The notes under the pieces: model-generated | What the model was told of the DNA's origin: nothing | Database searches by the model: none | Seen by the model: the letters and a program-made list of their open reading frames with translations, nothing else | Part shown: in pieces, positions 1 through 64,000 of the stretch | Layout of the letters: every line of letters begins with the position of its first letter | Position numbering within the stretch: position 1 is the first letter of the stretch | Translations under genes and position numbers: made by a program | Assembly (NCBI GenBank): GCA_021789995.1 | Contig: JAJYIQ010000001.1 | Coordinates: forward strand, 434,001 to 498,000 | DNA length: 64,000 nt | Reading direction: 5' to 3' | From: a bacterium | GTDB taxonomy: Bacteria; Patescibacteriota; Microgenomatia; UBA1406; GWC2-37-13

Positions 1-892
1 AGATAACGAAATTCCATAAAAACAGGAAAAGAACCGGTTTTTTCAGGATTTTCAAAGTCACTACCAAAAGCGCAATTCCCGCCAACCACAGGTAATACCA
101 CTTCCTTACTCCCATATGTAAATAAAAAAGGGGTAGTTGATATTTCAGTTTTAAATAATCCATGATGCTCGTCCTTTTCCGGATACCGACATTAATGAAG
201 TGCTGCTGGATAAAATAAATATTATTTTTATCATTAATGTAATACCACGGAAGAACAATCGCCAGTAGAACAGCAATCCCCAATATTGTCAATAAAATAT
301 TTTTTTTAGATTTGATAAACCATTGCCAATTCCAGAATAAAACGAGAACACCGGCCGACCAGCCGACCAGCGTTTTTGCCAGAATCACTCCGGCAAACGC
401 CGCCATCGTCAAAGGGAACCAGCGAAAATTCCGGCCGGATTTTATCGACAGATAAACGGTAAGAATGTAAAAAAAGACAAATATGGAATCAAGATCGCCG
501 CTTCTCACCCGGATGAGGTACCAGACCGATGTTCCCATGATTAAAGCAGCAACAAAACCGATTACCTTTTTGCCAAAGAGTTCAATAGCAGTTAAATAAA
601 TAAAAACAATCGCCAATATACCATAGATCGCCGACGGTAAGCGGGTCGTAAATTCGCTGATCCCCAATAATTTATAGGTAACCGCCATTGACCAAAACCC
701 CAATGGCGGATGATCAAAATATGGCTGCCCCTTCCACATCATATTCATCCAATCGCCCCGCTGCAGAATCGTCCGGGCAATCACCGCATACCACCCCTCA
801 TCCCAGCTGACCAACGTATTCCAGTCCAAACGAAAGAAAAAAAGAAAACCGAACAGCAGTACCAAAACAAAAAGGAGAATGTGCTTTTTCAT
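1..892 (-). CDS. Membrane glycosyltransferase, PMT/ArnT-like (3' part outside window)
   Basis: Partial: it starts at ATG 892-890 and reads leftward off the window after about 297 codons. The product begins with a Lys-Lys-His signal-anchor helix, followed by a WDEGWY segment. In GT39/ArnT-type integral membrane glycosyltransferases an acidic pair at this position lies in the first periplasmic loop and is catalytic. A DHPPLGFW loop and several hydrophobic helices follow. The family moves sugar from a polyprenyl-phosphate donor on the outer face of the membrane. The start overlaps the stop of the upstream gene (TAATG), so the two are probably translationally coupled. Substrate unknown. Confidence 0.85.
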   Translation of the reverse strand, partial: MKKHILLFVLVLLFGFLFFFRLDWNTLVSWDEGWYAVIARTILQRGDWMNMMWKGQPYFDHPPLGFWSMAVTYKLLGISEFTTRLPSAIYGILAIVFIYLTAIELFGKKVIGFVAALIMGTSVWYLIRVRSGDLDSIFVFFYILTVYLSIKSGRNFRWFPLTMAAFAGVILAKTLVGWSAGVLVLFWNWQWFIKSKKNILLTILGIAVLLAIVLPWYYINDKNNIYFIQQHFINVGIRKRTSIMDYLKLKYQLPLFYLHMGVRKWYYLWLAGIALLVVTLKILKKPVLFLFLWNFVI

Positions 893-2421
893 TAACGGAA
901 TATTAACGTATGAATTAGCGTATCATCGGATTTATTCGCCACTTCCGCGGGAGTCAGGGTGTACTTTTCTATCCGGAAGTTCGACCCGGGGAAAGTAAAC
1001 ACCTTATCCGGTTTTTTATCGATCTTCACCTTTTCTTTTTTCCACCAGCCGTCGTCGATCGTTGGATTATTGCTGGGAGCAATCATAAGATAAGTCGTTG
1101 CCATTTTGACGTATGGAAAAGATTTTTTATTCTTATATTGCGTCTGGGTATAATGCATTGCATACTGCGGCGGATAGCCATATTGATCGGCGGTAAAAAC
1201 ATAATAACCGAATTCCGAAGGGGCATCAGCAAATATTAATTTTGCGGCATTATAATTAAACAGCCATGAACTGCCGTCATGGCCAAAATAACCGACCGGT
1301 TTAAAATTATTTTTATACTGTACATTCAGGCCGAATATGACAAAAACCAGGAAAATAATAATGAATAATTTTTTATCGATCACCTCATAAAATGAAGTGA
1401 AGAATAACGCCACCAAAGCAAGGAACGGCCAGTAATAATATCCCCACATTTGCCCTTTGTAAAGGACGGTCATCAGCCAGTAGCCGACGTACAGGTAAAG
1501 AAGCAACAGATAAAAACTCCTTTTGTCGCGGTATTTTTTTTCGGTAAAAACTTTATAAAGGCCGTAAACCATAATTACGCCAAAAATTAAAAGCAGCCAT
1601 TGATTGTCCTGGGTGACAAATCCCGGCCCGTCATGAATAATCGAATGAATCCGGCTGTTTAATATATCACTAAATGGTTTGTCAACTTTGCCGCTGTTTT
1701 CCTTACCTGTCAGATAATTGATAACCGAATGTGTCTGCAAAAACTGATGTTTAAGATCGAAAAGAATAAACGTCGACAACGGAATGAGCAAAATCAAAAA
1801 GGCGGCGATATGGGAATATTTTTTGTTTTTGATGATAAAAAATAAAAGTACCGGTAGAAGCAGGACCAGAATGGGGACGCCGAAAGCCATTTGGAATTGG
1901 ATGGCCAACCCAAGGCTGAAAAGTCCCAGCAACAAATCTTTTTTCTTTTTTTTCTGGATATAGCGATACAAGAAATAAATAAAAATCGGCGCCATAAATA
2001 CCGCTCCGAAGGGATTGAAAAAACCGGGGACGGAAAAAGCGGTGGCAATCGCTGTCAATGCCGCCGCCAACAGACCGACTTCCTGACTAAAAATCAGCTT
2101 TCCAACTTTATAAATGATAAAAATATCGACGACATATAAAACAACCCAGAACCAGCCGACCACCGCCGGATTGCCGTTGCCGAGAATGAATGCCGGTACA
2201 TTGATATATGTCCATAATGGGCCGTGGAAAACGCCGGGAATGCCGCCGGAGCGGGGGCCGATAAGCGTAATCGGTTTGTTGCGGACGACGTCTTCTATCA
2301 GGAGAAAATCACGGGCGATATCGGTATGGAAAACAATGTCTTTATGGATGGCAAACCAGGAAGCGAAAAAAGTGCTGATAACAATAATTATTAACGCGAG
2401 CAGTTTTATTATCTTGGACAT
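892..2421 (-). CDS. Membrane glycosyltransferase, PMT/ArnT-like
   Basis: A 509-residue multi-pass membrane protein with an N-terminal helix (about residues 5-25), an acidic HTDIARD loop near residue 35 in the position of the catalytic loop of GT39-type enzymes, and about ten further hydrophobic helices. The C-terminal soluble part (from about residue 385) is tyrosine-rich. It is likely to transfer a sugar from a lipid-phosphate donor to envelope glycans or proteins. It is co-transcribed with the glycosyltransferase downstream on the same strand (TAATG junction) and divergent from the GT2 gene at 2450. Only the family is supported, not the substrate. Confidence 0.8.
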   Translation of the reverse strand: MSKIIKLLALIIIVISTFFASWFAIHKDIVFHTDIARDFLLIEDVVRNKPITLIGPRSGGIPGVFHGPLWTYINVPAFILGNGNPAVVGWFWVVLYVVDIFIIYKVGKLIFSQEVGLLAAALTAIATAFSVPGFFNPFGAVFMAPIFIYFLYRYIQKKKKKDLLLGLFSLGLAIQFQMAFGVPILVLLLPVLLFFIIKNKKYSHIAAFLILLIPLSTFILFDLKHQFLQTHSVINYLTGKENSGKVDKPFSDILNSRIHSIIHDGPGFVTQDNQWLLLIFGVIMVYGLYKVFTEKKYRDKRSFYLLLLYLYVGYWLMTVLYKGQMWGYYYWPFLALVALFFTSFYEVIDKKLFIIIFLVFVIFGLNVQYKNNFKPVGYFGHDGSSWLFNYNAAKLIFADAPSEFGYYVFTADQYGYPPQYAMHYTQTQYKNKKSFPYVKMATTYLMIAPSNNPTIDDGWWKKEKVKIDKKPDKVFTFPGSNFRIEKYTLTPAEVANKSDDTLIHTLIFR

Positions 2422-2449
2422 ATTGTTAAAATATTATTAACATTATACT

Positions 2450-3223
2450 ATGAAAGATAGAATTTCCATCATAATTTATACCGCTGACGAGGAACATAAT
2501 ATCAGGGACTGTATCGCTTCCGCCAGATTACTAACCGATTCAATTATCGTCATCGACTCCGAGAGTACGGATAAAACGGTGGAGATTGCCAAAAAAGAAA
2601 AAGTGCCGGTCTACACTTTCCCCCGCCGTGCTTATGTCGAACCGGCCCGGGGGTTTGGTATCGAAAAAGCCATAACGGAATGGGTATTCATTCTCGATGC
2701 CGATGAAAGAATAACCCCCGAACTAGCTGAAGAAATCAAACCGTTTTTAACCTACGAGGTTAAAAACGGGGCACCAACTCACTACAAAATCTCCCGTAAA
2801 AACATTTTTGAAAACAAATGGCTGCGCCACGGCGGCTGGTGGCCGGATTACCAGACAAGACTGATAAATAAAAAATATTTCCAAAAATGGCCGACAGCTA
2901 TCCATTCGACGCCGGTCATCGATGGACAAACCGGCTATCTTCAGCAACCACTGCTCCATTATTTCCACGGCGATTTAAGCAAAATGGTGGAAAAAACCGT
3001 TATTTTTGAAGATATCGAGTCGGAATTGCTCTTTAAGGCTAATAAAAACGTCACTACCGCTACTTTCTTCCGGAAATTTCTGGCCGAGCTTTACCGCCGC
3101 CTGATCGGACATCTGGGCTTTTTAGATGGAACAATTGGTATAATAGAGAGTATTTACCAGGCCTTTTCCAAGACTATCACTTATCTTTATTTATATGAAA
3201 AGAAAAACCGCCGCGCTGTATGA
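2450..3223 (+). CDS. GT2 glycosyltransferase, WaaE/KdtX-like
   Basis: 257 residues forming one GT-A domain. The N-terminus has the ISIIIYTADEEHNI nucleotide-binding strand, an IDSESTDKT segment, and a DADER motif around residue 83 that supplies the metal-binding acidic residues. The YVEPARGFGI and PTAIHSTP segments resemble the WaaE/KdtX-type beta-glucosyltransferases of the GT2 family. It is cytoplasmic or membrane-associated. It overlaps the next gene by 29 nt, so the group at 2450-6851 reads as an operon. A TATACT box abuts the ATG, so the exact promoter is unclear. Confidence 0.85.
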   Translation: MKDRISIIIYTADEEHNIRDCIASARLLTDSIIVIDSESTDKTVEIAKKEKVPVYTFPRRAYVEPARGFGIEKAITEWVFILDADERITPELAEEIKPFLTYEVKNGAPTHYKISRKNIFENKWLRHGGWWPDYQTRLINKKYFQKWPTAIHSTPVIDGQTGYLQQPLLHYFHGDLSKMVEKTVIFEDIESELLFKANKNVTTATFFRKFLAELYRRLIGHLGFLDGTIGIIESIYQAFSKTITYLYLYEKKNRRAV

Positions 3224-4304
3224 TCCCTACCTCGACACGATCGGCGGTGGCGAAAAACATATCCTGCAGATTCTCCAGGTCCTTGCCGATGACGGTTATG
3301 AAATAAATATTTTCTGGGATAAAAATATTACCGCCCAACTGTTCAAAAAGTTCTCACTTCAATTATTTAAAAAATTAAAGTATTTGCCGTATATTTTCCG
3401 GGATAACGGCGCTTTTCATTCTTTTAAAACTTTTGAAACCTTAAAACATTTCGACTATTTTTTTTATGTGACTGACGGCAGTTATTTTTTCTCGGGCGCC
3501 AAAAAAAATTTTGTCTTCTGCATGGTCCCCCGGAAAAATCTTTACCCGAACAATATCATCGATAAACTGAAAACATGGAACTACCGGTTTATCAGCAACT
3601 CACGGTACACCCAAAAGTGGCTGGGAAAATGGGGTATCAAAAGCGATTATATCTATCCGTATATTAATAACGAATTGATTGATGACCCCAGTCCGAATAA
3701 AGAAAAAATCATTTTGTCGGTTGGCCGTTTTTTTCCTCAGCTGCATTCCAAACAACACGAAAAAATCATTGCGGTCTTTAATAAAATGCAGCGATCGCAT
3801 CAAAATTTTAAAGACTACAAACTTATATTGGCCGGTGGTTTAAAAGATGAAGATAAAGATTATTTTCGGCAAATCAAAAATCTCACTCAAAAAAATCCTT
3901 CAATAATTTTGAAGCCGGATATTTCACTTGATGAACTTTATGAACTTTACAAACTGGCGACTTTTTTTTGGCACTTTACCGGCTACGGCGTCGACGAAAA
4001 GGCTCATCCGGAATTGGTCGAACATCTCGGAATCACTCCTCTTGAAGCGATGGCGGCGGGAGCAATTACTTTTTGCTATAATGCCGGCGGGCCGAAGGAG
4101 ATCGTCACCGACGGCCAAAACGGATATTTGTTTAACAACGAAAACGAACTGCAAACCAAAATGATGGCAGTATTAGAAGACCAAAACAAACAGAAAACGA
4201 TCAGAGATAATGCCAACAATTTTATCCGACAGAATTTTTCTTATGAGGTTTTTAAACAGAGAGTTAATGAGTTAATATTATGTCATGCTGGAACGAAGCG
4301 ATAG
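3195..4304 (+). CDS. GT4 glycosyltransferase
   Basis: 369 residues in a GT-B fold. An N-terminal GGGEKH donor/acceptor loop is followed by a central ILSVGRFFPQLHSK segment that opens the nucleotide-sugar domain. A C-terminal GITPLEAMAAGAITFCYNAGGPKEIV stretch carries the conserved glutamate region of GT4 enzymes. The start lies 29 nt inside the previous gene. The last seven codons and the TAG stop come from a palindromic repeat element (4281-4346), so the natural C-terminus has probably been replaced. Confidence 0.87.
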   Translation: MKRKTAALYDPYLDTIGGGEKHILQILQVLADDGYEINIFWDKNITAQLFKKFSLQLFKKLKYLPYIFRDNGAFHSFKTFETLKHFDYFFYVTDGSYFFSGAKKNFVFCMVPRKNLYPNNIIDKLKTWNYRFISNSRYTQKWLGKWGIKSDYIYPYINNELIDDPSPNKEKIILSVGRFFPQLHSKQHEKIIAVFNKMQRSHQNFKDYKLILAGGLKDEDKDYFRQIKNLTQKNPSIILKPDISLDELYELYKLATFFWHFTGYGVDEKAHPELVEHLGITPLEAMAAGAITFCYNAGGPKEIVTDGQNGYLFNNENELQTKMMAVLEDQNKQKTIRDNANNFIRQNFSYEVFKQRVNELILCHAGTKR

Positions 4305-4346
4305 CATCTTGTTTGATCCTATCGGCACAACGGCTTCAGAATGACA
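4281..4346. repeat. Palindromic repeat element, TGTCATTCTGA-type, at GT4 3' end
   Basis: It begins TGTCATGCTGGAACG and ends TTCAGAATGACA, the reverse complement of TGTCATTCTGAA. The centre holds a stem GATAGCATC / GATCCTATC (one mismatch) with a 6-nt loop. The element supplies the stop codon of the GT4 gene and its first base completes an ATG that opens a misleading extension of the next ORF. Similar elements are at 35226, 57727 and 60544. Confidence 0.75.
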
Positions 4347-4357
4347 ATTATCATTTT

Positions 4358-5242
4358 ATGATATCGGTAATTATTCCCGTTTATAAAAACAAACCCCTCT
4401 TCCTGAAAAATTTACAGCATAATCTGCAGTTTCTTAAAGACGAAGAAATCATTGTCGTCAATGATAACCCGGGAACAAGTTTGAAAAATGATCTGACACC
4501 ATACAAAAACGTTGCCCTGATTGAAAACAAAAAAAATTACGGTTTTGGCAAAAGTATCAATATCGGAATCCGGGTAGCCAAAAACCGATTGGTGATGCTC
4601 CTTAACAGCGACGTGCTTTTACAGGACAATGAATATGGGCTGGCCGTTGATAATCTGGAAAAGGACCGGTCGCTTTTTGCCGTCGGCTTTGCCCAGAAGG
4701 AAACCGATGGCCGGGTAGTCGGCCGGAATAAATTTTTCTGGAAAAACGGTCTGTTTTTTCATCTAGGCAAGGATAGCATCGAGGATGGCCGCAACGGCTG
4801 GGCGGAAGGCGGTAGCTGCCTCCTCGACCGCGATAAATACCTGTCCTTGTCCGGTTTTGACCCGCTATATGCGCCTTTTTATTGGGAAGATATCGACTTA
4901 AGCTACCGCGCTTGGAAATCCGGCTATAAAGTCATATTTAACCCGAAAATCGTCGTCGAGCACCATCATGAAACAACGATCGGCAAATATTTTCCGGGAA
5001 AATTCATCCGGACAATCGCTTTCCGCAACCAGTTTCTATTCATCTGGAAAAATATCACTGATCCCGGATTGGTGATAAACCATTTTCTTTTTTTGCCATT
5101 TAATATCGTATACTATTCTTTTAAGAAAGAATGGTGTTTTATCGCCGGCTTGATTTGGGCTATACAGAGAATCGGGATGATCAAAAAACAACCGTATAAA
5201 ATTGACGATAAAACGATCATTAATTTATTTTCCCATGAGTAA
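4358..5242 (+). CDS. GT2 glycosyltransferase, rhamnosyltransferase-like
   Basis: The reading frame is open from 4280, but the first 26 codons lie in a repeat element. The GT2 domain starts exactly at ATG 4358 with MISVIIPVYKN, so that start is chosen (294 residues). Other marks are a LLNSDVLL motif (the metal-binding DXD-type site), a WAEGGSCLLDR acceptor loop and FYWEDIDLSYRAW, the conserved ED motif of WbbL-like rhamnosyltransferases. A hydrophobic helix near the C-terminus may anchor it to the membrane. It overlaps the following gene by 8 nt. Confidence 0.85.
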   Translation: MISVIIPVYKNKPLFLKNLQHNLQFLKDEEIIVVNDNPGTSLKNDLTPYKNVALIENKKNYGFGKSINIGIRVAKNRLVMLLNSDVLLQDNEYGLAVDNLEKDRSLFAVGFAQKETDGRVVGRNKFFWKNGLFFHLGKDSIEDGRNGWAEGGSCLLDRDKYLSLSGFDPLYAPFYWEDIDLSYRAWKSGYKVIFNPKIVVEHHHETTIGKYFPGKFIRTIAFRNQFLFIWKNITDPGLVINHFLFLPFNIVYYSFKKEWCFIAGLIWAIQRIGMIKKQPYKIDDKTIINLFSHE

Positions 5243-6851
5243 AAAAATAATTTTTGCCTGTCTGGCCGCTTTCATGCTCATAAGTTTAGCTCTTCATCTG
5301 ATCGGCGTCAATAAAATTCCGCCTTGCCTCAATGCCGACGAAGCCGCATATGGCTATAACAGTTACTCTTTGCTTAAAACCGGCCGTGATGAATACGGCG
5401 CATTTTTGCCCCTCCGGCTGAAATCGTTTGACGATTTTAAACTGCCGATTTATTCCTACCTATCAATTCCTTTTATTGCCATTTTCGGCCTGACGGCTTT
5501 TGGCACCCGCTTCCTCAATATCGTCATCGGCGTCGCGTTTGTTCCCCTGATTTACCTGCTTATAAAAGAATTATTTAACAAAGAAAAAATCGCCCTGATC
5601 GGGGCATTTCTCGTTAGCGTTTCCACCTGGATCCATATCATGTCCCGCCAGGCCCAGGAAGGTGTTATTTGCGCCTTTTTTATTTTGGCAGCGACTTTAT
5701 TCCTGGTCAAATTCGTCAAAACAAACAAAACTTCGTTTTTTCTGCTAACTAATTTATGCATCCTGCTATCGACATTTGCCTATCATTTCGGCCGCATCTT
5801 TTTAGCTTTTTTCATTTTTTACCAGATCGTTTATTTCTGGCGTCGGCGGCAAAAACTGAGCGGCCGGAAATTGACACTAATTATCATCACCTTTGTCGCT
5901 ATTATAGCCATCCCGCTTATCATTGATTACCACTACAGCGTTAACCGCGTCGCCAACCTCGCTTTTTATAATAATGCCGGCTTGCGCCTGCGGCTGCAGG
6001 AATACCTGACCGAACATAATTTACCGCTTCTTCATAATTATCTGACGGAGAGTATTCGCGACGTCACCAACCGTTACATGGAACAGCTGTCGCCGGAATT
6101 TTTTCTTGTCTGGGGCGACAAAACCTGGCGCTTCGGTTATTATAATCTGGGCGTCATTACGCTGGTTGAGTATCTGTTTATTTTTATCGGCCTCTATTAT
6201 CTTTTCAAAAATAAGGCACCGTTCCGGTTTTTAATTATTTATTTGTTCCTGGTTGCACCACTTGGCAATGCCCTCACCTGGCAGGAATATTCGCTTATCC
6301 GCACTTATTTTATGATTTTCCCGATCACCGTTATCGTCGCCTACGGCCTTTTTCATTTTTTTGACAATATCAAAGACCGGCGTTTGTTATTAGTATTGTT
6401 TTTGCTGGTCGCCGGTTCATACACTTTCAGTCTGGTTAACAACTGGGATATCTATCTCTTCCATTATCCCAAACGGATCGAAGTCATCCGCGCCTGGCAG
6501 TGCGGCTATAAGGAACTGGTCGATTATACCAAGCAAAATTACAATAAATTCAATCATTTTGTCATCACCGATAAAGATGGCCAACCCTACATTTTCTTCC
6601 TGTTTTACATGAAATACGATCCGGCCAAGTACCAGAAGCAGGCGAAAATTTCCGCCCCCGACGAATACGGATTCGGGCAAATCAGCCATTTCGACAAATT
6701 CGATTTTAAATTTAAATATGATCCGGTAGCCCGCCATACGGTTTACGTCGGCTACCCCGATGATTTCAATGGTTTAAATATTCCGGAAAGCAAAATCAAG
6801 AAAATCCAAATCCGCTCGGAACAGATATTCTGGATATATGAAGTAAACTGA
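5235..6851 (+). CDS. Membrane glycosyltransferase, PMT/ArnT-like
   Basis: ATG 5235 is chosen over the upstream TTG at 5202 because the signal-anchor helix MSKKIIFACLAAF begins there and it gives an 8-nt overlap with the preceding stop. The product is about 538 residues with a NADEAAYGYNSY loop (the catalytic acidic pair expected after the first helix of GT39-like enzymes), about ten membrane helices and a soluble C-terminal domain. It is the last gene of the plus-strand polysaccharide operon and converges on the CAAX protease gene with only 3 nt between the stops. Confidence 0.85.
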   Translation: MSKKIIFACLAAFMLISLALHLIGVNKIPPCLNADEAAYGYNSYSLLKTGRDEYGAFLPLRLKSFDDFKLPIYSYLSIPFIAIFGLTAFGTRFLNIVIGVAFVPLIYLLIKELFNKEKIALIGAFLVSVSTWIHIMSRQAQEGVICAFFILAATLFLVKFVKTNKTSFFLLTNLCILLSTFAYHFGRIFLAFFIFYQIVYFWRRRQKLSGRKLTLIIITFVAIIAIPLIIDYHYSVNRVANLAFYNNAGLRLRLQEYLTEHNLPLLHNYLTESIRDVTNRYMEQLSPEFFLVWGDKTWRFGYYNLGVITLVEYLFIFIGLYYLFKNKAPFRFLIIYLFLVAPLGNALTWQEYSLIRTYFMIFPITVIVAYGLFHFFDNIKDRRLLLVLFLLVAGSYTFSLVNNWDIYLFHYPKRIEVIRAWQCGYKELVDYTKQNYNKFNHFVITDKDGQPYIFFLFYMKYDPAKYQKQAKISAPDEYGFGQISHFDKFDFKFKYDPVARHTVYVGYPDDFNGLNIPESKIKKIQIRSEQIFWIYEVN

Positions 6852-6854
6852 AAA

Positions 6855-7511
6855 TTACACGAAAAGGGTAAGCGCAATGATGTAAAACATATGAATGAAG
6901 ATCGGCAAGACAAGACTTTTTCTTTCAAGAAAAATAAACGAATTAACCAGACTTAAAACGATATCGGTCGCCATAAAAAGTAATAACAAATTACCGGTTA
7001 ATCCGGCGGTCGTCATCAATATTGGCACGTGCAGAAAGAAAAAAAGAATACTGGCAAAAAAAGAGGAAGTGTAAATATTTTTTGATTCTTCATATAACTT
7101 TTTCAGGATAAATCCCCGCGACAGGATTTCCTCGGAAATGCTGGTCGCCAAAGCCGTCGCAGCGACAAGAGCAATACTTCCAAAAGCCAGTGACTGGCTG
7201 CCGGTCACCGGTTTTCCCGCCTTTAATAAATTGGCAAGAACAATTGATCCGATAAATACCAATCCGATTACTATTCCATAAAGAAAATCCGGCAACACCA
7301 TTTTCCACTTTATATCCAGATCGTCAAAAAAGTTTTTCTTGTCTATGAATTTTATGTAATAATAAACCGGCAGAATAAAAACCAGCGGTTTGGCGATAAA
7401 CTCGTCAAACCATTCGGGCAGATGAAAATTAGCGCGGTATACACTCCAAACAATCAAGATCAACGCCCAAAGATTTAGCGCTTTTTGCGTCGGCGTACTA
7501 TTTTGTTTCAT
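6855..7511 (-). CDS. CPBP-family intramembrane metalloprotease (CAAX/Abi type)
   Basis: 218 residues with about six membrane helices. It shows the family's conserved motifs in order: SEEILSRGF (EExxxR, residues about 124-132), FFLHVPI (FxxxH), and a late VNSFIF helix in place of the usual HxxxN/B region. Members are membrane-embedded glutamate-type or metal-dependent proteases, used elsewhere for prenyl-protein processing, bacteriocin immunity or protein turnover. The substrate cannot be read from context. It is followed on the same strand side by the XRE regulator. Confidence 0.85.
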   Translation of the reverse strand: MKQNSTPTQKALNLWALILIVWSVYRANFHLPEWFDEFIAKPLVFILPVYYYIKFIDKKNFFDDLDIKWKMVLPDFLYGIVIGLVFIGSIVLANLLKAGKPVTGSQSLAFGSIALVAATALATSISEEILSRGFILKKLYEESKNIYTSSFFASILFFFLHVPILMTTAGLTGNLLLLFMATDIVLSLVNSFIFLERKSLVLPIFIHMFYIIALTLFV

Positions 7512-7556
7512 CTATAAAAACTTTACAGGTTTTACCGATATTTTTCAATGTCAACA

Positions 7557-7775
7557 TTATATTTCCTTAAACAGGGAAAAAAGTTTTATACTTAAAACTT
7601 TGGAGATTTTACTTAATATTTTAAGCGAAGGATTCGCTTTTCCTGCCTCGATTCGGGCCAAATAAGTCCGATCCATTTCCGATATCATCGCCACTCGTTC
7701 TTGAGACATCCTTTTTCTTTCCCGTTCAATTGCCAACCGTTTACCGATTTTCTTGTAGATAAAATTTCCCCTCAT
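7557..7775 (-). CDS. XRE-family helix-turn-helix regulator
   Basis: 72 residues, a single Cro/C1-type domain: KRLAIERERKRMSQERVAMIS forms helices 1-2 and MDRTYLARIEAGKANPS is the recognition helix and following turn typical of the family. There is no extra ligand or oligomerisation domain. It lies 45 bp upstream of the membrane protease on the same strand, so it may regulate that gene, though the sequence does not prove this. Confidence 0.9.
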   Translation of the reverse strand: MRGNFIYKKIGKRLAIERERKRMSQERVAMISEMDRTYLARIEAGKANPSLKILSKISKVLSIKLFSLFKEI

Positions 7776-7835
7776 ACTAAAAATTAAAATATTTCGGAAG
7801 TATTGTCAATAGGATTTTGTCATATATATGACGTT

Positions 7836-8927
7836 CTATTCAAGGAAGTCCTTGAGCTTGCGGGCGCGGGTCGGATGCTTTAGTTTACGAATCGCTTTGG
7901 CTTCGATCTGGCGGATTCTTTCGCGGGTAACGCGAAATTCCCGGCCTACCTCTTCCAGTGTTTTGGGTTTGCCATCCTCCAGGCCGAAGCGCATCGCTAA
8001 CACCTTTTTCTCCCGCGGCGATAAAGTATCCAACACTTTATTGAGCGCATCTTTTAGAAGTTCACGCGAAACTTTATCATAAAGAGTAGGCTGGTTGATG
8101 TCGGCGACAAACTGTTCGAGCGTCGCCTCTTTATCGTCGCCAACCGGCGTCGATAATGATTTCGGCTGCTGGGAAATCTTCATCAGGTTTTCGATCTCGT
8201 CGGTCGTCATCTGCATTTCTTTAGCGATTTCTTTGACGGTCGGTTCGCGGCCGAGTTTCTGGATCAAACGCCGCTGGGTTTTATAATAACGATTAATATG
8301 ATCAACCATGTGGACCGGTATTCTGATCGTCCGTGACTGGTCGGCGATCGCCCGCGTAATCGCCTGTCTGATCCACCAGGTGGCATAAGTGGAAAATTTA
8401 TAACCACGGCGCCAATCGTATTTTTCCACTCCGCGGATTAAGCCTTTATTACCTTCCTGAATAAGATCAAGGAAGGATAGCCGGCGGCCAAGATATTTTT
8501 TGGCGATGGAAACAACCAGCCGCAGATTAGCTTTGATCAATTTATCTTTTGCCTTCTGGTCATTTTTCTCGTATCTTTTGGCTAAAGCAATTTCTTCGTC
8601 GAAAGTAAGAAGTGGCGTTTTGCCGATTTCTTTTAGGTACATTTTAATCGGATCAAGCGACTCGCCGTGTTTAAGGACCACCAGTTGCTCCAATTCTTTT
8701 TCGATTTCTTCGGCTGATTTTTTGGCATCGGCTTCCTCCCGGGTGGAAATGGTTTCAAAAATATCAATCCCTTTTTTCAGGGCATCGTTAAAAAATTCGT
8801 CGATTTCCTCGATATGTTTCTCCGGCTCCGGATAAACCAGTAAAATATCGTCCTGAACCAAAAAACCGTCTTCTTCACCTTGTCTAATCAATTCTTTGAG
8901 AGATTTGGGTAAACGTTGTTTCATCAT
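7836..8927 (-). CDS. rpoD: Housekeeping RNA polymerase sigma-70 factor
   Basis: 363 residues. A short acidic N-terminal region resembling region 1.1 (about 1-75) is followed by region 1.2 ([11 protein letters not shown]) and region 2 ([38 protein letters not shown], which contacts the -10 element). Region 3 follows, then region 4 with the [22 protein letters not shown] helix-turn-helix for the -35 element. It has no large non-conserved region, as in Gram-positive SigA. It follows dnaG by 9 nt, reproducing the dnaG-rpoD order of the macromolecular synthesis operon. Confidence 0.97.
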
Positions 8928-8936
8928 ATGCCAATT

Positions 8937-10709
8937 CTATAACGTAATCATGGTTTTTTCCACTTGTTTTAGTTGATTGCTTAAGGTCGAAAGAAGACCG
9001 GCTTTATTGGCCGGAATTTCGCCTTCGCTGGATAATAATTCTTTAATTTGTCTTTTCAAGGCATAAATTTTTATTTCATACGCCAATTTATCGATTTTTT
9101 CCTTATTCAGATTATGATCCATGCTGGCAAAAAGATATAATTCATCAAATACCGGACGCAACGGCTGAGACAAAGACGAAGTAAACTGATCAAGGTTAAA
9201 TTTTCCCTCATTTCTATAAAGTTCCATAAATAAAACGCATATTTTTTGGTAAGAAATGATGGAAAAATCTCCGGGGCTGATGACTAAAAAGAGTTTTTCG
9301 GCCATGGCCATCGGATCCTCACTCTGGAAAATCACGCTTAAAATATATTTTTGGATTAAGAGTTCACGTTCAAACGGCACGGCTTTTTGTTTGGCCAAAT
9401 AAACCGGCGCCGTCTGTTTTTTCTGCCGTTTCAGCCGGAAAAGAAGATTGGTGATGCTTGATTCATCTACTTCAAGCAGATTGGCTAACTTTTTGACGTA
9501 ATGAGACTGGACAATCGGATTTTGGATGCGTCCGATGAAAGGCGCCACTTCATCACCGACTTTTTTTTTGCTAAAAGGGTCATCGGCAGCGTATTTCTTT
9601 TGGGCCTTGGATATCAGGAAGTCGTAAATCGGTTGGGGGCTTTTGATCGCCTGGGTGAATTTGACCGGATCGGTCCGGACGGCTTCGTCGGGGTCCTTAG
9701 CAAAATCAAAACTGACGACTTCCAGTTCAAAATCCAGTCTTTCCGCTTCGGTAATACCCCGACGCATCGCCTCCTCGCCGGCGGCGTCGGTATCCAGCGC
9801 CAAGACCAGACGATTAGTATAGCGCTTTAGGATTGTCAGCTGTTCAAACGTCAGTGCCGACCCTTTGATGGCGACAAAATTTCCGAAACCGGCCTGATAA
9901 GGAGTAATCATATCAAACTCCCCTTCAACAATGACGACATTTTTTTCTTTTTTGATCGCCTCGCGGGCGACATCCAGGCCGTAAAGCGTTTCCCGCTTAT
10001 GGTAAAGCGGCGTTTCCGGCGTATTTATATATTTGGCTGACTTGTCCTGCTCGTCCAATGCCCGGCCGGAAAAACCAATCACCTGGCCACGGCTGTCTTT
10101 AAGCGGAAATACCAGGCGGCCCCGGAAACGGTCGTAGTTGCTGCCTTTTGCGCTGCTGACAAGCAATCCGTTTTCCAGCATTTCCGCTTCGGTATAGTTT
10201 TTGTTTTTCAAAAAATGCCGCAGGGAATCCCAGGAGTTTGGCGCATAACCCAGCTGGAATTTTTTGGCCGTCGCCGGCTTTATCGCCCGTTTTTCCAGGT
10301 ATTCCTGGCCTTTTTTGCCGAATTTGGTTTTATGAAGTATATACTCGAAAAAGTCGGTAGCCAGAAAATTCATTGTCAGATAGCGCTCCTTCTTTTTCCA
10401 AGTCCGGTCTTCGGCTCCCAGACCGTTGGCTAATTTGACGCCCGCTTTTTCCGCCAGCTCTTTTAGCGCTTCATAAAAGGTGATGTTTTCCCATTTCATC
10501 AAAAAACGGATAATGTCACCGCCTTCACCGCAGGCACCGAAACAATGCCAGATCTGCCGTTCGGGAGAAATGACGAATGACGGCGTTTTCTCCTGGTGAA
10601 ACGGACAACAGGCTTTGAAATTACGGCCGGCTTTTTTGAGAGTAACAAAATTGCCGATATAGTCAACAATATCAATCTTTTTCTTAATCTCATCCACAGG
10701 ATTTTCCAT
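8937..10709 (-). CDS. dnaG: DNA primase
   Basis: About 590 residues from ATG 10709. An in-frame upstream start at 10742 is rejected because it lies within the likely promoter (TTGCAA, 16 nt, TATAGA). The N-terminal CHC2 zinc-binding motif CPFHQEKTPSF is followed by HCFGAC, giving CxxxC where most primases have CxxC. The catalytic core has the FKGRLVFPLKD-like segment and a Toprim domain with VIVEGEFDM and LALDTDAAG. A C-terminal helicase-binding region completes it. It makes RNA primers for the replisome and is transcribed with rpoD. Confidence 0.96.
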   Translation of the reverse strand: MENPVDEIKKKIDIVDYIGNFVTLKKAGRNFKACCPFHQEKTPSFVISPERQIWHCFGACGEGGDIIRFLMKWENITFYEALKELAEKAGVKLANGLGAEDRTWKKKERYLTMNFLATDFFEYILHKTKFGKKGQEYLEKRAIKPATAKKFQLGYAPNSWDSLRHFLKNKNYTEAEMLENGLLVSSAKGSNYDRFRGRLVFPLKDSRGQVIGFSGRALDEQDKSAKYINTPETPLYHKRETLYGLDVAREAIKKEKNVVIVEGEFDMITPYQAGFGNFVAIKGSALTFEQLTILKRYTNRLVLALDTDAAGEEAMRRGITEAERLDFELEVVSFDFAKDPDEAVRTDPVKFTQAIKSPQPIYDFLISKAQKKYAADDPFSKKKVGDEVAPFIGRIQNPIVQSHYVKKLANLLEVDESSITNLLFRLKRQKKQTAPVYLAKQKAVPFERELLIQKYILSVIFQSEDPMAMAEKLFLVISPGDFSIISYQKICVLFMELYRNEGKFNLDQFTSSLSQPLRPVFDELYLFASMDHNLNKEKIDKLAYEIKIYALKRQIKELLSSEGEIPANKAGLLSTLSNQLKQVEKTMITL

Positions 10710-10747
10710 GCCACCATATTCTATACCACCCTGCTTAAACATTGCAA
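10710..10747 (-). promoter_or_regulatory. Probable dnaG-rpoD promoter
   Basis: On the minus strand there is TTGCAA (10747-10742), a 16-nt spacer and TATAGA (10725-10720), with the ATG 10 nt further on. It decides against the longer dnaG start. Confidence 0.45.
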
Positions 10748-10768
10748 TCGCAACACTTTTTATTCCAC

Positions 10769-10805
10769 TTGCCTTTTGTGAATATTTTTAGCTATAATAA
10801 ATTTG
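10769..10805 (+). promoter_or_regulatory. Promoter, leaderless type
   Basis: TTGCCT (10769-10774), 18-nt spacer, TATAAT (10793-10798), with the ATG 7 nt downstream, so the transcript should begin at or next to the start codon. Confidence 0.6.
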
Positions 10806-12254
10806 ATGATTTACCTCTATATTGACGAACATAATATCAGGCTGCTTAACCTAAAAAAAACCATGCTTGGGCAGCAGGAAACTTTCTTTTTTGCCAAAAA
10901 ACACGAAGCGAAACTTTTGGACGGCGGCCGGCCGGCCAATATCGACTTATTGGCATCGGCAATCAAAGAAGCACTTAACATGGCCTCTACCCAGCCGGTC
11001 AACGATAAAGACGTCACCCTGATATTACCGCAAAATGCTTTTTCTTTTTTGCGGACCGAAGTCCCGGCCGATATCGCTCCGACAGCCATGAACTCATTTA
11101 TCCGCGACAAAGTCCGCTCTTCCCTGGCAGCCGATGTAGACGAAACGGCTAATGATTGCTTTATCGTCGAATCAGACAAACAAAAGATTTTGACATTTTA
11201 TGCCATCCGCCGGGAGATATTGGTCGAATATCAACAGGCGTTTAATTTGATTGATTTAAAAATTCGTTCGCTTCTGCCCGATACCCTCGCCTACTTCAAA
11301 TTATTCGACAAAACCCTGCGTAGCGAAAAAAAAGAAACAATCCTTTACGTTAATTACGAAAAAAACCAGGTTGACGGCTATCTATATGATTCGTTGGGAC
11401 TTTTGAGTGATAAAAAATGGAGTCATCATATTGGCGCCGACGAAAAAATCGAAAGATTGCTTAAAGACAACGCGACCGAGTTGGAAGAGAAAAAAAATAA
11501 ACTGAACCGGATAATCCTTTCTGGTCCGGAATCGGAGACCGTCCGTCAGGATACTTTTACCAAATCGGTCGGCGTCTGGACCAACCCCCTCAAGCGGATT
11601 ATTCCCAATTTCTATCAGGAATATTTAAAAATGCTTGTCGTACCGGCCCAAAAACAATTTCCTATCCTGGAATATGACGCTTGTTTCGGGGCATTTATTT
11701 TCAGCCAGGAAGATAAGAATTTTTCTTTGCTGAAAAAAGGTGTTAAAATCGCCAAAGCAGCCAATCCGATCAGCCTGCCGTCAATCTCCCTGCCGAAACG
11801 GGAACTTCTGATTTTTGCCGCCTCATTTATCCTGTCTTTTATTTTCTTTGTCCTGCTTACCAATTACAAACTGCCAACCAATTTATCATCACTGGTCAAA
11901 AAACCGGTACCGACAGCGACACCAACAGTAGTTCCATTGCCGACTGTTACCCCGACGCCGGCTTTCACTAAAGCCGATCTAAAAATAAAAGTATTAAATG
12001 GTTCCGGTGTCGTTGGTAAAGCCGGCGATGTCCGCGACATTCTAAAAAGTAAAGGGTATACCGATGTGCTGACCGGCAACGCCGACAATTACGATTATAC
12101 CCAGAGCGAGTTGCAGGTTAAGGACAATAAACAACAGGCAACAGCCATGATTGAGCAGGACCTGAAAGCTTATGAAAGCAGCTTTAAAGTCACAACTCTC
12201 TCGGCAACGAACTCCGCCGACGTCGTCCTCATTGTCGGCAGTGAATTCAAGTAA
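10806..12254 (+). CDS. Membrane protein: PilM-like domain plus LytR C-terminal domain
   Basis: Starts at ATG 10806, just after an ideal -10 box. Residues 1 to about 330 look like the actin-like fold of PilM/competence proteins: a short N-terminal YLYIDEHNIRLL strand pair, a VTLILPQNAFSFLRTEVP segment and later ILYVNYEKNQV. One transmembrane helix follows (about 338-358), then a Thr/Pro-rich linker. The C-terminal domain (about 392-482; KIKVLNGSGVVGKAGDVRDIL) matches the LytR_C family and would lie outside the membrane. A cytoplasmic actin-like part joined to an external domain suggests a role in assembling a surface or envelope structure. The exact role is unknown. Confidence 0.75.
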   Translation: MIYLYIDEHNIRLLNLKKTMLGQQETFFFAKKHEAKLLDGGRPANIDLLASAIKEALNMASTQPVNDKDVTLILPQNAFSFLRTEVPADIAPTAMNSFIRDKVRSSLAADVDETANDCFIVESDKQKILTFYAIRREILVEYQQAFNLIDLKIRSLLPDTLAYFKLFDKTLRSEKKETILYVNYEKNQVDGYLYDSLGLLSDKKWSHHIGADEKIERLLKDNATELEEKKNKLNRIILSGPESETVRQDTFTKSVGVWTNPLKRIIPNFYQEYLKMLVVPAQKQFPILEYDACFGAFIFSQEDKNFSLLKKGVKIAKAANPISLPSISLPKRELLIFAASFILSFIFFVLLTNYKLPTNLSSLVKKPVPTATPTVVPLPTVTPTPAFTKADLKIKVLNGSGVVGKAGDVRDILKSKGYTDVLTGNADNYDYTQSELQVKDNKQQATAMIEQDLKAYESSFKVTTLSATNSADVVLIVGSEFK

Positions 12255-12283
12255 AGCGCTTTTTTCTTTATCATTCTGCCTGA

Positions 12284-12298
12284 TATAATATCACTACC
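12284..12298 (+). promoter_or_regulatory. -10 box of prfB
   Basis: TATAAT at 12284-12289, 9 nt before the prfB ATG. No good -35 is seen. Confidence 0.45.
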
Positions 12299-13312
12299 AT
12301 GGACGATAAAAAAAATGAGTTAAAGAAAAAACTTGACAGTATCCTCACCCGCGCCAACTTACCAGCCAAAAAAGAGGAAGTGGCCGCTTTAGAAAAACAA
12401 ACCTATGACAGCGCCTTCTGGCAGGACAACAAGAAGGCGACCGAGGTAATGAAAAAAATCACGGAAATGAAAAAGGAAATCGACGATCTGGAAATGATGC
12501 AACTTCTTCTGGAAGAAGGTAGCATTAACGAAGCGGAAAAAATGATCAACCGTTACGAAATCCTCCTTTTCCTCTCCGGCCCCTATGATAAAGGCGACGC
12601 CATTTTCGCCATCCATGCCGGCCAGGGCGGCACTGAAGCAATGGACTGGTCGGAAATGCTTTTCCGGATGTATACCCGTTATTTCGAAAGAAAAGCCTGG
12701 TCTTTTGAAGAAATCGATCGTGTGCCCGGCGATGAAGCCGGCATCAAAAGCTCTATTTTAAACGTCAAAGGCCAGTTTGCCTACGGCTACCTGAAAGCGG
12801 AAGCCGGCGTCCACCGGCTAGTACGGCAATCCCCTTTTAATGCCGATAAATTAAGACAAACTTCTTTTGCTTTAGTGGAAGTGCTGCCGGTCATTGAAAA
12901 CAAGGAAATTGATATCAAAGAAGAAGAGCTAGACTGGCAGTTTTACCGCAGCGGCGGTCATGGCGGACAAAATGTCAATAAAGTGGCGACTGCTGTCCGC
13001 CTGATCCACAAACCAACCGGTATCATCGTCCAGTGTCAGACCGAGCGTTACCAGCTGCAAAACCGGGAAAACGCCCTGAAAATATTGCGGGCGAAACTAT
13101 GGCAAATCGAGCAGGAAAAGGCGGAAAAAACACTTCGATCTTTTAAAAAAGATAAAATCGCTTCCTGGGGCCGGCAGATCCGTTCTTATGTCTTGCATCC
13201 ATATAAATTAGTTAAGGATTTGCGAACTGACCATGAAGAATCGAATGTTGACCGCGTCCTCGACGGGGAAATAGATAACTTTATTGAAGCCTACCTCAAA
13301 CAAAATAAGTAA
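12299..13312 (+). CDS. prfB: Peptide chain release factor 2
   Basis: 337 residues. The anticodon-like SPF tripeptide (178-180) marks it as RF2, reading UGA and UAA, and GGQ (222-224) is the catalytic loop that triggers peptidyl-tRNA hydrolysis. The N-terminal coiled-coil domain and C-terminal KDLRTDHEESNVDRVLDG segment are normal. The frame is continuous from ATG 12299. The in-frame UGA frameshift site used for autoregulation in many bacteria is absent. An active RF2 argues that UGA is a stop codon in this organism. Confidence 0.97.
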   Translation: MDDKKNELKKKLDSILTRANLPAKKEEVAALEKQTYDSAFWQDNKKATEVMKKITEMKKEIDDLEMMQLLLEEGSINEAEKMINRYEILLFLSGPYDKGDAIFAIHAGQGGTEAMDWSEMLFRMYTRYFERKAWSFEEIDRVPGDEAGIKSSILNVKGQFAYGYLKAEAGVHRLVRQSPFNADKLRQTSFALVEVLPVIENKEIDIKEEELDWQFYRSGGHGGQNVNKVATAVRLIHKPTGIIVQCQTERYQLQNRENALKILRAKLWQIEQEKAEKTLRSFKKDKIASWGRQIRSYVLHPYKLVKDLRTDHEESNVDRVLDGEIDNFIEAYLKQNK

Positions 13313-13354
13313 TTTATTGAGTATTGTATTTTTCTTTTTTTCTTGCTATGCTAA

Positions 13355-13813
13355 ATGGATATGGAAATTACTAAAAATCCTTCTGCAATTCATAATCTTG
13401 ACAATAATGCAAATGACGACGGCGCTTCATACAAAACATTTTTTGCCTTTATCGGCAGCGCCATTATCCTTGGCGTTTTAGCCGGTTTTATCATTGCCTT
13501 TTTCCAAAAAGGCACAAAAAACAACAATTCCTCGAATAGCAGCAATACCGTAACCGCCGCTAAAACCGCCGGCATTGCCGACAAAAAAACGTTTAAAGAC
13601 AGCGCCGAAGGCATATTGCGCGAAGGCGGCATCGACGGCGAAGGCACTTATCACCTCGAGCGTCCCGGCGGCGAATCGCAAAACGTCTACCTGACATCGA
13701 CGACGGTTGATTTGTCACCGTATGTCGGTAAAAAAGTCAAAGTCTGGGGCCAGACTTATGCCGGTGACAAAGCCGGCTGGCTGATGGACGTAGGATGGGT
13801 GGAGATGCAATAA
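13355..13813 (+). CDS. Single-pass membrane protein with small extracytoplasmic domain
   Basis: 152 residues, not assigned to a named family. About 28 cytoplasmic residues are followed by one transmembrane helix (IILGVLAGFIIAFF), a Ser/Asn-rich linker and a soluble domain. The end of that domain (VDLSPYVGKKVKVWGQTYAGDKAGWLMDVGWVEM) looks like a small beta-barrel. Such proteins are common in CPR genomes. It lies between prfB and ftsE. The 116-nt gap to ftsE is filled entirely by a palindromic repeat. A second in-frame ATG at 13361 is possible. Confidence 0.7.
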   Translation: MDMEITKNPSAIHNLDNNANDDGASYKTFFAFIGSAIILGVLAGFIIAFFQKGTKNNNSSNSSNTVTAAKTAGIADKKTFKDSAEGILREGGIDGEGTYHLERPGGESQNVYLTSTTVDLSPYVGKKVKVWGQTYAGDKAGWLMDVGWVEMQ

Positions 13814-13928
13814 GACCAATGTCTAAATCAGACAAATAAGCAAATAAATGTTTTAATGCATTAAAACATTAAAATCATTTAATCATTTATTTGTCTGATT
13901 TGTTTATTTGTTTATTTGGACATTAGTC
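13814..13928. repeat. Long palindromic element filling the gap before ftsE
   Basis: Outer ends GACCAATGTC and GACATTAGTC are inverted copies (9 of 10). An inner 15-bp arm AAATCAGACAAATAA pairs with TTATTTGTCTGATTT, and the centre contains the perfect 16-bp palindrome TTTTAATGCATTAAAA. It starts right after the TAA of the upstream gene and ends 1 nt before the ftsE ATG. Confidence 0.7.
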
Positions 13929-13929
13929 T

Positions 13930-14586
13930 ATGATTATCTTCAACAACGTCACAAAACGCTTCCCACTGGGCAACACCGCTCTTAATGAAGTTTCCTTCGA
14001 GATCGCTGATAACGACTTTGTCTTTCTCGTCGGCCCTTCCGGTGCCGGCAAAACGACGATTCTGAAATTGATCATGCGTGAATATACGCCCACTGCCGGT
14101 AAGGTAACGGTCAACGATCTTAAGGATTTGGTTGCTCTCCGCCGCTCAATTGGCGTCGTTTTTCAGGACTTCAAAATCCTGCCTGATAAAAATGTTTTTG
14201 AAAATATCGCCTTAAGCCTGAAAGTCATCGGCATGCGGCCGGCGGAAATTAAAACCAAAGTCCGGGAAGCGCTGGAAATGGTCAATCTTTCCCATAAGGA
14301 AAAGGTCTTTCCACTACAACTCTCCGCCGGTGAACTACAGCGGGTGGCGATCGCCCGGGCGATCGTCGGTGACCGGCAAATACTTTTGGCCGATGAACCG
14401 ACCGGCAATCTCGATCCGAAAACTTCCTGGAGCATTATCAAAATTTTTCGGAAGCTTGAAGGAAAAAGGACAATCATTATCGCGACCCATAATACCGATA
14501 TCGTCAACAGCATGCAAAAACGGGTTTTTGTCATGAAGGACGGCAAATTAACCAAAGATATCAAAAAAGGAGGATATGAACTATGA
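13930..14586 (+). CDS. ftsE: Cell division ATP-binding protein FtsE
   Basis: 218 residues, an ABC ATPase: Walker A GPSGAGKT (35-42), Q-loop FQDFKIL, signature LSAGELQRVAIARA (about 132-145), Walker B ILLADEPTGNLDP and a switch histidine in IATHN. With FtsX it forms a membrane complex that controls peptidoglycan hydrolases at the division site. Its stop overlaps the ftsX start (ATGA), and AAGGAGG just before it provides a strong Shine-Dalgarno site for ftsX. Confidence 0.96.
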   Translation: MIIFNNVTKRFPLGNTALNEVSFEIADNDFVFLVGPSGAGKTTILKLIMREYTPTAGKVTVNDLKDLVALRRSIGVVFQDFKILPDKNVFENIALSLKVIGMRPAEIKTKVREALEMVNLSHKEKVFPLQLSAGELQRVAIARAIVGDRQILLADEPTGNLDPKTSWSIIKIFRKLEGKRTIIIATHNTDIVNSMQKRVFVMKDGKLTKDIKKGGYEL

Positions 14587-15479
14587 ATGAATTGCTGACC
14601 TCTATCCGCCGGACGCCTTACCAGTCTTTCACGGCTTTTTTGGTATTATTTTTCACTCTATTTTTATCGCTGGCGCTTTTTACTTCCTTGAGTTTTCTTT
14701 ACGGAATACTGGGTTATGTCGAAACCCGGCCGCAAGTCACCGTTTATTTCCAAACGAAGACACCGGAATCGGAAATTTTCCGCACCCGCGACCAGCTTGT
14801 CGCCTCAGGCAAAATACTTTCCATAAAATATATTTCCCAGGCTGACGCTTTCAACATTTATAAAAACCTTAACAAGGACAATCCACTCCTTTTGGAAATG
14901 GTGTCGGCCGATATCCTGCCGCCGTCACTGGAAATTTACGCCAAAAAACCAATCTATTTGCCGGAAATTGCCGAATTTCTAAAAAAACAACCGGCAGTGG
15001 ACGAAGTTCAGTTCCAGAAGGATATTTTCGACCGGCTGATTACTTTGACGTCTATCCTGCGGAAAGTAACCATCGTCTTTTTTGCCTATCTGATTACCAT
15101 GTCGATCATCGTTTTGACGACCACCACTCTTTTCAAAATCGCCCTCAAAAAAGAGGAGATCGAGCTGTTGCGGCTATTGGGCGCGACCAATTTCTATATC
15201 CGTAAACCGTTTTTGCTCGAGGGGCTTTTCATGGGTTTTACCGCCTCCGTCGTTTCCTTTTTAATACTGGCCGGGATTCTTTTCTACCTGTCGCCGTTTC
15301 TTGGCGCCTATCTGCGGGGCACACCGCCGCTTATTCTCGATCTGAACTGGACCCAGTTGACCGTCTGGCCGATCAATCCCACTTTTCTCGCCATCACTTT
15401 CGGCCTTTCTTCCCTTTTCGGCATGGGCATTGCCGCCGCCGCCAGCTTTCTGGCAACAAACAAGTATCTCAAGGTATAA
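14583..15479 (+). CDS. ftsX: Cell division membrane protein FtsX
   Basis: 298 residues with four transmembrane helices: one at about 18-40, then a large extracytoplasmic loop (about 45-165), followed by three helices in a C-terminal FtsX permease domain. It includes the LRLLGATNFYIRKPFLLEG segment that couples to the ATPase. The loop normally binds a wall-hydrolase regulator such as EnvC or PcsB. Here the next gene, 9 nt downstream, encodes a coiled-coil protein that fits that role. Confidence 0.95.
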   Translation: MNELLTSIRRTPYQSFTAFLVLFFTLFLSLALFTSLSFLYGILGYVETRPQVTVYFQTKTPESEIFRTRDQLVASGKILSIKYISQADAFNIYKNLNKDNPLLLEMVSADILPPSLEIYAKKPIYLPEIAEFLKKQPAVDEVQFQKDIFDRLITLTSILRKVTIVFFAYLITMSIIVLTTTTLFKIALKKEEIELLRLLGATNFYIRKPFLLEGLFMGFTASVVSFLILAGILFYLSPFLGAYLRGTPPLILDLNWTQLTVWPINPTFLAITFGLSSLFGMGIAAAASFLATNKYLKV

Positions 15480-15488
15480 AATAATTTT

Positions 15489-16706
15489 ATGAGGTTCAAA
15501 AAAATTCTAATTATTTTTATTCTCCTTCTGTCGGTATCCGCCTTTGCCTTTGCCCGGCCAATAATGTCTATCGACTGCGATCCGAATATGTCCGTTTCCG
15601 GCCTGTCCCAAAACGACCTAAATACTTTAGTCGGTTTATGTTCCCAAAAAGTCAATGACCTGCGCAACCAAGCGAACACTCTGTCATCACAAATCCAATA
15701 TATGGATACGCAGATTTACCTGACCGGCTTGCAAATTGAAGATACCAAGCAAAAAATCATCACCACGCAAAAGGAAATTGATACGCTGGGTACCCGAATT
15801 GAGGGCTTGAATACTTCATTGGATTATCTTTCTAATTTATTGATTGACAAAATCGTCGAAAGTTATAAACAACGATCAGTTTCCCTTATTACTATTCTTC
15901 TTGACAGTATCGACGCCAACGATTTAATCAGCCAAGTCAAATACCTAAAAACCACCCGCCAAAATAATCAAAATCTATTACTGCAGGTGCAAGAAACGAA
16001 AACTAATTTTGAAGAACAAAAAAATTTACGGGAAGAAAAAACTGTTGAGCTGAATAATTTGCAAACAACCTTAAACCAACAACAAACAAATTTAAGCAGC
16101 CAGAAAGCAGCCAAACAACAGCTGTTGGCTGCTACACAAAACGACGAAACAATTTACGAAAATCTATTGAACAAAGCGCGCCAGGAATTGGCCGGTTTCT
16201 CGGCTTTTACCCAGTCGGCCGGCGGTGGCTTGACGACATTCGGTAACGGCAGCAACGGCTGGTATTACACTCAAAGGGATCCCCAATGGGGAAATATGAT
16301 TCTGCCCGGCTCGTCAACCAATGTGATGACAGCCGGCTGTGCCGTAACTTCCGTCGCCATGGTCTGCAAAAGCTATGGGCAAAACATTACTCCGGCCACC
16401 ATTGTCAGTGACCCCAGCAAGTTTATCGGTGGCGACTTATGGAACTGGGCGTTTAGCTGCAGCGGCAAATCGACCGATTGGCTCGGCTCAAACGAAGATC
16501 AGGTCAAATCGTATGTCAAAAACAATACGCCGGTCATATTGCGTTTGTCTGTACCAAGCGTTTCCGGCTTGCATTTTGTGGTTGCTTATAAATGGGATGA
16601 CGGCAAAAATGATTTTATTATCCATGATCCCTATTACGGCCCGGATAAGAATTTTTCTGACCGGTATAATTGGTCGCAAGTGACGACGGCAATTGCAATT
16701 CATTAA
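15489..16706 (+). CDS. Secreted coiled-coil protein with C39-type cysteine peptidase domain (FtsX partner)
   Basis: 405 residues. A signal peptide (about 1-22) precedes a long coiled coil (about 45-235, rich in Gln, Asn, Leu and Lys) laid out as in EnvC/PcsB, the FtsX-activated wall-hydrolase regulators. After a Gly-rich linker comes a Peptidase_C39_2-like domain (from about 257). It has the catalytic Cys in AGCAVTSVAM, a His in HFVVAYKW and an Asp in HDPYYG. Position and architecture suggest that FtsEX drives this protein. PcsB has a CHAP domain and EnvC a degenerate LytM domain, so a C39-like domain is unusual. Confidence 0.8.
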   Translation: MRFKKILIIFILLLSVSAFAFARPIMSIDCDPNMSVSGLSQNDLNTLVGLCSQKVNDLRNQANTLSSQIQYMDTQIYLTGLQIEDTKQKIITTQKEIDTLGTRIEGLNTSLDYLSNLLIDKIVESYKQRSVSLITILLDSIDANDLISQVKYLKTTRQNNQNLLLQVQETKTNFEEQKNLREEKTVELNNLQTTLNQQQTNLSSQKAAKQQLLAATQNDETIYENLLNKARQELAGFSAFTQSAGGGLTTFGNGSNGWYYTQRDPQWGNMILPGSSTNVMTAGCAVTSVAMVCKSYGQNITPATIVSDPSKFIGGDLWNWAFSCSGKSTDWLGSNEDQVKSYVKNNTPVILRLSVPSVSGLHFVVAYKWDDGKNDFIIHDPYYGPDKNFSDRYNWSQVTTAIAIH

Positions 16707-16787
16707 GGCCAATGAGACGCTTCGTTTTTAGCCAATTGTGGATTATAATCCATTGACACCCGGTCTAAGAAATGCTTTCATTGTTTC

Positions 16788-17597
16788 ATGACTGTTTTTC
16801 TTTATTCTTTAACAGTTATATATATAATATGTATATTATTAACGACGGATGTGTCGGCGGCTCTGAAAATCAACGAAATCTATCCGGCGCCGGAATCGGG
16901 CGAATACGAATGGGTAGAAGTATATAATGACGAAAATAAAACGATTGATATCACCGGCGATTATATTACCGATGATACCAGTATCAGCTCTCATAAATTG
17001 AAATTTGATGTCAATGAAATCCCGGCGCTCGGTTTTTTAATCGCTACAACCTCCGGCTCGGTACTGAACAATAACGATGGTGATTCGGCGATTTTAAGAA
17101 ACGCTAGCGGCGACGTCATTGAAAGCATTGCTTACTCCGGCAGTTTTAATTCGGAAAAAAGTTATTTCCGCTGCGGTGACGGTTGGTTTATCTCCACCGT
17201 CATCACCAAAAATGCCGCTAATGACAGCGCCTGTCTGGCGCTGACACCCACTCCCACATCGACTCCCACACCGACAATTACCCCCACTTCTCAGCCGACT
17301 GCTACACCAAAGCCGACAGCAACACCGACTGTGACCGCCAAAGCTTTAGCGACGGCGGTCCCAACCAAAAAACCAACGCCAACCGCCAAACCCACCCTTT
17401 CAACCGTCGCTACTCCCTCCGCCACAGTTAAACACTTAAATGCAACAACCACACCGGCTGTCCTGGGAACAAAAACCGAAAAAACCAACCCGCTGTCTTT
17501 AAGTAAAATCTTCGCCGCCATCGCCTTCACTTTTTCCCTTTTGACAATCGCCGCCGTCTTCCTTAAAATGAAGGTGAGACATGAAAAGAGTAACTAA
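16788..17597 (+). CDS. Surface protein with lamin-tail domain
   Basis: 269 residues. A hydrophobic N-terminal helix serves as signal peptide. A lamin-tail (LTD) domain follows at about 25-140 (KINEIYPAPESGEYEWVEVYN, then GDSAILRNASGDVIES). Next comes a Thr/Pro/Ala stalk (about 145-225) and a C-terminal membrane helix (about 238-258) with a basic tail. The layout suggests an outward-facing domain on a flexible stalk. LTD domains are beta-sandwiches used in binding. The stop overlaps the CAP gene by 17 nt. Confidence 0.8.
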   Translation: MTVFLYSLTVIYIICILLTTDVSAALKINEIYPAPESGEYEWVEVYNDENKTIDITGDYITDDTSISSHKLKFDVNEIPALGFLIATTSGSVLNNNDGDSAILRNASGDVIESIAYSGSFNSEKSYFRCGDGWFISTVITKNAANDSACLALTPTPTSTPTPTITPTSQPTATPKPTATPTVTAKALATAVPTKKPTPTAKPTLSTVATPSATVKHLNATTTPAVLGTKTEKTNPLSLSKIFAAIAFTFSLLTIAAVFLKMKVRHEKSN

Positions 17598-18483
17598 TTT
17601 TTTCCACCATTTGCTAACACCGGGGGAAGACAATAATTACCGGGCGAAGGCCCTTCATCCCGATTTCCTTACCTATTACCTGATTATCGCCCTGTTTCTA
17701 ACATTTACTTTCAAACAGCTGGGATTATCAAACGTACTGGGATTTGCGACGGATATCACCGTTGATAAGCTCTATCAATTGACCAATCAGGAACGGGAAA
17801 AAAACGGTTTGCCGGATTTGAAATATAACAGCGAGCTTGCGCAGGCAGCCGCCGGCAAAGCCGCCGATATGTTCACTAAGAATTACTGGGCTCATTACGG
17901 TCCCGACGGCGAAACACCCTGGGATTTTATCCTGGGTGCCGGCTATCATTACGAATACGCCGGCGAAAATCTCGCTAAAAACTTTTTATTCAGCCAAAAT
18001 GTGGTTGATGCCTGGATGAATTCGCCCACCCACCGGGAAAACATCCTTCGGTCTAATTATACTGATGTCGGTTTTGCTATCGTCAACGGTGTCTTAAACG
18101 GTGAACAGACTACACTGGTTGTCCAGATGTTTGGCAAACCGCAAAGTACATCGGTCGTCGCCCAGAATAATCCGCCACCGGCACTGACACCGACACCGGT
18201 TCCGGTTATGCCAACTTTGGCTACCGTCGCCCCAACCAAATTAGCTCAAATTCCCGCCGTTCTTGCAAGAGAAACCAACCATCCGAAAATCAATCTGCTC
18301 GGATTTGCCGTTAATATGAATCTGATTTTTCTTGGTTTTTTAATGCTCGCACTGGCGCTTGATTTTTATTTTGCCTCGAAACTGCATGTCCTGCGCATCG
18401 GCAGCAAAAATCTGGCCCATTTTATTTTCCTTGGTTTTATTATCCTTGGCTTATTAATTTTTACCCGCGGAGCGATATTATAA
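17581..18483 (+). CDS. CAP/SCP-domain membrane protein
   Basis: 300 residues. A transmembrane helix at about 30-50 is followed by a CAP (SCP/PR1) domain (about 60-190) with LTNQEREKNGLPDL, the His of WAHYGPDG, GENLAKNF and WMNSPTHRENIL, the conserved residues that line the CAP cavity. A Pro/Thr linker and two C-terminal helices follow. CAP proteins bind lipids or act at the cell surface, and they are frequent in CPR genomes. The gene is overlapped by the lamin-tail gene upstream and followed after 1 nt by a small membrane protein. Confidence 0.87.
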   Translation: MKRVTNFFHHLLTPGEDNNYRAKALHPDFLTYYLIIALFLTFTFKQLGLSNVLGFATDITVDKLYQLTNQEREKNGLPDLKYNSELAQAAAGKAADMFTKNYWAHYGPDGETPWDFILGAGYHYEYAGENLAKNFLFSQNVVDAWMNSPTHRENILRSNYTDVGFAIVNGVLNGEQTTLVVQMFGKPQSTSVVAQNNPPPALTPTPVPVMPTLATVAPTKLAQIPAVLARETNHPKINLLGFAVNMNLIFLGFLMLALALDFYFASKLHVLRIGSKNLAHFIFLGFIILGLLIFTRGAIL

Positions 18484-18484
18484 T

Positions 18485-18766
18485 ATGAATCACGCATTAG
18501 CCCAACTGCACCGGGAACTGAAAAAAAATTTATTCGATTATTTATTGCTTTTTACCGCCGGCGTTTTTTTCCTCATCTCCGCCGATCTTTACAAAGGCGA
18601 GCGGTCGATCGAATTCTTCGTCCTGGTTACTTATGCACTGTTTTACATTGTCTGGGGAGTCTACCATCATATTGTCGACAATTCCCTTCATCTGAAGACT
18701 GTGATAGAATATATCCTGATGGCCTTTACCATCATTTTTTTGTTAAAGATAATAATATTGCCTTAA
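18485..18766 (+). CDS. Small three-helix membrane protein
   Basis: 93 residues, not recognised. An amphipathic N-terminus (LAQLHRELKKNLFDYLLLF) leads into three hydrophobic helices with a VYHHIVDNSLH loop between helices 2 and 3. It is embedded in the surface-protein operon, with 1 nt after the CAP gene and 3 nt before the nucleotidyltransferase. Similar small proteins exist in CPR genomes, function unknown. Confidence 0.65.
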   Translation: MNHALAQLHRELKKNLFDYLLLFTAGVFFLISADLYKGERSIEFFVLVTYALFYIVWGVYHHIVDNSLHLKTVIEYILMAFTIIFLLKIIILP

Positions 18767-18769
18767 TAT

Positions 18770-19504
18770 ATGAAAGGATTAATACTGGCCGGTGGTTTAG
18801 CGACAAGACTTCGGCCGCTTACCTGGGTCACCAATAAACATTTACTCCCGATTTATAACAAACCAATGATTTATTATGGAATTGAAACGATGGCCAAAGC
18901 CGGTATTAAAGAAGTGCTTATTTCCAGTTCACCCGATCATGCAGGCGATTTTGCTAATCTTTTGAAAGACGGATCCGATTTCGGTATCTGTCTTTATTAC
19001 GCTGTTCAGCAAAAACCGGGTGGCATCTCCAATGCTATTGCGCTGGCGGAAGAATTTGCTCGGGGCGAAAAATTGTTAGTTCTTTTAGGTGACAATATCT
19101 TTAATGCCAATTTGAATCCGGTAGTGGAAAAATTTGAAAAACAGGATCGCGGCGCTCTTATCTACGGCGTAAAAATGCCAACTGAATCCGGTCAATATGG
19201 TGTCATTGAAATTGATAAAAGCGGAAAAGTATTGTCAATTGAAGAAAAACCGGCCCGCCCGAAATCCAATATCGCCCAAACCGGCATTTACATGTACGAC
19301 AACCGGGTATTCGATTTTATCCGCCAGTTAAAACCGTCCAGCCGCGGCGAACTGGAAGTCACCGACCTTAACAACTTTTATGTTAAGGAAGGAACGCTCA
19401 CCTGCGAAATCCTCGACTGGTGGATCGATGCCGGAACCTCCTATGATGAACTTCTGCACGCTAACAATCTGGTAGCGGAAAAAGTAAAATCGGGAGAATT
19501 GTAA
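18770..19504 (+). CDS. rfbA: Glucose-1-phosphate thymidylyltransferase-like sugar nucleotidyltransferase
   Basis: 244 residues. The nucleotide-binding signature LAGGLATRLRPLT (residues 5-17) and NKHLLPIYNKPMI are those of the RfbA/RmlA family. The VLLGDNIF (metal-binding Asp), EKPARPKSNIAQTGIYMYD and EVTDLNNFY segments complete the active site. It makes dTDP-glucose or a related NDP-sugar for envelope glycans. It is shorter than E. coli RmlA (about 290) and lacks the C-terminal allosteric helices, resembling archaeal and Gram-positive short forms. Sugar specificity is inferred from similarity only. Confidence 0.85.
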   Translation: MKGLILAGGLATRLRPLTWVTNKHLLPIYNKPMIYYGIETMAKAGIKEVLISSSPDHAGDFANLLKDGSDFGICLYYAVQQKPGGISNAIALAEEFARGEKLLVLLGDNIFNANLNPVVEKFEKQDRGALIYGVKMPTESGQYGVIEIDKSGKVLSIEEKPARPKSNIAQTGIYMYDNRVFDFIRQLKPSSRGELEVTDLNNFYVKEGTLTCEILDWWIDAGTSYDELLHANNLVAEKVKSGEL

Positions 19505-19725
19505 AAAAAGGTAATTCATTACAAATTTATTAGCGATCGCAAAATTATTTGTAATAACCTTTGACAAAAAACCACGACCGCTATATTTTGTCAAACTTGA
19601 TTCTTTAATAGAATTACGCGATCGCGGATTTTTATTAAAGAGTTTTCATTTGGATAATTAACTTACCATAATCATATTTTTGTCATTCTGTTGACAAACT
19701 ACAATATCTCGTCAATAATGGAAAT
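19505..19725. other. AT-rich intergenic region with stacked inverted repeats
   Basis: 221 bp without a gene. It contains ATTACAAAT/ATTTGTAAT around GCGATCGC (19518-19555), TTTGACAAAA/TTTTGTCAAA (19559-19597), and TTCTTTAATA/TATTAAAGAG around a second GCGATCGC (from about 19601). The first hairpin may end the upstream operon. The rest may regulate the hydrolase gene. Confidence 0.5.
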
Positions 19726-20880
19726 ATGGAGTTGATTTTTGAGGACAAAAACAGAAGAATAATTAACGATAAGGAAAATGTTAATTTTGCCAGTTTTTCC
19801 GCATTTCATCTTTTCATCATCAAGGCTCGTGAAGCAAAAAACGCTATTCTTCGTATTGATAACAAGGTGATATTTAATATCAAACCGTCTAATGAGCTGC
19901 AAATTATTTATATAATGATATTTCTCCAAGGAAAAAATCATACGTTAAGTTTAGAAAGAAGACAAAAAAACGGCTCCTTAACTTTAGAAAGTTTTATGGT
20001 ATTTATCTGGCAACCCAACACCCAGCTAACTTTAGATATAAATAATCAGGCTGAAGATGGCGAACGAAGACCGTGGATAACAAACGTCTTGAACAAGCTT
20101 TCTTTTCGTTCTCTTACTTACAACATTACCTACTCGCGAAGAAAGCGCGACAGCGACGATGTGAAAATTATTATCGATAACATTATACAAGCAAGTCTGC
20201 TGAAAACGATCAAATATAAATTCTGGCGCTTAATCGGCTCTTTTTTACCGCTTTTTGCACCGACCAAAACAGAAACGGAAACAATTACTACCAATTTGCC
20301 TCAACAAAATCATATTATTGAGTTTGTCGCCGACAGGATGCCCGTATTACATCGTCTGGCGCTGAATTTTGGTTCTCCTCCTATACCGCCAGTAAGAACA
20401 CCGACTGTGGATGATCCGGGATGGACGGGAGATTTCGCCGATGATCCCGACAAAATTATTCTGGCAAGAGCTTTGTTTGGCGAAGCCAGGAATACTCTCG
20501 TTCCCGACCAGGCGAGGATTTCTATTGGTTGGGTAATTAAAAATAGAGTAAAAAATATTGGGTGGCCTAAAACATATTGGCAGGTAATTACCCAACCGCT
20601 ACAATTTAGCTCGTTTAACTCGGATGATCCCAATCGGTTATATGTTGAAAACCCTTTGCATACCGGGAGTGAAATAGATAAAAAAGCGTGGGAACATGCT
20701 TATGAAATTGCGGGAAAAATCATCAACGATGAAGCGACGGACCCCACAAACGGAGCAAATCATTACTATGATGATAGCATTTCTGCTCCAGACTGGGCTG
20801 AAGGAAAAATATCTGCACTTACTATTATCTATAAAAATGTCTTCGGTGGCAATAGCACAATTTTCTTTTTTAAATTATGA
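19726..20880 (+). CDS. SleB-type cell wall hydrolase
   Basis: 384 residues. The C-terminal third (about 243-380) is a Hydrolase_2/SleB-like domain: ARALFGEARNT with its catalytic Glu, IGWVIKNRV, QPLQFSSFN, and NGANHYYDD. The family cleaves peptidoglycan as a lytic transglycosylase or amidase. The N-terminal 240 residues match nothing I know: an OB- or jelly-roll-like beta-rich stretch, then a basic segment and a weak hydrophobic helix (about 165-180). No clear signal peptide is seen. The gene is noticeably more AT-rich than its neighbours. It overlaps the next gene by 4 nt. Confidence 0.75.
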   Translation: MELIFEDKNRRIINDKENVNFASFSAFHLFIIKAREAKNAILRIDNKVIFNIKPSNELQIIYIMIFLQGKNHTLSLERRQKNGSLTLESFMVFIWQPNTQLTLDINNQAEDGERRPWITNVLNKLSFRSLTYNITYSRRKRDSDDVKIIIDNIIQASLLKTIKYKFWRLIGSFLPLFAPTKTETETITTNLPQQNHIIEFVADRMPVLHRLALNFGSPPIPPVRTPTVDDPGWTGDFADDPDKIILARALFGEARNTLVPDQARISIGWVIKNRVKNIGWPKTYWQVITQPLQFSSFNSDDPNRLYVENPLHTGSEIDKKAWEHAYEIAGKIINDEATDPTNGANHYYDDSISAPDWAEGKISALTIIYKNVFGGNSTIFFFKL

Positions 20881-21554
20881 TAAAAGCCTGCAGATTTATT
20901 TCATTATTATTTTTAGCGCTCCTTACTGTGGTTTTTATCGACAATCGAAAAAGTTTTTTTTTGCAAAATAATATCGATATAACCAAACTTAGCATTAATG
21001 ATTATGATTTTCTTTCAAAATACAAACAAAATAAAGTTGTACTGATAAAAGATGCTTATCAAAAACAACTTCTCTACAATCAAAAACCAGTCAGTTCGGC
21101 AGAACTATCACCTTCTCAACAACAGGTTGCTTTTTCTTATTTTATTGAACCGGGCGGGTCGGCAGATAAAATAGCTTTAATGATTTTTGATTTACATAAT
21201 GGAAAATTCAAACAAGTTTATCAGACGAATTTCGGCTCTTGGGATATCACAAGCGATTTGCACTGGCTTGGTGATAAATATATTTTCTTTTTAAGACATT
21301 GCGGCACGGCTTGTCAGGGAATCACTCTCCTCGACATTAAATCCGGTAAAACCAAAAACGCGGTTCTAACTTATCCTTCTTTTCCGGACCAACAAGCACG
21401 GACATATTTTAAAGATTGGCATGGCCAAGAATTTGTAATGGATGGTTTTGTAAGAAGCATAAATTCGGAAATGTCAGCTCGCTCTTATTATCTGATATTT
21501 ACCATGGAAGATCACCAAGGTAATTTCTTAGGAAAAAAACGAGTTGATATTTAG
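20877..21554 (+). CDS. Secreted or anchored protein of unknown function, beta-propeller-like
   Basis: 225 residues. An N-terminal hydrophobic helix (about 6-22) should act as signal or anchor. The rest shows short beta-strand repeats (SAELSPSQQQVAFSYF, ALMIFDLHNGKFKQVY, GITLLDIKSGKTKNA) like PD40/WD40-type propeller blades, but only three or four, too few for a full propeller. It is coupled to the wall hydrolase by an ATGA overlap, so it may act with it. It is AT-rich like its partner. Confidence 0.6.
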   Translation: MIKACRFISLLFLALLTVVFIDNRKSFFLQNNIDITKLSINDYDFLSKYKQNKVVLIKDAYQKQLLYNQKPVSSAELSPSQQQVAFSYFIEPGGSADKIALMIFDLHNGKFKQVYQTNFGSWDITSDLHWLGDKYIFFLRHCGTACQGITLLDIKSGKTKNAVLTYPSFPDQQARTYFKDWHGQEFVMDGFVRSINSEMSARSYYLIFTMEDHQGNFLGKKRVDI

Positions 21555-21578
21555 TTAATTTTCATCCACAATATACTT

Positions 21579-21839
21579 ATGGATACAACTCAATTATTAC
21601 TAACAGTGGTCCTGACGGTTACCACGATTTTACTGGTCGTTATCGGCATCCAGCTTATTTTAGTCCTACGTGAATTACGGGTGGCCTTAAAACGGATTAA
21701 CGGCATCATTGACGCCTTCGAGAAAGTCGGCGGTTCGGTCGAACACGGTTTTGCCGAACTGACCGGTTTTTTTGCCGGCGCCAAAAGCCTTTTCAGCATC
21801 ATTGATATTCTTCGCCGGAAAAAAAATGGTAAAAAATGA
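21579..21839 (+). CDS. Small membrane protein, DUF948-like
   Basis: 86 residues. One N-terminal transmembrane helix (about 5-27) is followed by an amphipathic helix (LRELRVALKRINGIIDAFEKVGG) and a basic tail. This resembles short DUF948-type proteins, but it is not a firm match. A TATACT box lies 2 nt before the ATG. Its end overlaps the next gene by 14 nt, and the pair resembles the small membrane protein pairs often seen next to YtxH-like genes. Confidence 0.65.
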   Translation: MDTTQLLLTVVLTVTTILLVVIGIQLILVLRELRVALKRINGIIDAFEKVGGSVEHGFAELTGFFAGAKSLFSIIDILRRKKNGKK

Positions 21840-22161
21840 GCAGCAATTATCCAATTTTTGGTTAGGCTTTACCTTTGGTGCCATCGTGACCGGCGGCGCC
21901 GCATACCTATTGGGAACAAAACATGGGCGAAAAATGCTTCACGAACTATTGGAGTTAAGCGAAGATTGGGAAGAGAATTTGGCCGATATCATAGAAGAAG
22001 TAAGTGAAGTGGTCGAGGAAAAGGGCGGCGAAATAATTGATGAAGTCCGAAAACTGCCGCCACCGGCCAAAAACCACACCAGTCTCCAAAGCCTGCTCAA
22101 TAAAATGCGGACATTGTCTCCCCAGTCCAAAAAAGAAAAACGCTTCTTTATAAAGGAATAA
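21826..22161 (+). CDS. YtxH-like membrane protein
   Basis: 111 residues from ATG 21826. The longer frame from 21772 only reads through the preceding gene. MVKNEQQLSNFWLGFTFGAIVTGGAAYLLGTKHGRK is the glycine-rich single membrane helix followed by a basic stop-transfer, as in YtxH-type proteins. An acidic helix (LSEDWEENLADIIEEVSEVVEE) and a Lys-rich tail follow. The family has been linked to envelope stress, but the function is unknown. It is the last gene before the rpoB promoter. Confidence 0.65.
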   Translation: MVKNEQQLSNFWLGFTFGAIVTGGAAYLLGTKHGRKMLHELLELSEDWEENLADIIEEVSEVVEEKGGEIIDEVRKLPPPAKNHTSLQSLLNKMRTLSPQSKKEKRFFIKE

Positions 22162-22169
22162 AAAATCCC

Positions 22170-22198
22170 TTGATTTTTTTTAAAAATGGGTGTATATT
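22170..22198 (+). promoter_or_regulatory. rpoBC promoter
   Basis: TTGATT (22170-22175), 17-nt spacer, TATATT (22193-22198), giving a leader of about 70 nt. A second candidate, TTGTTA (22243-22248), 17 nt, TATATT (22266-22271), sits immediately before the ATG. Confidence 0.55.
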
Positions 22199-22216
22199 AG
22201 GAACTGTTTTTTTCCT

Positions 22217-22235
22217 CCCCTTTAATTTGTAGGGG
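22217..22235 (+). promoter_or_regulatory. Short hairpin in rpoB leader
   Basis: CCCCT (22217-22221) pairs with AGGGG (22231-22235) over a 9-nt loop and is followed by the T-rich tract TGTTTTATTGTTA. It could attenuate transcription entering rpoB, but the stem is short. Confidence 0.35.
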
Positions 22236-22274
22236 TGTTTTATTGTTATCTAAAGTATTTACAATTATATTCTG

Positions 22275-25200
22275 ATGAGTAAAACCGACCCAAACATTAA
22301 AACCCCAAAAAAAACTCTCCTTTTAGGAAAAGAGGACCGCCAGCTGGAAGAATTTGATCTGATCAAAGTCCAAAAAGAATCGTGGAACCGTTTCATCAAT
22401 GTCACTCTCAAGGAAATCTTCAACGAGTTTTTCCCGATTGAAGACTACACCGGCAAAAAATTCGTCTTATATTTTGAAGATTTATTCTTCGGCGAACCCC
22501 GCTATGACCTGCCGCTTTGTCTGACCAAAAAACTGACTTACGATACACCGGTTTATCTGAAATTAAGACTGGTTAATAAAAAAACCGGGACCGAAAAAAA
22601 ACAGGATGTCTACTTCTTCAACCTGCCGAAAATGACCGACCGGGGAACATTCATCATTAACGGTATCGAACGGGCTATCATCAATCAGATCGTCCGCTCG
22701 CCCGGCGTCTACTTTACCGCCGAAATTGACAAGTCAACCGGATTAACTCTTTACAACGCCGAAATCAGACCGTATATCGGCGCCTGGATTGATATCGCCA
22801 TCAACAAAAATAACTTGATTGAAATGAAAGTCAACAAGAAACGAAAATTCCTGGCGCCGGTTTTCCTGAAAACTTTTGAAGGTGAAAACAGCAACCAGAT
22901 CATGAGTTATTTCGATGACCTTGACAAAGGCCTGCTGGAAAAATATATTCTGCCGACTAGCAAAAAAGACCAAACCAAAAGCAAAAACGAAGCCGTTCTC
23001 GAAATTTACCGTAAAGTCAGGCCGGGGGAACCACTTATTTTGGAAAATGCTTACGAAACACTCAATAATTTATTTTTTAACCACCGCCGATATTCCCTCT
23101 CCGATGTCGGCCGCTACAAAATCAATAAAAAATTGGGTCTCAACCTGCCAATCACCAAAGACAATTACCTCCTGACCAAAACCGACATTCTTGAAACGAT
23201 CAAATATCTTGTCAACCTGACAATCGGCAAAGGCAATTTTGATGATATCGACCATTTGGGTAACCGCCGCTTGAGGACGGTAGGCGAACTCGTCAGTATG
23301 TATGGTATTCGTGTCGGCATGGTCCGGGTGGAGCGGGAAATCAAAGAAAGAATGAGTCTGGTCGCCGGTGAAACTAATGTCGCACCGTCACAGATCGTTA
23401 ATTCAAAACCGCTTATCGTCGCCATCAATTCTTTTTACCGCACCAGCCAGTTGTCGACGATCGTCGACCAGACGAATCCATTATCGGAACTGGATAATTT
23501 ACGTCGGATTACCGTCGGCGGACCGGGCGGTATCGAAAAAGAACGGGCGTCGTTTTCCATCCGCGATATTTCCTCATCTCAATATGGCCGGATTTGTCCG
23601 ATTAGATCGCCGGAAGGACCAAACATCGGCGTTGTTACTTACATGGCCTTGTATTCACAAGTCAATAAATATGGTTTTCTGGAAACGCCGTACCGCAAAC
23701 TAGTCAAGGAAAAACATAGCAATAAAACAAAAGTCAAACTGTCCAATGAAATTATTTATTTGCAAGCTGATGATGAAGAAAATTATTACATTACTTCTCC
23801 CGATATTGCCGTTGATGAAAATAATTACCTTACGGCCGAAATGGTCGTCAGCCGCCATGAAGGCGATATTGTCGAAACCCCGGTCGAAAAACTGGACTTT
23901 GTCGATATTTCTCCCCGCCAGGTAGTCGGCGCTTCGGCTGCCCTCATTCCTTTCCTGCAAAACGATGACGCCAGCCGGGCCCTGATGGGTACCCACATGC
24001 AATGCCAAGCGGTGCCTTTGGTAAAAGCTCAGGCGCCGATTGTCGGTACCGGTATGGAGAAAAAAGTCAGCACATCTCTTAATCGCACAGTCACCGCACC
24101 GGAAGAAGCCGTCGTTGATTATGTCGACAGCCAGAAAGTGATCCTGAAAGGGAAAAGCGGCAAAAAGTATGAATACAACCTGGAAAGATATATCCGCACC
24201 AATAAAGACGTCGCCTTTGACCAACGGCCGAAAGTCGAAAAAAAACAAAAAGTCCGCAAAGGGGAAATTATTATCGACGGCCCGTCAACTGATCGCGGCC
24301 AGCTGGCTTTGGGTCAGAACTTGGTCGTCGCCTACACTTCGCTTAACGGCTTAGGTTATGAAGACGGCTTCGTCGTTTCCGAAAGGTTGATGAAAGAAGA
24401 TGTCCTAACATCAATTACCATGGAAGAATTCATCGCCGATCTGGTCGATACCAAACTCGGACCGGAAGAACTGACCCGCGATATCCCCAACGTTCGGGAA
24501 GAAGTTTTGCAAAATTTGGATAAAGATGGTTTGGTCCTTGTCGGCACCGAAGTCCAGGGAGGCGATATCCTGGTCGGAAAAGTCGCGCCCAAAGGCGAAA
24601 AAGAACTGACGGCGGAAGAAAGATTGCTACGGGCGATTTTTGGTGAAAAAGCCAAAGACGTCAAAGATACTTCCTTGAGAATGCCTTACGGCAAACGCGG
24701 TTATATCGTCAACGTCGAAACTATCGACAGCAAAAAAGATCCCAATGAACTGGAACCAAGTGTCCTTAAAAGAATTATTGTCAATACCGCCCAGTTACGC
24801 AAAATTTCCGTCGGTGATAAGCTGGCCGGTCGCCACGGCAACAAAGGCGTCATTTCCAAAGTATTGCCCGAATGGGATATGCCGTATCTCGAAGACGGCA
24901 CTCCGGTCGACGTCATCCTGTCACCGTTGTCGATCCTCTCCCGCATGAATTTAGGACAACTTTTCGAAAATCTCTTAGGCGTCATCGCCCAGAAGAATAA
25001 TATTCAGATTTCTGTTCCGGTATTTGAAAAACTGAAAGAAGAATTTATTGTTAACGAATTGCGGAAGCTTGGCCTGCCGCTTGACAACAAAGTCACTTTG
25101 TACGACGGCCAGACCGGTCAACCATATAGTAATAAAGTCCTTGTCGGCACCACGTACATCATGAAGCTTATCCATATGGTGGAGGACAAATTCCATGCTC

Positions 25201-25490
25201 GCTCGGTCGGCCCATACTCACTCGTTACTCAACAACCGTTGGGCGGCAAATCCCAGCTCGGCGGTCAGCGGTTTGGCGAAATGGAAGTTTGGGCGCTGGA
25301 ATCGCATCGTGTGCCTTTTACCTTGCAGGAAATGCTGACAATTAAAAGTGATGACGTCCGCGGCCGGACCAAAGCCTTTGAATCAATTATTAAAGGTGCC
25401 GATATCCCACAATCATCCGTTCCGGAATCATTCCATGTTTTAGTCAAAGAATTAAATGCACTAGGATTATCAATTGACTATATGAAATAG
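22275..25490 (+). CDS. rpoB: RNA polymerase beta subunit
   Basis: 1,071 residues, a compact RpoB without the large lineage insertions of E. coli. N-terminal protrusion and lobe domains are followed by the rifampicin-pocket region (PLSELDNLRRITVGGPGGI and GRICPIRSPEGPNIG). Next come the GQNLVVAYTSLNGLGYEDGF segment, the KLAGRHGNKGVISKVLP active-centre loop and the C-terminal clamp GQRFGEMEVWALE. The equivalent of the common LSALGPGGL resistance segment reads ITVGGPGGI. It is followed 73 nt later by rpoC. A leader with a possible hairpin precedes it. Confidence 0.98.
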   Translation: MSKTDPNIKTPKKTLLLGKEDRQLEEFDLIKVQKESWNRFINVTLKEIFNEFFPIEDYTGKKFVLYFEDLFFGEPRYDLPLCLTKKLTYDTPVYLKLRLVNKKTGTEKKQDVYFFNLPKMTDRGTFIINGIERAIINQIVRSPGVYFTAEIDKSTGLTLYNAEIRPYIGAWIDIAINKNNLIEMKVNKKRKFLAPVFLKTFEGENSNQIMSYFDDLDKGLLEKYILPTSKKDQTKSKNEAVLEIYRKVRPGEPLILENAYETLNNLFFNHRRYSLSDVGRYKINKKLGLNLPITKDNYLLTKTDILETIKYLVNLTIGKGNFDDIDHLGNRRLRTVGELVSMYGIRVGMVRVEREIKERMSLVAGETNVAPSQIVNSKPLIVAINSFYRTSQLSTIVDQTNPLSELDNLRRITVGGPGGIEKERASFSIRDISSSQYGRICPIRSPEGPNIGVVTYMALYSQVNKYGFLETPYRKLVKEKHSNKTKVKLSNEIIYLQADDEENYYITSPDIAVDENNYLTAEMVVSRHEGDIVETPVEKLDFVDISPRQVVGASAALIPFLQNDDASRALMGTHMQCQAVPLVKAQAPIVGTGMEKKVSTSLNRTVTAPEEAVVDYVDSQKVILKGKSGKKYEYNLERYIRTNKDVAFDQRPKVEKKQKVRKGEIIIDGPSTDRGQLALGQNLVVAYTSLNGLGYEDGFVVSERLMKEDVLTSITMEEFIADLVDTKLGPEELTRDIPNVREEVLQNLDKDGLVLVGTEVQGGDILVGKVAPKGEKELTAEERLLRAIFGEKAKDVKDTSLRMPYGKRGYIVNVETIDSKKDPNELEPSVLKRIIVNTAQLRKISVGDKLAGRHGNKGVISKVLPEWDMPYLEDGTPVDVILSPLSILSRMNLGQLFENLLGVIAQKNNIQISVPVFEKLKEEFIVNELRKLGLPLDNKVTLYDGQTGQPYSNKVLVGTTYIMKLIHMVEDKFHARSVGPYSLVTQQPLGGKSQLGGQRFGEMEVWALESHRVPFTLQEMLTIKSDDVRGRTKAFESIIKGADIPQSSVPESFHVLVKELNALGLSIDYMK

Positions 25491-25520
25491 TTGAAAATGG
25501 ATGAAACTGATTACAACTAG

Positions 25521-25560
25521 TTTTAACCAATTTTAACGATTTTTAACTAATTTTAACTTA
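25521..25560 (+). repeat. Four tandem decamers TTTTAACNNN between rpoB and rpoC
   Basis: Four uninterrupted 10-bp units: TTTTAACCAA, TTTTAACGAT, TTTTAACTAA, TTTTAACTTA. The array ends 3 nt before the rpoC start, so it would place the same heptamer on one face of the helix four times, or leave an unstructured U-rich leader on the mRNA. Confidence 0.85.
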
Positions 25561-25563
25561 TTT

Positions 25564-28500
25564 ATGGAAGATTTGAATTTGGTTGATTTTTCCGGCCTTA
25601 GGATTAGTTTGGCTTCGCCTGAAGCAGTACTCGCTTGGTCTCACGGTGAAGTCATCAAGCCGGAAACGATCAACTACCGTACATTCCGGGCGGAAAAAGA
25701 CGGCCTTTTCGACGAACGGATTTTTGGCCCGACCAAAGACTACGAATGTTACTGCGGCAAGTACAAACGGATGCGTTATAAAGGCATTGTCTGTGACCGC
25801 TGTGGTGTCGAGATCACCACATCAGCAGTCCGCCGCGAACGGATGGGTCACATTAAACTGGCCTCGCCGATTGCCCACATCTGGTATTTTAAAGGTCCCT
25901 CATCGGTATTAAGCACTATTTTGGATATCCCGCCCCAGGCGATGGAACGGATCATTTATTACGCTTTATATTTGGTCCGCGCAGTCGATAAGGACAAACA
26001 GAAAAAATCCCTGCAGAAACTGGAAGAATTGAAAAAGGAAGAATTGAAACTGGTGGAAGAAGAACACCAAAAAGCCAAAACAAAAGTCGAAAGCGATTTC
26101 CGGAAACAAAAAGAAGAATTAGCTAAAAAAATCACCAATCAGGAACAGAAAGAAATTACCCGCCAGGAAATCGATTTCAAGGAACGGGAACAGTTAAAAT
26201 TGATTGCCGATCAATTTGCCGACCAGAAATCCAAAAAAACCGGCTTTTTTGACCGGATTACCAAAGTCGTTAAAAGCATTAAACCATTGGAAACGATGGA
26301 GGAAGATGATTACCTTTATTTACGAGAAAAATGCATCGAAGATTTCCTGACCGTCGGTTTGGGTTCGGAAGTTCTATTCGATATTTTGTCGGCAATCGAT
26401 ATTAATAAAGAATACACCGAATCCCTCAAGGAACTTAATGAATCAAAAGGCGAACGCCGAAATAAATTGTTGAAAAAAGTCCGTGTTCTCGAGTCTTTCA
26501 TCAAAGCAAAGATTCAGCCTAAATGGATGATTCTGACGGTTTTGCCCGTTATCCCTCCCGATCTGCGGCCGGTTGTCCAACTGCCGGGAGGAAAATTCGC
26601 CACCTCCGATCTGAATGATTTCTACCGCCGGGTAATAAACCGCAATAACCGGTTGAAACAACTGATCGACTTGGGTGCCCCGGAAATCATTCTTCGTAAC
26701 GAAAAAAGGATGTTACAGGAAGCGGTCGATTCACTCGTCGATTTGCAAAAATCGCGGGGCCGCTCCCGGACACAAGGTGTTGCTTCCAAAGTCCAGAAAT
26801 CGCTGTCCGATATTTTGCGCGGCAAGCAGGGCCGTTTCCGCCAAAACCTTTTGGGAAAACGGGTCGATTACTCCGGCCGATCGACGATCATCGTCGGTCC
26901 GGAACTGCGGATCGACCAGTGCGGTATCCCCAAGGAAATGGCGCTTGAGCTTTTCAAACCGTTCCTGCTCCACGAAATAATTATCCGCGGTTTGGCACCG
27001 AATATCAAAAGTGCAAAAAATTATCTGGAAAAAAAAGAACCGATTGTTTATGATATTCTGGAAGAAATTACCAGAACTCATCCGGTGCTTCTCAACCGGG
27101 CGCCAACGCTTCACAAGTTGTCGATTCTCGGATTTTATCCGGTCCTGACCGATTCTCATGCCATTAAGCTGCATCCGACAGTCTGCTCCGGTTACAATGC
27201 CGATTTCGACGGTGACGCGATGGGTGTTTTCCTGCCGCTTTCCCAAAACGCGATCGAGGAAGTAAAAAACCGGATGCTCCCCTATCACAATTTGCTAAAA
27301 CCGGCTGACGGTTCACCAATTGTCCTACCAAATAAGGAAATGGCGTTGGGTTGTTATTATGTCACCACTCTCGATACCAACTATAATGATAAAAAAGATG
27401 AGGAATTGAAATTCTTCGGCAGCGACGAAGAAACAATCAATCTTTACCACTTCGGCAAAATCGGTTTACGCCAGCCAATACTGGTCAAAATCAACGATGA
27501 AGTCGTCCGGACATCGGTCGGCCGGATTATTTTCAATCAGGCCATTCCCCAAGAATTGCGCTATATCAATCAGGATATGAAAGCAGCCGATCTGAAAAAT
27601 CTGGTGGTCCGGGCAATGAAAATTTTCGACAATATTAAAGTCGGCGAATTGATTGACCGGCTGAAGGAAATGGGTTTCTGGGGGGCAACCGTTTCCGGCG
27701 GGCTTTCTATCTCTATTTTCGATATGAAAATCATTCCCGACAAGGAAAAATTGGTCAACCAGACGGAAAAAGAAATTGAAAAAGTCGAGAAAAATTATCA
27801 GCAGGGACTTTTGACGCTGGAAGAAAAAAGGCGTTATTCCAATAAATTATGGATTGATATTACTGAACGCCTTGCCGATGAAACATGGAACGCGTTGGAT
27901 GAAGAAAATCCGATCAAAATCGCCATCAAATCCGGCGGTCCCCGGGCGTCGCGCGAACAATTAAAACAATTATCGGCGATGAAAGGTCTGGTCGTTGACC
28001 CGTTAGGCAAAATCATTGAAGTTCCTACCAAATCCAATTACCGCGAAGGCTTGTCAATATTCGAATATGTGATTAATGCCCGCGGTGCCCGCAAGGGTCT
28101 GACCGACTCCGCTTTGAAAACGGCCGATGCCGGTTATCTGACCCGCCGCTTAGTTGATGTTTCTCACGATATGATTGTCCGTGAGGAAGACTGCGGTACA
28201 ACCGACGGGTTGCAAATCGGTACCGATATGGTTCGCGGCGATAAGTTTAAGGAACGTATCAAAGGCCGCTATCTGGCCAAAGATGAAGCCGGCTTGAAAG
28301 CTAATGAACTTATTGATGAAGAGGCATTGAATGTTTTGGAAAAAAATAATGTTAAGAGAGTCACGGTTCGCTCGCCGCTTTACTGCCAATCGCCGTATGG
28401 CGTTTGTCAGAAATGCTACGGCCTTGATTTATCAACCAATAAAATTGTCGATATCGGCGTACCGGTCGGTGTCATGGCCGCCCAATCAATCGGCGAACCG

Positions 28501-29340
28501 GGCACCCAGCTGACAATGAGAGTCCGGCATTTCGGCGGCATCGTCATTTCCGATGTTACCCAGGGTTTGCCGCGGGTTGAGGAACTTTTCGAAACCCGGA
28601 CACCGAAAATTGTCTCACCGATTACCGAAATTGCCGGTACGGTTTCCATTCAGGAAGATACCGACAAGGAAGTATATAATGTGAAAATCATTTCCAACAA
28701 TAAAGATGCCGCTATTAAGGAACAGGAATTTATTATCCCGATGTCGCAAAAACTGAAAATCAAGGATAATGAACTGGTCGCTGCCGGCTCGCCTCTTTCC
28801 GAAGGTTACCTTGATATCGATGATATTTTGACAATTAAAGGCCTGCGCGCAGCCCAAATTTATCTTTTGGACGAAGTCCAGAAAGTCTATGAATCACAGG
28901 GCATTGCCATTCACGACAAACATTTTGAAGTCATTATCCGCAAAATGAGCGATAAGGTGATTATCGAAGATGAAGGTGATACCTCATTTATTAAGGACGA
29001 GGTCGTGTCCAAGATCCGTTTCGAAGAGGAAAATAAACGGATTCTGGCAAAAGGACAAAAACCAGCGACAGGCAAGATTGCCATTCTCGGCGTCACCCGG
29101 GCGGCCATTTATACGGACTCCTGGTTGTCGGCGGCGTCGTTTGAACAGACAACCAATGTTTTGAGTAATGCTGCTATAAAAGGCCAAGTCGACTACTTGT
29201 TAGGCTTGAAAGAAAATGTTATAATAGGCAGATTGATTCCGGTTACCCGTGAATTAATCGAAAAATATTACGGTAAGTTTGCCAATATTTATGCCAACAA
29301 TCAATCAACTGATCAAAAAAAAGAGATCACGACGGGATAA
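25564..29340 (+). CDS. rpoC: RNA polymerase beta' subunit
   Basis: 1,258 residues. The N-terminal zinc site is [19 protein letters not shown], the active-site loop NADFDGD (about 545-551) holds the catalytic magnesium, and the second zinc site uses the Cys of EEDCGTTDG and [11 protein letters not shown]. The trigger loop and bridge helix region include [18 protein letters not shown] charged coiled coil (about 145-220, Lys/Glu-rich) is inserted after the zinc domain, longer than in many bacteria. The 3' end overlaps rpsL by 50 nt, an unusually long overlap for these two genes. Confidence 0.98.
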
Positions 29341-29710
29341 AAAAACCCGGGCAGCCGCGATGAAATTGAATTTCAACGCGTTGGACCGCAAATATGTCGG
29401 CGTCAACAGCCCACAAAAACGGGGCGTCTGTACGGTTGTCCGGACAATGACCCCGAAAAAACCGAACTCCGCCTTAAGAAAAGTCGCCAGGGTCCGCTTA
29501 TCCAATAAAATGGAAGTGACGGCCTACATTCAGGGTATTGGCCACAATCTGGCCGAGCATTCGATCGTCCTTGTTCGCGGCGGCCGGGTCAAGGATTTAC
29601 CGGGAGTTAAATACCATATTGTTCGTGGTAAATTCGATACCGCCGGAGTCGCCAATCGGACAACTTCGCGCTCGAAATACGGCGCCAAAGCCGCACAAGC
29701 GAAAAAATAA
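29291..29710 (+). CDS. rpsL: 30S ribosomal protein S12
   Basis: 139 residues from ATG 29291 (MPTINQLI, the universal S12 start). The extension from 29279 is rejected. The core has [31 protein letters not shown] and [30 protein letters not shown], with the lysines and the proline-containing loop that contact the decoding centre. The insert before SPQKRG is of the Gram-positive type. It starts 50 nt inside rpoC, so its translation start lies within another coding sequence. There is no Shine-Dalgarno match. Confidence 0.97.
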
Positions 29711-29712
29711 CT

Positions 29713-30186
29713 ATGCCACGCCATCCTTATAAAAGACAACCAGTCAAGCCGGATGAAGTTTATAATAGTCTGGAAGTTACCAAGCTTATAAGCTATGTCA
29801 TGGTCGATGGCAAAAGAGCCGTCGCCGCCGGTTTAGTTTATGACCTCATGGATCAATTAAAAAAAGACGGACAGGACCCGTTAAAGGTTTTGCATCAGGC
29901 GATCGAAAATGTCGCTCCGGTATATGAAGTCAAACCGCGGCGGCTGGGTGGCGCCTCCTATCTGGTGCCGACTGAGGTCCGTCGCGAGCGGAAGCTTTTT
30001 TTAGCTATAAACTGGGTAATTAACGCTGCTAAAGCCCGACCAAACAAGGAATTCCATACTTTTTCCCAAAAATTATTGGCCGAGATTTCCGAAGCGGCCA
30101 AAAATCAGGGACAGGCAGTCGCCAAAAAACTGCAGACGGAAAAACTGGCGGAAGCAAACAAAGCATTTGCTCACCTCAAGTGGTAA
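29713..30186 (+). CDS. rpsG: 30S ribosomal protein S7
   Basis: 157 residues. It shows the S7 signature (KLISYVMVDGKRAVAAGLVYDLM), the PRRLGGASYLVPTEV beta-hairpin that reaches the E site, and the C-terminal NKAFAHLKW tail. S7 nucleates assembly of the 3' domain of 16S rRNA. It begins 2 nt after rpsL in the classic rpsL-rpsG-fusA string. Confidence 0.97.
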   Translation: MPRHPYKRQPVKPDEVYNSLEVTKLISYVMVDGKRAVAAGLVYDLMDQLKKDGQDPLKVLHQAIENVAPVYEVKPRRLGGASYLVPTEVRRERKLFLAINWVINAAKARPNKEFHTFSQKLLAEISEAAKNQGQAVAKKLQTEKLAEANKAFAHLKW

Positions 30187-30196
30187 AATATTTATA

Positions 30197-30280
30197 ATTA
30201 CTCGATTACGGATTACGCATTACGAATTAATCCGCTATTCGCAATTCGTAATTAATAATTGAGTAATTTTTTATTTTTAT
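30197..30280. repeat. Palindromic repeat between rpsG and fusA, terminator-like
   Basis: AATTACTC (30197-30204) pairs with GAGTAATT (30261-30268), and TTACGAATT pairs with AATTCGTAA inside. The distal arm runs into a T-rich stretch (TTTTTTATTTTTAT), so it could weaken transcription from rpsG into fusA. It is built of ATTACG-type units. Confidence 0.6.
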
Positions 30281-32386
30281 ATGGCACAACAGCAATCAAT
30301 CGTTACTAAAAACCGGGTTGTTCCTTTGGATAAAATCCGCAACGTCGGTATTATCGCCCACATCGATTCGGGCAAAACGACGACCACGGAGCGGTTACTT
30401 TTTTACACCGGCCGCACTTATAAGATCGGCGATATCGATGAAGGCAATACCCAAATGGACTGGATGCCGCAGGAGCGCGAACGGGGTATCACCATTGTAT
30501 CGGCGGCGACGACCACTTTCTGGAAAGACGTCCGAATCAATATTATCGACACGCCAGGCCACGTCGACTTTACCGCCGAGGTGGAACGGTCGTTACGGGT
30601 ACTGGACGGCGGCGTCGTCATTTTTGATGCCGAAGAAGGCGTCCAGAGCCAGTCGGAAACCGTCTGGCGCCAGGCGGACAAATACAAAGTGCCGCGGATC
30701 TGTTTTATCAATAAAATGGATAAATTAGGCGCCGATTTCGATGCCACCGTTGGCGAAATCAAAGACCGGCTGGGTGCCAATCCGGCCGTTATGGTCATTC
30801 CCATTGGTAAAGAACAGGAATTTAAAGGAGTCGTTGACTTGCTGACTCTGAAAGCGATGTACTGGGATGGTAGCGATCCCCAGGGAATCAAATTTTCCGT
30901 TTCCGATGAAATTCCGGCTGACTTAAAAGATAAAGTCATGGCGGCGAAAGCCAAATTGACCGAGCAGATTGCAGAAACTAACGACACATTGCTTAATAAA
31001 TACTTGAATGGGGAAACGATTTCTGCCGACGAATTGAAAGCCGCTTTGCGAAAAGCAACAATTGCCTACAAACTGGTTCCGGTTTACGCCGGCACATCGC
31101 TTCGCAACAAAGCCGTCCAGCCGATACTCGACGCGATCGTCGACTACCTGCCGTCGCCGTTTGATTTGAAAGAAATCAAAGGCCTGGATCCGAAAACCAA
31201 TGAAACTTTAACGAGACAATTAGTCAACGAGGAAAAATTTTCCGCATTGGCATTCAAAATCCAGCTTGATCCTCATGTGGGAAAATTGACTTATACCCGG
31301 ATTTATTCCGGTACCCTTGAATCCGGTTCGTATGTTTACAATGTCAATCGCGGCAGCAAAGAGCGCGTCAGCCGGGTGCTTTTGATGCATGCCAACCAAC
31401 GGGAAGAAATAGATAAAGCGTATGCCGGAGAAATTGTCGCGTTAGTCGGGCCGAAAGATACCAAAACCGGCGATACCTTGGCTGATCAAAATGCGCCAAT
31501 AGTTCTTGAACAAATTATCTTCCCCGAACCGGTCATTTCCCTGGCGATCGAACCGAAAACCAAGGCCGATCAGGAAAAATTATCTTATACCCTGCAGCGG
31601 CTGGCGGAAGAGGATCCAACTTTCAAAGTCAAAGTCAATCAGGAAACGGGACAAACGATTATGTCCGGCATGGGCGAACTCCATCTGGAAATTTTGGTTG
31701 ACCGGATGAAACGGGAAATGGGCATGGATGTCAATGTCGGTAAACCGCAAGTCGCTTATAAAGAAACCGTCAAGAAAGCAGTCGAGGAAGTGGAAGCGAA
31801 ATACATCAAGCAAACCGGCGGCCACGGCCAATACGGTCACTGCGTTATCGATATTACGCCGTTGGGCCGCGGCGAAGGCTTCAAATTCGTCAACAAAATC
31901 AAAGGCGGCTCCATTCCGTCGGAATTTATTCCACCGATTGAAAAAGGTGTCATTACTGCCATGGAAAAGGGTGTTTTGCTCGGTTTCCCGATGGTCGATT
32001 TGCAGATTACTCTTGTCGATGGCAGTTACCATGATGTTGATTCATCCGATATCGCCTTCCAAATCGCTGGATCAATGGCCTTGCAGGAAGCGGCGAAACG
32101 TGCCGGTATGGTCCTGCTGGAACCAATCATGAAATTGGAAGTGACTGTGCCGGAAAATTTCATGGGCGTTGTTATCGGTGATATCTCCAGCAAAAGAGGA
32201 AAAATATTGGGAACGGAAAAACGGGCCCGCGCCGTCGTCATCAAAGGCTATGTTCCATTGGCCGAATTATCCGGTTACGCCACCGCTTTAAGATCGTTGA
32301 CGGAAGGCCGCGGCTTCTTCTACATGGAACCTTCTCACTATGAGGAAGTACCTCAAAATATCACTAAAGCAATGTTAACAAAATAA
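30281..32386 (+). CDS. fusA: Elongation factor G
   Basis: 701 residues with full EF-G architecture. GTPase motifs are G1 AHIDSGKT (26-33), switch II DTPGHVD (90-96) and NKMD (144-147). Domain II follows from about 310. Domains III-V include [13 protein letters not shown], the domain IV tip region [11 protein letters not shown] and a C-terminal [16 protein letters not shown]. It drives tRNA-mRNA translocation and, with RRF, ribosome recycling. Direct continuation of rpsL-rpsG, separated by the palindromic repeat; tuf is not next to it. Confidence 0.97.
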
Positions 32387-32387
32387 T

Positions 32388-32732
32388 ATGAGCGTCGATA
32401 TTAAAAATGGCTTAATTCATTTGTTGCCCAGATCAAAAGATACTAATCGTTATGACGGCAAATTCAAAACTTATTTCGATTTCAAATCCGATACTAAACT
32501 ATACAAAAAAGGGTTATTTGTCCGTACCGCTGTTTTGGAATTACCAACCATTGCTGCGGGTATTCTAATTAATCCTGTTTTTTTTATCGCCTCAATGGGG
32601 GTGGCTGGATGGAACATTCTCGAATATCAAAAGCTAAATAGAGATGATCACGAATATCATGAGCTACATCCCAATCAACCAAAAATACCCTACTATAGAA
32701 TAAACCGTAAAACAGGCAAGATTCAGTTTTGA
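32388..32732 (+). CDS. Small membrane protein of unknown function
   Basis: 114 residues beginning 1 nt after fusA. A polar N-terminus of about 45 residues is followed by a hydrophobic hairpin (TAVLELPTIAAGILINPVFFIASMGVAGW, two short helices) and a polar tail ending in a YYRINRKTGKIQF strand. It resembles nothing I can name. Tight spacing suggests co-transcription with fusA. It is more AT-rich than fusA. Confidence 0.6.
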   Translation: MSVDIKNGLIHLLPRSKDTNRYDGKFKTYFDFKSDTKLYKKGLFVRTAVLELPTIAAGILINPVFFIASMGVAGWNILEYQKLNRDDHEYHELHPNQPKIPYYRINRKTGKIQF

Positions 32733-32763
32733 TTCCTCTTTATTTTTATGCCATAATCAATTA
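32729..32763 (+). promoter_or_regulatory. Promoter, leaderless type
   Basis: TTGATT (32729-32734), 17-nt spacer, CATAAT (32752-32757), ATG 6 nt downstream. Confidence 0.55.
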
Positions 32764-33543
32764 ATGGACCCGCAACCTACCGTTCCTAAAGATATCAAAA
32801 ACACACCAATAGTACCTCCGACTTACCAAACACAATCATCTTCCCGCCTTCCAATAATCATTATTGGATTGTTAATAATAATATTTATCGCCATCGTTAG
32901 TGTTTATTATTTAGCAACGCAACAATTCAGTCGGAGATCATCTGTCTCTCCTACCTCAATTACCAAAAACACATCTGTTCCTTCTCCAACCACTATCGTC
33001 CACCCAACTCAATCGTTAATCATTGGTAATAAAACCGCCGGATGGAAAACATATACTGATCCGAGTAATCTTTTTGCTTTTAATTACCCCTCCAATCTAC
33101 AACCAACCGACAGCCAATCATCTTTTTGTAATACTAATTATTACTTACTAAACAAAAAAATTGTCTTAACAAGCCAAAGTTATGCACCGTCAAAAAATAC
33201 CTACCTGCAAGTCGAATACTCATTTGGAGTTAGCATCGATCCAAGCAAAGGAAATCCAAAAAGCTGCTATATTAATCCCCAAGACAATTCTAAACTGGAG
33301 AAAACTATCACATATAACGGCCAGATGTATTATATAGGTACTACTAGTGGAATCGCCGCCGGCTGTCACGGTAATTCCGAGATTTACCGAACTTTATATA
33401 AGAACCAATGTTATGAAATAGCACTTAACTGGACTGAAGATTCCAACTGGAATAATCCGGTTGATGTCCAAATAGCCAGTACGGAAAAAAATAAGTCTTT
33501 TAGTATACTTAATAATATTTTTTCAACCTTTCATTTTCTATGA
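32764..33543 (+). CDS. Membrane-anchored surface protein of unknown function
   Basis: 259 residues. A Pro-rich cytoplasmic N-terminus leads to one transmembrane helix (about 32-54, LPIIIIGLLIIIFIAIVSVYYLA), a Ser/Thr/Pro linker and a secreted domain from about 95. That domain starts with the WKTYTDPSNLFAFNYPSNL pattern seen in many CPR surface proteins and includes four cysteines that could form disulfides. No enzymatic motif is visible. AT-rich. Overlaps the next gene by 4 nt. Confidence 0.65.
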   Translation: MDPQPTVPKDIKNTPIVPPTYQTQSSSRLPIIIIGLLIIIFIAIVSVYYLATQQFSRRSSVSPTSITKNTSVPSPTTIVHPTQSLIIGNKTAGWKTYTDPSNLFAFNYPSNLQPTDSQSSFCNTNYYLLNKKIVLTSQSYAPSKNTYLQVEYSFGVSIDPSKGNPKSCYINPQDNSKLEKTITYNGQMYYIGTTSGIAAGCHGNSEIYRTLYKNQCYEIALNWTEDSNWNNPVDVQIASTEKNKSFSILNNIFSTFHFL

Positions 33544-33968
33544 CTTTACCCAAATGGGCAACGACAGTGACACCGTTGTCAAAAACAATCGCCCTTTTTA
33601 TTTTCATTACTTTTCCCATTTTCGGTTTTGCTTTGGGAGCTTATTACCAAAAATCAGTTGATCAGACCAAAAATATTATTATGACATCACCGACACCTCC
33701 TCAAGGTCAAGCTTGCACAATGGAGGCGAAAATCTGTCCTGACGGCACCGCTGTCGGCCGTACCGGCCCCAACTGCGAATTCGCCCCCTGCCCGACTGGA
33801 AAAATAAATAAAATTACACCAACTGTAAGCAGTACGATAAATTGTAATACCGGAGATATCCTGAATCAAAACTGTCCGCCCGGATGTGTTTATTACGGCA
33901 TGCCATTAGGTTGTGTTACTAAAGAATATTACAACAATTGCCAAAAAACCCATCAATGTCCGCTTTAA
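33540..33968 (+). CDS. Anchored cysteine-rich small surface protein
   Basis: 142 residues. After about 20 residues comes one transmembrane helix (TIALFIFITFPIFGFALGAYY), then a short linker and the Cys motif CTMEAKICPDGTAVGRTGPNCEFAPCP. This motif recurs in CPR and other surface proteins and probably folds as a small disulfide-bonded unit. A second cysteine cluster (about 98-142) follows with eight cysteines. Function unknown. Coupled to the preceding surface protein gene by a 4-nt overlap. Confidence 0.65.
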   Translation: MTLPKWATTVTPLSKTIALFIFITFPIFGFALGAYYQKSVDQTKNIIMTSPTPPQGQACTMEAKICPDGTAVGRTGPNCEFAPCPTGKINKITPTVSSTINCNTGDILNQNCPPGCVYYGMPLGCVTKEYYNNCQKTHQCPL

Positions 33969-33970
33969 TA

Positions 33971-34504
33971 TCAGGGAATAATTGTCTGACGAACTTTTTT
34001 ATAGCGAATAACGGAGTTGATCTGGGAATTGGGAATATAGATTAAATTTCCTTTTGCATCTTTCAAGATTGTTAACCGCAGCGTCAATCGGTACACTTCG
34101 CCTTCATAATTATCGATTTTCACCCGGTCGCCGATATCGAACTGATCTTCGGCAATGATGAGGAAACCGGATATAAGGTCTTTGATCAAAGTCTGAGAAC
34201 CGAAGGATATCGCCAGTCCCAAAATTCCGGCTCCGGTCAGAATAGGAATTATATTGAATCCCCAATTGGAAAGAATCACCAAAATAGCGATAAAAAACAG
34301 GATAAAATCAATGATGTTTTTCAAGAGTGCCCGGATGGTTCGCGTTTTGGCGAGCGTCCGCTCCTGAACGATCTTTTTTTTTACACCGGCGAAAATAATA
34401 TCAATGCTTTTTTTTAAAAATAAAGTGATGAAGATTGTTATCGCCAAAACGACCATGGTCACCAAAACATGATTGACAAAAACATTAGATAGCAATGATA
34501 ACAT
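33971..34504 (-). CDS. MscS-family mechanosensitive channel, short form
   Basis: 177 residues. Two transmembrane segments (about 15-32 and 65-85) precede the pore-lining helix and beta domain: ILTGAGILGLAISFGSQTLIKDLISGFLII is the TM3-like Gly/Ala-packed helix of MscS, and the DQFDIGDRVKIDNYEGEV segment starts the beta domain. The C-terminal alpha-beta vestibule is largely absent. It would open under membrane tension to release osmolytes. Its -10 box TATAAT lies 6 nt before the ATG. Confidence 0.87.
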   Translation of the reverse strand: MLSLLSNVFVNHVLVTMVVLAITIFITLFLKKSIDIIFAGVKKKIVQERTLAKTRTIRALLKNIIDFILFFIAILVILSNWGFNIIPILTGAGILGLAISFGSQTLIKDLISGFLIIAEDQFDIGDRVKIDNYEGEVYRLTLRLTILKDAKGNLIYIPNSQINSVIRYKKVRQTIIP

Positions 34505-34629
34505 AATGATATTATATCATTTTTCCCTTGACCCGCCTTCAAGATTCAGCTCATCGTTATCCGCTCGACGTCTTAAAGAGCGCTTACTGGCGGGCAATCA
34601 AAGGAAATTAATCCTATATGATTTTCCTC

Positions 34630-34676
34630 TTGCAAAGTGAACAACTGTTTACTATACTGGTGAACATATGCTTACT
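34630..34676 (+). promoter_or_regulatory. lexA promoter with two LexA-type operators
   Basis: TTGCAA (34630-34635), 17 nt, TATACT (34653-34658), ATG at 34668. Operator 1 GTGAACAACTGTTTACT (34637-34653) fills the spacer. Operator 2 GTGAACATATGCTTACT (34660-34676) covers the start point and ATG. The half-sites GTGAAC-N5-GTTTAC recur before the polymerase/SRAP pair at 36953-36991, so autoregulation by the LexA-like product is likely. Confidence 0.75.
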
Positions 34677-35219
34677 GAAAAATTGAACCAGATAAAAAAA
34701 TTTTACCGCCGGCACCGCCGGTTACCTTCTTACTCGGAAATGTTGAAACTATTTGGCTTCTCGTCCAAAAATGCCGTTTTCAAGGTTGTCCAGAAATTTA
34801 TCGACGAAGGCCTTATTAAAAAAGATGGCAATAAATTATCCCCCACCAGCCGCTTTTTCGCTCTTCCATTATTGGGCAACATCAAAGCCGGATTTCCGAT
34901 CTTGGCCGAAGAAGACCATAGTTATCTGACGCTCGACGAATACCTCATCGGTGATCCACAATCATCATTTTTACTAAAAGTCAGCGGCGATTCTCTGATC
35001 GGCATCGGGATTTTCGACGGCGATATTGTCATTATCGAACAGAAAAAAAATGCCAACACGGGTGATGTCGTCCTCGCCCAAATCGATCGCGAATGGACAC
35101 TGAAAATTTTAAGAAAAGGTTACCTCGAAGCCGCCAATCCCAAATACCCGCCTTTTTATCCCCACCAAGAACTGCAGATATTCGGGGTAGTAAAGGCGGT
35201 GGTAAGAAAATTTAATTAA
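34668..35219 (+). CDS. lexA: LexA-like SOS repressor
   Basis: 183 residues. The N-terminal winged helix-turn-helix (about 1-58) with RRLPSYSEMLKLFGFSSKNAVFKVVQKF is followed by an S24 self-cleaving domain. The Ala74-Gly75 scissile bond (NIKAG), Ser109 in VSGDSL and Lys146 in WTLKIL form the catalytic set. It is shorter than E. coli LexA (202) and the HTH diverges from it. Two operator copies in its promoter, and two more before the polymerase operon, define a small regulon. RecA is not in the window. Confidence 0.9.
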   Translation: MLTEKLNQIKKFYRRHRRLPSYSEMLKLFGFSSKNAVFKVVQKFIDEGLIKKDGNKLSPTSRFFALPLLGNIKAGFPILAEEDHSYLTLDEYLIGDPQSSFLLKVSGDSLIGIGIFDGDIVIIEQKKNANTGDVVLAQIDREWTLKILRKGYLEAANPKYPPFYPHQELQIFGVVKAVVRKFN

Positions 35220-35225
35220 GACCAA

Positions 35226-35324
35226 TGTCATTGCGAGGGAGTAAAACGACCGTAGCAATCTATCACCACATTTTATGGAGTCAGATTGCTTCGTCAGTCA
35301 CTTCGTTCCTTCCTCGCAATAACA
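35226..35324. repeat. Palindromic repeat element between lexA and dinB
   Basis: Ends TGTCATTGCGAGG and CCTCGCAATAACA are inverted copies. Inner arms TAGCAATCT and AGATTGCTT pair. It begins 7 nt after the lexA stop and ends at the base next to the stop codon of the convergent polymerase gene, so it may act as a two-way terminator. Confidence 0.75.
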
Positions 35325-36578
35325 CTATGTAAAATACAGCTCTTCCAAATCCTTAACTCCCCCAAACGCTACCCGGTCGATAACAATATCCCGCGCTTCC
35401 ATCATCAATGCCGGCGTAATCACAAATTCGCCATACTTGTCGTTAATTGAATCCAGCGCATCGGAAACTTTCTTCTTCTTATCAGTATCCATTTCAAACA
35501 AACTGACTTGGGAATTTTTATTGGTAGCAAGATCATAGCAGCTGACCGACAATTTGGTCACTACTTTTCTCTCCGAACGCTGATTGAAAACCCATATTGC
35601 CTTCGTGAACAATTCCTGTGTTGTATACATCGGTTGATTAACTTTTCTTCCCCGGTGCCAGAAAGTCCAATCGTCATAAACGCAGGCGACGTGAATCCCC
35701 ATCGCCGCCTGTCCCGAATGCCGCAATCGCCGGCCCATCTTTTCACACAACTTCATCAGGATCCGCGCCAGCTCTTCCCGGTTGCCCGTCTTTTTTCCCA
35801 GAGCATAATCCTGGCCGTAGCTTTTGCGGGCAAACTCCACGTCATCCATTTCCCATCCCCGCAGCCGCCAATACCAGTGGTGGCCAACAATGCTTTGGAA
35901 AACCTGTTTTCTTAAAACAATCTCCGGCGCCGCCAAAAACTGCAATGGAGTAAAAATTCCGGCAACGTTCAACCGCGCTTCATAGCGGGTATTGATACCG
36001 TTCAGGTCCGTCAATTTTATTTGACCATAAACTTTTTCCAGGTTTTGATAATCGATGACGTCCAGCCCGTCGGGCTTATGGAGGGAAGCGGCCAGTTTGG
36101 CCAAAAACCGGTTCGGGGCGATGCCGACATTGCACGATATCCATTCGCCGATTTCCTTGCGGAAACGCGCTTTAATCTCCATTCCGATTTCCGTCAAACT
36201 CCGTTTTAAATAGTTGTCCATTCCCGTAAAGTCGATGACGACTTCGTCGATCGATTTGGGGACGACGACCGGCGAATAATCGCGGCAGATGTTTTTGAAT
36301 TTGATATGGACGTCACGCACCAGATTGGGGTCAGGATCGCGAACGATCACGTTGCGGCAGATCAGCCGGGCATCGCGGACGCTCATCCCCACTTTTATCC
36401 CCAGTTTTTTAGCTTCGATTGACGGCGAGATGACGCAGCCGCCCGGAGAAACATAAGCGGCAATGACCAATGGTTTGCCGCGAAGATGCATATTGGCCTG
36501 CTGCTCGACAGTCGCGAAGCAGGAATTCAGGTCGATATGCATGATGCTCGGTTTGTTATGGTTAAGAAGCGCTCCCAT
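35325..36578 (-). CDS. dinB: Y-family DNA polymerase (DinB/UmuC type)
   Basis: 417 residues. HIDLNSCFATVEQ carries the first metal-binding Asp, KSIDEVVIDFTGM the acidic Asp-Glu pair of the palm, and YISCN-like WISCNVGIAPNRFLAKLAA the finger/palm segment. A helix-hairpin-helix region and little-finger domain follow. QVSLFEMD near residue 363 matches the beta-clamp binding motif QxSLF. It performs error-prone translesion synthesis. Its ATG overlaps the small upstream gene by 17 nt, and LexA-type operators lie upstream, so SOS control is expected. Confidence 0.93.
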   Translation of the reverse strand: MGALLNHNKPSIMHIDLNSCFATVEQQANMHLRGKPLVIAAYVSPGGCVISPSIEAKKLGIKVGMSVRDARLICRNVIVRDPDPNLVRDVHIKFKNICRDYSPVVVPKSIDEVVIDFTGMDNYLKRSLTEIGMEIKARFRKEIGEWISCNVGIAPNRFLAKLAASLHKPDGLDVIDYQNLEKVYGQIKLTDLNGINTRYEARLNVAGIFTPLQFLAAPEIVLRKQVFQSIVGHHWYWRLRGWEMDDVEFARKSYGQDYALGKKTGNREELARILMKLCEKMGRRLRHSGQAAMGIHVACVYDDWTFWHRGRKVNQPMYTTQELFTKAIWVFNQRSERKVVTKLSVSCYDLATNKNSQVSLFEMDTDKKKKVSDALDSINDKYGEFVITPALMMEARDIVIDRVAFGGVKDLEELYFT

Positions 36579-36822
36579 CGGTCACCTCCTCCAGTGTCCA
36601 ATGGAGATTGCCGCTGTCCAGATGCAGCCGGAAATCGGTCGCCCCATCGGTCACATGGAAAACGTGTAATACGTTTCGTCCCTGTCTGACCCGGTGATAA
36701 TACGTCAGTTTTTTTATTAGGAAATCTTTGCCTAGCCAGCGGATTTTGCGCGGCATGACAACGCCGGTTTCCCGGTTATAGCTGGCGACGACGCTGATTT
36801 TTTCGTTGATGATTTCGTTCAT
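36562..36822 (-). CDS. Small protein translated ahead of the SOS polymerase (DUF6504-like?)
   Basis: 86 residues from ATG 36822. The frame is open to 36948, but that upstream part overlaps a structured leader and reads as low-quality sequence, so the shorter start is preferred. The product is beta-rich: PRKIRWLGKDFLIKKLTYYH, then NVLHVFHVTDGATDFRLHLD and LHWTLEEVTDG. The spacing of tryptophans and the final W-x-L-E-x-V pattern recall DUF6504, small proteins that accompany Y-family polymerases in Actinobacteria, but that link is tentative. It overlaps dinB by 17 nt and may be a polymerase accessory factor. Confidence 0.7.
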   Translation of the reverse strand: MNEIINEKISVVASYNRETGVVMPRKIRWLGKDFLIKKLTYYHRVRQGRNVLHVFHVTDGATDFRLHLDSGNLHWTLEEVTDGSAS

Positions 36823-36830
36823 AATAGTGG

Positions 36831-36932
36831 CAGCAGGTGTCGCGCAGTGAAAAGGTTCCGCGAGAAGCGGATTTCCGGAGTTGCCGGAAGAGCCTCGCAG
36901 CGGAAGAGGTTCACAAGCGACGGAATCTGCTG
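36831..36932 (-). ncRNA. Candidate structured RNA leader of the SOS polymerase operon
   Basis: On the transcript strand an outer stem CAGCAG/CTGCTG continues inward with GTCGC/GCGAC and GTGAA/TTCAC. It encloses three hairpins: CCTC/GAGG (36909-36893), TTCCGG/CCGGAA with a 5-nt loop (36889-36873) and CCGC/GCGG with a 5-nt loop (36870-36858). The whole is a cloverleaf-like four-way junction of about 100 nt lying between the operators and the start codon of the small gene. All pairings were read directly from the sequence. No known riboswitch or RNA family is recognised. Confidence 0.55.
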
Positions 36933-36952
36933 TAATTCTATTTATCAACGTG

Positions 36953-36991
36953 GTGAACCATTGTTTACCAGTGTAGTAAACATTTGTTCAC
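36953..36991. promoter_or_regulatory. Paired LexA-type operators between dinB operon and SRAP gene
   Basis: GTGAACCATTGTTTACC (36953-36969, plus strand) and AGTAAACATTTGTTCAC (36975-36991, the reverse complement orientation) match the two copies before lexA. The centres are 22 bp apart, about two helical turns, as in the lexA promoter (23 bp). They lie between the divergent units and overlap the -35 region of the SRAP promoter. Confidence 0.75.
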
Positions 36992-37011
36992 TTTTCAAGA
37001 GGCATTTGTAG

Positions 37012-37023
37012 TATAATTTTTTC
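37012..37023 (+). promoter_or_regulatory. -10 box of the SRAP gene, leaderless type
   Basis: TATAAT (37012-37017), ATG 6 nt downstream. The -35 region is poorly conserved (TTCACT at 36987, 19-nt spacing) and sits inside the second operator. Confidence 0.55.
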
Positions 37024-37680
37024 ATGTGCGGACGGTACCAGTTCAATTTCAAAAATAAGGATGAGTTCCGGAAGCGCTATGATATCGGCAGCGAATTCCC
37101 TTACAGCGAGATCAAAACGCGCTACAATATCACCCCCGGCACGCCGATGCCTGTCGTCACCCGCCACAGCCCGAACGCAGTGGAAATCATGCTCTGGGGA
37201 ATGATACCGGAATGGGATAAGTCGGATAAACCGAGAGGGTTTATCAACCTGCGCGATGATACCGTCGCCAACAAACCGTGGGCATGGAAATACCTGCGTT
37301 TCCAGCGCTGCCTGGTACCCGCAAGCGGTTTTTACGAATGGAAAAAAACTGCCGATGAAAAAATTCCTTATTATTTTCATCTGCCCGGTGCCAATTATTT
37401 TTCCTTTGCCGGATTATATAACGAGTGGCGGGACAAAAAAACATATACCATCATTACCACTTCCCCCAGCCCGCTTATGAAACCGATCCATAACCGCATG
37501 CCGGTGATATTGACAAAAGAAGAAGAAAAACAATGGCTTAACCCGGATGAAACGGAAGTGGATAAGCTAAAAATATTTTTGAAGCCTTATCGAGGCAAAA
37601 TGGATGCCTATCCAATCTCGCGTCGAATAAATAGCCCTATCAACAATAATGCAGAAATTATTAAACCAATAGATAGCTAA
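37024..37680 (+). CDS. yedK: SOS response-associated peptidase (SRAP/YedK-HMCES family)
   Basis: 218 residues. The N-terminal MCGRY exposes Cys2 after Met removal. In YedK and HMCES this cysteine crosslinks to abasic sites in single-stranded DNA, shielding them. Other conserved parts are the NLRDDTV segment, RCLVPASGFYEW with the active-site Glu, and IHNRMPVIL with the conserved His. Usual SRAP length. The gene shares the double operator with the divergent polymerase operon, so abasic-site protection and translesion synthesis appear to be induced together. Confidence 0.94.
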   Translation: MCGRYQFNFKNKDEFRKRYDIGSEFPYSEIKTRYNITPGTPMPVVTRHSPNAVEIMLWGMIPEWDKSDKPRGFINLRDDTVANKPWAWKYLRFQRCLVPASGFYEWKKTADEKIPYYFHLPGANYFSFAGLYNEWRDKKTYTIITTSPSPLMKPIHNRMPVILTKEEEKQWLNPDETEVDKLKIFLKPYRGKMDAYPISRRINSPINNNAEIIKPIDS

Positions 37681-37684
37681 TCTA

Positions 37685-37798
37685 CAAAGCGCAGCAATGC
37701 GTATTTTTGTCACCGATCACTTGCGCTCGTAAACTCCGTGCACATTACCTTTACGCGTTTCGCATTGAGAGGCGATAAAAATACACATGCGAGCTTTG
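37685..37798. repeat. Palindromic element between convergent genes
   Basis: CAAAGCGCAGCAATGCGTAT (from 37685, continuing TTTTGTC) is an imperfect inverted copy of the arm 37774-37798 (GATAAAAATACACATGCGAG, continuing CTTTG). About 60 nt lie between the arms. It fills most of the gap between the SRAP gene and the CoA-binding gene. Confidence 0.6.
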
Positions 37799-37815
37799 AA
37801 AATACGACAGTCTTC

Positions 37816-38190
37816 TTACCATATTTTATTCGTTTTCATGAAGCACGCCCGGGCCGTGACATTCATTCCGTCGCTTTTGGCTTTATCGATTGCCTCGTCT
37901 GATTCCGTTCCCGGCTGCATCCAGATATTTTTTACTCCCAATTCATGACATTCGTCAACAATTTTAGCGGTAACGGCCGGCGGGACAACAATGATCACCA
38001 AGTCAGGTACTTTAGACAGGCTTTTTAACTGCGGATAAACTTCCTGCCCTAAAATATTTCCCCCTTTCGGATTGATACCAACAACGTTATAGCCGGAATT
38101 TAAAAGATCCCGGAAAATTTTATGCCCGTATTTCTCCGGATCGGCCGACACCCCGACGACAGCAATGTATTTGCCTTTAAAGTTGTCCAT
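37816..38190 (-). CDS. CoA-binding domain protein (YccU-like)
   Basis: 124 residues, a single Rossmann-like CoA_binding domain: YIAVVGVSADPEKYGHKIFRDLLNSGY at the N-terminus, a VVGINPKGG strand-turn and VDECHELGVKNIWMQPGTESDEAI near the C-terminus. It matches the YccU family, which binds CoA but has no known reaction. There is a TATATT box 7 nt before the ATG, so the mRNA may be leaderless. Confidence 0.87.
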   Translation of the reverse strand: MDNFKGKYIAVVGVSADPEKYGHKIFRDLLNSGYNVVGINPKGGNILGQEVYPQLKSLSKVPDLVIIVVPPAVTAKIVDECHELGVKNIWMQPGTESDEAIDKAKSDGMNVTARACFMKTNKIW

Positions 38191-38280
38191 AATTATTAAT
38201 ATATTTTATGCCGCTGTGGGGTATCGGCAAAATACAGTAGTTTATCTATTCAGCGCCCATATACTGTATATGCTTGAATA

Positions 38281-38473
38281 AATCTACGAAATACCGATAA
38301 TTTTCACGCCGGCTTTTTTACACCATCGGCCATCACCTTCATTAAACCCTTATCCGATCGCCCCAAATCAGGCTATAACCGTCCTTAACTATCAGCTGAA
38401 CCAATGCATTAGCATCACGACAGTATTTCTCCCCAACCTCATTGGCTGAGTAAAACACGCAGATTGTTTTCAT
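38281..38473 (-). pseudogene. Broken LOG-family (lysine decarboxylase-like) gene remnant
   Basis: From ATG 38473 the minus strand encodes MKTICVFYSANEVGEKYCRD and continues ANALVQLIVKDGYSLIWGD before going out of frame. A second frame continues with SDKGLMKVMADGVKK and a third with KAGVKIIGIS, after which homology stops. Together these give the N-terminal part of a LOG/TIGR00730-type protein (cytokinin-activating or nucleotide-sugar hydrolase family). With two frameshifts and loss of the C-terminal half, including the PGGxGTxxE region, it must be inactive. A sequencing error would not explain the missing end. Confidence 0.7.
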
Positions 38474-38509
38474 GTAAAGATTATAACAAAAGTATCGGAT
38501 TGAAATTTT

Positions 38510-38977
38510 TTAACCCAAGATCAATTCGTAAAAATACCTGTTTTCTTTCTGTTCTTTTCGGATAAAACCGTTTTTTTCATAAAATCGGTGGGCACGGTGC
38601 ATGAGTACATGAGTATTCAAAACAATCTTGTTAAAACCGTATAATCTGACATGTAATAAAGCTGTGTTCAGCAATTCCTGACCCAATCCGCTTCCGTGAT
38701 AATTCACCAATACAAACATCCGGTTCAATTTGGCAACGTTATTCCCCAGATCCCGGACAGCCACGGTGCCAACTAACTTTCCGTCTTTTACCGCTATCCA
38801 GAACTTTCCTTTTCCTGAGTAGATCTGCCTGATTTTGTCTAAATCCTCGTCGTCTATCGGTAATGTTTTCCGGTCAATCACATCTATATCGGCGAGTGTA
38901 GTGCCGATGACATTTTTTACCTGGTCGTTGTATTTTTCTTGGTATTCTTCAATGATAATACCTGAATTTTTGTCCAT
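38510..38977 (-). CDS. GNAT-family N-acetyltransferase
   Basis: 155 residues, a single GNAT fold. FWIAVKDGKLVGTVAVRDL forms the central beta strands, LNRMFVLVNYHGSGLGQELLNTAL holds the acetyl-CoA pyrophosphate loop (usually Q/RxxGxG/A, here YHGSGLG), and HRFYEKNGFIRKE is the conserved C-terminal motif B. The substrate cannot be told. It starts 7 nt after the tRNA-Ser gene on the same strand and may be transcribed from the tRNA promoter. Confidence 0.85.
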   Translation of the reverse strand: MDKNSGIIIEEYQEKYNDQVKNVIGTTLADIDVIDRKTLPIDDEDLDKIRQIYSGKGKFWIAVKDGKLVGTVAVRDLGNNVAKLNRMFVLVNYHGSGLGQELLNTALLHVRLYGFNKIVLNTHVLMHRAHRFYEKNGFIRKEQKENRYFYELILG

Positions 38978-38984
38978 ACTCCTG

Positions 38985-39071
38985 CGGAGAGGGAGGGATT
39001 CGAACCCTCGAAGACCTTGCGGCCTTACTAGTTTTCGAGACTAGCCGAATCAACCGCTCTCGCACCTCTCC
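38985..39071 (-). tRNA. tRNA-Ser (anticodon CGA)
   Basis: 87 nt. The acceptor stem GGAGAGG/CCTCTCC carries discriminator G. The anticodon arm CTAGT-CTCGAAA-ACTAG gives CGA, which reads the codon UCG. A long class II variable arm (AAGGCCGCAAGGTCTT) identifies it as serine, and the T arm is GAGGG-TTCGAAT-CCCTC. No CCA is encoded. The usual identity features of tRNA-Ser are present. Confidence 0.95.
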
Positions 39072-39155
39072 TGCAGCCTTAATTTTACCATAAACTCCTT
39101 ACTAAATTTATGCCGGCCGTTAATTTCTTACAGTTGATATTTTATTAATATAGTA

Positions 39156-39293
39156 TTGTGCCTATTGAACCGATTGAGCAAAGGAAGAAAACAATTCAAC
39201 TGGCTCACTTCCCTGTTCTTCCGGATGAGAAAATTGATCGGCCCGCAGGATGTCGAGGAAAAAATCGAAAAGGGCGAAGGCGGGATAATCTAA
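39156..39293 (+). CDS. Possible 45-residue basic protein
   Basis: TTG 39156 opens a frame reading MCLLNRLSKGRKQFNWLTSL and ending with GPQDVEEKIEKGEGGII at TAA 39293. It overlaps the 3' end of recF only at its border and lies in the gap before the tRNA. No family is recognised. It might be a gene fragment: the last 17 residues look like the tail of a longer protein. No Shine-Dalgarno site or convincing promoter. Low certainty. Confidence 0.25.
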   Translation: MCLLNRLSKGRKQFNWLTSLFFRMRKLIGPQDVEEKIEKGEGGII

Positions 39294-39294
39294 T

Positions 39295-40350
39295 TTACAG
39301 TTTTATCACCGTCTTCGGGACCTCGGTCAGTTCGAGGATTTCCGGCTCGGTCGTCGTCAATATCGTCTGGTATTTTTTGACGAGATCGAGAACAATTTTG
39401 CGGTTATGAAGATCCAGTTCGGAAAAAACGTCGTCAAGAAGAAGAATCGGTTTCTTTTTTTTGGTATCTACATACCAATGGATTTCGTTCATTTTCAGCC
39501 AGAAAACCGCCATCCGCTGCTCACTTCTGCTGCCATAATGATGAACGTCCTTATCGTCACCAGCCGGTGGATTGCCTTTCAGGAAAATCCGGAAATCATC
39601 CTTTTGCGGACCGATGACTGTCCGCCGGAAACGCTTTTCTTCCTCAAAAACATTGGCTAACCGGGATGACGTAAATTCATTCCTGTTATATACGATATAA
39701 AATACTTTTGCGTCCAGTTTTTGATGTTGATTGAGAAAATTGGCATACTCTTCTCTCGCCCGGGTAATATATTCTGCTTGCGTCACAAGATATTCGTCCC
39801 AAAATACCAACTCTTCTTGCAGCTGGACAACATCACGATGGGTTTCGAGAATCTTATTACGTTTGCGCAAAGCATTATCATAATTAACCAGCCGTTTTTT
39901 GTATTCCAAATCATACGAACTGATCAATCGGTTGAAATAATCACGACGGACAGAAGGCGGTCCGGTAATGATCTCAATTTGCTCCGGAGCAAAAAGGACG
40001 GTTTTTGTCTGCTCGGCCAGATACTGAAAATGTTTTTTGTGCGTTTTATTGACAAAAAAACTTTTCTCCACTCCTACCTGATTTTTTAATAAAACGATTC
40101 TGAATTGAAAATTGTCATCACCCAGATTAAACGCTCCCTCGACAAAACAGTCGTTTTGACCAAGATAAATCAATTCTTCTTCCTTTTCTTCCCGGAATCC
40201 TTGGCCGGTGATCAAAAAATGACTTCCTTCCAGCAGATTTGTTTTTCCCCGGGCGTTCTCACCGATAACCACCGTCAAAAACGGGTTGAAATTAAAACTC
40301 TCCTGCTCAAAGTTACGAAAATTATGAAAATGAATGTTCTTAAGCAGCAT
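39295..40350 (-). CDS. recF: DNA replication and repair protein RecF
   Basis: 351 residues. N-terminal ABC-type ATPase: Walker A GENARGKTN (about 29-37) after the HFHNFRNFE strand, a RecF-type signature region, and the C-terminal Walker B LLLDDVFSELDLHNRK with the D-loop. It loads RecA at gapped DNA with RecO and RecR. It is usually next to dnaA and dnaN, but here it follows the UMP kinase-methyltransferase gene. The gap between them (40351-40370) consists of ACAGATT-type repeats. Confidence 0.94.
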   Translation of the reverse strand: MLLKNIHFHNFRNFEQESFNFNPFLTVVIGENARGKTNLLEGSHFLITGQGFREEKEEELIYLGQNDCFVEGAFNLGDDNFQFRIVLLKNQVGVEKSFFVNKTHKKHFQYLAEQTKTVLFAPEQIEIITGPPSVRRDYFNRLISSYDLEYKKRLVNYDNALRKRNKILETHRDVVQLQEELVFWDEYLVTQAEYITRAREEYANFLNQHQKLDAKVFYIVYNRNEFTSSRLANVFEEEKRFRRTVIGPQKDDFRIFLKGNPPAGDDKDVHHYGSRSEQRMAVFWLKMNEIHWYVDTKKKKPILLLDDVFSELDLHNRKIVLDLVKKYQTILTTTEPEILELTEVPKTVIKL

Positions 40351-40351
40351 A

Positions 40352-40391
40352 AAATCTGTGCAATCTGTTATTAATCTGTGGAATCTGCGTG
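40352..40391. repeat. ACAGATT short repeats at the kinase-methyltransferase 3' end
   Basis: On the minus strand three close copies of (C)ACAGATT (CCACAGATT, AACAGATT, GCACAGATT) run from the last codons of the fusion gene to the recF start. The repeat supplies the C-terminal HADSTD residues and the stop. Confidence 0.6.
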
Positions 40392-41717
40392 CTTTTTCTT
40401 CAATAGGAATTTCGTCTCGAAAAATGAGGGCAGCCGGATAATCTGATTGCGGACAATGGTGATATTATCAAACGAGGAAAAAACTTTCTGCCAGTATTTT
40501 TTGGGGAAAAAAGAAATATTGGAAAAATCAAAGCGATGGAAAACTTTGATCCAGACATTTTCCCGGGTGTAGATTTTGTGGAGAATGTATTTTTTTGATA
40601 CCCGGACCGTCTCTTCGACCGCTTTTTTTATCTTCGACCTCTCCAGCCGCTGCAGTAGATCATAGCTGACGACCAAATCAAACCGGTTATCTTCGTAGGG
40701 TAAATTTGTCGCATCGCCTTTTTTCATGTACGGTTTTACTTTTGGACTGGCGATCTCCAAAGCATACTGGGAGATATCAACGCCATAGGCTTCGACTCCC
40801 AAAACCCGCAGGGCATGAACCAATCGACCTGTGCCACAGCCGACTTCCAGACAGATCTTCGGGTTAAGAAATATTTTAATCGTCAGGGCCCGGTAGAAAT
40901 TGGCGGCGTAATGGAAAAGTTTGCCCGGTAATGATTCCGCGTGAGCAAAACGGTGGCCGCCTTTTTTGCCGGTGTAATATTCCCGGTCATAATAACTGGC
41001 GTCAATCTGAAACGGCATGATCACCGTGCCCTTAAACGCCTCCCCTTCCAGTATTTTTTTAAGGTTGTCAAAATCATGGCCGTTGGTGACGATCACCGTC
41101 AATCCCAGTTTCTTGGCGAGTTTGGTGGCAATCGGATCAAACGGGGAATTTAAACCCGGCGTCCATTTGTCACCAACCAGTTTCTGCATCTCATCCCAGG
41201 TAATTCTTTTAATTGGCTTGGCGTCTTTATATTTATTAGGGTCCTTGTCATACACCCAGTCAATGTTGCTTAAATTAATGATCACTTGCGCGCCATAATC
41301 CTGAGCCAATTTGACGGCGTCAAAATCAGTCGACCAGCCCGGTTTCCAGCCGGCGCCGACGACAACCGGTTCTTTCCAGTTCCGCAATTTTTTGTCATAA
41401 TTTTCGATGATCCGGGGAGTAGCAATATCCTGAAAGATTGTTCTTAATAGATGGGCGTTGACACGGGTGACATGGATTGCCAACCAGTCCAAATCTTCAT
41501 TACTGACGTTGCCGATGACAGTTTTAGCCGCATCCCGGTAATTACGCATCACCCGGCCGCCACCAATGACCAAAAAGAACCGTTTTCCCTTGATGACTTC
41601 CTCCCGAATGACTTTATTGAGTTTTGTCAGAAAATCAGTATCGATTCCGCCGTTGGGAACCACTAAGCTGCCGCCGACAGAGAGAATAATCGGCGGTTCT
41701 TTTTGGTTGAAAATCAT
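40371..41717 (-). CDS. Fusion: archaeal-type UMP kinase plus class I methyltransferase
   Basis: 448 residues. Residues 1 to about 233 form an amino-acid-kinase fold like archaeal-type UMP kinase (PyrH): SVGGSLVVPNGGID, FLVIGGGRVMRNYRD, VVGAGWKPGWSTDFDAV, NLSNIDWVYDKDP and SPFDPIATKLAKKL. After a linker, residues from about 265 form a SAM-dependent methyltransferase with motif I EVGCGTGRL (291-299), GVDIS and FDLVVSYDLLQRLE. UMP kinase makes UDP. The methyltransferase target is unknown. The kinase may be essential if it is the only PyrH. Its promoter is TTGATT (41762-41757), 17 nt, TATAAT (41739-41734), interlocked with the divergent one. Confidence 0.82.
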   Translation of the reverse strand: MIFNQKEPPIILSVGGSLVVPNGGIDTDFLTKLNKVIREEVIKGKRFFLVIGGGRVMRNYRDAAKTVIGNVSNEDLDWLAIHVTRVNAHLLRTIFQDIATPRIIENYDKKLRNWKEPVVVGAGWKPGWSTDFDAVKLAQDYGAQVIINLSNIDWVYDKDPNKYKDAKPIKRITWDEMQKLVGDKWTPGLNSPFDPIATKLAKKLGLTVIVTNGHDFDNLKKILEGEAFKGTVIMPFQIDASYYDREYYTGKKGGHRFAHAESLPGKLFHYAANFYRALTIKIFLNPKICLEVGCGTGRLVHALRVLGVEAYGVDISQYALEIASPKVKPYMKKGDATNLPYEDNRFDLVVSYDLLQRLERSKIKKAVEETVRVSKKYILHKIYTRENVWIKVFHRFDFSNISFFPKKYWQKVFSSFDNITIVRNQIIRLPSFFETKFLLKKKHADSTD

Positions 41718-41733
41718 ATGAAATAATCAATTA

Positions 41734-41784
41734 ATTATAGCCGAAATTTTGACAATAATCAATCAGTCCGGTACAATTTCCAGC
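41734..41784. promoter_or_regulatory. Interlocked divergent promoters
   Basis: Plus strand: TTGACA (41749-41754), 17 nt, TACAAT (41772-41777), ATG 7 nt on. Minus strand: TTGATT (41762-41757), 17 nt, TATAAT (41739-41734). The two -35 boxes are 2 bp apart inside each other's spacers, so polymerase cannot occupy both at once. Confidence 0.7.
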
Positions 41785-42540
41785 ATGAGAAGATCACGAA
41801 TCACCATCACCTTAAAACAGCAGCTGGTAACTGACCTCGATCAGCTGGTTGACGGCGAAAAGATTCGCAATCGTTCCCACGCCATTGAATACATCGTCGA
41901 CCGGTTCTTCCAGCCAACAATCAAAAAGGCGGTCATTATGGCCGGCGGCCGGGGGACGGAAATATCGCCATCCGTCATCGAATCACAGATTGCCAACTTA
42001 AAAAAAAGCCATATTGATGAGATTGTCATTTGTACCGGCGTATCCGGCGATAAAATCAGGCGGTATTTTGGTACCGGAGAAAAATTCGGCGTCAGGATAA
42101 ACTATTCGGGTGAAAAAAAACCGTTGCAAACAGGCGGGGCTCTCCTTAAAACCAAAAATTTTCTGGATAACAAACCATTTCTGGTAATCTACGGCGATGT
42201 TATAACCAATTTGCCGTTTATCGACGTCGTTAATTTTCACGAACAGCAAAAGGCGCTGGCAACCATTGCCTTGACGACCGTGGAAAAACCGGAGGAATTC
42301 GGTCAATTGAAATTACATGGCATTACCTTGGTAAACTTTTACCAGAAAAATAAAACCCAGCCGGTAAAAAGCAATCTGATAAATTGCGGCATTTATGTTT
42401 TCCAGCCGGAAATATTCGACTATTTTCCCCACAGGGAAAAGCCGTTTCTTCTGGAAGATATCATCGAACTGCTCATTCAAAAAAAGAAAGTGAATGGATT
42501 TGTTTTTGAAGAAAAATGGATCGATGTCGGCAAAACTTAA
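41785..42540 (+). CDS. Fusion: ribbon-helix-helix DNA-binding domain plus NDP-sugar nucleotidyltransferase
   Basis: 251 residues from ATG 41785. A frame extension to 41749 overlaps the promoter and is rejected. Residues 1 to about 45 (RRSRITITLKQQLVTDLDQLV then NRSHAIEYIVDRFF) are a CopG-type ribbon-helix-helix domain. From about 49 onward follows an NTP_transferase domain: KKAVIMAGGRGTEISP, LQTGGALLKTKNFL, VIYGDVITNLPF with the metal-binding Asp, NCGIYVFQPEI and DIIELLIQKKKVNGF. It probably makes an NDP-sugar and may control transcription. Its promoter interlocks with that of the divergent UMP kinase fusion, so it may regulate both genes. Confidence 0.82.
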   Translation: MRRSRITITLKQQLVTDLDQLVDGEKIRNRSHAIEYIVDRFFQPTIKKAVIMAGGRGTEISPSVIESQIANLKKSHIDEIVICTGVSGDKIRRYFGTGEKFGVRINYSGEKKPLQTGGALLKTKNFLDNKPFLVIYGDVITNLPFIDVVNFHEQQKALATIALTTVEKPEEFGQLKLHGITLVNFYQKNKTQPVKSNLINCGIYVFQPEIFDYFPHREKPFLLEDIIELLIQKKKVNGFVFEEKWIDVGKT

Positions 42541-42875
42541 AATAATCCCGTATTGTCCAAACCGAAAATCTTCGCTATAAGCCGGACGATAAAAAAGGAT
42601 AAAATCAGCAGGATAAAACCGATCAGTCCGGCCGTAATTTTTGCCTGAGCGCTTTTTACTTTTTCGGCATTACCTTGCGACATCATAAAATCATAGCCGC
42701 CCCAGATGAGGACAAAAAGAAGAATGACCCCGGCAATGGGAATAAGCACAATTAATACACGGCTAATAATAGCGCCAATGGTGATATTGCCATTAGCATC
42801 TGCCAAGCTTGGATCCAACAGACCGTTAAATGACTGACCACCGATTGTCAGCGATTGAGCAATATATTTAGGCAT
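42537..42875 (-). CDS. VirB2/TrbC-like pilin-type small membrane protein
   Basis: 112 residues. After a polar N-terminus of about 38 residues come two hydrophobic helices separated by a short loop: ISRVLIVLIPIAGVILLFVLIWGGYDFM, the loop SQGNAEKVKSAQAKI, then TAGLIGFILLILSFFIVRLIAKIFG. This is the T4SS pilin pattern (VirB2/TrbC). The SQGN-EKVK loop matches the SQGS-EKIK loop in the protein at 50601. It is the last gene of the clpC operon and overlaps the M50-like gene by 28 nt. Confidence 0.8.
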   Translation of the reverse strand: MPKYIAQSLTIGGQSFNGLLDPSLADANGNITIGAIISRVLIVLIPIAGVILLFVLIWGGYDFMMSQGNAEKVKSAQAKITAGLIGFILLILSFFIVRLIAKIFGLDNTGLF

Positions 42876-43480
42876 TTTAAAAAAATAATTAAAATAGTAT
42901 GGATCGCTAACGTTATTAAAAGGTAAATATTAATCCTGCCGGAAATTGACATCAACCGTCCAATTAATCCACTATTAACTATTATATCTAATTTAATATT
43001 GAAAATGTAAAAAATACCGGCAATGATCACTGCCAGCGGAATAAGCACCAATAAATCCTGCAAATCCTGCCTGGAAGAAAACATAGTGGAGGATACGATA
43101 AAAATCATGTAACCGGTCAGGAGATTTAACGGAAAAATCGACAGCCATCCCAATATCAGCACTCCTATTAATAAAGGCGCCAATCCCACCAATAGACCGC
43201 GGATAGCATCCCTTTTTTCGTATTCAACTCTTCCCAACTGAATATAATTATCAGCAAACCGGGGAAAAATACTCATGCTTCTCACTTTTAAAAGCAGGAT
43301 AATTGCCGTCAGAAAATGGGCGGCCTCATGAATCAAGGTACCGGGTAAAAATATTATTGAAATTAGGCTAAAAGTAACTTTTTCGTTATGGACCAATTTC
43401 CCGATGAAATCGAATAGGGAATTGATAGTAATGCGGGAAATAAAATAAATGGCTGCAAGCAGGATTAAAAAAACGATCAT
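42848..43480 (-). CDS. M50-like membrane metalloprotease
   Basis: 210 residues, mostly hydrophobic with about five helices. PGTLIHEAAHFLTAI (about 47-61) contains HEAAH, the zinc-binding HExxH of M50/site-2-type intramembrane proteases. Later helices hold no clear second zinc ligand (the usual xDG motif is not obvious), so activity is uncertain. Overlaps the Thr/Pro-rich protein by 4 nt upstream and the pilin-like gene by 28 nt downstream. It may process a membrane or exported protein of this locus. Confidence 0.68.
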   Translation of the reverse strand: MIVFLILLAAIYFISRITINSLFDFIGKLVHNEKVTFSLISIIFLPGTLIHEAAHFLTAIILLLKVRSMSIFPRFADNYIQLGRVEYEKRDAIRGLLVGLAPLLIGVLILGWLSIFPLNLLTGYMIFIVSSTMFSSRQDLQDLLVLIPLAVIIAGIFYIFNIKLDIIVNSGLIGRLMSISGRINIYLLITLAIHTILIIFLKCLNILLNR

Positions 43481-43803
43481 CGCGCACTGGCCGAACTTAT
43501 TACCGGCGTAGCGGTCAACGCCGGTGTAAAAGTCGCCGATACCGTCGCCGCCAAGGTTGGGCTGGCGGTAGCAACCGGTGTCGGCACCAGGGTAGGAATC
43601 GCTGTCGGTACCGGTGAAGGTGATATTAGCGGCGTGGTCGCAGTCCGAACTGGTGGCTGGGCAACTTTTTTCCGGATCAGAACAAAAAGAAAAACCGCTA
43701 AAACAAAAGTCATTAATATTAGCATACCCAAAAGGATAGAGTTAATAACATTCTGGGTATTTTTTACTTTATTGATGTCCAGCGGCGTAAAATGTTCACT
43801 CAT
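43477..43803 (-). CDS. Single-pass membrane protein with Thr/Pro-rich external tail
   Basis: 108 residues. About 20 polar residues, one transmembrane helix (INSILLGMLILMTFVLAVFLFVLI, about 21-44), then a basic stop (RKK) and a repetitive Thr/Pro/Ala/Ser tail (about 55-100) with AT, SP and PT dipeptides. This low-complexity sequence behaves as an extended stalk. Function unknown. It begins 15 nt after clpC in the same operon. Confidence 0.6.
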   Translation of the reverse strand: MSEHFTPLDINKVKNTQNVINSILLGMLILMTFVLAVFLFVLIRKKVAQPPVRTATTPLISPSPVPTAIPTLVPTPVATASPTLAATVSATFTPALTATPVISSASAR

Positions 43804-43818
43804 ATCGAATATGAACTG

Positions 43819-46800
43819 TTAACTGGCAGGTGTGGGAGATTGTGTTGGGACTGCCTTCGGTTCATCCTCAATAAATTCCTGGACTTTGGCCGATGCACAT
43901 TTTGTACAAATCGGCGTCGCGTTATCAACAACTTCACTGGAGAAACGATTGCCGCAAACTTCGCACAGGAAATTTTTTGTCTTTTGTTTTTTCACTTTTG
44001 CGGCATCGACTAATTCCACTTTTTCAACATTAAAAACAAAATTCTCGCCATCAAAATCGACCATTATCTGGTCTCCGGTCTTAACCTTTCCTTCAATAAT
44101 CAATGTGGAAATCGGGTTTTCAATCAGTTTTTGGATTGCCCGCCGCAGAGGCCGGGCGCCGTAAATCGGATCAAACCCCGACCGGACGATTTCTTTAACG
44201 GTGGCATCGGTGTATATAAAACCCATATCCTGGTCTTCCAACTGTTTTCCTACACCGGCCATTTGCAGTTTGACGATCGCCATCATATGAATAAACCGGA
44301 GTGGCTCGAAGACAATCACTTCGTCGAAACGGTTAATAAGCTCCGGACGGAAAAACTTGCGTAGCTCGCGCATAACTTTGTCTTTTACCAGACCGTACTT
44401 TTTCGTATCTATTTCGCTCTCGACTTTGTTTTTTTCGGCGATTTCCTTTTCCAGCGGAAAATCCTGGCCAAAATATTCCTTCAGGAAACTGACGCTCCAG
44501 GTTTTTTCGTTACCGTTTCTTGACCAAACACTATCACCAACAATTATCAATTCTTTGCCGGCAGGAGAAAAAGTATGGATATCCCAGTGGGTTGTCGGCA
44601 AACCGACCTGTTTTTCCACCGGCACATTGTCTGTTTTCGCCTCCGGTTTAGATTCTGCCACATTTTCTGTCTTAACGGCCGGAGCCACTTTCGTGGCAAC
44701 GGCGTCGCCAAAATAATCCTTCAAATAACCGGTTTCCCAATCTTTGACTTCACCTTTCCGGCGCCAGAACCGGTCTTTATAAGAAATAATTTCCACCTCA
44801 TCCGGCGAATAAGTATGGGTTTTTAATTTGGCTGTTGGTAATTGCTCATCCGGTGCATCAGGAATAGCATTGATGACGACATTGTCTTTAAATAGATTAA
44901 TAAGTGTCATCTGTTGCCAGGTCTTGGCGGTCGTTGATGAACGATAGAAAACATCACTGTCTTTGGTGATTATTTCCACCCCTTTGGCTGACATCGCCTG
45001 AGTATCAAATCCGTGAACGGGAAATTCATTTTTTTCTCCCTTTTCCGCCGAAGCTTTAGCGGAGGCAGATTCAAGCTGTTGTCCTGCAAAATAATCCAAC
45101 AACATTCCCTCTTTCCAATTTCCTGATTCGCTTCCTTTCCCATCTTCCGTTTTTCCACTTCTTTCAAAATATTTATTACCAATTGTCAGTATTTCCCTCC
45201 CCCGCGGGGAAAAAGCATAGCTCGATATCATCGGCGGTTCTTCCACTTCGGTTTTGCCGCTTTTTAATAATTCCTCCTGAATGATCGTCGTACCGATATT
45301 GGATGTACAGATGACGACGGTATTTTTAAAAGAAATAACATGACCTTTATTATCCGTCAGCCTGCCGTCATCGAGAATTTGCAACAAAATATTGAAGATA
45401 TCCGGATGAGCTTTTTCCACCTCGTCAAAAAGGACGACTGAATACGGTTTGCGCCGGACGGCTTCGGTCAGTTTTCCACCTTCTTCGTAACCGACATAGC
45501 CGGGAGGAGCACCTAACAATTTAGCCACTTCGTGTTTCTCCATGTATTCGGTCATGTCGAAGCGGATCATTGAGTCGACGGTTCCGAAAAGAATATCGGC
45601 CAGTGTTTTGGCCAATTCGGTTTTACCGACACCGGTTGGCCCGAGGAAAACAAAGCTGCCGATCGGCCGCTCGGTTGATTTTAGACCGGCCCGGCCGCGG
45701 CGGACGGCATCGGCCACCGATTTGACCGCCACTTCCTGATCAATCAGCCGTTTATGCATGATTTCTTCCAAGTGGGCCAGGCGTTCGATTTCCGAACTGG
45801 TGATTTTATTAACCGGAATCCCCGTCCAGCGGGATACAATATCTTTAATAATCTCGACAGTGACGCTCGTTGTCGTCTGGCTTTTTTTCAAATTGTATTG
45901 GTCCTGTTTTTCTTTAAGGGAATGGGAAATATCATCGATTTTTGATCGCCAGATACGCGCCTTGACCCGGTCGCCGCTTTTTTCGGCTTCGGATAGTTCC
46001 TGATTCAATTCGGCCACCCGCGATTCCAATGATTTGATTTCTTCCGGCAGGGAAATAAGAGGCAGGCGGACGGCCGAAGCAGCTTCATCAATCAAATCGA
46101 CCGCTTTATCCGGTAAAAACCGGTCGCCGACATACCGTTTGGACAAACGGACGGCTGCTTCGATCGCCTCTTCGGGAATCTTTACCCGGTGGAAGGCTTC
46201 ATATTTATCTTTAATGGCTTGCAGCATTTTGATCGCCTGCTCTTCCGTCGGCTCCGGCACTAAAACCGGCTGGAAACGGCGCTCAAGCGCCGGATCTTTT
46301 TCGATATATTTCCGATATTCTGTCAAAGTGGTCGCGCCGATTAATTGCAGTTCACCTCGGGCCAAAGCTGGTTTGAGAAAATTAGAAGCATCAAGCGACC
46401 CTTCGCCCGAGCTTCCTGCCCCGACAATATTGTGAATTTCATCGATAAATAAGATAATTTGTCCTTGACTGGCTTTAATTTGCTCGATAAGATCCTTCAT
46501 CCGTTCTTCAAATTCTCCCCGGTGGGAAGCGCCGGCAATAATATTCATGAGATCCAGCTGCAGAATCCTTTTGTTAAGAAGCGATTCGGGTACGCCTTTG
46601 GAGGCGATTTTCTGGGCGAGGCCTTCGACGATCGCCGTCTTTCCGACCCCCGCTTCACCGACTAAAGCGGGATTATTTTTGGTGCGTCGCGACAGGATAT
46701 GAATCGTTCTTTCGATTACCTCCGACCGTTCGACTACCGGATCAAGAAGTCCTTGGGCGGCTTTGGCCGTTAGATCGATAGTAAATTCCTCCAAAACATT

Positions 46801-47667
46801 TTTCTTTTGCTCGGCTTCTTTTGCTTCTTCTTCCAGTCCCTCTTTTTTACCGGTAATTTTTTTATTTAAATCCTCTTTTTTCAATCCAAGTTTGGCCAAT
46901 GTCCTGGCCCCGGCGCCTTCGCCTTCATTGTATAAAGCTAACAATAAATGTTCGGGTGAGATAAATTCGAAACCCATTTTCCGGGCAATCACCAGGGAAT
47001 CACCAAGAATTCTTTTTATCCGCGGGGAAAGGGGGGTACTCGGCGTGGTCGCCGGACCGTTGGTTTTGGGTGAGGTTAAATAAACTTTAGCCAACTCTTC
47101 TTCGATTGTTTGCGGCTGGATTTTCAGCTCAGCCAGGAAATTGTATATCTCCGAATCAGACAATAGTCCGTGCAACAGGTGCTCGCTGTCGACAAATTGG
47201 CTTTTCAGTTCCTTGGCTTTGGTCTGGGCCGACATAAAAACGCGGTTGGACCGTTGGGTCAGGTGGGTCATCAGGTCCAGCTCTTCCTGCTTTTGCTGCT
47301 CTGGGGTTTGTGGCGGTTGCGGTTTCGTAGTAGGGGCGGATCCCGTTGTCCCCCCGTTTGTCGTTGTTTGCCCGATAGGTGTTTGGGGTTTTAAACCATT
47401 TGTTGGTGTTGGCGGATTAACCGGAACCGGATTGTTATTTTTGCCATTTGCTATGTCGTTTTGATATTTGATATTTGATACTTGATTTTGGCTGACTGGC
47501 GGTTTCCCAATTCCGTTGTATGCCACTCCTCCTCCGGGCGGTGAACCGATACCGTTATACGTCTCATTGGTCAATACCGGATGATCTCCAGGCACAACCG
47601 GTGGCGATGACGCAGTTGCACTTGTATTAGTGTTATCGTTTTTAATAAAATCAAAGAAACCGGCCAT
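43819..47667 (-). CDS. clpC: ClpC-type AAA+ unfoldase with large repeat insertion and C-terminal zinc ribbon
   Basis: 1,282 residues against about 810-850 for normal ClpC. Residues 1-130 are a Pro/Gly/Asn-rich disordered extension, and the Clp N domain is at about 133-270. AAA-1 has Walker A GEAGVGKT (337-344) and Walker B ILFIDE (405-410). A middle domain lies around 540-600. AAA-2 has GPTGVGKT (676-683), VVLFDE (744-749), sensor 1 TSN and RPELINRF (1107-1114). Between sensor 1 and RPELINRF about 285 residues (805-1090) are inserted: four repeats with a conserved W and terminal YF or LF. A Cys4 zinc ribbon (CEVC 1235-1238, CTKC 1254-1257) ends the chain. It probably unfolds substrates for ClpP. 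Confidence 0.93.
44400..45255 (-). repeat. Four protein repeats inserted in ClpC AAA-2
   Basis: Encodes ClpC residues about 805-1090. The cores are 815-860 ([16 protein letters not shown] to LLDYF), 886-926 ([12 protein letters not shown] to LINLF), 949-986 ([15 protein letters not shown] to LKDYF) and 1028-1066 ([15 protein letters not shown] to LKEYF). The common pattern is S-P/A-x2-x-E-I/L, a strand pair, Arg, W and L-x2-Y-F. Linkers are low complexity. Confidence 0.75.
45041..45070. repeat. Repeat-derived [10 protein letters not shown] segment inside clpC
   Basis: The DNA CCGCCGAAGCTTTAGCGGAG is palindrome-like and encodes the [10 protein letters not shown] stretch (about residues 868-877) in the linker between ClpC repeats 1 and 2. 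It looks like a short interspersed repeat captured in frame. Confidence 0.45.
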
Positions 47668-47702
47668 AATTCCATTATGAAGAAAAATTGTCTTATTGTC
47701 AA
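47665..47702. promoter_or_regulatory. Overlapping divergent leaderless promoters of clpC and the C39 gene
   Basis: The 15-bp palindrome CATAATTCCATTATG (47665-47679) contains both start codons: CAT 47665-47667 is the clpC ATG and ATG 47677-47679 starts the plus gene. CATAAT 47665-47670 is the -10 of the plus gene and its mirror 47679-47674 is the -10 of clpC. The clpC -35 TTGACA is at 47702-47697 (17-nt spacer). The plus -35 is TTAATA at 47642-47647. Confidence 0.7.
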
Positions 47703-48462
47703 TGTTATTTATTTCTTTATTTGCTTATCTGTTTATTCATATATTGGGTTGTCAGTTGTTCACGCGCAGACCACTCCGGTACCCACTCCCGACAGCTACG
47801 ATTCATTCTTGAAGCTTTTGGATATTTTTGTCAATCCCGGCACCATGCAGCAATCTTCCTTCAATTTCACCACCCCCTCCGCCACCCTTCCTTCCACCGC
47901 TATTCCTAATTCCGCTCCATCATCTATCATATATAATCCATTATCTAATTTTACTTACTATCCCCAGTGCGACGGTATATTTGACAATATCCAACTCCCT
48001 AACGGCTGTAATCTTTGCAAGGCCGGGTGCGGACCAACGGCACTGGCAATGATCCTTTCTTCCTATGTCGATAAAAAATTTACGCCGGATGCCGTCGTTA
48101 ATCTGTATAAACAAAACGGTTTTTATGCCGGCTGTGACGGGACAAAAATCACCGACGCCATGAATATCGCTACCCAGAACGGGCTGAAAACGACCGATTT
48201 GCTTGTGTATGACGGCCGCAATAACGATAACGCCATCCAGGATTTCAAAGCATATATAAATAGCGGTTGGACGATATTTGCCTTGGCCCGTTACTGCGCC
48301 GCCGGCTGCAGGCATTTTTTCTGGATTACTAATGTCGATAGTCAGAATAATGTGTGGGCCTATGATTCTTTTTACGGCCGAAAGCGCCTGCCGCCGCCTT
48401 TTAACGAAAACCAATATTATCCGTTTCCCCAATTCAGGCTGGCATTCGGGGTGAAGAAATAA
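47677..48462 (+). CDS. Secreted C39-like cysteine peptidase
   Basis: 261 residues. An N-terminal hydrophobic signal or anchor (about 5-30) is followed by a Ser/Thr/Pro linker. The C39-like domain runs from about 95 to the end: catalytic Cys in [17 protein letters not shown], catalytic His in [11 protein letters not shown] and Asp in AYDSFYG. Extra cysteines (CNLC, GCD, YCAAGC) may form disulfides. C39_2-type domains are peptidases or bind and cleave exported substrates. It is divergent from clpC and heads a plus-strand operon with a VirB6-like protein, so it may process secreted proteins. Confidence 0.8.
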
Positions 48463-48463
48463 A

Positions 48464-48901
48464 ATGTTAAACAAAACCAACCTAATCTATCTAATCCTTT
48501 TAGGAATTCTTGTCATTCTTATTATCGCTGTCGTCGCCTTTCCGGCCAAAGAGCAAAACGCAACTCAAACCTTCCAAGACTTGCCGACACCCACCACTGT
48601 CCAGGTACTACCTTCTCCCACCTCAAACACTCCAATCCCAATAATTTCTCCGACCAATACCGGCGGCAATGAAGACGTTCCCCAACCTACATTGGATTAT
48701 TCTCTTCAAAAAGAAACTCTTCGCCGGAAAACATCGCTCAAAACTGTCGCTTTCACAATCTCTTTCGATTATTCCAACGACCGCTTTATCGTCACTCCAA
48801 ACTCACCCAATTCCCTCACTTCCCTGGATTCCCCGGTTTTTCAATCCTGGTTGAAGCAAAATTACCCCTTACTTCCCATGAGTCAGTTTGTGTTACAATG
48901 A
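48464..48901 (+). CDS. Anchored protein of unknown function
   Basis: 145 residues. One N-terminal membrane helix (LIYLILLGILVILIIAVVAF, about 6-25), a Thr/Pro-rich linker (about 30-70) and a small C-terminal domain (TVAFTISFDYSNDRFIVTPN, PVFQSWLKQNYPLLPMSQFVLQ). I do not recognise it. It starts 1 nt after the C39 gene and ends 4 nt before the VirB6-like gene, so the three are an operon. Confidence 0.6.
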   Translation: MLNKTNLIYLILLGILVILIIAVVAFPAKEQNATQTFQDLPTPTTVQVLPSPTSNTPIPIISPTNTGGNEDVPQPTLDYSLQKETLRRKTSLKTVAFTISFDYSNDRFIVTPNSPNSLTSLDSPVFQSWLKQNYPLLPMSQFVLQ

Positions 48902-48905
48902 ATTT

Positions 48906-50582
48906 ATGGTTTTTTTTTATTGGCTGCAGTATGGTTTCGGAATTTTCAAAAAAGTTCTTCTTGTCACCATTGTCTTTCTGGCCGTCATTTTCCTTATGGC
49001 TCATTTTATCGGCAAAGACCGTCCCCAAGCAACCCAGTCCACGATTGATCCGATACAACAAAACCGACAGAAAATTTATAAGATTATTAATGATCCACAG
49101 TTAAATAAAACACCCCAAGGAAAAATATCGATCGCCCTTTACCGGTTAACTGCCTGCTCGATGCTCGGCGAAGCCTGCACTAATAATCCGGCGGACGGCA
49201 ATAAAAATTTCAATCACAGTGTATTCGGATTCATGGCCAACCTGATCGCCTTGCCCTACGAAAATCCGCCGGCTTCCGGCGTCTACTGGGCATATAACGG
49301 GCTGCAAAATGCCGGTTTCATTCCCAAAACTTATGCCGCCGAGGGAATCGGTTTTGGTGCCATCGGCGCTTTTTCCAAAATCTGGGTCGCTTTCCGCGAC
49401 GTCGCCTACACCGTCCTCGTACTGGTTATCATTGCCATTGGCTTCATGATCATGTTCCGGATGAAACTCAATCCTCAGACAGTCATTTCCGTGGAAAATG
49501 CGCTGCCGCGAATCGTCATCGCCCTAATCATGATCACTTTCTCTTTTGCTATCGTCGGTTTTTTGATCGATTTAATGTATATGTCGATCGCCCTGCTGGT
49601 ATCGATCCTTGGCCCCGCCGGCGGCTATAATGTGGCGCAATACCAGCAAAAATTCATCCAAGGCGGCATCACCGACCTGATGGGCTGGTTTTCCGGTTCA
49701 CTGGGATTTAAAGGATTATTTTTTGATGTTCCCAACTCCCTGCTTAATCTGATTCCTCAAGTTGGAATGGCATTAAGATCCGCTATTGCCCTAATTGGTA
49801 TTTTTTGGTTGTATCCTTTTTTTGATAGAAATGTCGGCAATAAAGTGACAACTCTAATGGGCTCGTTATTTCCGCCGGACGCGGGAGTAAACGCGGGAGT
49901 CAAATTTACTTTTAACATCGGTAAAATCGTCACCAATCTGTTAGCGGTCTTTGCAGCCGCTCCTTTTCAGTTATTTTTAACCGGTGTAGTATCGGTTACC
50001 GTAATTGCGCCTTTTGTAGTTGGTATATTACTCTTTATTGGCCTGATGTTTGCCGTCATGCGTGTAACATTCTTGATATTCAGCGCTTACAGCAAAGTAA
50101 TCCTTAACGTCATTATTGCCCCCCTTTATCTGCTTCTGGAAGCGATTCCCGGCCAGAATGCCTTTTCTTCATGGTTCAAAGGGCTGATTGCTGAACTGAT
50201 TGTCTTTCCGACAATCGTTGGCATTATTTTAATTGGCGAAATAATAATTAAGGACATCTCCACCAGCAATATTATTCAATTTCCTTTTCAGGCCGGCATT
50301 GATCCCCGCAGTTTCGGCATCATTATCGGTTTGGTCATTCTTTACATGACCCCGGATTTAGTGAAAACCGTTAAGCAAATGTTGGTGCCCAAGCCCGGAC
50401 CGCTTGACCAAGCCGGTGTGGGTGTCCTCTTTGGAGGTGTAAAAGCTGGTGTTGATACCGGTGTCGGTGAATTCTCCAAGTGGGCCAGTACGGCTTATTA
50501 TGCCGGTCCATTAATGAAAACATTAGGTCGATTTGGGATAAAAACAGGTGGTAACGCTCCACCCAGTAATACAGAAGGTTAG
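48906..50582 (+). CDS. VirB6/TrbL-like polytopic membrane protein
   Basis: 558 residues from ATG 48906. The TTG six codons upstream overlaps the previous gene and is rejected. One N-terminal helix, a soluble segment (about 38-150), then eight or so hydrophobic helices, then a Gly-rich polar tail. The segments VAYTVLVLVIIAIGFMIMFRMKLNPQTVISVENALPRIVIALIMITFSFAIV and YSKVILNVIIAPLYLLLEAIPG are typical of VirB6/TrbL family proteins, the inner-membrane channel of type IV secretion. No VirB4 or VirD4 ATPase is in the window. Confidence 0.7.
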   Translation: MVFFYWLQYGFGIFKKVLLVTIVFLAVIFLMAHFIGKDRPQATQSTIDPIQQNRQKIYKIINDPQLNKTPQGKISIALYRLTACSMLGEACTNNPADGNKNFNHSVFGFMANLIALPYENPPASGVYWAYNGLQNAGFIPKTYAAEGIGFGAIGAFSKIWVAFRDVAYTVLVLVIIAIGFMIMFRMKLNPQTVISVENALPRIVIALIMITFSFAIVGFLIDLMYMSIALLVSILGPAGGYNVAQYQQKFIQGGITDLMGWFSGSLGFKGLFFDVPNSLLNLIPQVGMALRSAIALIGIFWLYPFFDRNVGNKVTTLMGSLFPPDAGVNAGVKFTFNIGKIVTNLLAVFAAAPFQLFLTGVVSVTVIAPFVVGILLFIGLMFAVMRVTFLIFSAYSKVILNVIIAPLYLLLEAIPGQNAFSSWFKGLIAELIVFPTIVGIILIGEIIIKDISTSNIIQFPFQAGIDPRSFGIIIGLVILYMTPDLVKTVKQMLVPKPGPLDQAGVGVLFGGVKAGVDTGVGEFSKWASTAYYAGPLMKTLGRFGIKTGGNAPPSNTEG

Positions 50583-50600
50583 AAAGGCTTATTAATAATT

Positions 50601-51524
50601 TTAAAGAAAAGGAATTCTTAAAATATTTACACCAATAAGTTTTAAAATAAAAATGGAAAAAACAATTAACATTAAACCCATGATACAGGAAGTCAGCATT
50701 TCCTGGGATTTTTTGATTTTTTCCGGACTGCCCTGCGACGTCTGCATCATAAAGGCGGAATAAATAATGCAAAGAATCGCCACCAAGCCGCCGAAACCGA
50801 TACCCATCGACAATAGGAAGTTACCGACAAAACTTTGCAGATTCAGCGGTATGCAGCCTATTCCCGTCCACATCCCGTCGCCGGAAGCGCAGGCCAGGCA
50901 GTCTTTTAATTCGCTCGTATTGGAAAGGTAATTGTAACACAGCTGGGCAATCGATTTATTCATATTAGCCGAACTGCTCGCGCATTTACAGTTCGGGTCG
51001 GTGGCGCTCGGTTGCGGCTCGCCGTTGACACAAACAGTATTCGGATTATTTTTTTGAAAATTTTTTATGGCATCCAACCGTTGTGTAGCAGCCGCGGATA
51101 AACTGTTGTATGCGTTTATGATATCACCGGTCAAAGGCAATTTTGACAAAACATCGGTCACTGAACCGCTGGGAATCGCCGGCAAGGTGTTTATTTGCGG
51201 TAAAGCCAAACTGCAACACTTTTCCGTGCCATCAGTGGCGCCACCGACACCGCAGTCTAAACCAGGAATCGATTGATTGCTGATTGTCCCTAAAAAATTT
51301 TGTGGTTGTGCCGGTGCCGCAGTGCTGGCCGCCTGACACTTCTCCTTGGTATCATAATCACAGGTAAACTCTGTTGGTTCATCGGTCCCAAGGCACTGGT
51401 TTGGAAAATAACATTTTTTCAATTGGCCGGATAATTTCGGCGTTGGCTGCGGTGTCTGGGCAAAGACAGGAAACGTGATTGTTAATAAAATGAATAGAAT
51501 GGCGGCCAAGAAAAATTTTTTCAT
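50601..51524 (-). CDS. Secreted cysteine-rich protein with VirB2-like pilin end
   Basis: 307 residues. Signal peptide (about 1-22). A cysteine-rich secreted region (about 35-230) with 16 or so Cys, including CYFPNQC, CDYDTKEKC and DCLACASGDGMW. Then two hydrophobic helices (FVGNFLLSMGIGFGGLVAILCIIYSAFMM and MLTSCIMGLMLIVFSIFILKLIG) joined by the loop TSQGSPEKIKKSQE, the same loop as in the pilin-like protein at 42537. It is probably a minor pilin or adhesin of the T4SS-like apparatus. It is coupled to the giant protein gene by a 4-nt overlap. Confidence 0.72.
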   Translation of the reverse strand: MKKFFLAAILFILLTITFPVFAQTPQPTPKLSGQLKKCYFPNQCLGTDEPTEFTCDYDTKEKCQAASTAAPAQPQNFLGTISNQSIPGLDCGVGGATDGTEKCCSLALPQINTLPAIPSGSVTDVLSKLPLTGDIINAYNSLSAAATQRLDAIKNFQKNNPNTVCVNGEPQPSATDPNCKCASSSANMNKSIAQLCYNYLSNTSELKDCLACASGDGMWTGIGCIPLNLQSFVGNFLLSMGIGFGGLVAILCIIYSAFMMQTSQGSPEKIKKSQEMLTSCIMGLMLIVFSIFILKLIGVNILRIPFL

Positions 51525-54500
51525 TTTTTTTCGTTTGCCTTGCTGGCGGCTAAATTCATATTAATAAAAATCAGGATGGCAATAAAGGCCATCATTTCAA
51601 TCGAGCTTTTCCAGAATTTATGGGCCCCTTCATGGCCGGTTACTTTCTTGACATTCTGGGCAGTCCATGCCCATTGAGTTTTTTCCGGTTCACCGACTTG
51701 TTTTTTTACCGGCCATTTATAGTGAATTTTTAATGGTCCGAGATTGATATGCCGGGTTTCAAAATCATAACGATAGTTTATATCCGGCACCCATGTCTTA
51801 ATACCAAATAATCCTTTTTCCTGGCGATATCCGGTTTTTGATATTGCTTCCTGCTCCCAGGGCACATCGCCTTTATTGAGGATTGTCCGCATCATTGCCT
51901 CTTTCTGGCTATTATTGAAGGCGGTAGTCGGCCGGTCCAGGCGTGAGACATAATAATCCTGGTAAAGACTGCCTTCGGATTTATTTAGACGCCGCATGAA
52001 ATTATCCATGGCGTCGCCCAAAAACGGCACGTCATTTGATATCCCCAAAATCCCGTCGGCACTGTCTTTTCCCAATACCCGCTCCAGGAAAACTTCCATC
52101 TGGCTGACGATTCTTGCTTTATGACCGGCATCGGCCGCCCCCCAGGCGTCGCGCATTTCATTGATAATCGGCACCAGTTTTTTCTCGACGTCAGCGGCTA
52201 ACTGCCGGTCATCGGCATATTGGGTTTGGGTAAATGACGGCGCCACTGTCTCAAACATTTTTTTGCCGTTTTCTACCGATTTGGTAACAACCAGATTGTT
52301 TTCTCCGCACATCCGGGCCGAGACACGGTTGCCGCCCCGCTGGAAGAAGAAGCGGGTGAAATCCAAGTCCTCCCCGCCGAACTCGTTTTTGAGTAAACCG
52401 ATTTTTCTCCAATTGATAAAACGTTCAGTCAGACCATACTCTCCAGGCCGCCCATTGCGCTGTTGGTCAAGCCAGGGGGCGTTTCTATATGCGGCAGTTT
52501 CAAATGTCTGTCCATTTCTATCCATTCCTAATGCTTTATCTTTTCGCGGTTTAGCAATACTTCTTTTTAATTCATTCAGGAATCCCGGCAATGCCTGCTG
52601 GTAAAAAGTATCGAAATCATTCAAAAAATCCAGTCCCGATTGCCCTTGGTACGCATGTAATTGCGGAATACTGTCCTTATACTGGTTGAAATAGTTGCGG
52701 ATAATCTCGCGTACCCGGTCGTTTTGCAGATCGGCCGCCGTAAACCGGTTATCCAGCATTTGCCGTAACCCTTGGATGTCCCGGACATTGGGGGCGGCGG
52801 CAAATACCTGTTTCATTTTTTCATTCTGTGCCAGCTCCAGCGCTTCGACAAAAAGCGGCGTCAGCGTTTCTTTGATCAGATCGCGGCTTAACTGTCCTTG
52901 ATACTTTTGGTTGAGATAATCCCACAGATCCTCGATAACCAGTTTCTCGCCGAATGGCGTATAACGGCGGCGCTCCAACTGTAAGACTTTGGTCGGCGTC
53001 AGGTTCATTATTTTCTTGAAAAAAAACTCCTTATACATTGCCGTCTGAAATGCCTCGATATATTTTCTTGATTGGTCATAAGTCATGCTGTCCCGGTTGG
53101 CCGGCAGGTGGCCGCCGGTTATGGCGTAGTAAGTGGCATCATCGATAAGCTTAAAATTATAATCCTCGGCGACTCCATGTTTCATCTCATCGATAAACGC
53201 ATTAAGAGCCGGCGTGCCGACGGTCATCAGATTGGCGACGGAGCGGGCAAAATCCAGGTGATTATCGTCATCGACAAAAATAAACCGCCGGTATTCGCGG
53301 GTCCGCCAATTCATGCGGGTAAAAAATCCCAATACCCCGGACCGTAGATTGTCTCCCAATGTTTCGTATTTAGGAAAAAATTCCAGGTACTCATCTGTAG
53401 CTCCCCGGAAAGTGGCATCTTCCGCCATTTTTTTTGATTCATAGATCATCGCGTGATGAAAGGGGTCAAACTTGTCAAAATTTCTGGGAATATATACATA
53501 AGGGAGTGCCCAGAATTCCCGCGGCAGTTTGAATTGTCTGGCTGTCCCTTCCCAATCCATCGCCGTTTTCATTTTATCGATTCCGGCATCGACCCGGGCG
53601 GCATCGACCCGGAATTCCACCCGTTTCCCTCCCGGATACCGGGGATCGTCCACGATTTCAAACGTCTGCGGCATCGCTATATCGTTCCAAACATTCCAGT
53701 ACTCGAAAGTGTATGCTTTGGCGGCAGCTGACCCCAATTTAATCCGGCGAATATTGCGCAGCCGACGCCGTGTTTCCACTCCCGGCGCCACCGGCTCTTC
53801 CTCGCCCTTTATCGCATCCATTTTCAGCAAAGCTCGGCTCTGGGCTAATTCTAAACCATAACGGTGCTCTGAATAATTTAGGTTTGGTTTGGCAATCCGG
53901 TTATTAAGATACAGCACTTGTTTTAACGATGGAATATATAGATTGTAGGCGAGCGACATATCTTTGTCCTGTTTGAAAAACCAGTCCATGGAAGACGTCT
54001 TGGCTTTTTCCGCATACTTAGCCAGTGTCTCCCACCCTGCCCCTTCCTGGATGATTTTATCGGCGTCGTGCAAATATTGATAAACGTCGCGAAATTCCGC
54101 CATGTGGCCGGTAATGGATGCGGCAATAGCATCGCTTAAGTTGATTTTAGCCGAACCGGTATAAGTCACAGGGCTTTTGCCAACATCCATATGACCAAAA
54201 CCCTGGTCTTTCCGGTTAGGATCGGCCGGGTTCTCAAAGACCTCGATATCGATTTTTTTGTCGGCAGTTCGCCTGGTATCATCTTTGGCCTGCAAACGGA
54301 ATGCCGCCGCCCGCATCTCACTCATGAACTGGTTGTAGAAACGGGCATGGTAAAACGGATCGAATGCCTGCTCGAAGAAAAGGTCCGGCTGGAGATCGAC
54401 CACGCTTATCGCCTCCTCGCAGATATCGCGGACTTGTTCCCAGAATTTCTCGATATCAAATTCAAAATCACCGTCCTGATCCCTGACAAAATTACCATTA

Positions 54501-55243
54501 GCATCAGTCTTGCGGTATTTTTCTTTATTTAATTCTGTTTCGAAGTCCGCGGCATTTTCACTTTGGAGAGCGTTTATGAATTCGACCTGATCCGGCTGCA
54601 GGACAATACCGGCATTTTTCGCCCAGGCAGCCAAGCTGTCTCGATCCAATCCCCGTAAAATCGGGTTAACTCGCTCACCTTCCTGGAAAAATTTCTGCCG
54701 TTCCCGGTGCATGTTAACTATCTGTTCTGCATCACTTGAATCCAGCAATCCCTTATTTACCAATTCGTCATACAACATTCTCCGGGCGTCGGCGATTTTT
54801 GCTTCCGACAGTTCGACTTTAAAATTATCATTTGATACATCACCGTAGTCGACCAGCCGGTTAGCCTCTATGATGACTGATGTCGCATGCCCGTGAAGTT
54901 CCATCACTTTTGATTGCATTGCGGCTGCCTTCTGTTCGCCTGTCATAGTGGACTGATTTTGCTGGATATAAGCCGCCGCTTGAGCTTCGCATAGATGTTT
55001 TGAATTCTCGATAATACCTTGAAGAGTTTTGTTATTCGCCTGCTCTTTCACCATCCACATTTTTACTCTCTGCGGCCGGGTATCCTGCTGAGCGGTTTTT
55101 GTTTGTTCGCCTTGTTCTTCTTCGACCGGTTTCGGCGGTTTTTCTACCTTTTTTTGCGGTTCTTCCGTTTTTTTTGGTTCGATTTCGCCGCTGGATTTTT
55201 GCTCGGGAGCGTTGGTATTAATTTTGATTTCTGTGCTATCCAT
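51521..55243 (-). CDS. Very large orphan protein with C-terminal membrane helix
   Basis: About 1,240 residues from ATG 55243. A TTG 39 nt upstream is possible but has no support. The N-terminal 70 residues are disordered (Glu/Lys/Pro/Gln-rich, with KPPKPVEEEQ). The remainder is mostly helical and rich in Arg, Asp, Phe and Tyr, with no motif I recognise. The end has a basic loop and a single membrane helix (MMAFIAILIFINMNLAA, about 1,212-1,230), so it should be tail-anchored with its bulk in the cytoplasm. Its stop overlaps the pilin-like gene (ATGA). It may be a scaffold for the secretion apparatus. Confidence 0.7.
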   Translation of the reverse strand: MDSTEIKINTNAPEQKSSGEIEPKKTEEPQKKVEKPPKPVEEEQGEQTKTAQQDTRPQRVKMWMVKEQANNKTLQGIIENSKHLCEAQAAAYIQQNQSTMTGEQKAAAMQSKVMELHGHATSVIIEANRLVDYGDVSNDNFKVELSEAKIADARRMLYDELVNKGLLDSSDAEQIVNMHRERQKFFQEGERVNPILRGLDRDSLAAWAKNAGIVLQPDQVEFINALQSENAADFETELNKEKYRKTDANGNFVRDQDGDFEFDIEKFWEQVRDICEEAISVVDLQPDLFFEQAFDPFYHARFYNQFMSEMRAAAFRLQAKDDTRRTADKKIDIEVFENPADPNRKDQGFGHMDVGKSPVTYTGSAKINLSDAIAASITGHMAEFRDVYQYLHDADKIIQEGAGWETLAKYAEKAKTSSMDWFFKQDKDMSLAYNLYIPSLKQVLYLNNRIAKPNLNYSEHRYGLELAQSRALLKMDAIKGEEEPVAPGVETRRRLRNIRRIKLGSAAAKAYTFEYWNVWNDIAMPQTFEIVDDPRYPGGKRVEFRVDAARVDAGIDKMKTAMDWEGTARQFKLPREFWALPYVYIPRNFDKFDPFHHAMIYESKKMAEDATFRGATDEYLEFFPKYETLGDNLRSGVLGFFTRMNWRTREYRRFIFVDDDNHLDFARSVANLMTVGTPALNAFIDEMKHGVAEDYNFKLIDDATYYAITGGHLPANRDSMTYDQSRKYIEAFQTAMYKEFFFKKIMNLTPTKVLQLERRRYTPFGEKLVIEDLWDYLNQKYQGQLSRDLIKETLTPLFVEALELAQNEKMKQVFAAAPNVRDIQGLRQMLDNRFTAADLQNDRVREIIRNYFNQYKDSIPQLHAYQGQSGLDFLNDFDTFYQQALPGFLNELKRSIAKPRKDKALGMDRNGQTFETAAYRNAPWLDQQRNGRPGEYGLTERFINWRKIGLLKNEFGGEDLDFTRFFFQRGGNRVSARMCGENNLVVTKSVENGKKMFETVAPSFTQTQYADDRQLAADVEKKLVPIINEMRDAWGAADAGHKARIVSQMEVFLERVLGKDSADGILGISNDVPFLGDAMDNFMRRLNKSEGSLYQDYYVSRLDRPTTAFNNSQKEAMMRTILNKGDVPWEQEAISKTGYRQEKGLFGIKTWVPDINYRYDFETRHINLGPLKIHYKWPVKKQVGEPEKTQWAWTAQNVKKVTGHEGAHKFWKSSIEMMAFIAILIFINMNLAASKANEKK

Positions 55244-55329
55244 ATCTCTAATCAGAGTAACAAATTTTTTTGGTTTAGACAAGCACGAATCAGCTTGACA
55301 GGTGATATATCCTATAGTAACATATAGCT

Positions 55330-55986
55330 ATGATTGAAAGTTTCCACCGGGAACGGATAATTTCCCCGGAAAAGCTTATCCCGGCCGCCCATGAATTAAA
55401 TCATGCTTTGGTCGGGTTTTGCCTGGGTTACCTGAGTGACATCTCGCTTGAACCGGATTCAAACGGGCTCTCCCGTGCTAATACTTCTTTTTATGGCCAT
55501 GTTAACGAAAATCATATACCGATATTGGCAGCGGCCGGTATGGTCGATACCCCTTTCGGCCCGGCCATGGGCTACGGCATGGATTTGGCGATGGCCGGCC
55601 CCGATTACCAATTACCACTGGCGATTGCCCGAACGCATATAAAAAGATTTCCCCGGGAAATCCGCCAGCGGGCCGCCGAAATCATCGCCGAAAGAAACGG
55701 CATGAAAAGCTACGAATTGCCGATGATACTTGCCCAAGCGCAAGCTGATTTGGAAGCCGAAGAAAAATTCTTCAACTTTATTATTCCACCGGAAGAATTA
55801 TTTATCCCACCGCAAAACGGTGAGGATAAAAGAACAATTATCGAAAGGGAAGGGGCAATTAGAGTAATTACTTATGTGAAGAATGGCTTAATGGAAAAAC
55901 AATTGCGCTATTGTACTGCCTGCGGCCAGTTCGGCGGTCACCAGCCGAATTGTCCTTTGGTTCGTCACTCTTCCTTCGGTTCATGA
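55330..55986 (+). CDS. Stand-alone M41-like zinc protease with C-terminal zinc ribbon
   Basis: 218 residues, cytoplasmic. AAHELNHALVGFCLG (about 19-33) contains HELNH, in the same setting as HEAGHALV of FtsH (M41). Further on FPREIRQRAAEIIAERNG and a second helix (AQAQADLEAEEKFF) resemble the C-terminal helices of the FtsH protease domain. The AAA+ and membrane parts of FtsH are missing. The end has CTACGQFGGHQPNC, a small zinc-ribbon-like motif. It is convergent with jag, with a 22-nt overlap of the 3' ends. Confidence 0.6.
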   Translation: MIESFHRERIISPEKLIPAAHELNHALVGFCLGYLSDISLEPDSNGLSRANTSFYGHVNENHIPILAAAGMVDTPFGPAMGYGMDLAMAGPDYQLPLAIARTHIKRFPREIRQRAAEIIAERNGMKSYELPMILAQAQADLEAEEKFFNFIIPPEELFIPPQNGEDKRTIIEREGAIRVITYVKNGLMEKQLRYCTACGQFGGHQPNCPLVRHSSFGS

Positions 55987-56438
55987 CCTTTCACATCGAC
56001 TACCAGTTGCCGGTCGCGGCCTTCGCCGACCGAGTAGGTGGTTAGGTTCGGGTAATTCTGGGTAATATATTCATGAATGACTTTCCGCTCATATGAAGAC
56101 AGTCCGCGGATGGAACTGGCCGTTTTTTCGCTTTGGGTTTTGTCGGCGGCTTCAACTGCCATTCCTTCCAATCTTTCCTTTTGTTTTTCCCGGTAATCAT
56201 TGACGTTGACGAGGATGCTGACCGGCTCGCCAAATTTCTTGTAGAAGACGACTTCCAATATTTTCTGGATGGCGCGGATTGTTTCGCCGTGTCGTCCGAT
56301 GACGGTCGGCGCATCTTCTTCCGTCTTGATGATGATATGGTAAACGCCGTTATCCTCTTCGACATCCAGATCAAACTTGTCAATCATTTTTTTTAACAAC
56401 TCTTCCGTTTCCACCTTGATTGTTTGCGTTTTTTCCAT
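55965..56438 (-). CDS. jag: RNA-binding protein Jag/KhpB (KH-R3H domains)
   Basis: 157 residues. A short N-terminal Jag-type helix (about 1-20), a KH domain (about 22-85) with the GRHGETIRAIQKIL loop (the nucleic acid-binding GxxG), then an R3H domain (about 92-155) with SSYERKVIHEYI and the C-terminal EGRDRQLVVDV. In Gram-positives KhpB binds RNA and is linked to division and wall growth. It follows yidC with 17 nt between, the usual order. Confidence 0.93.
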   Translation of the reverse strand: MEKTQTIKVETEELLKKMIDKFDLDVEEDNGVYHIIIKTEEDAPTVIGRHGETIRAIQKILEVVFYKKFGEPVSILVNVNDYREKQKERLEGMAVEAADKTQSEKTASSIRGLSSYERKVIHEYITQNYPNLTTYSVGEGRDRQLVVDVKGHEPKEE

Positions 56439-56455
56439 AAAAAATTTAAAATTAA

Positions 56456-57277
56456 TTAGTTTTTAACTATAACTTTTAACTTTTCGTTTTTAACTTTTAA
56501 CTGGTTGTATTGCATTATACTAAACAGCGAAAATATATTCCAGTAAAGCGATAATCCGACGGGCAAGGAATATGAAAACCAGCCGATCATCAAGGGAAAA
56601 ATAAATTTCATCTGCGTATTCATCGCCTTTTGGAAATCACCCGTATCATCTTTCTTGACATCTTTTTTTTGTTCATTAAGGGCTGATGCCGGTGTCTGGC
56701 CGGGCATTGAGACTTGCACCTGTAAATACTGCAGAATGGCGGTTATTACCGGAATAAGATAGTAGTACCACAACCCCGACTTGCCCGGACTGACTGCCAA
56801 GTCGTATCCAAAAAACCAGGGGTTAATTGATTGAATTTTTAGAAGAGGTGAATATAATATGTTGTTAATTTCAACGAATGCTTTCGGAGATGAATTGAGC
56901 AAAAACTTTTGTAATGTATTATAAAGTGCAATAAAAATCGGTATTTGAATAATCATAAATAAACAGCCTGATGCTGGATTGATTCCTGCTTCCTGATAAA
57001 GTTTCAACTGCTCCTGTTGAAGCGTTTTGGGGTCCTTTTTGTGTTTTTGAGACAGTCTATCCAGATGCGGTTTAAGTTCCTGCATCTTTTTAGCTGTTTC
57101 TAATTGTTGTTTAAAGAAAGGATGTAATATTAATCTCACTAAAACCGTTAAAATAATGATTGCAAATCCAAAAGCTCCAGGTATTTTTATAAATAAAAAA
57201 ATCTTATATAAAAAAACCAGAATATTAATCAATGGATGAAAAAATAGTAGATTAAATAAATATTCGAGTCCACCCAT
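56456..57277 (-). CDS. yidC: Membrane protein insertase YidC/OxaA
   Basis: 273 residues, the short Gram-positive-like form without the periplasmic P1 domain. An N-terminal helix, then five conserved helices: IKIPGAFGFAIIILTVLVRLILHPFF with the Arg in the hydrophilic groove, a cytoplasmic coiled hairpin (QLETAKKMQELKPHLDRL), INPASGCLFMIIQIPIFIALYNTL, and PLMIGWFSYSLPVGLSLYWN. The last residues (KVKNEKLKVIVKN) are encoded by a TTTTAAC-type repeat. It lies between rpmH and jag, with no rnpA or yidD. Confidence 0.93.
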   Translation of the reverse strand: MGGLEYLFNLLFFHPLINILVFLYKIFLFIKIPGAFGFAIIILTVLVRLILHPFFKQQLETAKKMQELKPHLDRLSQKHKKDPKTLQQEQLKLYQEAGINPASGCLFMIIQIPIFIALYNTLQKFLLNSSPKAFVEINNILYSPLLKIQSINPWFFGYDLAVSPGKSGLWYYYLIPVITAILQYLQVQVSMPGQTPASALNEQKKDVKKDDTGDFQKAMNTQMKFIFPLMIGWFSYSLPVGLSLYWNIFSLFSIMQYNQLKVKNEKLKVIVKN

Positions 57278-57288
57278 AACTAATTAAA

Positions 57289-57423
57289 TTATATTGTTAA
57301 TCTTTTTCTCCCCTTAGCCCGCCGCCTTTTGAGTACCTGTCGGCCGTCTTTGGTTTTCATCCGGACCAAAAAACCATGTTTTTTCATTCGTTTACCTTTT
57401 TTCGGTTGCCATGTCCTTTTCAT
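57289..57423 (-). CDS. rpmH: 50S ribosomal protein L34
   Basis: 44 residues, too short for routine ORF lists: [20 protein letters not shown], then [20 protein letters not shown] and RLTI. This is the standard L34 sequence, with KRxxKHGFxxRMxTxxGRxVLxxRRxKGRxRL. The start lies 32 nt inside the 3' end of valS, and the stop is 11 nt from yidC. rnpA, which normally follows, is absent. Confidence 0.96.
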
Positions 57424-59575
57424 AATTTAAAATTGAACTATTAACGCCGTGAAATTGCTGCCAAACGGCTTCGGTAACAAATGGAATGAAAGGATGAAGC
57501 ATCGCTAACGTCTCAAAATAAACCTGCTCCAACACTTCCAAAGCTTTGATATTACCATTTCGCAGGCTTTCTTTCAACTGCTCGATATAATAATCGGCGT
57601 ATCGGTGCCATAGGTAATGATACACCAAATCGAACGCCGAGGAAAACCTGTACCCTTTCATATACCGAGTATATTTTTTCTTAATATCTTTAAACTCCTT
57701 ATTTAATTGTTTCAGTGTTTTTTCACTGTCATTCTGAACGGTAAGTGTCGGAGCCGAAGAATCTCTTAATTTCGTTTTAAGATGAGCGTTAAGGGATCCC
57801 TCGGCTGCACTCGGGATAACAGAAATATGCATGTCTATAAACCGCCCGATATTCCATATCTTATTGGCAAAATTTCTCATCCCGATTATCTTTTGTTCTG
57901 ACAACACGACATCCCCGCCTTCTTTCGTCCCAAAAATAAGCGCTGCCCGCAACGCATCGGCGCCGTATTTGTCAACCATGATGAGCGGATCGATGACGTT
58001 GCCTTTGCTTTTACTCATTTTCTGGCCCTTGGCATCTCGCACCATTCCGTGCAAAAAAACATTTTTGAAAGGAACCTTGCCGGTAATAAAGTAATCGATC
58101 ATAATCATCCGCGCGACCCAGGCCCGCAAAATGTCGTGACCGGTTTCCATGACTGAAGTGGGATAAAAATAATCATAAAATTCTTCATTATGGCTTGCCC
58201 GGAGCGTAGCAAAGGGCCACTGAGCTGAAGAAAACCAGGTGTCGAATGTGTCCGAATCCTGTTGTAAATTGGTGCTACCGCATTTGGAGCATTTTGCCGG
58301 TTTTTCGCCGGCGGTGATGATCCATTCGTGGCAACCGGCACATTGCCAGGCCGGAATCCTGATTCCCCACACTACCTGTCGGGAAATATTCCAGTCGATG
58401 AAGTTATCGAGAATCATGTCCAGCCGGCGGACAAAACGCTTCGGATAAACCTTAATTTCGCCTTTGTCGACTAATTCTTTTGCTTTGTCCACCAAGGGCC
58501 GCACCCGGACATACCATTGTTCAAGCGGCAACAGTTCAAGGATATTTCCACAACGATAACAGGTCTTGGCCACCATTTTATGCGGCGCGCTTTTTTCCAC
58601 CAGTCCTTTTTCCTGTAACAGTTTCAGCGTCTGTTCACGGGCGGGCAGCACTTTCAACCCGTCGACTATCCCCGTATTTTGCATCCGGCCGTCAAATCCG
58701 ATCACGCAAATAAAGGCCAAAGAATGCTTCTTCCCGATTTCAAAATCGTTAAAATCATGCGCCGGCGTCACTTTCACCGCTCCAGTCCCGAATTTTTGGT
58801 CGACATACGGATCGGCGATTATCGGAATAATCCTCTTAGTCAAAGGCAGCTGCACTTTTTGGCCGACCAATTTTGCATAGCGTTTGTCCTTCGGATTAAC
58901 CATTACGGCAACATCACCAAACATTGTCTCCGGCCGGGTGGTCGCCACGGTGATAAAGCCGCCGCCGGCAAGCGGGTATTTAATGAAATAGAGCGTTCCT
59001 TCCTTTTCCTGATCGACGACCTCCAAGTCGGAAAAAGACGTTCCATCTCTTGTGCAATAATTAACCAACCGGTTGGCCCGGTACAATAACCCGGCATCGT
59101 GGAGTTTTGTGAAAGTCTGGTAAACGATTTGGACGATGTCCGGATCGAGGGTGAATTTTTCCTTTGACCAGTCGAGGGCAAAACCCAAGCGGCGCATTTG
59201 GTTTTTAATATTGCCCTTATTGTCCGTCACAAATTGCCAAATATTCTGGTATAAGGTTTCCCGGTCGAAATCAAAACGGCTTTTTCCCTGCTTACGCAGG
59301 TATTTTTCGTAGACATATTGCGTCTCGAATCCGGCATGATCCAGTCCCAACTGCCACAATGTTTCGTCGCCGATTATTTTATGGTAGCGAATCATCAGGT
59401 CTTCGTGAACAAACATCGCGTGACCTAAATGGAGTGAGCCGTTGGCGTTTGGTAAAGGTAAAATGATACAAAACGCCTGTTTTTGTTTATCGACTTTGGC
59501 AGTAAAATAACCGTTTTTCTCCCAAAAATCATAGATCGCCTTTTCGACCAAGGCTGGTTTAAATTGCGCGTCCAT
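57392..59575 (-). CDS. valS: Valyl-tRNA synthetase, short form with an in-frame repeat insertion
   Basis: 727 residues against about 880 in most bacteria. The class I catalytic domain has HLGH (49-52, HIGH motif) and KMSKS (519-523), plus the editing (CP1) domain with [13 protein letters not shown] and the [11 protein letters not shown] segment of ValRS. A zinc-binding cluster (CYRCG, CAGC, CSKCGS) is present. The usual C-terminal coiled-coil arm is missing. Residues about 585-617 ([10 protein letters not shown] to TVQNDSE), just after the KIWNIGRF helix of the anticodon domain, are encoded by a palindromic repeat element (57727-57823). The rpmH start overlaps the end. Confidence 0.95.
57727..57823. 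repeat. Palindromic repeat element inside valS, in frame
   Basis: Ends TGTCATTCTGAACGG and CCGA-rich TCGGGATAACA are inverted copies (TGTCATTCTGA against TGTTATCCCGA). Inner arms match at GCCGAAGAATCTCTTAA and GCCGAGGGATCCCTTAA. It is read through in frame as about 32 residues of ValRS. Confidence 0.75.
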
Positions 59576-59587
59576 ATCGTCTTTCTA

Positions 59588-59604
59588 TTATATAATAAAA
59601 AGAT
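59588..59604. promoter_or_regulatory. Palindromic shared -10 region
   Basis: ATTATATAAT (59588-59597) reads as TATAAT on both strands: plus 59591-59596, 8 nt before the DUF2298 ATG, and minus 59593-59588, 12 nt before the valS ATG. The -35 boxes are weak on both sides. Confidence 0.45.
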
Positions 59605-61785
59605 ATGGGTTGGCTTTTAATTTCGCTGCACTGGTATATCGTTATATTGCTGCTGGGAATTGTTTTTTTACCGCTTTCCCAGCGTATTTTTGGCCGGTTT
59701 TGGGATGCGGGTTACGCCTTTGCCAAAGTCCTCGCTATCCTTTTTGTCAGCTACACCGCCTTTATATTCGGAACAGTCAGAATTCTTTCTTTCACTCAAA
59801 CAAACATCATTATTATAACCGGTATCTTTGCTTTAATAAATATTGTCTTGTTCAAACGGAAAAAAATATCTCCTGCATCCCACTCCCTACAAACTATATT
59901 GATAATAATTCTTGAGGAGCTCCTATTTCTCGCCTCTTTCCTTTTCTGGGTTTATGTCCGCGGCCACGAACCGTCGATCCACAGCCTGGAAAAATTCATG
60001 GATTTCGGCTTCATCAATTCCATCCTGCGGTCCAAATATTTTCCGCCGGCCGATATCTGGTATGCCGGCAAACCAATTAATTACTACTATTTCGGCCATT
60101 TGATCGGAGCATTGCTGATCAAATTGAGCGGGATCAAGCCGTCAATCGGCTACAACTTGATTCTGGCGACAATTTTCGGTCTGGGTATCACGGAAGCTTT
60201 CGCCCTGATCGGCAGCATGATCAATATCACCCTCAAAAAAACCCATCTGGTCAGAACTGTCATTCTGGCTGCATTAGGGTCATTCATCCTTAATTTAGGT
60301 GGTAATCTTCATACGATTTACGCTTTTACCACCGGTTATCCCGCCGACAAACCCATTCCTTTCTGGCAGATACTTTCCGGTTTCAACCCCGATAAATACT
60401 GGTACCCAAACGCCACCCGATTTATCCCTTATACTATCCATGAATTTCCATCCTATTCTTATGTCGTCGCCGATCTCCACGGCCACGTCTTCGATATCCC
60501 ATTTGTCTTATTGACGTTAGCATTATTATTCTTAATATATATATCATTCCGAGCGAACGATAGCGAGCCGGAGAATCACTTTCGATTAAAACGGTCCGAG
60601 GGATTCCTCCATTCGTCTCGCTTCGCGCTCGACTCGGTCGGAATGACAGGAAACGCTATATTTCTCGGCTTCCTCACTGCCATTCACTATATGACTAATG
60701 CTTTTGACGGGCCGATATACATGCTGTTAACGATAATAATTTTCTTCCTGTTTTTCAAATTTTCCAAACGATTTCTGGCATTGGTCGCCATTCTCGCCAT
60801 CTCCTTTATCGTTTTTTCTCTGCCTTTCTCCTATCACTTCGAGCCGTTTGTTTCCGGCATCGGTGTTAACTGCAGTCCAAGCTTCCTGACCAATATCGGC
60901 AAAATCGGGCCGTTTCTTTTTGAAAAAGATAAATGCCAAATATCGCCCTTATGGATGCTATTTGTCCTCTGGGGCTTTTTCTGGGTCAGCTTCACCTTAT
61001 TCATCGCCACTCAATATCTTAAAAAACAATTTAACAGTGCAATAATGCAACAATGCAACAATTTTATCTTTCTTTTGTTTTCTTTCAGCACCTTTCTCAT
61101 TATCATTCCCGAATTTTTCTACATTAAGGATATTTACCCGCTCCATTTCCGGGCCAATACGATGTTCAAACTCGGTTATCAGGCGTTTATCATGATGAGT
61201 ATTGCTTCTACCTATACCCTGTTTCAAATCAAATTGCTCGATAAATGGAAGGCGTGGCTGTTGACACTTATTTTTATTTTCTTTCTGTTTTTTGTCGCTA
61301 TTTACCCCACCTTTTCCATTCCCTCTTATTACGGCAGCTTAGATCAGCCGGTCGTCCTTGACGGCGAGCTTTGGCTGAAAGCGACCTATCCCCAGGATTA
61401 TGAAATCGTCAATTACCTAAATCACCATGTCAAAGGCCAACCGGTTATTCTCGAAGCCCAGGGTGATTCCTATACCGACTATGAAAGAATTTCCGCTTTT
61501 ACCGGCTTACCGACGGTGGCCGGCTGGTGGGTCCATGAATGGTTGTGGCGCGGCTCGGCTGATGTGGTTGGTAACCGGATCCCCGATATTGTCAATATCT
61601 ATGAATCAACCGACATCAGTTTAACCAAAAATCTTTTACAAAAATACCGTGTCCGTTATGTCATCATATCGCTGATGGAAAAACAGAAATATCCCCATCT
61701 TGATGAAGCCAAATTTTCAAAAATAGGCAGATTGGTGTTCCGGTCAAGCGATGGATCTGGAGCAATATATCAAATTAATCAGTAA
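59605..61785 (+). CDS. DUF2298 family polytopic membrane protein (YYY type)
   Basis: 726 residues with about 14 hydrophobic helices. The family mark is the segment after the third helix: GHEPSIHSLEKFMDFGFIN and NYYYFGHLIGALLIKLSGIKPS, found in DUF2298 proteins (also called chlor_Arch_YYY). These resemble polyprenyl-dependent membrane glycosyltransferases, and this gene is surrounded by such functions, so an envelope sugar role is likely but unproven. Residues about 314-348 (RANDSEPENHF to SRFALDSVG), in the loop or helix after LLFLIYISF, come from a palindromic repeat read in frame. A soluble domain ends the protein. Confidence 0.82.
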   Translation: MGWLLISLHWYIVILLLGIVFLPLSQRIFGRFWDAGYAFAKVLAILFVSYTAFIFGTVRILSFTQTNIIIITGIFALINIVLFKRKKISPASHSLQTILIIILEELLFLASFLFWVYVRGHEPSIHSLEKFMDFGFINSILRSKYFPPADIWYAGKPINYYYFGHLIGALLIKLSGIKPSIGYNLILATIFGLGITEAFALIGSMINITLKKTHLVRTVILAALGSFILNLGGNLHTIYAFTTGYPADKPIPFWQILSGFNPDKYWYPNATRFIPYTIHEFPSYSYVVADLHGHVFDIPFVLLTLALLFLIYISFRANDSEPENHFRLKRSEGFLHSSRFALDSVGMTGNAIFLGFLTAIHYMTNAFDGPIYMLLTIIIFFLFFKFSKRFLALVAILAISFIVFSLPFSYHFEPFVSGIGVNCSPSFLTNIGKIGPFLFEKDKCQISPLWMLFVLWGFFWVSFTLFIATQYLKKQFNSAIMQQCNNFIFLLFSFSTFLIIIPEFFYIKDIYPLHFRANTMFKLGYQAFIMMSIASTYTLFQIKLLDKWKAWLLTLIFIFFLFFVAIYPTFSIPSYYGSLDQPVVLDGELWLKATYPQDYEIVNYLNHHVKGQPVILEAQGDSYTDYERISAFTGLPTVAGWWVHEWLWRGSADVVGNRIPDIVNIYESTDISLTKNLLQKYRVRYVIISLMEKQKYPHLDEAKFSKIGRLVFRSSDGSGAIYQINQ
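60544..60648. repeat. Palindromic repeat element inside the DUF2298 gene, in frame
   Basis: 105 bp with ends TCATTCCGAGCGA and TCGGTCGGAATGACA as inverted copies. Inner arms GAGAATCACTTTCG and GGGATTCCTCC are weaker. It codes for about 35 residues (SFRANDSEPENHF to DSVGMTG) without a stop or frame change. Confidence 0.75.
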
Positions 61786-61791
61786 GGTATA

Positions 61792-61820
61792 TTGACAAAA
61801 TAAAATCTTTCTGTTAATGT
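61792..61820 (+). promoter_or_regulatory. Promoter before the 61829 hairpin
   Basis: TTGACA (61792-61797), 17 nt, TAATGT (61815-61820). The expected start point (about 61827) sits at the foot of the terminator hairpin. Confidence 0.45.
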
Positions 61821-61828
61821 AAATAACT

Positions 61829-61886
61829 AGAGCATTACTACTCGTCGTCCCCTTTATACGAGCGGTAGTGATGCTCTATTTTTTTT
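61829..61886 (+). terminator. Strong rho-independent terminator, or tiny hairpin RNA
   Basis: AGAGCATTACTACTCGT pairs with ACGAGCGGTAGTGATGCTCT (a stem of about 17 bp with one bulge and an internal GU) over a loop of about 14 nt, followed by ATTTTTTTT. It ends the DUF2298 transcript. A promoter placed directly before it suggests that a short RNA of about 60 nt could be made from it. Confidence 0.8.
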
Positions 61887-61894
61887 GAGAAATT

Positions 61895-62020
61895 TTACAG
61901 GTGATACAACTGAATTGGAACCCTTAAATTCTTCTTCGCCAACTGCTTAAATTGACCGGCAACAAATTTGATAAATTCCGCTTTTTCGCCCTTTTCTTTT
62001 TTTGGTTGTAATTTAGCCAT
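61895..62020 (-). CDS. Conserved 41-residue CPR-type small protein
   Basis: 41 residues, shorter than ORF cut-offs: MAKLQPKKEKGEKAEFIKFV, then AGQFKQLAKKNLRVPIQLYH and L. A basic N-terminus and an amphipathic helix end in the KNLRVPIQLYHL pattern, which I recall from small hypothetical proteins of CPR genomes (not checked). Its promoter is textbook: TTGACA (62055-62050), 17 nt, TATATT (62032-62027), then 6 nt to the ATG, which supports a real, leaderless gene. Function unknown. The basic helix suggests RNA or ribosome binding, as speculation only. Confidence 0.75.
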   Translation of the reverse strand: MAKLQPKKEKGEKAEFIKFVAGQFKQLAKKNLRVPIQLYHL

Positions 62021-62026
62021 AATCTT

Positions 62027-62055
62027 AATATACAGCCGAGGTTAAAAATTGTCAA
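62027..62055 (-). promoter_or_regulatory. Promoter of the 41-residue gene, leaderless type
   Basis: TTGACA (62055-62050), 17-nt spacer, TATATT (62032-62027), 6 nt to the ATG. This is the closest match to the sigma-70 consensus in the window. Confidence 0.75.
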
Positions 62056-62132
62056 GACCTATAGAAAAATACTCATTTCCTATGGGATATCCTATATAAT
62101 ATATCTACGATAGGCTCTTTTGGCATTTCGTG

Positions 62133-62144
62133 TATAATTGAATT
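62133..62144 (+). promoter_or_regulatory. -10 box of the 62145 gene, leaderless type
   Basis: TATAAT (62133-62138), ATG 6 nt downstream. The -35 is not well defined. A palindrome-like GGATATCC lies further upstream (about 62085). Confidence 0.5.
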
Positions 62145-62930
62145 ATGGCTGAATTATCTTTATTGACATATAACGTGCTATATAACAATGCCTACAATGA
62201 AATCGAAACACTTATTAACAGGCACCATCCCGACCTGGTTTGCCTTCAGGAGATCGATACTAACGAAAATAATCTTAGCCAGCTGGAAAAACATGGTTAT
62301 CGATTAGCCGATTATTCTAATTCTTTCATCAAATTCGGGCAGATTTTTGGCGTTGCCACTTTTTATAACCCGGACCATCTGAAATTCACGAAGTCTATCA
62401 CTCTCGAACTACCGCGAAGCATTTATGAAATTATTATTTTGGGTATTCGCCTCTTAAGAGGCGGCAATAAACCGCGGACTGTCCTGAAAACCGATTTCCG
62501 GTTAAAAAACGGCCAGAAAATCACTATTTACAACACCCACCTGGCTGTCTTTGAAACCAATGGCGCCCGCGTCAAACAGATGAAAAAAATTTTTGAATTC
62601 ATTGATGCCAATAAAAAACTGCCGGTAATTATCACCGGCGATTTCAACTATTATCCTTACCGCCGCAGGCAGCTCGAATCAATCATGGAAAAACACCAGT
62701 TATCGGAAGCCACCAATAACCTTACCTATACCATGCAACTTAGTGCTGATGGTAAGAAGGAAAAATACAATTTACTTCAGAAAATCTTTTCAAGAATTTT
62801 ATTCAAACTGTATACTGACCGCTTTAAACTCGATTATATCTTCTATAAGAATTTAACTGTTAGGGAAACCCGGCGGGTTAATTTCCAGTTTTCCGACCAT
62901 TTCCCGATTCTTTCTATTTTTGCGGCGTAA
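62145..62930 (+). CDS. Endonuclease/exonuclease/phosphatase family protein
   Basis: 261 residues, an EEP fold. LSLLTYNVLYNN with the metal-associated Asn, VCLQEIDTNENN with the catalytic Glu, TIYNTHLAVFE with the His/Thr site, VIITGDFNYYPYRR (the Asp-Asn pair of the active site) and SDHFPILSIF, the C-terminal His. The family includes DNA repair endonucleases, phosphatases and sphingomyelinases. The substrate is unknown. A signal peptide is not seen. It ends convergent with the glycosyltransferase, with a 17-nt overlap. Confidence 0.88.
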   Translation: MAELSLLTYNVLYNNAYNEIETLINRHHPDLVCLQEIDTNENNLSQLEKHGYRLADYSNSFIKFGQIFGVATFYNPDHLKFTKSITLELPRSIYEIIILGIRLLRGGNKPRTVLKTDFRLKNGQKITIYNTHLAVFETNGARVKQMKKIFEFIDANKKLPVIITGDFNYYPYRRRQLESIMEKHQLSEATNNLTYTMQLSADGKKEKYNLLQKIFSRILFKLYTDRFKLDYIFYKNLTVRETRRVNFQFSDHFPILSIFAA

Positions 62931-63666
62931 TTTTTTTGTAAGCCGCGCCGCCCTTGTCGTATTGGAAAATCTCTTTTTTTATTTCTTTTTTGATAAAAAA
63001 ATAGCTTAAACCATATATCAACTTCGCTATCGTTTTCAACTTACCTTCCTGCCGCTCCCGGCGCAGGTTGTAAATGACGGTTGCCGCGTCTAAGAATTTG
63101 GCCCGCACTCCGAAGCGGTTAATCCTTTTGACGATATCGTGATCTTCCGAAATAAACAGGGTAGCATCATAACCGCCAATTGACAAAAACAGACTTCTGT
63201 CAACAATAAATGACCCGACGCTGGAAAAAGGAATGCCGAAGTTCTGGGAATATTTAATGACAAAATTACCTACATTGTACTGAAACCGGGTAATAATATC
63301 ACGACTGTCCGGCACCACATGAGTGAGGAAAACCAGGCCTTTTTTTTGCTCAATTGTTTTATGGGCAGTTTGGATAAATTCCGGGCCGATACGAGAATCG
63401 GCATCAAGGAAAATAAGATAGCGACCGGCAGCGGCAGCGGCGCCGCAATTACGCTGGTACGACAAGTTGGCTTTTTTCACAGCGATAAAATTCAAGGCCA
63501 GCCTACCTTTATAAGCCATCGCTTTCTCTTTGGTTTTATCTTTCGAATTGGCATCGACGACGATTGTTTCGAAATCCGTATCTTTTTGCGCTGACAAATC
63601 GGCCAAAAGAAGAGGCAGGCAGTTTTCTTCATTTAAAGTTGGAATAATAACGGAAAAATAGTTCAT
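62914..63666 (-). CDS. GT2 glycosyltransferase
   Basis: 250 residues. The GT-A domain starts at FSVIIPTLNEENCLPLLLADL, has VDANSKDKTKEKA and the DXD-type FLDADSRIGP, and continues with FSSVGSFIVDRSLF and SEDHDIVKRINRFG, the ED motif. The C-terminus is basic with a short helix and no clear anchor. It is similar to polyisoprenyl-phosphate or rhamnosyltransferase-type GT2 enzymes. The start overlaps the stop of the GT4 gene (TAATG). Confidence 0.88.
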   Translation of the reverse strand: MNYFSVIIPTLNEENCLPLLLADLSAQKDTDFETIVVDANSKDKTKEKAMAYKGRLALNFIAVKKANLSYQRNCGAAAAAGRYLIFLDADSRIGPEFIQTAHKTIEQKKGLVFLTHVVPDSRDIITRFQYNVGNFVIKYSQNFGIPFSSVGSFIVDRSLFLSIGGYDATLFISEDHDIVKRINRFGVRAKFLDAATVIYNLRRERQEGKLKTIAKLIYGLSYFFIKKEIKKEIFQYDKGGAAYKKITPQK

Positions 63667-64000
63667 TATTCAGTCAAATATGCACCTAACTGTTTAATTT
63701 TCTGGAAAACATAATCCATTTTGTTGAGAAAAGATTGACTGAAATCGGCTGGTTTCGTTCGATAAACTTTTTTAGCGTTGAATCGGCTGATAGTTTTATG
63801 TATGGCCGTCGTCAATTTGTGAAATTGAGCTTCCTGGGAATAATACTTCAATATCCGGTGCCGGGCTTCCCGACCGAGATGGTTAACGAGAATTGGATTA
63901 TCAAGGCAAATTTTCAGAGCCACCGGCAGTTCATGGCGAAGATGCGAAACCGGTAGGATTATGCCGGCTTTATCCAATGCTTCAGTATTGCCGCCGGCAT
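63666..64000 (-). CDS. GT4 glycosyltransferase (5' part outside window)
   Basis: Partial: the start lies beyond the right edge, so only the last 111 codons are seen. AGGNTEALDKAGIILPV is the C-terminal donor-binding helix of GT4 enzymes (E in a GGxxE context), followed by LVNHLGREARHRILKYYS, the usual end of the fold. It is read toward the GT2 gene with a TAATG junction. Donor and acceptor are unknown. Confidence 0.82.
   Translation of the reverse strand, partial: AGGNTEALDKAGIILPVSHLRHELPVALKICLDNPILVNHLGREARHRILKYYSQEAQFHKLTTAIHKTISRFNAKKVYRTKPADFSQSFLNKMDYVFQKIKQLGAYLTE

Follow-up and report, generated by a model that had tools for sequence, protein, structure and literature searches.

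The 102-nt palindromic sequence that precedes the polymerase operon in the 64,000-nt stretch of DNA analyzed here (the window) is, on sequence comparison and with a probability that we put at about 0.84, a copy of a mobile palindromic element, non-autonomous in kind, that is dispersed in Candidatus Roizmanbacteria (Patescibacteria). The copies of this element occupy unrelated positions, some orthologous positions are without one, and copies are found both in intergenic DNA and in frame within conserved genes. Apart from the open frames described below, the element was not seen to encode any protein.

The window copy and its surroundings

The neighbors of the window element are lexA, a small 86-aa gene with a dinB-like polymerase, and an SRAP gene. 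The element lies between two SOS-like boxes (36953–36968 and 36976–36991) and the start codon of the 86-aa gene, whose ATG is 8 nt downstream, and its sense (S) orientation is that of the dinB operon transcript. The features are as follows.

36831–36932, minus strand: palindromic element with type A core, 102 nt (covariance-model match 111.2 bits, E 2.9e-28 in its own genome; fold z -5.63)
36927–36932, minus strand: 5′ arm of the variable outer stem, CAGCAG (S), pairing with 36831–36836
36831–36836, minus strand: 3′ arm of the variable outer stem, CTGCTG (S), pairing with 36927–36932
36562–36948, minus strand: open frame that crosses the element and continues, with no change of frame, into the small gene (TTG start at 36948; ORF listing)
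36562–36822, minus strand: small 86-aa gene of the polymerase operon, ATG at 36822 (tblastn counterparts)
35325–36578, minus strand: Y-family DNA polymerase, dinB-like (PF00817, E 2.5e-34; PF11799, E 7.7e-14)
36953–36968, no strand: SOS-operator-like palindrome GTGAACCATTGTTTAC (read from the sequence and pattern match)
36976–36991, no strand: SOS-operator-like palindrome GTAAACATTTGTTCAC (read from the sequence and pattern match)
36962–37002, minus strand: promoter/operator stretch, 90% identical (inverted) to the stretch before lexA at 34626–34666 (repeat search)

The element folds as a single interrupted hairpin

Folded as RNA, the minus strand of the window element reached -42.6 kcal/mol, compared with a mean of -25.42 (sd 3.05) for shuffled sequence (z -5.63), and none of 200 shuffles folded as well. 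The plus strand with its flanks gave a z of -5.43, and the element as single-stranded DNA gave -4.04. A first-pass annotation had described a cloverleaf here, with outer stems CAGCAG/CTGCTG, GTCGC/GCGAC, and GTGAA/TTCAC closing a multi-branch structure that holds three hairpins. The outer stems are present, and the fold does beat shuffled sequence. We rejected the multi-branch topology, however, because the minimum-energy fold is one long hairpin with internal loops and because RNAalifold, given 37 type A copies, recovered the same rod de novo (31 pairs, 15 with double changes). (Types A, B, and C are labels coined in this analysis.) Of the three hairpins, the central one (TTCCGG/CCGGAA) was retained. 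The first and third, which compete with the inner rod pairs, were not: they form standard pairs in 75% of cases compared with 97% for the rod across the 37 copies, and in the third hairpin no pair changed on both sides and two of the five pairs were broken in 26 and 27 of the 37 copies.

With the 37 type A copies aligned by sequence, 94.1% of cells were standard pairs and 17 of 33 pairs had changed on both sides. Several rod pairs showed three or four pair types each, and the outer four stem pairs had changed on both sides in 9–20 of the 37 copies. The covariation score was 0.395 versus 0.139 in shuffles, values inflated by kinship among the copies, and it fell to 0.040–0.104 when partners were slid by 1–3 columns. 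This set consisted of type A copies, with one of three near-identical copies from genome G006; type B, type C, and minimal copies were left out.

An RNA kept on one strand would be expected to have many G-U pairs on that strand and few A-C pairs. Across the 37 copies we counted 55 GT cells on the S strand, 36 of which come from one constant pair, and the remaining 19 compare with 17 AC cells. This lack of strand preference points to selection at the DNA level, and the data fit a DNA hairpin as the object of selection, or else equal selection on the two strands. With only four copies, GT wobbles had seemed confined to the sense strand; with 37, they did not. No known Rfam RNA matched at the element among 4227 families at E up to 5.

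Copies are dispersed through one bacterial family

Searching the window's own genome (G000; 898136 bases in 4 contigs) by blastn with the surrounding 211 bases, we found two further copies, at 84% and 81% identity, as well as a match of 41 bases to the operator region of lexA. G001, of the same genus, has one copy, and the four copies can be aligned over their whole length. A covariance model built from these four (R1) detected exactly three copies in G000 at E up to 5. Across the family it gave, at E up to 0.01, 82 matches, which fall in 26 of 72 genomes and 12 of 34 genera. With only three copies in G000, recent activity in that lineage would be conjectural. A second model built from 37 copies (R2) was run on genomes drawn from the class and matched 12 of 372, of which 11 belong to this family and the last to a different family within the order; of 379 genomes drawn from the phylum it matched one, G000 itself. 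These searches indicate that the element is essentially restricted to this family and its near kin, with the qualification that model E-values are rough and that the large searches, run with stricter filters, miss weak matches; type B copies are probably under-counted by the models. The exact pattern of the outer module occurred in 11 stretches of the genome collection, ten in Candidatus Roizmanbacteria records and one in "bacterium isolate DBS2-5.bin32", and with one exact pattern no copy was found in viral contigs. The dispersed copies and their covariation support what the first-pass annotation had offered as a fallback, namely a DNA structure or a repeat.

We examined the surroundings of 78 copies: 66 of 68 model matches (two were dropped because the same place is present in two loci), ten copies from G048 and G049, and two short copies. 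A few weak R1 matches are not among them.

A separate AT-rich repeat (TTTGGAATTT-like) lies beside one of these copies (L017:1713–1836) and has many copies on both strands in several genomes of one genus (g10). It is a different entity, folding no better than shuffled sequence (z -0.08).

A constant outer module holds exchangeable cores within locus-specific repeats

Sixty-six copies with their flanks define a constant outer module, 5′ NNN-(C/T)AG-ATTC(T/C)GTC(A/G)CTCGTGA ... TCACTCG(C/T)GAC-ACCT-(A/G)-NNN 3′. The inner part is changeable, consisting of a type A, B, or C core or almost nothing. The type A core, present in the window, is CTGCGAGGCTC[stem]ATCCGCTTCTCG, and the type B core, from an alignment of 19, is CC(A/G)CCAGTGCTC[..]TGCGCGCTG. 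Copies range from 48 to 149 nt, with type C copies at about 140 nt and minimal copies, which have almost no inner part, at 48 nt (L063) or about 64 nt (L103, L114, L039). The type C copies (L061:2097–2238, L043:2406–2545, L068:675–814, L069:2027–2175) have an inner module unlike the others, about 100 nt long and containing its own repeats. The variable inner part prompted an integron attC-like reading, which we dropped because the copies are mostly solitary.

Perfect complementarity extends outward from the constant core by a mean of 5.06 bases in 66 copies, compared with 0.74 when the right flanks were shuffled (maximum 1.14 among 300 shuffles). Past the first three bases, the values were 3.29 and 0.71 for the 51 copies that pair over those three. 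This test covered 66 of the 78 copies, leaving out the ten from G048 and G049, whose flanks are fixed, and two whose flanks are repeated. In the outer 3–4 pairs, the terminal repeats vary from copy to copy. Most sites carry their own flanking inverted repeat and some have none.

The copies from G048 and G049 (L104–L112) make up a subfamily: at many sites their flanks are fixed and non-palindromic (TCTC-CAG ... CTG-TTCC), and four of them share a further conserved downstream stretch (GTAATTCGAAGCAGTATGCC-like).

Orthologous sites without the element

In the P-type ATPase, query residues 4–163 and 204–399 match directly adjoining stretches of the G001 ortholog, and 127 nt of DNA correspond to 7 nt in this genome of the same genus, a 120-nt insertion of 40 codons. 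The insert part of the ATPase query is also skipped in G027, G028, G030, G038, G039, and G047. In acetyl-CoA synthetase, a stretch of 164 nt in G004 corresponds to one of 50 nt in G003 (about 114 nt less), and the proteins align around the gap. In a glycosyltransferase loop compared across 14 loci, the stretch between anchors is short (12–18 nt) in G019, G021, G026, and G030, holds a type A copy in G024 and G035 and a type B copy in G015, and in G018 holds what by eye looks like a diverged type B copy; the remaining six loci carry other inserts of 30–129 nt. Where one loop holds copies in different genera (acetyl-CoA synthetase in G004 and G012; glycosyltransferase in G024, G035, and G015), these may have come down by descent and been rewritten, as opposed to having inserted independently. 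The genomes with empty sites differ by 10–30% in DNA, which makes the insertion boundaries uncertain, and no clean target-site duplication was readable at the sites compared.

As an observation in its own right, the glycosyltransferase loop (L171, L058, L172, L175, L177, L066) takes very unlike inserts from genome to genome, other small palindromes among them, and is a hot spot of in-frame insertion.

By eye, the empty ATPase site of G001, which differs from the filled site by about 12–19% in DNA, contains neither TGTTG nor CAACA. With the caveat of that divergence, this leans toward a repeat made on entry over entry into pre-existing palindromes. A fuller scheme can be drawn, in which a single-stranded hairpin moves, copies the target side in reverse, gains its own flanking inverted repeat, swaps inner cores, and spreads through essential genes via stop-free frames; we consider the scheme as a whole unlikely. 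Reverse copying of the target, if true, would be a mode of transposition unlike direct target-site duplication, and the locus-specific flanking inverted repeats offer a handle on how such elements insert.

Most copies inside genes are read in one element frame

Within open frames of at least 150 aa we found 28 of the 78 copies, a count that includes two with the element at the extreme 5′ edge (L054, L107), one possibly spurious ORF (L016), and non-independent rows (three G006 paralogs and G003; two copies each in a G048/G049 ortholog pair). Twenty-five of the 28 are read in one element frame, whose first full codon begins at the third base of the element, 6 of them in sense and 19 in antisense. 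Among type A copies, this frame is open in 34 of 37 in sense and 26 of 37 in antisense, compared with 13 of 148 for the other four frames, while shuffled sequence is open in 33%. For type B, the same two frames are each open in 16 of 19 copies and the others in 22 of 76; for the four type C copies, frame openness is not clear. These counts are non-independent trials, the copies of one family being related. The favored frames are not confined to genes: among the 24 type A copies outside the in-gene count, the sense frame is open in 22 and the antisense frame in 13. The frame that runs across the window element, which the first-pass annotation had called open and discounted as unlikely protein, is this same element frame. 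It is indeed open, and it is meaningful, since the copies inside genes are read in it.

We ran a Pfam scan on 20 host proteins, three of which (L020, one L044 paralog, and L034) had no match or a distant domain only. In eight, a single Pfam match spans the insert (residues).

P-type ATPase: match 98–318, insert 165–199
Glycosyltransferase L017: match 188–375, insert 223–256
Glycosyltransferase L066: match 162–360, insert 212–240
Radical SAM enzyme: match 134–354, insert 197–230
Methyltransferase: match 73–249, insert 129–162
Thymidylate kinase (Tmk): match 5–202, insert 76–92
Methionyl-tRNA formyltransferase (Fmt): match 11–209, insert 74–102
Peptide deformylase (PDF): match 3–191, insert 89–122

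In LepA, TyrRS, acetyl-CoA synthetase, and asparagine synthase, the insert lies between or beside matched domains. Homology to solved relatives breaks at the insert and resumes after it in LepA, TyrRS, PDF, and Fmt, and the thymidylate kinase has a short gap; the residues that border each break are given below.

LepA versus 2ywe: 195 then 225, against 189 then 193
TyrRS versus 8zmi: 217 then 276, against 249 then 251
Peptide deformylase versus 1ws0: 83 then 132, against 80 then 87
Methionyl-tRNA formyltransferase versus 4iqf: 72 then 109, against 64 then 83
Thymidylate kinase versus 2yof: 8-residue gap at the short insert

Because one frame per strand is nearly stop-free, insertions into genes could survive as added peptides, usually of about 30–40 residues, in tolerant loops. 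An alternative is that the element within a gene is spliced out or skipped by the ribosome and is never translated, which would account for a strong hairpin sitting in essential genes, even within catalytic domains. However, a fixed open frame kept through the element would be needless if the stretch were removed, and both favored frames are also open in most copies outside genes. We therefore regard removal as very unlikely and favor translation of the insert. On this reading, even such highly conserved enzymes as LepA, TyrRS, Fmt, Tmk, and peptide deformylase would gain extra peptides.

The element is not a conserved leader of the polymerase operon

The first-pass annotation had proposed a structured leader that controls the SOS polymerase operon, and the place of the element after the SOS operators and ahead of the first start codon, its orientation in the sense of the transcript, and its strong fold agree with a dedicated RNA leader. 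Of the 30 polymerase loci of the family, however, only three have a model match nearby, and 27 of the 29 loci other than the window have none. The window copy is sense and type A, and those of G004 and G038 have the opposite orientation and a type B core, about 32 nt and about 58 nt before the 86-aa gene. A leader in the orientation of the window was found in 1 of the 30 loci, the window itself. By eye, G002 (of the genus of G004) has an apparent deleted remnant of the element by its polymerase. Compensatory change is abundant, as would be looked for in homologous leaders before dinB, but it comes from dispersed copies at unrelated loci. Since most copies lie at such loci, many of them inside genes, and the wobble pairs show no strand preference, we judge a dedicated leader to be exceedingly improbable.

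A different possibility is that a mobile element was taken over as a regulator of this operon, as a useful by-product of its place in the 5′ untranslated region. The 86-aa gene has an element shortly before it in three genera, with two core types, and in G000 and G038 the element stands, by eye, between an SOS-operator-like sequence and the gene. Three of 30 loci seems to exceed chance; this pattern was noticed after the fact, and we attach no probability to it. Against such a role, the other two copies are oppositely oriented, and SOS-like boxes lie within 200 nt of only 2 of the 78 copies, indicating that SOS sites are no general target. On the sequences compared here, co-option appears doubtful.

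We favor a mobile element whose window copy would have inserted ahead of the coding part of the SOS-controlled polymerase operon, in its untranslated 5′ region, with 8 nt left to the first start codon. From there it could possibly affect expression of the operon; any such influence on translation or on the stability of the transcript would be incidental and not the reason for conservation of the structure. The case is a warning against taking such hairpins for regulatory leaders.

How the element may be mobilized

We infer that the element moves in trans as a DNA hairpin by means of a separate enzyme. One candidate, compatible with the mobile-element explanation, is a REP-associated tyrosine (Y1, HUH) transposase, the kind of enzyme proposed to move REP elements: Y1_Tnp genes are frequent, occurring in 52 of the 72 genomes of the family, and Y1 enzymes act on single-stranded hairpins (accessible text of PMC3733652). 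The link between gene and element is weak, however, with Y1_Tnp in 22 of 26 genomes that bear the element and in 30 of 46 that do not, and four genomes (G001, G019, G047, G048) have elements and no Y1_Tnp match. Furthermore, 24 of 25 Y1 loci have no element nearby by the model (the single match is about 2.4 kb away), and no GTAG or CGTC tag was seen by eye at a fixed end of the element in the 66 copies with flanks. Mobilization by this enzyme class is thus improbable in our estimation.

Relation to known palindromic elements

An open-access literature search, with subscription papers mostly outside its scope and hence weak as evidence of absence, returned no description of the Roizmanbacteria element. 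The closest likeness by behavior is to Rickettsia palindromic elements (RPE). To our knowledge, no enzyme that mobilizes RPE is known, and how they insert is an open question.

According to the portions available of PMC2229807 and PMC10969869, RPE are palindromic, dispersed, 105–146 bp or about 150 bp long, and present in intergenic regions as well as in frame within conserved protein-coding genes. The present element likewise is a palindrome of the order of 100–150 bp, in frame in many unrelated genes and intergenic too. In size and copy number it resembles that kind (102 nt in the window; 82 matches in 26 of 72 genomes; a covarying rod), as it does in its occupation of genes (28 of 78 copies, with empty sites and solved homologs). 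The comparison is one of description and not of sequence, and the element belongs to a different phylum. It also differs in having exchangeable cores and locus-specific flanking inverted repeats, features that look distinctive of the Roizmanbacteria element, and we saw no CGTC end of the sort that RPE are reported to have at one end (excerpt of PMC3733652). Palindromes that invade genes in frame are best known from Rickettsia, and cases from Wolbachia and Methanocaldococcus are named in a reference list (PMC2229807, in the part accessible). An unrelated-looking family in streamlined Patescibacteria suggests that the in-frame palindrome route of protein change arose more than once.

REP elements, as described in the available part of PMC3733652, are 20–40 bp long, palindromic, dispersed, sometimes inside genes, and marked by a GTAG or CGTC tag. 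The present element shares with the REP/RAYT system its palindromic and dispersed character and its occasional place in genes, and Y1 transposase genes abound in the family; it differs in being about 100 nt long, in lacking a GTAG/CGTC tag, and in not adjoining Y1 genes. We rejected membership because copies of 48–149 nt have no fixed tag at either end and 24 of 25 Y1 loci are unmatched. Bacterial MITEs (RUP, ERIC, Correia) are non-autonomous imperfect palindromes of about 100–200 bp (PMC2229807, as far as its accessible text goes) and in these respects are similar. In contrast to MITEs, we saw no TA target duplication, and the outermost pairs of the element vary by site yet stay complementary. 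Perfect inverted repeats inside protein genes are also described for Nematomorpha mitochondria (from the portion available of PMC6649704), a likeness in animal mitochondria for which we suggest no common origin.

The small gene and promoter of the polymerase operon

By tblastn, each of the 29 other polymerase loci compared in the family has a counterpart of the 86-aa gene (partial only in L142), and these counterparts mostly begin at the homologous residue, for which reason the true start of the gene is probably ATG 36822. An N-terminal extension from TTG 36948 is possible; the relatives are without the extension seen in the window frame. By eye, in most relatives either an SOS-like box stands just before the start of this gene, or lexA or another gene precedes it. 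We found no Pfam family for the 86-aa protein, and its only NCBIfam match was below threshold (ribosome hibernation factor, E 0.011). Kept in all 30 polymerase loci, it is an unnamed partner of the polymerase.

The promoters of lexA and of the polymerase are inverted copies of each other, 90% identical over 41 bases (34626–34666 and 36962–37002), and given this identity the SOS control region may itself have been duplicated.

Follow-up and report, generated by a model that had tools for sequence, protein, structure and literature searches.

What does an unfoldase do once its protease is lost? A proteolytic Hsp100 is usually recognised by its ClpP-docking loop, and here we describe a clpC-like gene from a ClpP-less lineage of bacteria in which a predicted folded interaction domain occupies exactly that docking position, a domain that appears to have been lost again several times among the relatives of the gene, so that the locus amounts to a natural experiment on this question. 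The gene lies in a window of 64,000 nucleotides (the whole stretch of DNA that was analysed), which belongs to a genome of 898 kb in 4 contigs that is ~93% complete. A preliminary description had noticed four diverged tandem repeats in the second AAA+ module (D2) of the encoded protein and had proposed that they bind a substrate or a partner, which is plausible. Our analysis suggests a ClpC motor remodelled to serve something other than ClpP. By prediction, a four-bladed hemopexin-type fold, otherwise described chiefly from exported proteins of eukaryotes, lies within a bacterial AAA+ motor, and the close relatives with and without the propeller, together with one that has the propeller and no motor, make the question directly testable.

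The clpC gene and its insert

The product of the gene (Table 1) consists of a low-complexity N-terminal extension, Clp_N, the first AAA+ module (D1), a short M-domain, D2 with the insert, D2-small and a Cys-rich tail, and it has Pfam matches to Clp_N, AAA, AAA_lid_9, AAA_2 and ClpB_D2-small. Clp_N, two AAA+ modules with Walker A and B motifs, and D2-small, by which a ClpC is recognised, are thus all present, and the phmmer alignment with Bacillus subtilis ClpC, which spans residues 136-796 and 1087-1212, crosses the M region without a large gap, as a short M-domain requires. An identity as ClpB was rejected, because the M-domain is short and the NCBIfam ClpB model scores 949 bits against a cut-off of 1232. 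The insert-bearing members conserve Walker A, Walker B, the RPELINR region and GAR, the D2 pore loop retains GYVGY, and the D1 pore loop has His where B. subtilis ClpC has Tyr; from these letters we infer an active motor, perhaps with an altered grip in D1. The CxxC..CxxC tail is present in 35 of the 49 members with the insert and in 11 of the 22 without it.

Table 1. Positions of the features discussed (window coordinates unless a locus is named; AF2, AlphaFold2)
Feature	Residues	Coordinates	Strand	Basis
clpC-like gene		43819..47667	-	1282-aa ORF
D1 pore loop, [11 protein letters not shown] or similar clade-wide	379-389	46501-46533	-	
Insert	797-1086	44410..45279	-	phmmer alignment break vs B. 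subtilis ClpC
Propeller blade 1	816-859	45091..45222	-	AF2 secondary structure; blade HMM
Propeller blade 2	889-926	44890..45003	-	AF2; blade HMM
R-x-STT-x-K hairpin of blade 2	909-915	44923..44943	-	conservation, 52 sequences
Blade 2-3 linker, NA[IL][10 protein letters not shown]	933-945	44833..44871	-	conservation
Propeller blade 3	950-985	44713..44820	-	AF2; blade HMM
Propeller blade 4	1030-1066	44470..44580	-	AF2; blade HMM
Outgoing stalk helix	1072-1105	44353..44454	-	AF2 model, D2 + insert, H443-476
Zinc-ribbon-like C-terminal tail, CxxC-x16-CxxC	1235-1258	43894..43965	-	sequence
PGTxxHExxH membrane protein, metalloprotease-like		42848..43480	-	conserved beside clpC
Further HExxH gene loci (among others)		L130 11565-12278; L123 4097-4819		
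Membrane/T4SS-like cluster genes around clpC		42537-42875; 50601-51524; 48888-50582	-; -; +	
Divergent ClpP-like ORFs		L071 4011-4574; L072 3923-4519; L073 2440-2988; L074 4095-4646	-; +; -; -	
ORF at the clpC position in genome G235		L066 9667-10725	+	
Candidate free-standing relative		L151 1171-1941	-	

From the sensor-1 TSN (which starts at residue 788) to RPELINRF (which starts at 1107) the gap measures 319 residues, as against 33-40 in related short-loop ClpC, and the insert accounts for ~290 extra residues. The four diverged tandem repeats reported there (residues 811-864, 882-929, 947-989 and 1026-1069) are borne out by two kinds of evidence. All six pairs of copies outscore nearly all of 2000 shuffles each, the fraction of shuffles reaching the score being 0 to 0.002 (the third and fourth copies, for example, score 98 where the shuffle maximum is 45), and a single-blade HMM made from 52 homologues finds exactly four matches in the window ClpC, with E values of 1e-15 to 1e-20, and exactly four in the complete homologues listed, the model itself including these sequences. 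The copies end in DYF, NLF, DYF and EYF, so that three of the four close with YF, as had been observed. Between them run variable, low-complexity linkers.

Predicted fold of the insert

An AlphaFold2 model of the insert, based on the 52-sequence alignment, has a pLDDT of 89.3 and a pTM of 0.85 and contains four units, each with four strands and a short helix. Its best Foldseek matches are hemopexin-fold proteins (TMt 0.63-0.71), and VIA-align 2 gives Z scores of 13.8-17.8 for 25 hemopexin-fold entries, as against 8.4 for the next unrelated fold, with an rmsd of 2.5-3.2 over 173-209 residues in the best rows at ~10% identity. The prediction for the insert is therefore a single closed beta-propeller with four blades and the hemopexin fold, the closed ring and its superposition on hemopexin structures being properties of the model. 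The unit had earlier been given as about 40 residues with a predicted strand pair; the repeats hold, and the strand pair gives way to a four-stranded blade with a short helix, ~45-50 residues long including an [FL]P lead-in. D2 itself stays normal when it is modelled together with the insert (Z 33.6 over 293 aligned residues, 53% identity to ClpC). In that model the stalk helix, which we count as part of the insert feature, runs unbroken from the propeller into the D2 helix that leads to RPELINRF.

The family to which the fold points is not recovered at the level of sequence. Membership in the hemopexin family PF00045 was rejected, the insert having no match at E <= 10, and no significant sequence relative of the propeller was found in the PDB; since sequence methods give no link to that family, a common fold is supported rather than common descent. 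No known Clp, Pfam or NCBIfam domain matches the insert either, so the repeats do not correspond to a domain already described in ClpC or ClpA. The strongest conservation outside the blade cores lies in two places: the R-x-STT-x-K hairpin, a highly conserved loop that joins strands 3 and 4 of blade 2, and the linker between blades 2 and 3, where N, A, PD, P and QLPT are each conserved at 85% or more, and which is the longest conserved non-strand stretch in the insert.

The insertion site and ClpP

In the phmmer alignment B. subtilis ClpC ends at residue 665 and resumes at 678, so that the insert takes the position of residues 666-677, which carry VGF, and the LGF of a ClpP-positive relative aligns at the same place. 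In Staphylococcus aureus ClpC the P-loop (660-680, with AGF at 671-673) docks into ClpP, and its mutation abolishes the interaction (PMC12521514). Taken together, the break in the alignment, the aligned VGF and LGF and the S. aureus P-loop lead us to conclude that the insert replaces the ClpP-docking loop; there is no [ILVM]GF in the sequence of the window ClpC between TSN and RPE, and the propeller stands where a ClpC would carry its LGF/IGF-type loop. The preliminary description had placed the repeats in the ATPase module that faces ClpP: the position is correct, but it is the docking loop itself that is replaced, in a genome where no ClpP was found.

A profile search with PF00574 found no ClpP in the window genome (~93% complete, as given above) and was positive in 12 of 14 control genomes; a ClpC defined as working with ClpP would in this respect not include the window protein, which instead combines a short M-domain with the lack of an LGF motif, as ClpIb does. 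Across the class, canonical ClpP (E < 1e-70) was found in 10 of 281 genomes, all of them in two insert-less families, and in none of the 37 sampled genomes that bear the insert. The five ClpC that we read from genomes with canonical ClpP have LGF, LGF, IGF, LGF and MGF and no insert; in the insert-less ClpC that we read from genomes lacking ClpP, the loop has no GF motif. The window genome encodes Lon and FtsH. Divergent ClpP-like proteins of ~185-200 residues, with a plausible catalytic Ser and His, were also seen, in genomes with and without ClpC.

Distribution and evolution

By protein search, 37 of the 281 genomes sampled from the class carry the insert; they belong to several families, and in nearly all of the 37 it sits within a long open ClpC frame. 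A scan of the collection gave substantial matches at ~60 named loci, of which nearly all belong to Candidatus Roizmanbacteria and Gottesmanbacteria, tiny and mostly uncultured bacteria. Conservation of the insert in dozens of independent genomes excludes an assembly artefact. The suspicion that it is lineage-specific is supported by this distribution, and across 380 genomes of the phylum there is, outside the family of the window, one weak free-standing match. This protein (L151), which has 257 residues, a membrane anchor at its N-terminus and FP-linker features, comes from a different family of the phylum. One blade matches at E 1e-5, and hhalign gives 88% over 65 columns; it is possibly a free-standing relative of the propeller, as a weak candidate. 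The window genome has no second copy of the propeller besides that in ClpC. A viral origin was rejected, none of 25 pattern matches in viral contigs being a relative. In one further genome (G058; L030 / L125) clpC is split into two frames of 701 and 635 residues, an apparent assembly frameshift.

In a tree of the ATPase core all insert-bearing proteins fall within one clade (support 0.999), and Fitch parsimony needs 8 changes for the insert, compared with a mean of 19 and a minimum of 14 after shuffling; two frameshifted or truncated tips (L125.2 and L079.1) were left out of the counts. The result fits one gain followed by about seven losses, the number of losses being approximate because several internal nodes are weakly supported. 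Core and insert distances are correlated (r 0.75, over pairs that are not independent), which is consistent with vertical inheritance, and the insert diverges twice as fast as the core, with mean distances of 0.56 and 0.28. Insert-less members, for example those of genus g8, have a linker of 31-62 residues without GF. As the insert has been lost about seven times while the motor was kept, it is dispensable. In one genome (G235) a 352-residue ORF at the clpC position, followed by the same downstream genes, has a destroyed D2 ATPase, with a Walker A of GPTGPAKT and a Walker B without DE, and D1 and the C-terminus are gone, yet all four blades are retained, while the conserved blade-2 loop and blade 2-3 linker are lost from its sequence. 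It may be a decaying gene or a reused domain.

Function and alternatives

The reading that we favour, and to which the sequence and the predicted models give about an even chance, is that of a ClpC-derived double-ring AAA+ unfoldase that would act independently of ClpP and whose crown of propellers at the exit face would dock a new partner. Six propellers per hexamer would ring the exit of the threading channel, each attached through a single flexible linker and a single long helical stalk. The motor would thread and unfold proteins as ClpC and ClpB do, and the crown, a platform for protein interactions, would join it on its exit side to a new partner that takes the place of ClpP.

Several known systems share parts of this arrangement. 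The ClpC of Firmicutes and Actinomycetota (B. subtilis, S. aureus, Mycobacterium tuberculosis ClpC1) have the same Clp_N, D1, short M-domain and D2, with ~50% identity and a near-identical fold in D2, whereas the window ClpC has a propeller instead of the [I/L/V]GF docking motif, no ClpP in its genome, a His in the D1 pore loop for the usual aromatic residue, a long N-terminal extension and a Cys-rich tail. LGF/IGF-type docking loops have been used to distinguish ClpC from ClpB, and ClpIb of Actinomycetota, a short M-domain Hsp100 without LGF, has been proposed to be an independent unfoldase working without ClpP (PMC10149685); it belongs to a different phylum, however, and has ~5 residues at the loop, where the window ClpC has a folded domain of ~250. 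ClpB, Hsp104 and Plasmodium HSP101 are double-ring unfoldases that do not depend on ClpP, as proposed for the window ClpC, but have a long M-domain and no propeller. In HSP101, an Hsp100, it is the C-terminal side that docks to a membrane pore (PMC7355975), through C-terminal domains rather than a propeller in the D2 loop. Hemopexin-fold propellers (MMP hemopexin domains, plant seed albumins, vitronectin) likewise have four blades, each of four strands and a short helix, but that family has been described from exported proteins of eukaryotes (PMC9218822), whereas the propeller considered here lacks a PF00045 match and would lie inside a cytosolic AAA+ motor. In the literature we found nothing relevant on four-bladed propellers in AAA+ proteins, or on ClpC and ClpP in these lineages.

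The main rival to a docking platform is a chaperone vestibule, in which the propellers would directly catch or shield the emerging polypeptide of a stand-alone disaggregase or refoldase that has no stable partner. The exit-side position of the insert, the absence of ClpP and the precedent of the LGF-less ClpIb, itself proposed to be an independent unfoldase (PMC10149685), all agree with it; however, insert-less relatives that also lack ClpP do without a propeller, and the two long motifs conserved beyond the blade cores point to an interface that is specific rather than general, so that we consider a vestibule unlikely. Similarly unlikely is a regulatory or structural role, in which the propellers would hold the D2 ring together or control its state of assembly, through contacts between neighbouring subunits or through resting states, and take no part in handing over substrate: hemopexin-family propellers do mediate protein-protein contacts (PMC9218822), and higher-order assemblies control ClpC activity (PMC12583610, PMC5699869), but the known control of ClpC runs through its N- and M-domains, and the window ClpC retains both.

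The insert might also be a near-neutral decoration, accepted by a loop that the loss of ClpP had set free and persisting without strong function. Its seven or so losses, its rapid divergence relative to the core and its variable low-complexity linkers would be expected on this account, but two major lineages have kept all four blades as well as several individual residues, and the blades of G235 outlasted the decay of its ATPase, which makes mere decoration improbable. Finally, the window-type ClpC could still serve a ClpP-type protease by a contact that does not depend on LGF, as the divergent ClpP-like ORFs in three insert-bearing genomes would allow; these ORFs are missing, however, from the other 34, the window genome included, and they occur also in a sampled genome that has no ClpC match (G028), and we hold such a contact to be highly improbable.

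Gene neighbourhood and candidate partners

The leading candidates for the partner in the docking reading are an HExxH membrane protein and the cluster of envelope and T4SS-like genes in which clpC lies. That the ClpC ring is held by its propellers to this protein, or to a T4SS-like envelope complex, as a new two-gene proteolytic or envelope machine, is a long shot; if it were true, ClpC would pull proteins to a membrane protease or channel, and a Clp equivalent of FtsH or PTEX would have arisen once ClpP was lost. The HExxH gene is a direct neighbour of clpC in both groups, co-oriented in Roizmanbacteria and convergent in Gottesmanbacteria, and its product has no Pfam match. It also lies beside insert-less clpC, and is missing beside several f2 members; a role as the exclusive partner of the propeller is therefore unsupported, and the lead that the gene gives concerns the motor rather than the propeller.

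Across Roizmanbacteria clpC sits in a cluster of membrane genes, T4SS-pilin-like ones among them, whose order is conserved. On its upstream side a C39-like peptidase gene and T4SS-like genes run divergently from it; downstream follow a small membrane protein, the HExxH membrane protein, a T4SS-pilin-like protein (PF18895, just under the cut-off), and a nucleotide-kinase-like and a recF-like gene, both named from reading their sequences.
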